Part shown: positions 1 through 26,542 of the stretch, piece by piece | How the letters are laid out: the number at the start of each line of letters is the position of its first letter | Numbering within the stretch: position 1 is the stretch's first letter | IMG/VR virus record: IMGVR_UViG_3300030103_004582 | Span: 37,590 to 64,131 of that record | DNA: 26,542 nucleotides | From: a virus | Direction: 5' to 3' (one strand) | Position numbers and translations under genes: made by a program | Notes under the pieces: generated by a model | Told to the model about the DNA's origin: nothing | The model's database searches: none | The model's input: the letters and a program-made list of their open reading frames with translations, nothing else

Positions 1-80
1 GAAGACTCAACCCCTACAATATATTTCTGATCGTCATATCCTTCTAAGTATGTTTCAATTTCTTTTACAGTTGCAGGCAT
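1..80 (-). CDS. Start of an unidentified gene, 3' end outside the window
   Basis: An ATG at 80-78 opens a frame that runs without a stop to the window edge, giving 26 visible codons. The product begins MPATVKEIETYLEG and continues DDQKYIVGVES. The visible part is polar, shows no fibre-type repeat and has no signal peptide. I do not recognise the family. The gene has its own well-formed Bacteroidota-type promoter immediately upstream (105-135), so it probably starts a separate transcription unit and need not be a tail gene. The start is supported by the promoter: the predicted transcript begins only about 15-20 nt before the ATG. No Shine-Dalgarno sequence is visible in the AT-rich leader. Confidence 0.7.
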   Translation of the reverse strand, partial: MPATVKEIETYLEGYDDQKYIVGVES

Positions 81-104
81 ATTATATAATATTAATTATT
101 ATTA

Positions 105-135
105 CAAATATACGAAAAAAAATGTAATTATCAAA
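105..135 (-). promoter_or_regulatory. Bacteroidota-type sigma-70 promoter (TTTG-N19-TATATTTG)
   Basis: On the minus strand TTTG (135-132) is followed by exactly 19 nt (131-113) and TATATTTG (112-105). This matches the published Bacteroides/Flavobacterium consensus of a -33 TTTG and a -7 TAnnTTTG box. The -33 box overlaps the TGA stop (133-131) of the preceding small gene. The expected transcription start lies near 97-100, giving a leader of about 20 nt before the ATG at 80. The spacer contains a run of eight T. None of the other intergenic gaps in the window contains a TAnnTTTG box on this strand. Confidence 0.7.
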
Positions 136-499
136 CTTCTAAGACATTAATAAATAATTTGTCTCTAATTGGTGCAATTAATGTTCCCGTACCGTCTAAA
201 AATTCTATAATAAATTCACCGTTAAATTTACCAACTTTTTTAGTATCCCTATTTCTCCAATTATATACAATATAATATTCGTTTTCATCTCCACCTATAT
301 CACAAGATTCACATTTTAATTCAATATCTGCCGGTGAATTGGCGATTCTTTTAACTTTATTATCTACATCATACATATTAAATTTAATAGTTGCATTTTG
401 TATTTTTTCAAAAAACTTTTTGAAATCATTTCTACCATCATTTATTAATTCCATTTTTAGTGGTGGTAAAGTACTATTTTGATTTATAAAAAATTCCAT
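131..499 (-). CDS. Small virion protein resembling BppU N-terminal (baseplate/fibre adaptor) domains
   Basis: A 122-residue protein. The second half has the pattern of the Ig-like BppU_N domain of phage baseplate upper proteins and fibre adaptors: a strand with 'TIKFNMYDVDNK' near residue 37, a core 'YYIVYNW' near 75, then 'GKFNGEFIIEFLDGTGTLIAP' and a last strand 'DKLFINVLEV'. In known proteins this fold attaches receptor-binding proteins to the baseplate; here that role is inferred. There is one CxxC (near residues 63-66) and no signal peptide or membrane segment. It starts one nucleotide after the stop of the 1842-residue fibre gene, so translation is probably coupled and the two products may act together. 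It could instead be an unrelated small beta-sandwich protein or a fibre assembly factor. Confidence 0.85.
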   Translation of the reverse strand: MEFFINQNSTLPPLKMELINDGRNDFKKFFEKIQNATIKFNMYDVDNKVKRIANSPADIELKCESCDIGGDENEYYIVYNWRNRDTKKVGKFNGEFIIEFLDGTGTLIAPIRDKLFINVLEV

Positions 500-500
500 A

Positions 501-3500
501 TTAAGTAACGATAAATTGTGACGTTATTGTTATATCATCTATTGCAATTGGTGGTTGAGATCCAACAGTACCATCATTTCTCCACCTTAACATAAATCTA
601 GCTTGTTCACCAGGAGTCCATAAAGTAGTAGGTACTGATATTGTCTCCAATTGCCAGTTACCCTCAGTTGCACCTGCCACATAACTAGTATTTAAACGAT
701 TACCGGTTCCACCACCCATTTCGTAGTCTTCAAAATCACCTTCTTCGCCATCGTCACGTGGTGTAAATGTTGTAGGTGCCAATCCAACCATTCCATAATC
801 AAACGAAGACTCACCTACACATGTCCAATAAAAGCTAACTGTTAATGCAATACAACTAGATGGGACATCAAAATCTACATACATATAAGAATTTATTTCA
901 TCTCCAGTTTCATCATACTGATACGGTGGTACACCACCAGCCCAAGTTTCATCACTTATATAAGCTGAATTACTACCAGTTCTAGAAGTGTCACTACTAA
1001 CTGTCCATATATTTTGTGGAGATCCTGCAGTAGATGATGGTTGTCTGAATACCCAACCATTCGCTACACCTAAATCACTCCAATCTTCCTCTAATAGAAT
1101 TTGTGTATCCACCACTAAAGGTTGTGCTTGTTTACCTAAACTCCATTTAGAAACTTCTAAATCAAAAGATATTAAATTAATAGTTGTGGCTTGTATATGT
1201 TCTAATCTAAAAAGAATTATATCGCCTTCATAATAATTCGATATATCAAATGTACCAACAGTGGACTGTAAAACTATATTTTCACCAAAATCAGTATCAA
1301 TTTCCACAATTTCCGCTGGATAAGTATTAAATGGTGTAACATTTTGCGGTGATCTAGGTATAGGCGTTTTACCACCATCTGAATCTGCAATAAGAACATT
1401 ACCCACCTCTACAGGTAAGAATGATAATCTCATTTCTGATGGTGTATCCTCATCACCGGTACCCGATAAAATATAAGTTATTTTTACTTTAACTCTTTGA
1501 GAAGTACTAATTCCTTGTGGTATTTTCATAAGGAAAGTACCAAAGTCACCATTAGTAGCAAATTGTGCTTCTAAAAACTGTTGTGTCCAAGTTTCTGCGC
1601 CTGTTCCATCACCAACTGTAACACTAAAATTTGCTAAGTCTGCTGCTGGATCACTCCATGTGCCCATAAATAAATTTATTTCTTCTTTATGTAGTGATCT
1701 ACCATTAAATGATAATACACCTTCTTTACTTATTGTACTACTGTCATAAATTATTTTAACTTGTTCGATAGTAGGTTTAGTTGTTCCCGTAGATATCATT
1801 CTACATCTCATCCAATAACCATTAACACCATTTATAGTCTTAGCTGACCAAGGATCATTATTTGGTTCTAAATTTGCTGAATCTTTACTAAGTTCAAAAC
1901 TAATATTTTCATTACTCTGACTTCTTAAAAATAAATCATTACCATAACTATAACCTAAATCTTCTGAGTGTATATGCCATAAATCCCTTTTCCATTCTGT
2001 ACCATTCCAATATTCAAATACGTAATCACCACCAACTTTTTTCTGTAATACATTTATATCTAACCCATAAAATTTTAGTGGTGTTGTTAAATCACTACTA
2101 ACTCTTCGTGTAGTAAATAAAATGGTAGTTCCAGTCCCCCCACTCTGAAAAGTTATAGTACTACCCTCTTTGGATTCTGCATCATCTGTAACATCAATAA
2201 AATTACCTCCATCACTAACACTACTTGCAGTATTATCTGTGGTAAATATCTTCATACCTACAGTAGAAGGTGCACCTCTACCTACATTCATTTCCGTTCC
2301 TCTTTCAGCAAACCCTAAACTCATTTGATCTAAACCAAATAAATTTTTACTTGAATTGAATACATCTGTAGATTCTTGTGTAAAATCCAAACCAAACTCT
2401 GCAGTATATGCTACTGCCGGTGGATAAATATAATTTGGTTGGTGATTAGATGTTATTCTATATGATGCATCTATACCTGTACCAGTTAAATCTACTTTTA
2501 CTGAATAAGTTACATTTTCTAATGAACCCCCTAATAAATTAATTTCTTCATAATCTCCTGATGCACTTAATGCGTTAGTTGAATTTGCTATATTAGGTGT
2601 AAATATTTTTGCCACTGGTATTACTCCTGAACTACCACCTTCAGTTCTAATTGCGTTAGTTACATTAGTGTTTCCACAATTAAACCCTACCATTTGTGCT
2701 CTACCCGCATTAGTACCACCCGAAGTGGTTACCAATAACACATTATCAATATCACCAGTAGATTGTGGTACGTGAACTCCTTCTAATGCTAAAGTACCTG
2801 AATCTACTTTTAAACAATTAGACATCCCCCCACCTTCTACTCTAATTGAGATACCTATTAATTTACCACCACCTGTTTTAAATAAACCAGTACCACTACT
2901 ACCTGCACCACCATTACCATAGAATGTAATATTGTTTGCAGTAGATGTCCCACTACTATTGGATGCAATTATACCATTTAAACTTCCTTGTGGTACATTA
3001 ATACTAAACCCATCTATAAATGAATCTTGATTTAATTCTACAATGTCTCTAGATGCGGTTGCCGGTGCTTTACCAATTATTGTCACTTCCCAACCACCTT
3101 CACTAACTAAAGAAACTCCTTGTGGTACAACTAATTCTTCTTCATCATATTCACCTGGTCTTACTATTACAGTATCACCATTTGTTGAATCATTTAATGC
3201 TTGTTCTATAGTTAAATAAGGTTTATCTTGTCTATTAGTAAGTGCAGTCGCATCATCACCAAATATAGAATCTACCCATAATACATTACCTGTATTTATA
3301 TCACCACCTCCAGTTCCTCCTGATAATGCACTTAAGTTTACACTTACTTTACCATCATCAGTTCTATCTAATACTAAAGTAGCACCACTTAGTGTACCGC
3401 CAGTAACAAATGTATTATTATCTATAGTATTTGCCGTATATGTATCAAACAATGTTGTATCTACTTTACCACTAACTATACTATCAAAATTAGTCGTAAA

Positions 3501-6029
3501 GGCGGATCCATTATTTTCATTAATCGTATATTCAGTCCCTATTAAAGTTGTGCCGGTAATGAAAGTATTATTATCTACAGTATTTGCCGTATATGTGTCA
3601 AATAATGTAGTATCTAACTTATTATTAATTTCAGTTTGAGTTGTGGAACTATACGTATCGAATAGTGAAGTATCTACTTTACCACTAACTATACTTTCAA
3701 AATTAGTCGTAAACGCAGACCCATTATTTTCATTTATAGTGTATTCAGTTCCTATTAAAGTAGTTCCAGTAATAAAAGTATTATTATCTACCGTATTTGC
3801 AGTATATGTATCGAATGTGGTAGTATCTAATTTATTGTTAATTTCTGTTTGAGTTGTGGAACTATATGTATCAAACAATGTTGTATCTACTTTACCACTA
3901 ACTATACTTTCAAAATTGGTAGTAAATGCAGATCCATTATTCTCATTTATAGTGTATTGAGTACCAACTAAGGTTGTGCCGGTAATGAAAGTATTATTAT
4001 CTACCGTATTTGCCGTATATGTATCGAATGTGCTAGTATCTAATTTATTGTTAATTTCTGTTTGTGTATTACCACTATATGTGTCAAACAATGTTGTATC
4101 TACTTTACCACTAACTATACTTTCAAAATTAGTCGTAAAGGCAGATCCATTATTCTCATTGATGGTATATTGAGTTCCTATTAAAGTTGTACCAGTAATA
4201 AAAGTATTATTATCCGAAGTATTTGCCGTATATGTATCGAATGTGGTAGTATCTAATTTATTGTTAATTTCTGTTTGAGTTGTAGAACTGTATGTATTGA
4301 ATAAAGTAGTATCTAATTTACCACTTATTAGGGTAGATAAATCTATACTATTTACATCTATACCGTTACTTTTTTCTAATATTAAATCAGTTCCCGATAA
4401 TGTACCTCCAGTTACAAACGTATCAGTTAATCCTGTAACAAATCCACAAATAGGAAACGTTGATCCACTATTAGTTCTAAATGTCACACATCCAGTATTA
4501 TTATCATATGTACCACCAGTTACATTAACATCGTTATCGGTAAATAAGGCTGCGGCGTTTGTGACATTAAATGTACCACCAGTTGTATTTGTAAATGTTA
4601 ATTGTTGTGTTCCAGCATTGGCACTACCACTATTAACAAACGTATTGTTATCTACGGTATTTGCCGTATAAGTATCGAATAGTGAAGTATCTACTTTACC
4701 ACTAACTATACTTTCAAAATTGGTAGTAAATGCAGATCCATTATTTTCATTTATAGTGTATTCAGTTCCTATTAAAGTAGTTCCAGTAATAAAAGTATTA
4801 TTATCCGAAGTATTGGCGGTATAAGTATCAAAAGTAGTAATATTTAACTTGTTGTTAATTTCAGTTTGAGTTAGTCCAGAATAAGTATTAAAAACAGTTG
4901 TATCTAACTTAGTACCTATTAACATATCAGTAATAGCACTATAACTATTAAAGGTAGTAGTATCTAATTTATTATTAATTTCAGTTTGAGTATCCCCAGT
5001 ATAAGTATCGAATAGTGAAGTATCTACTTTACCACTAACTATACTTTCAAAATTGGTAGTAAACGCAGATCCATTATTTTGATTTATAGTATACTCCGTA
5101 CCAACTAACGTTGTACCAGTAATAAAAGTATTATTATCTACAGTATTTGCCGTATATGTGTCGAATATACTAGTATCTAATTTATTGTTAATTTCAGTTT
5201 GAGTTAGTCCAGAATAAGTATTAAAAACAGTTGTATCTAACTTATTGTTAATTTCTGTTTGAGTATTAGCACTATACGTATCAAATAGCGAAGTGTCTAC
5301 TTTACCACTAACTATACTTTCAAAATTGGTAGTAAATGCAGATCCATTATTTTCGTTAATAGTATACTCCGTACCAACTAACGTTGTACCAGTAATAAAA
5401 GTATTGTTATCTACGGTGTTTGCCGTATATGTGTCAAAAGTAGTAATATTTAACTTATTATTAATCTCTGTTTGTGTATTACCACTATAAGTGTTGAAAA
5501 CAGTTGTATCTAATTTATTATTAATTTCTGTTTGAGTATTAGCACTATACGTATCGAATAGTGAAGTATCTACTTTACCACTAACAATAGGATTAAAATC
5601 AGTAGGGTAGGAAGCCCCATTATTCTCATTTATAGTGTATTGAGTACCTATTAAAGTTGTACCAGTAATAAAAGTATTTGTATCTGCAGTAAAAGAACTT
5701 AAGTCTACACTTATTTCATCATCATCTGTTCTACTTAATATTAAAGTCGCACCACTCAAAGTCGCACCACTAACAAATGTGTCACTTATTCCACTTAAAC
5801 TAACACTAAAAGGTGGAAACCCATCCGTACCAATAAAATCTATGTTTTTTGTTATATCATTATATGTACCGCCAGTAACAAAAGTATTTGTACTACCAGT
5901 TAAAAAACTAATCACTTGAGTTAACTCAATTTTAGAAGTTACATCATTTTCATTTACAGTTACCAATAAATCTTCAGGTTTTAAATTTAAATTTAAGGGT
6001 AATTGACTTATTTTTTTAGGAAATCCCAT
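501..6029 (-). CDS. Giant fibre/adhesin: tandem 71-residue repeats, pectate-lyase-like beta-helix, C-terminal MAM/cleaved-adhesin-like domain
   Basis: An 1842-residue structural protein, presumably a trimeric tail fibre. The N-terminus has the 'KISQLP' motif common at the attachment end of phage fibres. Residues ~100-880 hold eight copies of a unit beginning 'TFITGTTL.GT.YTINENNG', ending 'IVSGKVDT.LFDTY' and spaced by a variable number of ~16-residue 'TQTEINNKLDTT.FDTY' linkers. A block ('LTFTNTTGGTFNVTNAAALF', roughly 460-540) is shared with the 2046-residue fibre. From ~915 to ~1200 comes a pectate-lyase-like right-handed beta-helix, opening with 'WVDSIFGDDAT', 'PYLTIEQAL', 'GDTVIVRPGEYDEEE'. 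Residues ~1340-1420 contain the virion motif 'FEYWNGTEWK...GYWMRCRM'. The last ~195 residues resemble MAM/cleaved-adhesin jelly rolls, ending 'PPIAIDDITITS'. No catalytic residues were identified, so receptor or polysaccharide binding is inferred. The start follows a 50-nt AT-rich gap. Confidence 0.93.
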   Translation of the reverse strand: MGFPKKISQLPLNLNLKPEDLLVTVNENDVTSKIELTQVISFLTGSTNTFVTGGTYNDITKNIDFIGTDGFPPFSVSLSGISDTFVSGATLSGATLILSRTDDDEISVDLSSFTADTNTFITGTTLIGTQYTINENNGASYPTDFNPIVSGKVDTSLFDTYSANTQTEINNKLDTTVFNTYSGNTQTEINNKLNITTFDTYTANTVDNNTFITGTTLVGTEYTINENNGSAFTTNFESIVSGKVDTSLFDTYSANTQTEINNKLDTTVFNTYSGLTQTEINNKLDTSIFDTYTANTVDNNTFITGTTLVGTEYTINQNNGSAFTTNFESIVSGKVDTSLFDTYTGDTQTEINNKLDTTTFNSYSAITDMLIGTKLDTTVFNTYSGLTQTEINNKLNITTFDTYTANTSDNNTFITGTTLIGTEYTINENNGSAFTTNFESIVSGKVDTSLFDTYTANTVDNNTFVNSGSANAGTQQLTFTNTTGGTFNVTNAAALFTDNDVNVTGGTYDNNTGCVTFRTNSGSTFPICGFVTGLTDTFVTGGTLSGTDLILEKSNGIDVNSIDLSTLISGKLDTTLFNTYSSTTQTEINNKLDTTTFDTYTANTSDNNTFITGTTLIGTQYTINENNGSAFTTNFESIVSGKVDTTLFDTYSGNTQTEINNKLDTSTFDTYTANTVDNNTFITGTTLVGTQYTINENNGSAFTTNFESIVSGKVDTTLFDTYSSTTQTEINNKLDTTTFDTYTANTVDNNTFITGTTLIGTEYTINENNGSAFTTNFESIVSGKVDTSLFDTYSSTTQTEINNKLDTTLFDTYTANTVDNNTFITGTTLIGTEYTINENNGSAFTTNFDSIVSGKVDTTLFDTYTANTIDNNTFVTGGTLSGATLVLDRTDDGKVSVNLSALSGGTGGGDINTGNVLWVDSIFGDDATALTNRQDKPYLTIEQALNDSTNGDTVIVRPGEYDEEELVVPQGVSLVSEGGWEVTIIGKAPATASRDIVELNQDSFIDGFSINVPQGSLNGIIASNSSGTSTANNITFYGNGGAGSSGTGLFKTGGGKLIGISIRVEGGGMSNCLKVDSGTLALEGVHVPQSTGDIDNVLLVTTSGGTNAGRAQMVGFNCGNTNVTNAIRTEGGSSGVIPVAKIFTPNIANSTNALSASGDYEEINLLGGSLENVTYSVKVDLTGTGIDASYRITSNHQPNYIYPPAVAYTAEFGLDFTQESTDVFNSSKNLFGLDQMSLGFAERGTEMNVGRGAPSTVGMKIFTTDNTASSVSDGGNFIDVTDDAESKEGSTITFQSGGTGTTILFTTRRVSSDLTTPLKFYGLDINVLQKKVGGDYVFEYWNGTEWKRDLWHIHSEDLGYSYGNDLFLRSQSNENISFELSKDSANLEPNNDPWSAKTINGVNGYWMRCRMISTGTTKPTIEQVKIIYDSSTISKEGVLSFNGRSLHKEEINLFMGTWSDPAADLANFSVTVGDGTGAETWTQQFLEAQFATNGDFGTFLMKIPQGISTSQRVKVKITYILSGTGDEDTPSEMRLSFLPVEVGNVLIADSDGGKTPIPRSPQNVTPFNTYPAEIVEIDTDFGENIVLQSTVGTFDISNYYEGDIILFRLEHIQATTINLISFDLEVSKWSLGKQAQPLVVDTQILLEEDWSDLGVANGWVFRQPSSTAGSPQNIWTVSSDTSRTGSNSAYISDETWAGGVPPYQYDETGDEINSYMYVDFDVPSSCIALTVSFYWTCVGESSFDYGMVGLAPTTFTPRDDGEEGDFEDYEMGGGTGNRLNTSYVAGATEGNWQLETISVPTTLWTPGEQARFMLRWRNDGTVGSQPPIAIDDITITSQFIVT
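3400..5680 (-). repeat. Tandem coding repeats (~213 bp unit, eight copies) in the 1842-residue fibre
   Basis: The region encodes eight copies of the TFITGTTL...KVDT.LFDTY unit. Each is joined to the next by one to four 16-residue NKLDTT.F.TY linkers. The standard unit is about 71 residues, but copies 1-3 are longer because of extra linkers. One break between copies 4 and 5 carries a different block. Copies are nearly identical in protein but differ at many third codon positions, so they are not recent identical duplications. Confidence 0.85.
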
Positions 6030-6045
6030 CTTAATTTTCTTTTTT

Positions 6046-6061
6046 TATATAAATATGTTAA
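6046..6061 (-). promoter_or_regulatory. 16-bp motif TTAACATATTTATATA before the 1842-residue fibre gene
   Basis: This 16-mer, read on the minus strand, lies 16 nt before the ATG at 6029. It also occurs, identical, at 20448-20463 upstream of the 2046-residue fibre gene. Both sit in the larger intergenic gaps. A shared position before late structural genes suggests a phage late promoter or other control site, but it does not fit the Bacteroidota TAnnTTTG consensus. In AT-rich DNA a chance repeat is possible. Confidence 0.3.
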
Positions 6062-6079
6062 TATTCTTTATTATTCATT

Positions 6080-8074
6080 TTACACTATTAAGAAATCTTC
6101 ACCGTCTTCACTAGAAATAATATTACTATTCTCAGTTAAGAGATATTCTATCAATTCTTGTGGACAAATTCCATAATTTAAACAGTATTTTTTAAATCTA
6201 TATCTAATTGTTGTTATATCTAAACAACATTCATATAATCTAAATTTAGATATATCACCAAAGAAACTACCAGCAAAATTTTGTTGTATAATTAAATTTT
6301 CATCTAACGGGTCAGGTCCACCAATAGTATTAGTTTCTAATAACCCTTGCGTACCACCACCTAAAGAGTAATTAAATGGTACACCTTCTTGTTTTTCTCT
6401 ATATTCATATAAATCTTTAAATAAAAATTCGTCAAAATCCTCAATAGAATATTTAAGGTAACCATTAACAAAAAAGTCTAACCTCCCTTTTCGTCTAGGT
6501 ATATTATCCATTTCGTCAAATAAGTATTCTTCATATGCACAAAATCTTATAGCTAGTTGAAACCATTCATCATTAGGTATTATACCGGCTTCTGAATATT
6601 CTTCATTAACTGTTACTCCGGTAATATATTTTTCTTGTACTGTTGTACCAGTTATTTTACATGTTGGTGTGTCACAATCTATACACCAATCACCACAACC
6701 ACCAACACCTTCTTCTGCATATATTGTTCCACATAATTGACAATTACTACAATTACATGAAGAACTACAATTATCACAAGAAGTTGTAACTGTTGTAGAA
6801 GTTACTGCAGAACAAACTCCACTAACACCTAAAGATCTATACCCTATAGAACCATCTTCTTTTATTCTAAACCCTAATGCATTATCTACTATATCTGCAT
6901 TTTTATCTCTTTCGTCAATAGTAACTTTAGTTACCCCAGTAAAATAACAATCACCTTGTGGTTGGTAAACTAAAAAGGGGTTATTTAATAATTCTTCTTT
7001 AGTAATTTTAGGTGGTGGTAAAGGATAACCTGATGTGGTAGTATATCCTGTTTCCCCACTGAACACATCCCAAAATTTATTTTCTGATCTAGTACCCATA
7101 TAATAAAATAATCCTTCATTATTAGGGTATAAAGCGTTTATTGTTGTACCCGTATCTCCCGTACAGGCTTTACTATTTCTTCTCATCCAAAATTCTGCAG
7201 TCCAACCACTTTCATATCTAGTTGGTAAAATTTGGTAATTCCATGGAGTTGGTTTTTTCTCTAAATAGCATTTATATGCTTTTCTAGGGTCAGGACAACC
7301 TTTACATTCACCACCATTTTTACACCAAGAACCACACCCACCAACGTATTCTTCTTCATAAACTGTTCCACATAATTGACAATTATTATTTCCACAATTA
7401 CAATTAGTAGAACCAGGAATAAAAATAGGATTAACATTATTATTATTACAATCACAAGAAGTAGTTCCAGTACATCCACTTCCACAAGGGGGTGGACAAT
7501 TAAACCACTCCATCGGCCAAACAAACATATTGTTTGAAATATCTTTAAAGAATGTTCTATCTGATAATTTAAAAAATCCTTGATAAAAACCACCACATAA
7601 TTCTACATACCTACCTACAGTATTTGCAGAAGTAATAAATTGATAGGGATAAGTATAGGTACACCCACTAACTCTAGTAAAACAAAATTTTGTATCTGCA
7701 GATGTTATTGTAAGGGACGAACCAGTATATGTGTCGATAAATGTTAATCCTGTGGTTGATCCTGTACAATCATAAGAAATAAAACCATTATCAATACCAG
7801 TTAACCCAATATCATTTAATGTAAGTGCTGAAGTAGGTAAAGATAATTCCTCAAAACATGTATTACCAGTCCAACCCACTAAACTACACAATGAATCACC
7901 ACTAACACATTTATTATTATCAATGTCTATATCAATAATGACACATTCATCTAAAATTTCTTGATGATCTATACTACATCCACAGTCGTTACAAATAAAT
8001 AAATCCCAATAATCGGAATTACTTAATTGTAAGTTCATACAATTATTGAAATTATTTTGGTTAATATTACTCAT
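6080..8074 (-). CDS. Cysteine-rich virion protein with LamG/concanavalin A-like fold and duplicated Cys module
   Basis: A 664-residue protein with about 44 cysteines (over 6%). The C-terminal half has LamG/ConA-like strand motifs: 'SGWTAEFWMRRN' (near 290-302), 'NDEWFQLAIRF' , 'GRLDFFVNGYLKYSI' and 'GSFFGDISKFRLYECCLDI', followed by a helix ending in 'YGICPQELIEYLL'. Two related Cys modules are visible. The first has C225, C227, C232, C235, C247 and C251; the second has C440, C442, C445, C448, C460 and C464, with the shared core 'CQLCGT.Y.EE..GGCG.WC'. The second lies inside the lectin fold. They could bind metal or form disulfides after release from the cell; neither is proven. No signal peptide is present. 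It sits between two giant fibre genes with gaps of about 50 nt, so a fibre-tip or decoration lectin is the likely role. No Shine-Dalgarno is visible before the start. Confidence 0.92.
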   Translation of the reverse strand: MSNINQNNFNNCMNLQLSNSDYWDLFICNDCGCSIDHQEILDECVIIDIDIDNNKCVSGDSLCSLVGWTGNTCFEELSLPTSALTLNDIGLTGIDNGFISYDCTGSTTGLTFIDTYTGSSLTITSADTKFCFTRVSGCTYTYPYQFITSANTVGRYVELCGGFYQGFFKLSDRTFFKDISNNMFVWPMEWFNCPPPCGSGCTGTTSCDCNNNNVNPIFIPGSTNCNCGNNNCQLCGTVYEEEYVGGCGSWCKNGGECKGCPDPRKAYKCYLEKKPTPWNYQILPTRYESGWTAEFWMRRNSKACTGDTGTTINALYPNNEGLFYYMGTRSENKFWDVFSGETGYTTTSGYPLPPPKITKEELLNNPFLVYQPQGDCYFTGVTKVTIDERDKNADIVDNALGFRIKEDGSIGYRSLGVSGVCSAVTSTTVTTSCDNCSSSCNCSNCQLCGTIYAEEGVGGCGDWCIDCDTPTCKITGTTVQEKYITGVTVNEEYSEAGIIPNDEWFQLAIRFCAYEEYLFDEMDNIPRRKGRLDFFVNGYLKYSIEDFDEFLFKDLYEYREKQEGVPFNYSLGGGTQGLLETNTIGGPDPLDENLIIQQNFAGSFFGDISKFRLYECCLDITTIRYRFKKYCLNYGICPQELIEYLLTENSNIISSEDGEDFLIV

Positions 8075-8474
8075 TAATATAGTTTATTAATAAATATTAA
8101 GAAATAACAATTAAGTTTTAATTTATGCCACAAATGAAATAAGATAAGTTCCTGGTTCAGCAAATGTCATATCTATTTGATCTAATTGATGTGGTCCGGT
8201 TACTTGATTAGCCGGAATCATGCCTGTAGAATTAACCATACCTACTGCTTCGGGTAAAATAACTTTCCCTCTATTAATATGGTAAACTGTAAAAACAGGA
8301 TAAAATCTATTTAATGTATGTGTAACAGTTACTGTTTCATTAAATTGTGTTGTAGTAACCAGTGTTGTATCTCTATGTGATGCGTCCGGATCATGTTGTA
8401 ATGAATTTAAACTAACACTTAAATCACTTAATCCATTATTACGAGTGAGTCTTAAGACATTCATATTTCCTGCA

Positions 8475-14263
<5,789 letters not shown>

Positions 14264-14264
<1 letters not shown>

Positions 14265-17200
14265 TATCCAATAATTATAATTTTATATTCCCCACCTTCT
14301 TCTACATAAATATCTACACTATTATTTTGATAGTTAGATATATGATCAGGTATTATTATTTGTCCTGTTGAAATCTCAACAACTTGTACTATAACATTTT
14401 CATCTTTTAAACTATGTGTAATTGTGTTTTGTCCTGTAGTTAATGTCTTAGTTTCCACATATTTTTTACCACCACCAGTTATATTATTTATATTAGTATT
14501 TAATTGTTTAATACCTTCTACCATAAATGGTATTAAATCAACATAATTCATAGAATCTACAGTTGCTTTATTACCAGATCCATCTATATCATACTGAGTT
14601 TTACATGTTCTAACAAAAGTTTTTGCTATATTATTAACCCTTCTTTGTTCTGCAGATATAACATTTCCATCAAATAAATTATCTCTAAAATCATCTACTT
14701 TAAACCCATAATGTTTTTTTCCGGTACTACTAATTCTTGTTCTAGGGTGAAATTCGAATTGATAACCCTCTAATGCGTCTAAGAACAATATAGGATCCAC
14801 AACGTTTGGTATATCCAGAATATTAAATTTACACCTACTATCAGAAGGTAAGTCAATTATTTTACCATCTAAATCTGTACCTAAGTTAGCACCACTAACA
14901 TCAGGAATATCCTCAACAATTAAAGATTTACTATTACCTGATTTTACTATTATATTACCATCTTCTGCTTCTAAATCACCTTTTATAACTCTAGTTGTAC
15001 CAGTACTAACTTCTACTATTTCTCTACCATCTGTTTCTAATACTAATTTAGAACCAGTAGCACTGTCTGCACCAACTTTTAATTTCTTTTGGCTTTCATT
15101 ATATTTTATAAAACTTTCTTCACCAAATAAAATTCCTGGTTCGTCTGGAGTTGTAATATCTATAGTAACTAATGGTAAACCACCTTGTGTACCTATATAG
15201 ATATTACCCTGATTATACGTATTAATATTTAAAGGTGAGCATGATTCTATATTGGATACCCATAATTCACTTATACAATTTCCTGAATTAGAACCGGTTG
15301 CTGCTGACACTACCACTCCGTTAGCATCAACACCTAAATTCATTGTAGGTGTTCCATTAGAAACATCTCTAATATTTAATCTAGGTACATATACTGTATC
15401 ATTATCTGTTGTTCCTGTGATTCCAGCACCACCCAATACAACACTTCTCTGACTTTTTACTTTATTACCATTACCACCTATAACTACACTATCATTAATA
15501 GTATCATTTATACTATGATTTTTCCCACCTATTATGATACTATTTCTTATCCTACCATCACTAATAGAGTTATTATTACCACCTAAAACAATGTTATTAT
15601 CCATATATCCTAAGTTAGAAGATATAATATTATCTTCACCACCTATTATTGCATTTTGTGATTCACTAAATCCTACTGAGCTCCCTGTTAATACATTATT
15701 TTTACCTACAAAGATACCTGAAGAATCATGATCAGTAATTCTATTAGTCTCGCCCCCAGCAATCATTGAGTATCTTGATGATCCTGTTAATATGTGACTA
15801 CCTTTAATGTCATATAGAGAATTTCCTTCCCCACCTTCTTCCCAAAATCCACTAGTCGAACCACTACTGAAACCGGATATGGTAATATTGTTTCCATTAT
15901 TATTTATTAATGTTAATACGTCACCATTAAGTGTTCCACCTGTAATATCTGAGACATTACTATCTACAACAAAACCATTTGCGTCATACCCTAAAGTACC
16001 TACTGGTTCATTATCAAGTACGTCTCTAATATTTAATTGAGGAACATAAACGGTATTTGAAGTGTCTGCAGTAATATTACTACCACCCAGAATAACTGAT
16101 CTAGATGCACCATCCATATAATTATCACTACCACCTACTATAACTGATCTTGCAGCAGCCAAAAAGTGATCATTACCACCAATAATGGCTGATTTTGTAG
16201 CCTTATTTAATGTAGAATCTTCAGAAGTATAAATTCCTGCTTCATCACTATCATCTATAAGGTTATTTCTTCCACCAATTATTGAAGAGGTTTCACCATC
16301 TACTATTTCGTTGTTTATACCACCCCCAATTAATGTGTCACTTGATCCACCTTGAATAAAATTATTTAACCCACCAACAATCACACTATACTGAAGACTT
16401 CCATTATTTGCAATAATACTTGAATTAGTTGATGAAATAATTGCATCTGCCGATGCACCACTTATTATATTAGCCCCACCATTTATTATTGTAGAAGCTC
16501 TACCATCCGTAATATCATTATTAGTGAAATAACCACCTACTAATATTGCCCCAGTCGATGTCCCACTAATTGTTCCAGAATTTTGGTTAATACTTTTTAA
16601 TCCACCACTTTCTACCGCCCAAAATCCTGTTCCTGTTCCACCAGATGAGGGCTGCCAACTTGCTACCCCATCTGCGTCACATGTTAAGACATAACCATTT
16701 TGCTCTGTTCCGTCTTCAATTCTTACTGTACCATCAACATGAAATGTTTCTGTGGGCGTATCTGTATTGATTCCTACATAACCTCTTGTTGAATCTGTGG
16801 TGTCTCTACCTTGTATATGTATATCTGGTATTCCGCCATCTGCATCTTGTCCTGCATACATCCTAATATAATCTGGTAATGCATTTGCGGGATTTGAAGG
16901 TGCAGAAATAATATTTAAACCATTTTGATCGATAGAAGAATAAAGATAACCATCACCTTGTGCACCATATCCCGGAAAACTAGCCTCTGCACTACCTCTA
17001 ATCCCGAATGTAATACCACCATTTCCTGGTGTGGCAACTGACATTCTAGCAAGTTGATCTGTTGTAATCGCACTTAATTTAACATTCGCACCGCTACTTA
17101 AGTTAAGGTCTGACTCAAATATTGCCCCAGTTTCTTCCATTTTGAAGTCGCCCATAACATGTAGAGTTTTATCTACATCATTATTTGTAATATCCCCAAT

Positions 17201-20200
17201 ACCAACCCTTTGGTTATTTGTTAATACCATTACTTCACTTAGTGGTCCACCTGTAGGATAAGTATAAAATTGTAAATTACCTGATACACCACCCCCGAAA
17301 GTCGTACCTTCAATTCTAGCAAAAGGTGTAGATACACCCTCATTATCAAAATCAATTACAGAGTTACTCGTAGAAACTGCACTTAGTGTTAGTGAAGCAT
17401 TATCAACTGGATTTGATATTAATACATCACCTCTAACATCTAATTTTTCTAATGGGTTATCTGTACCCATTCCTGTGTTACCATCTACTATTAAATCACT
17501 ATCTAATTGAGTATTTCCAGTAACTCTTAATTCACCGTTAATGGTTAACCCATTCATTTCATCTATGATTGCAGTTTGAGGTGTACTACCACTTATACCT
17601 ATTGCAAATTCATTTTCTGTTGGATCGTATGTATAACCTGTAATACCTGAATTTCCACCACCACTACCTGTAGTTCCAGTAACCACAAATCCATTAGCAT
17701 CTAATCCTAAATTAATTAATGGTGTGCCAGCACCAACAGTTCCAATATTTAAATTAGGTACATAAACTGTGTCAGTTGTACCACCACTAATCTTCCTACC
17801 CCCAAGTATAACAGATCTTTGTGTACCATTAATTATTTTATGTTGTGAACCACCAATAATAGCATTCTCAGTACCACCACTAATAATATTAACAGAACCA
17901 CCTAAAATTGACGAAGCGGTTGCATTACTTATAAGGGAATTTGAAGCATTATATATCGATGAATTAGTACAACTACCAGTAATCTCACTTCCTGTAGATG
18001 ATAAAATAAGAGAATCTCTACTATCAGACAATGTGTTAAATCTACCACCAATAATTGTGGAACGCTGAGGAGATCCACCATTTGTAGTATCTTGTATAGT
18101 ATTTTGATTACCTCCAATAATAGACGAATACATTAAAGATCCACCACTTTCTTCAATAATATTTAACTCATTACCACCCAATATAATATTTGAACTACCT
18201 CCACTTATAGTAGATGATACAGTACTTAACATTGCTGAATTAAATGAATTATTTATATCATTTCCAACACCACCCGCAATTAATGCCCTTTCAGAATCAC
18301 TTACAGTATCCTCAATATTATTATCACTACCACCAATAATAACACCATAATCTATAGTTCCTTTAATATTAGAATTACTTGTAGATATTATAGCAGATGT
18401 AGTACCACCACTAATTGTATTACTATTACCATTTATTATAGTTGAAGTTAAACTGTCATAAATATCGTTAGTGTTAAAGTAACCCCCCACTAATACTGAA
18501 CCGGTTGACGTACCATTGATTGTTCCTGCATTTTGATTAATACTTTTTAATCCACCATTTTCTATATCCCAATAAACTGTACCACCAGTTGTACTACCAG
18601 AGGAAGGTTGCCAACTTGCTACCCCATCTGCGTCACAAGTTAATACATAACCAAGTTGTTCTGTGCCATCTTCAATTCTTACCGTCCCATCAACATGAAA
18701 TGTTTCTGTGGGTGTATCGGTATTGATTCCTACATTACCTCTTGAAGAATCTGTGGTATTTTTTCCTTGAATGTGTATATCAGGAACACCACCATCTGCA
18801 TCTTGTCCTGCATACATCCTAATATAATCTGGTAATGTACCTGCAGGAGATGAAGGTGCAGAAATAATATTTAAACCGTTTTGGTCAATGGAAGAATAAA
18901 GATAACCGTCACCTTGTGCGCCATATCCAGGAAAACTAGCCTCTGTACTACCTCTAACCCCAAATGTAATACCACCCTCTCCCGGATTAGAAACTGCTAT
19001 TCTAGCAAGTTGATTTGTTGTACCCGCACTTAATCTAACAAGTGCGTTACCACTGTTAAGGTCTGAATCGAATGTTCCACCAGGTTCTTCCATTTTGAAG
19101 TCGCCCATAACATGTAATTTCTCCGTTGGGTCTATTGTACCAATACCTACACTACCACTATTAGTTATAGTTACTTTGGTATCTGCAGTAGTACTAAAAG
19201 TAGTACCATCATTTCTTGTCGCAAACTTAATACTAGGATCGGTAGTTGAGTTAACACCTATAACTAAATCGTTTATCGAATCAGGTGAAATACCAATATT
19301 AGAGGTTGAAATACCACCATCTTGTGATAGTAAAATATCTGCAGTATCCGTATCATCTACGTCATTTATGTCTGCTTCTATTTTAATTTTAGCATTTGTA
19401 GTGGATTTTATATGTAACTTTTCTGTTGGTGTATCAGTTCCTATTCCTGTACTACCACTAACAATTAAATCATTAGTTACTGTTAAACCACTAACTTCTA
19501 AAATTTGTGAATCAAAAGAAGTTCCACCACTTAAACCTATAGTAAAAGTATTACTAGCGGGATTATAAGAATATCCGGTTATAGGTGTGCTAGCCGCCCC
19601 ACTAGAAGGAAGTTGGTTAGCATTAATATATTTTACTGTTGCAGTATCATTATCATATATAAGTAATTTATCGTTTGCACCATCTACTGTTATACCAGTT
19701 CCATTAGTCGCCGCCATAATAACTGAATCCGCACCTGAATAGTCTACCGCGATTAAAACTCTATCGGTAGCAGCAACCCCTATGTCAATACCTGTAGAAC
19801 CCTCAAAAGTAAGTGTATCACCAGAAGTTATAGTAAAAGGTGTACCGTTATCTCCGGCTACTGTGAATGACGTTTTACCACTTAATGATGATAAATCAAC
19901 ATTAAAAGTTCCTCCAGTTGTGTTGGTAAATGTTATTTCGGATGTACTACTATCATATGTACCACCAGATACAAAAGTATTAGTTAATCCTGTAACAAAA
20001 CCACATATATCAAAAGTAGAACCACTATTTGTAGCAAACGTAACACATCCAGTGTTTACATCATAAGTTCCACCGGTTACATTAATATCGTTATCAGTAA
20101 ATAAAGCTGCCGCATTTGTCACATTAAATGTTCCGCCAGTTGTATTTGTGAATGTTAATTGTTGAGTGGTTACATCTGCAGAACCACTATTAACAAAAAC

Positions 20201-20404
20201 ATCAGTTGATGATGCACCACTTAAAGTAGAAGAATCTCTATATTCTACATTACCACTAGTAGTATTTCTTACTAAAATTTCTGTTGCTGAGTTATTATTA
20301 ACAGGTGTGTTAATAATATTGAATGTTTGCCCTGAAAGATTTCCCTCAACTAAGGAATTACCTTTAGATACAAACCCATTTTTTATTATAAATTCGTGTG
20401 CCAT
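14264..20404 (-). CDS. Tail fibre with beta-roll IIGG repeats and S74 intramolecular chaperone
   Basis: A 2046-residue fibre. Residues 1-160 carry short beta repeats ('LTFTNTTGGTFNVTNAAALF'). Several 'GIGT..P.EKLH' units follow (from ~310), and a large segment (~435-605) is duplicated at ~1085-1270. Three blocks of 'S.IIGG..N.I' repeats (~641-878, ~1291-1441, ~1535-1661) each end in a 'VYVP.LNI..V...LG.DANGFVV' module. Near the C-terminus is a peptidase S74 chaperone: 'SDSRCKFNILDI' with S1854 and K1859 in the Ser-x4-Lys spacing of the endosialidase autocleavage dyad, then 'FLDALEGYQFEFHPRT', 'HYGFKVDDF' and 'VDLIPFMVEGIKQLN'. In that family the chaperone trimerises the fibre and cuts itself off before the Ser. 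Here an extra ~60-residue beta domain follows. The start lies after a 78-nt gap; GGAAAGGG about 14-21 nt before the ATG might act as a weak ribosome-binding site. Confidence 0.93.
16540..17165 (-). repeat. Direct duplication within the 2046-residue fibre gene, copy B
   Basis: This encodes the segment from 'VMGDFKMEETG' through 'FPGYGAQGDGYLYSSIDQ', 'RMYAGQDADGG' and 'FHVDGTVRIEDGTEQ' to the 'SINQN.GTI.GTSTG' motif. It matches copy A at 18500-19120 over roughly 600 bp, with an offset near 1955 bp and only small indels and scattered differences. Confidence 0.85.
18500..19120 (-). repeat. Direct duplication within the 2046-residue fibre gene, copy A
   Basis: Partner of 16540-17165. The encoded peptides are nearly the same: 'MGDFKMEEPG', 'RIAVSNPGEGGITFG', 'NTDTPTETFHVDGTV', 'GYVLTCDADGVASWQPSSG'. 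Short stretches of DNA are identical, for example TTTTGAAGTCGCCCATAACA on the plus strand in both copies. Confidence 0.85.
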
Positions 20405-20447
20405 TATTTAATACTTTCCCTTTCCAGTTATTAAATGTTATTATTTA

Positions 20448-20463
20448 TATATAAATATGTTAA
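20448..20463 (-). promoter_or_regulatory. 16-bp motif TTAACATATTTATATA before the 2046-residue fibre gene
   Basis: Identical to 6046-6061. It overlaps a perfect 16-bp palindrome, TATTTATATATAAATA (20442-20457), which holds the T4-late-promoter-like octamer TATAAATA on both strands. On the minus strand the octamer (20449-20442) is about 38 nt before the ATG at 20404, a plausible distance for a -10-type element. This is a candidate late promoter only. Confidence 0.35.
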
Positions 20464-20482
20464 AGTTAATAAAACTAAAATA

Positions 20483-21289
20483 TTAATAAATTCGAGATGG
20501 GTGTTTAAATCTACTTCTCATTGCAACATAATTTCTTAATATTTCCTCTTGATTTAAACATATATTATACATAGATGCTGACGCAATTTTACCACTAAAT
20601 CTTTGTCCACCAGAACTACCCCCCCTAGCAACATCTGGTTCATTTGTACCAGCAATTCTACCCGATATCACCGGCACATCACTTCTAGTTTCTACTAAAT
20701 CAGCGTTAACATATATTTTAATTGTACTAGTACCATCACCATTATCAGAACATGTAGTAACTACATAATTAAAATCTAAGGGGTAATTAGTTTCAGTATA
20801 TGCCGTATAAGTACCATATCCTTGTTGTGTACCATCAGTAATTGCCATTTGAATAGTGTTATTAAATATGTACAACCAACTCCTATTAATGTTTCCTCCA
20901 CCATTAGCAGTACCCGGACAAAATATTGTAGAACCTAAAGGACCACTTCTATTATGATTTATCCATGTAGTATAGGTTAATTCTGAAGGCATATTTACCA
21001 TAGGTTTTCCTATCGATTGAAAATAATAATCACTACCATCAAAAAAGAAAGATTTTATATTATTATCCGTGGTCACTACTATTTGTGAGGTAGTTGCAGA
21101 TGGTGGTATTCCCCCAGGCCCTTGATCTGTGTTTTCTTCGAATTCTAATCTTCTAAAGTTTGTTCCTGTTTCTTTTTTACCAAGATTATTAACTACCCCA
21201 TCATTTATATTGTATGAATTAGTATTTTGTGCGTCAACATAAAATATTAAACCGTCAGTTACTATTTTGGGTGAATGAAAAATTGCCAT
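20483..21289 (-). CDS. LamG/concanavalin A-like virion lectin
   Basis: A 268-residue protein of the LamG-like type frequent in marine phage virions. It opens with 'SPKIVTDGLIFYVDAQNTNSYN', the usual first strand and 'GL..Y.DA.N..SY' signature. Next come 'SFFFDGSDYY', 'TYTTWIN' (about residue 104), 'STIKIYVNADLVETRS', and the closing 'FSGKIASASMYNICLNQEEI' with 'NYVAMRSRF' near the C-terminus. The family binds sugars or mediates protein contacts at virion surfaces; its ligand here is unknown. No signal peptide or membrane segment is seen. It starts one nucleotide after the stop of the 752-residue fibre gene, which suggests translational coupling and a joint function. Its length is close to a single full lectin domain. 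Confidence 0.93.
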   Translation of the reverse strand: MAIFHSPKIVTDGLIFYVDAQNTNSYNINDGVVNNLGKKETGTNFRRLEFEENTDQGPGGIPPSATTSQIVVTTDNNIKSFFFDGSDYYFQSIGKPMVNMPSELTYTTWINHNRSGPLGSTIFCPGTANGGGNINRSWLYIFNNTIQMAITDGTQQGYGTYTAYTETNYPLDFNYVVTTCSDNGDGTSTIKIYVNADLVETRSDVPVISGRIAGTNEPDVARGGSSGGQRFSGKIASASMYNICLNQEEILRNYVAMRSRFKHPSRIY

Positions 21290-21290
21290 A

Positions 21291-23549
21291 TTATATACTT
21301 CTTACTATTGTTTTTATTTCCCAACCATTGCTAGTTGCTGCCACTAATAAATTAGCAGATGTACCACTTATATTCATATCAAAAGTAACATCAGTAGTAT
21401 CCCCTATATCATTAGTTGTAGTTTCATTAAAATCTATTGATGATCCACTAAAAACTGACATTATAGATCCCGCTCTAACACCAGAAGTGTTTTTTACAGT
21501 ATATTCAAAGAACCCACCAGTATATGCCGTAGTGGGAATACTATAAAGAATAGACTGTCCTACATTTTGATTGATAATAACTGTAGTATTTAGCGAAGGT
21601 GCCAAATGATTACCCATCATTATCGTATTATCATCATAAACTTCTAAAATAGGTAATCCAGATACATTATTAACCCCAAATAGTTCGCCAGTTAATGTAT
21701 CAGTAACAGTAAATAATTCTCCTACCGAACCTTCTACTGCAAATATTGGTTCTGTGTCACCAGTTCCTGCTATTTGTAGTACTGGACCAAATAAATAAGT
21801 GTCTGTATCACCACTAAAAATTGAGTGTCCATTCACATATGCAAAACCATTAACTTCTAATTCATTATTTACTGTTAAATCATTAGTTACAGTAAGTCCA
21901 GAAACTGTATTAAAAGATGCGTCAAATGAACTACTTCCGCTTATATCAATACTAAAGGTATTATTTGTAGAATTATACGTATATGCACTTATTGTTGTAC
22001 CACTACCACCACCATTATTAGTTGTACCCGTTACCACAAAACCATTAGAATCTATACCTAAATTATATATTGAAGTACCAGAAACTACATCTCTTATATT
22101 TAATTTAGGTACGTAAACTGTATTTGCCGTAGTGGCAGTAATATTATATCCACCTAAAATTACTGTATTACCCTCTATTTCTTCTCCTAATGTAGCAATA
22201 GTATTACCACTACCACCGATAATTGCGGAATTAGGTGAAATAAGCGGGACTGAGGAATCATAAAGTATTGAATTATTTGTACCGCCACCAATGAACGAAT
22301 TTTTATTATTCATCGCCTCCCCAATAAAATTGTTATCTCCACCGGCAATTACACCATTAGAAATACCACCTTCACCGTTAATTCTATTATCAGTACCCCC
22401 TATTATACCATTTCTCTCTACCCCAATACCTATTTGGTTGCTAACACCACCAATAATAGAGTTGTATTTACCAAAAAGACTACCAGAATAATACCCATTA
22501 ATAGTATTACCACTACCACCAATAATTGATGATCCTATTTGTGCGGATGACATTATATTATTACTACCCCCAATTATAGAACTTTCATAAACTATGTTAT
22601 TACCACCTGCACCTATTAGTTGATTTTCTAAACCATTAATAATGGTAGAAAATTGTCCGTTAGTAATTGTTAATCCAGTACCCCCTATTATAAATGAATG
22701 GTTTCCGTCTGATATTAAATTTCCATTACCCCCTAAAATTTGAGAGGATAAAGATTCCATTATATCACTTTCTATACTATTAATTAATGTACCATAGTAT
22801 GTAACTTTAGTAATACTATTATCGTCACCACCTAAAATTAATGAATTATATGAACTATTAAAAAGATTATTTTGACCTTGAAAAATACCGTTATCACTAC
22901 CCGCAGCAATTTGATTAGTGGCACCACCAATAATTGTAGTACCAGATGATGCAACTATTTCATCATCCAACCCACCTATAATAGAAGACAAATAAGTTTT
23001 AGTCACTGTATTGCCAGAACCACCTATAGTTGTAGATAAAGGTGAAACAACAACACTATTATTAAATCCTTGAGATATAGAGTAATCTCCTTGTGATATA
23101 TTACCACCAGAAATTGTTTTAATTGAACCGATACCTGTTGAACCAGATATCCAATAACTATCTCCACCACTAGTAAATCCAGTTATTGTTATAGTATCAC
23201 CACTACCATTTACTAATGTTAATGTACCCGCACTAAATGTACCACCGGTAATTGCAGAACCAGATCCACCACCGAAATTAACTTCCTCCCAATCAGTTTC
23301 ATCGAAATCCCAAGGATCTTTATCTTTTAGTTTAAAATATCTACTACCACTTTCGATACCTACAATCATACCAGCTCTACGGCGCAATTCTGTTATGGTA
23401 GTTCCCGAAAATATTTCAGTACCTCCACTGTAATTTCTTAAACCATCAATACCTAAAGTAGTATCAATAACGGGAAAAGTATCACTAGTTGTACCAGGAG
23501 AAATAAATCCTGATATTGGAACACCACCTATGTCTACATAATTTGCCAT
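21291..23549 (-). CDS. Fibre protein with GLRNY/RRRAGM N-terminal module, IIGG beta-roll repeats and a C-terminal beta domain
   Basis: A 752-residue fibre. Residues 1-130 ('GFISPGTTSDTFPVIDTTLG', 'ELRRRAGMIVG', 'YFKLKDKDPWDFD') closely match the N-terminus of the next gene to the right and probably attach the protein to the virion. Residues ~137-480 are short repeats of the form 'S.IIGG..N.I', ending in 'TVYVPKLNIRDV...NLGIDSNGFVV', the same module found three times in the 2046-residue fibre. The repeats probably form a left-handed beta-roll or beta-helix. The final ~100 residues ('TTVIINQNVGQSILYSIPTT', 'FFEYTVKNTSGVRAGSIMSV', 'GWEIKTIVRSI') look like a compact beta domain that I associate with phage fibre tips. 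It is separated by 12 nt from the upstream stop. Confidence 0.93.
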   Translation of the reverse strand: MANYVDIGGVPISGFISPGTTSDTFPVIDTTLGIDGLRNYSGGTEIFSGTTITELRRRAGMIVGIESGSRYFKLKDKDPWDFDETDWEEVNFGGGSGSAITGGTFSAGTLTLVNGSGDTITITGFTSGGDSYWISGSTGIGSIKTISGGNISQGDYSISQGFNNSVVVSPLSTTIGGSGNTVTKTYLSSIIGGLDDEIVASSGTTIIGGATNQIAAGSDNGIFQGQNNLFNSSYNSLILGGDDNSITKVTYYGTLINSIESDIMESLSSQILGGNGNLISDGNHSFIIGGTGLTITNGQFSTIINGLENQLIGAGGNNIVYESSIIGGSNNIMSSAQIGSSIIGGSGNTINGYYSGSLFGKYNSIIGGVSNQIGIGVERNGIIGGTDNRINGEGGISNGVIAGGDNNFIGEAMNNKNSFIGGGTNNSILYDSSVPLISPNSAIIGGSGNTIATLGEEIEGNTVILGGYNITATTANTVYVPKLNIRDVVSGTSIYNLGIDSNGFVVTGTTNNGGGSGTTISAYTYNSTNNTFSIDISGSSSFDASFNTVSGLTVTNDLTVNNELEVNGFAYVNGHSIFSGDTDTYLFGPVLQIAGTGDTEPIFAVEGSVGELFTVTDTLTGELFGVNNVSGLPILEVYDDNTIMMGNHLAPSLNTTVIINQNVGQSILYSIPTTAYTGGFFEYTVKNTSGVRAGSIMSVFSGSSIDFNETTTNDIGDTTDVTFDMNISGTSANLLVAATSNGWEIKTIVRSI

Positions 23550-23561
23550 ATATCTATATTT

Positions 23562-24986
23562 TTATACATTGTTTAATTGAAATTTGTATGGGTTACTTGT
23601 TTGAGCAAATGTTTGTCTCCACACTTTATAATTTACTGGTAGACCTTGACTATTAGTTATACTAATATCTGTTTGAAAAGATCCTGGTATTGGTGTTACA
23701 CCAGCAAAATCAGTAATAGGTGCTCCTGCAGATGTCCATGAACCAACATTAGTTAGTATATCTGGTACACATACCCATAAATAATTACTACCCGAATTTG
23801 CAACCGTAAGAACCGAACCAAAACCTAATGACGTTACAAACTGACTATTTGATAAGGTAACCATTTGCCCACCAGTTAATGTTAATCCACCCATACCAAA
23901 ATATACATAGGATTTCCATGTTGCGGAAATGTTACGAGTAAAAGATGCCCCTTGAGTATTAATTCCATGTACTGTGTATAAGGGTTCTGAACCTACACTT
24001 GTTTTTACGTCAGATACTTGTATTGTTGCACCTGTTGTTCCTGCCTTAGGTTGACTATCTAATAATATATTACCACTAGAATCAGTAACCTTCACACTAT
24101 TAGGTATTAAATCATCTACATTTGCGGGTTGTGTAGTAGACCAACTAAAATCTTTAGAAACCGGAACACCTGGTGTAGTCTCCTGACCTATTTCATAACT
24201 ACTAAGTAAATCACTACGAGTAAAAGAATTAAAGGTTGGTGGGATATATGGGTATAATAAATCGTCCCACATTTCTTGCATTGTCTTACCTGGTGCAGGA
24301 AATGAACTTCCTGCGGTTATACCACCTACTGTTGTAGGTGTTGCAGCACTATTTATATAATTAGGTATTGTACCACCAGATAAAGGAGACAAATCAACAT
24401 TATAGAAATTGGCACCATATAAATTATTATCGAATTGTAAAGTAGTACCAACTAATGTCGCCGCATCTGTATAAGAATCCGCAGTTCCACCTGATAATGC
24501 GGATAAGTCTACATTGTAAAAATTAGAACCAAATACGTTATTATCAAATTGTAATACATTACCTACCAAAGTTACACCATCAGTATAAGAATCTTCTATA
24601 GTAAAACCACTAATATTAATAGTATCACCACTACCATTTACTAAAGTTAATGTGCCAGCACTATATGTACCACCGGTAATTGCAGAACCAGATCCACCAC
24701 CAAAATTAATCTCTTCCCAGTCAGTTAAATCAAAATCCCAAGGATCTTTATCTTTTAGTTTAAAATATCTATCACCACCCTCAACACCTACAATCATACC
24801 AGCTCTACGGCGCAATTCTGTTATAGTCTCACCACTTAGAACCTCTGTAGTAGTACCACTATAGTTTCTTAATCCATCAATACCTAATTGAGTGTCTATA
24901 ACTGCATACTTATCATCAGTACTACCTGGTGATATAAATCCAGTAATTTTAACACCTCCTAAACCTCCATAATCAGTACCACTCAT
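23562..24986 (-). CDS. Fibre protein sharing its N-terminus with 21291-23549 and its C-terminus with 25014-26542
   Basis: A 474-residue structural protein. Residues 1-130 are the GLRNY/RRRAGM attachment-type module. Residues ~133-205 are two tandem copies of a 37-residue unit 'DSYTD..TLVG..LQFDNN.(Y/F)G.NFYNVDLS.LSGGT'. The rest starts at 'TIPNYINSAATPTTVGGITA' and contains 'TMQEMWDDLLYPYIPPTFNS', 'FSWSTT', and repeated beta strands such as 'LYTVHGINTQGASFTRNISA'. This last region matches the C-terminus of the gene at 25014-26542. No catalytic motif was found. An adhesin tip carried on a common attachment domain is the likely role. The start follows a 27-nt AT-rich gap without a Shine-Dalgarno sequence. 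Confidence 0.92.
   Translation of the reverse strand: MSGTDYGGLGGVKITGFISPGSTDDKYAVIDTQLGIDGLRNYSGTTTEVLSGETITELRRRAGMIVGVEGGDRYFKLKDKDPWDFDLTDWEEINFGGGSGSAITGGTYSAGTLTLVNGSGDTINISGFTIEDSYTDGVTLVGNVLQFDNNVFGSNFYNVDLSALSGGTADSYTDAATLVGTTLQFDNNLYGANFYNVDLSPLSGGTIPNYINSAATPTTVGGITAGSSFPAPGKTMQEMWDDLLYPYIPPTFNSFTRSDLLSSYEIGQETTPGVPVSKDFSWSTTQPANVDDLIPNSVKVTDSSGNILLDSQPKAGTTGATIQVSDVKTSVGSEPLYTVHGINTQGASFTRNISATWKSYVYFGMGGLTLTGGQMVTLSNSQFVTSLGFGSVLTVANSGSNYLWVCVPDILTNVGSWTSAGAPITDFAGVTPIPGSFQTDISITNSQGLPVNYKVWRQTFAQTSNPYKFQLNNV
24370..24595 (-). repeat. Tandem ~111-bp coding repeat in the 474-residue fibre
   Basis: Two adjacent copies encode 37-residue units, each running from 'DSYTD' to 'LSGGT'. 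The protein copies differ at about eight positions and the DNA at many third positions. This is the same repeat class as the TFITG/DSYIS units of the larger fibres. Confidence 0.75.
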
Positions 24987-25013
24987 ATTTATTTATTTAT
25001 TTTTTTCATTTTA

Positions 25014-26542
25014 TTAATTACATAACCATGTGGTAAATGCTGCAGCCGTTTGGTTAACCGACCTATAAATTCTATAAGTCACCGATACAGTAAACGGATT
25101 TATTATTGTTATAGTTGGTAATTCAATAAAAGGTATATTATTACCAAAACATCCCGCAACAGAATCTCTAATATCTGATGGTTGCCCAAGAGTATTTGGA
25201 ATACACCAATACATATATTCACCACCAGCAGTTGCTGGTTGGGTTACATAACTATTTACGACACTACTAACTAAACCTCCACCCGCTAAGGATTGCATTT
25301 GTGTTGCATTTAAAGTAGCACTGACATTTTTACCAAAATACCATCGTATTTTCCAAGTTCTACTTATTGTTCTATTAAAAGTTCCACCTTGTGTGTTTAT
25401 ACCAAATATTTGATATAAATTTTTACTACCCACTGTTGTCCTACCCATTGCTGCAGTAGTAGTAACAGTTTGTGAACCATCGTTATCTTCAGAATTTGCA
25501 ATAGTAAGAGATGGATCAAGTTCTTTTATTTCTATACTACCTGCAATTCCAGATTCTACATTAACACTATTAGATGTACTCCAAGTAAAATTCTTACTTC
25601 CTGTAGTTATTGTTTCACCTACTTCGTAAACACTTTTAAGGTCTGCCCTATTAAAACTGGTAAATGAAGGTGGTTGGTAAGGATATAATAATTGATCCCA
25701 CATTTGTTGCATTGTTCTACCTGGTGGTGGAAATGTATTTCCTGCAAGTATACCACCTACCGTTTCTGTAGTAGAAGCAGTATTAATATAATTAGGTATT
25801 GTACCACCAGATCCACCTGCCGCTGGTGCCCATACACCAGTACCATCTTCTTCGTCTTGTGTTAATACATAACCAATAGTTCCTAAAGATGCACCATCTC
25901 TTATTCTTATTTTATCAGTCGTTAATTTATTATCTATTGTGGCATCTTCCCTACTTCTTAAATAATCTAAAGGCCCTGTATAATCTAAAGATTTAGCAGA
26001 AAATTCTAAGTAAGTTGCACTTAAGAATCCTGTGTTCGCAGTAAAAGTTTGTGCACTAAGAGCTACACCATTTAATACCCCCACTGTTCCATCACCACTA
26101 ATATCCAACGGATCTAAAGTTGCACCACTGGCATTAGCAGTATCAACATTAAAATTATATTCAATACTATAACCACTATATTCTAATGCTATATTATGAG
26201 TACCATTAGTACCTGATAATGTAATATCCCAAAACGGCCCTACAGTTATAGTACTATCAAGAAAAGTAGTTATACCAGTAATAAATGGATCTCCGTCCCC
26301 CCCTAAACTACTTGTATTTGGGGTAATTCCAACAGGTATCTGAATAGCCGTTGTTGTATAAAGTGGGTTAGTCCAAGTCAAAGAACTATATGGAATTTCA
26401 TCTGTTGTTATACCACTTAAATAAGATGGGATAAAGTTAGGAGATGTAGGATCAGTAACATTATAATTAGAAAATAACGAATTTCCACTAAAAATTGCAG
26501 TTTGTAAATCACCATCATTAGGATTTAATAATACAATACTAT
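25014..26542 (-). CDS. Fibre/adhesin protein, 5' end outside the window
   Basis: The frame ends with TAA at 25014 and stays open to the right window edge, giving 508 visible codons. A start at the TTG at 26381 would be wrong or at best unsupported: the 53 codons before it have no stop and encode fibre-like sequence ('IVLLNPNDGDLQTAIFSGNS', 'VTDPTSPNFIPSYLSGI'), so the true start lies beyond 26542. A 'KIRIRDGASLGTIGYVLTQD' unit near the middle resembles the 'GYVLT.D..G' repeats of the larger fibres. The C-terminal ~260 residues ('TIPNYINTASTTETVGGILA', 'TMQQMWDQLLYPYQPPSFTS', 'FTWSTS', 'QIFGINTQGGTFNRTISRTW') are paralogous to those of 23562-24986. Binding or scaffold function at the tail is inferred. 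Confidence 0.88.
   Translation of the reverse strand, partial: SIVLLNPNDGDLQTAIFSGNSLFSNYNVTDPTSPNFIPSYLSGITTDEIPYSSLTWTNPLYTTTAIQIPVGITPNTSSLGGDGDPFITGITTFLDSTITVGPFWDITLSGTNGTHNIALEYSGYSIEYNFNVDTANASGATLDPLDISGDGTVGVLNGVALSAQTFTANTGFLSATYLEFSAKSLDYTGPLDYLRSREDATIDNKLTTDKIRIRDGASLGTIGYVLTQDEEDGTGVWAPAAGGSGGTIPNYINTASTTETVGGILAGNTFPPPGRTMQQMWDQLLYPYQPPSFTSFNRADLKSVYEVGETITTGSKNFTWSTSNSVNVESGIAGSIEIKELDPSLTIANSEDNDGSQTVTTTAAMGRTTVGSKNLYQIFGINTQGGTFNRTISRTWKIRWYFGKNVSATLNATQMQSLAGGGLVSSVVNSYVTQPATAGGEYMYWCIPNTLGQPSDIRDSVAGCFGNNIPFIELPTITIINPFTVSVTYRIYRSVNQTAAAFTTWLCN

Follow-up and report, generated by a model that had tools for sequence, protein, structure and literature searches.

Genes and features at the locus

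The window, i.e., the whole stretch of DNA that was analyzed, comprises 26,542 nucleotides of the IMG/VR virus record IMGVR_UViG_3300030103_004582. The following features are considered here.

131-499, minus strand: 122-aa protein, conserved downstream; its neighbours are the fibre genes on one side and the DNA polymerase gene on the other
501-6029, minus strand: downstream fibre protein, 1842 aa, repetitive
6080-8074, minus strand: LamG-fold virion-type protein, 664 aa with 44 Cys (open frame, homologues, predicted jelly roll)
6167-7969 (residues ~36-636), minus strand: predicted LamG-like jelly roll, interrupted by both Cys inserts (structural-alignment ranges on the model)
6659-6814 (residues 421-472), minus strand: Cys-rich part of insert I2, at a modelled LamG beta-hairpin tip
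6683-6742 (core residues 445-464), minus strand: module copy 2, CQLCGTIYAEEGVGGCGDWC, present in 6/67 distinct proteins
6905-6982 (residues 365-390), minus strand: single NPFLVY unit of the protein, by anchor pattern
7268-7498 (residues 193-269), minus strand: Cys-rich part of insert I1, between model strands 164-171 and 290-299
7322-7381 (core residues 232-251), minus strand: module copy 1, CQLCGTVYEEEYVGGCGSWC, present in 7/67 distinct proteins
8475-14264, minus strand: upstream tail-fibre protein with collagen-like repeats, 1929 aa (PHROG tail protein/tail fibre, best 1.3e-30)

Cysteine accounts for 44 of the 664 residues encoded at 6080-8074 (6.63%), compared with 0-1.71% in the eight other long open reading frames of the window that were counted. 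The first-pass annotation, made from the letters alone, had estimated about 44 cysteines and described a doubled cysteine motif. Both descriptions are exact, and the motif reads CNC-x4-CQLCGTVYEEEYVGGCGSWC in one copy and CNC-x2-CQLCGTIYAEEGVGGCGDWC in the other, both on the minus strand within this frame. The share of cysteine reaches 14/78 residues (18%) in I1 and 11/53 (21%) in I2, neither of which contains histidine, and low-complexity sequence of Gly, Asn, Ser and Thr surrounds the modules. The element YxEE, earlier given as a constant of the module, is replaced by PLDNGT in L014, by YATEF in copy 2 of L018 and by FEKDG in L016. Across the copies the constant part is C-Q-[LV]-C-x-T-x(6-7)-G-G-C-G-x-[WQ]-C. 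Its four core cysteines are invariant in 13/13 copies found, a constancy that is partly by construction because the search pattern itself required them. When the whole inserts of all 67 distinct proteins were viewed by eye, no diverged copy clearly lacking one core cysteine was seen.

A profile scan of IMG/VR returned 79 loci, which together with the window give 80 proteins, 67 of them distinct (window included). The relatives lie on viral contigs that are nearly all metagenomic as far as their names show. L018 comes from the same contig as L090 (QCKH01000012.1), whose record bears the name of a single-cell genome, Prochlorococcus sp. AG-409-L21; this contig is phage DNA within that assembly, and the name is not necessarily that of the host.

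The window's own record (99,870 bases) contains a match to the T4-type capsid protein gp23 (6.7e-63) and a terminase, and PHROG matches in the window and its flanking stretches include a tail sheath, a DNA polymerase and tail fibres. The gene order is LamG gene, fibre genes, 122-aa protein and DNA polymerase. Of the eight window-clade loci (L011-L018), seven have the downstream fibre gene (501-6029 in the window) 44-54 bases after the LamG gene. A homologue of the 122-aa protein lies downstream on the same strand in 30/79 loci and a DNA polymerase match lies downstream in 35/79, some of these on the other strand, with limited flanks ending too soon in many loci for both counts. Because the genome is T4-like and the neighbours are structural genes, it is likely that the LamG protein is located in the virion.

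At other loci, matches to pieces of the long fibre proteins 501-6029 and 14264-20404 (both minus strand) lie to both sides of the LamG gene, which suggests shuffling of the fibre cluster between relatives. The window also contains a second, ordinary LamG protein with 3 Cys at 20483-21289 (minus strand; Laminin_G_3, 5.2e-12).

Predicted fold and searches for known domains

An AlphaFold model of the window protein was built on an alignment of 58 of the 67 distinct sequences (L030, L045, L060, L072, L078, L085, L086, L087 and L089 were left out) and reached a pLDDT of 62 and a pTM of 0.65. Against solved structures, this model aligned with domain 4 of AbnA (5ho2) at Z 15.8 over 200 residues (3.0 Å) and with chain p of the cyanopodophage Pan3 tailspike entry (9vyh_p) at Z 15.6 over 225 residues (3.5 Å), and the best 50 structural matches all had Z above 13. 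The top match in BFVD, at E 4.6e-24, was to an uncharacterized protein from an uncultured Caudovirales phage, and the third was to a virion structural protein of S-PM2 (Q5GQW3). A jelly roll of ~200-225 residues and a phage structural setting are common to the window protein and the LamG/ConA-like virion proteins (5ho2, 9vyh chain p, Q5GQW3). The model of L073, a relative with a different loop pair described below, was better than that of the window protein (pLDDT 77.6, pTM 0.78; 51-sequence alignment) and also presents a LamG/ConA-like jelly roll, with a best Z of 15.1.

With E values up to 1 allowed, the window protein matched no Pfam family, LamG models included, so a sequence relation to Pfam LamG is not detectable; Laminin_G_2 was matched weakly by 2/58 homologues (best E 0.061). 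The initial description as a LamG-fold phage protein agrees with the Z values of about 15 to jelly rolls, and on the model the protein is LamG-like by predicted fold and virion-type, not a member of the Pfam LamG family. The jelly roll is the confident part of the model, and the module inserts have pLDDT below 50; in the L073 model, too, the loops are of low confidence. The insert bearing copy 1 is placed between strands 164-171 and 290-299, and that bearing copy 2 caps a hairpin of strands 410-431 and 473-493. One copy had been proposed to lie inside the lectin fold; this holds for copy 2, but not for the idea that it is the only one. Since the modelled jelly roll spans residues ~36-636, both copies are predicted to interrupt it.

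The module had also been called unrecognised, and it stays so: profile and sequence searches with the inserts alone matched no described domain. Searches of the whole protein, the alignment and the excised inserts against Pfam, PHROGs, NCBIfam and PDB sequences gave nothing usable, and the module inserts matched no described zinc-binding family at E up to 10. For a 46-residue piece of the module, nine exendin entries (E 0.14-0.31) and one other (0.93) were returned from PDB and were rejected as chance. The match to phrog_21730 (E 0.022) was set aside as an identity for the module, as it covers residues 304-337, outside both copies. The window protein was unmatched in the phage and plasmid collections, as were L028 and the 2046-aa fibre in the phage collection.

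The excised tandem loop pair of L028 matched Zn_ribbon_3 (0.058) and FhuF_C (2Fe-2S, PF11575; 7.9e-5), the latter being short, the sum of two weak stretches and not recovered with whole proteins under an E limit of 0.1. Through these two weak stretches, the tandem loops of L028:4001-5716 resemble the 2Fe-2S end of FhuF.

Concerted change of paired cysteine loops

Several cysteines of the window protein are widely shared among the 67 distinct proteins, i.e., C160 (67), C421 (66), C304 (64), C44 and C616 (56 each) and C376 (52), and cysteine content in the family spans 1.5-7.7%. Copy 1 of the module is present in seven distinct proteins and copy 2 in six, with 60/67 lacking the module. Six proteins carry both copies, L016 carries copy 1 only and L015 neither. 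On a quick tree of the core, with inserts excluded and SH-aLRT as support, L016 falls outside the other seven rows of the window clade (99%), L014 (both copies) branches next, and L015 is nested among rows with both copies (97%). The simplest history would be that copy 1 came first and copy 2 later, and that L015 then lost both. Shorter Cys-bearing segments occupy the places of I1 and I2 in the sister group (L019-L026), and the other 52 distinct proteins have no I1 (9 residues stand there) and a short I2.

The module was searched for in other genes as well. In the window's own record it was found only in the frame 6080-8074, as its two copies plus one weak stretch. In IMG/VR, 33 stretches fitted the pattern and 8 were confirmed, at 6 loci, all on contigs with a module in the LamG gene; none lay in another gene. 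The module as a mobile DNA element was therefore rejected. Judging from its distribution, the module is a young, dispensable insert. Its cysteines might have been freely replaced in homologues, and this is true in part: 60/67 proteins lack the module and L015 lost both copies, while the core cysteines are invariant in the 13 copies that remain. An essential metal site is disfavoured because of these absences. It has to be considered whether such inserts are neutral expansions of surface loops, made and erased by slippage and recombination without function. The low complexity near the modules, the loss in L015 and the variable length would suit this reading, but the Cys core stays constant in 13 copies though the spacer changes, and different lineages each keep a Cys pair, making it quite unlikely.

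Besides their history of gain and loss, the two copies change together. L011 shares 97% core identity with the window protein, and its copy 1 reads GTIYAEEGVGGCG, like its copy 2. At the seven sites of this stretch where the two copies of L012 differ, copy 1 of L011 has the bases of copy 2 in all seven (7/7, counted by eye from codons). This tract measures 27-44 nt; outside it, the CCT codon that flanks it and the sequence upstream are still of the copy-1 type. In L014, both copies read CQVCNTPLDNGTGGCGPWC and 2/57 bases differ. For L011 and L014, comparison of the bases shows homogenisation of the module copies at the DNA level. The modules of L013 and L018 have no codon excess (10/16 and 8/13, respectively). 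Because the copies lie ~190 residues apart with unique sequence between them, tandem slippage is an unfit explanation and copying between the two sites fits.

The first-pass annotation had missed this evolution in concert and also a second kind of Cys-loop pair that occurs in most of the family. In 47/67 distinct proteins there are two NPFLIY-type anchors, each followed by a loop that bears cysteine in most. In the 15 proteins of the window clade and its sister group, the single anchor lacks such a loop; the pattern used picks out one anchor in L056 and none in four rows. Both the modules and the tandem NPFLIY loops contain CxxC; other resemblance was unconvincing by eye, and the two appear unrelated.

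The 33 of the 47 two-anchor proteins with short spacing were analyzed with fixed 30-residue loops. Identity between the two loops of one protein (A-B) was 0.58, as against 0.33 (A-A) and 0.38 (B-B) between proteins, and core identity was 58%. In only 9/33 was each of the two loops more similar to its own partner than to its nearest orthologue. In an earlier parse (44 of the 47 pairs), which shortened some loops such as those of L033, L066 and L079, the own partner ranked first in 15/44, and none of 10000 permutations reached this. The number of cysteines was equal in 28/33 pairs (shuffle mean 13.3, none of 10000 as high). Change in cysteine number was also compared over tree-independent pairs, which are few and rest on a quick tree. 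At a difference of at least 3 Cys, 5-7 of seven pairs changed in the same direction and none in the opposite one (median p 0.031). With the difference set at 2 or more, the same direction was taken by 2-3 of five pairs and the opposite one by none. At 1 or more, the other loop did not differ in three pairs.

Selection alone, with both loops binding the same partner and no exchange of DNA, could account for the equal Cys numbers in 28/33 pairs. Silent sites are shared too, however. The 18 most alike tandem pairs use the same codon at 331/412 identical residues, as against 237.6 expected (z 10.2) from each gene's own codon use with positions treated as independent, and the tract of L011 ends sharply. 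The selection-alone reading is already strained under the codon data and is hardly credible. Intragenic gene conversion as the process that would keep the two loops alike is instead strongly supported at the base level. Homogenisation is not universal: the 29 other tandem pairs share codons at about expectation (203/337 against 191.4), as do the modules of L013 and L018, and the loop pairs of L042, L044, L050 and L038 do not match at all. As a single event, the first loop of L071 is now like its second when compared with L047 (93% core identity).

A variable segment common to two sites of one gene and flanked by repeats is thus found in L011, L014 and L071 versus L047. These flanks are NCQxC and GGCGxWC for the modules and NPFLIYGR and TxC-[FY]-x-G for the tandem loops. 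Across the family, the aligned homologues show that pairs have been gained, lost and replaced.

We regard it as somewhat probable that the window protein is a LamG-fold adhesin or fibre-associated protein whose paired, Cys-braced loops diverge between phages and are kept matched by intragenic gene conversion. The jelly roll would act as a scaffold that shows Cys-braced surface loops as a matched pair, made up of the module in I1 and the module in I2 in the window lineage and of the tandem pair after the NPFLIY anchors in most of the family. The short conserved flanks would permit short conversion tracts between the two sites. A change in the loop at one site would then be copied to the other, so that the pair stays alike and diverges between phages. 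The loops are probably exposed and lineage-specific contact surfaces, touching a receptor or a neighbouring subunit. Spatial nearness, pseudo-symmetry or two like contacts would all suffice as a reason for two like loops.

Chemistry of the loops and comparison with known systems

From the cysteine spacing, zinc or Fe-S binding, or else disulfides formed after lysis, had been suggested at first. The core C-x2-C-x(10-11)-C-x3-C is a putative metal site, most likely for zinc held by four thiolates, with about an even chance. Since CxxC is enriched in the window protein (7 versus 2.5 expected from 1000 shuffles), CC doublets are rarer (1 versus 2.9) and the core has four constant cysteines, a tetrathiolate site would be suited. 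That these core cysteines form disulfides after release instead is a substantial possibility, if short of even.

More broadly, the loops as a whole may be braced by disulfides, with cysteines free in the cytoplasm and paired after lysis, giving stable exposed loops without metal. Virions act in oxidising water, which agrees with pairing. Tandem pairs with exactly one Cys per loop (L052, L053, L057, L070, L071, L076 and L079) would suit a bond between loops, and CC doublets are common in L016 (9 versus 3.7 in shuffles). On the other hand, the CC and CxxC counts of the window protein better suit metal knuckles, and the three cysteines carried by most single tandem loops would leave one unpaired within the loop. 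Disulfide-braced loops are to be entertained only tentatively. Total cysteine parity was considered as a sign of complete pairing and discarded as uninformative, because totals per protein are both odd and even.

A further alternative is metal cargo, brought into the virion by the Cys-rich inserts, comparable to the Trojan horse hypothesis. The high Cys share of I1 and I2 and their lack of His, together with 18 Cys in 71 residues of L016, are in line with this, and HxH iron sites have been reported in tail fibres (PMC11705849). HxH is impossible here, with 1 His in the whole window protein. In addition, cargo would be lineage-bound, because Cys content varies from 1.5 to 7.7% and pairs are lost in relatives. 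We consider metal cargo very unlikely. The HxH iron-binding fibres, described for T4 gp37 and Alteromonas phage R22Y, are nevertheless the nearest metal precedent, differing in that Cys takes the place of His, another protein is concerned and the metal is putative (PMC11705849).

The reading of matched loops kept alike by conversion can be extended to a stronger form: phage LamG adhesins would rewrite matched metal-binding Cys-loop pairs together by conversion, always with two like contact points, at pair sites that differ by lineage. In this general form it is rather doubtful.

Hypervariable adhesin loops help set phage host range. To our knowledge, such loops are usually discussed as varying singly, and the paired loops are a novel form of them. 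In the open-licence PMC literature, no paper was found that describes a phage LamG protein with matched Cys loops or with gene conversion, which is weak evidence of novelty. For T2-type phages, the tail-fibre-tip adhesin gp38 bears hypervariable loops between conserved glycine-rich motifs and binds receptors, as described in the portions of PMC12892980 cited here. This hypervariable-loop picture is functionally the closest to the window family. The fold of gp38 is a poly-glycine II sandwich, whereas the model of the window protein is a jelly roll; Cys-rich matched pairs are not described in those portions (PMC12892980).

Mechanistically, the closest parallel to the homogenised copies is domain movement (DOMO) in HsdS, where sequence is moved from one site of a gene to another, in the layout x-(variable)-y-x-(variable)-y (PMC3077401). 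Movement in HsdS shuffles target recognition domains and thereby, it seems from the cited part of that work, specificity. The two loops of the window family, in contrast, tend to match each other; those of the window lineage are separated by ~190 residues.

Here, loops that are far apart on a single chain match in their DNA and yet change between phages, and the LamG family occurs on contigs from many metagenomes. Should the loops touch a receptor or each other, a two-point contact would be changed in one step; if they hold metal, their thiolate sites would join the debate on metals in phage tails.

Two further observations concern the tail-gene region. The tail sheath protein at L100:7859-10681 (minus strand) has 940 aa, and the best sheath profile, of 496 positions, spans it nearly end to end, so that the protein must hold large insertions. 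In L101 (G000:C1:64132-84131), the stretch 3937-17121 (plus strand) contains three PHROG matches of glycosyltransferase type and two to nucleotide-sugar epimerases, a cluster that adjoins the fibre genes and places phage-borne glycan genes beside tail genes.
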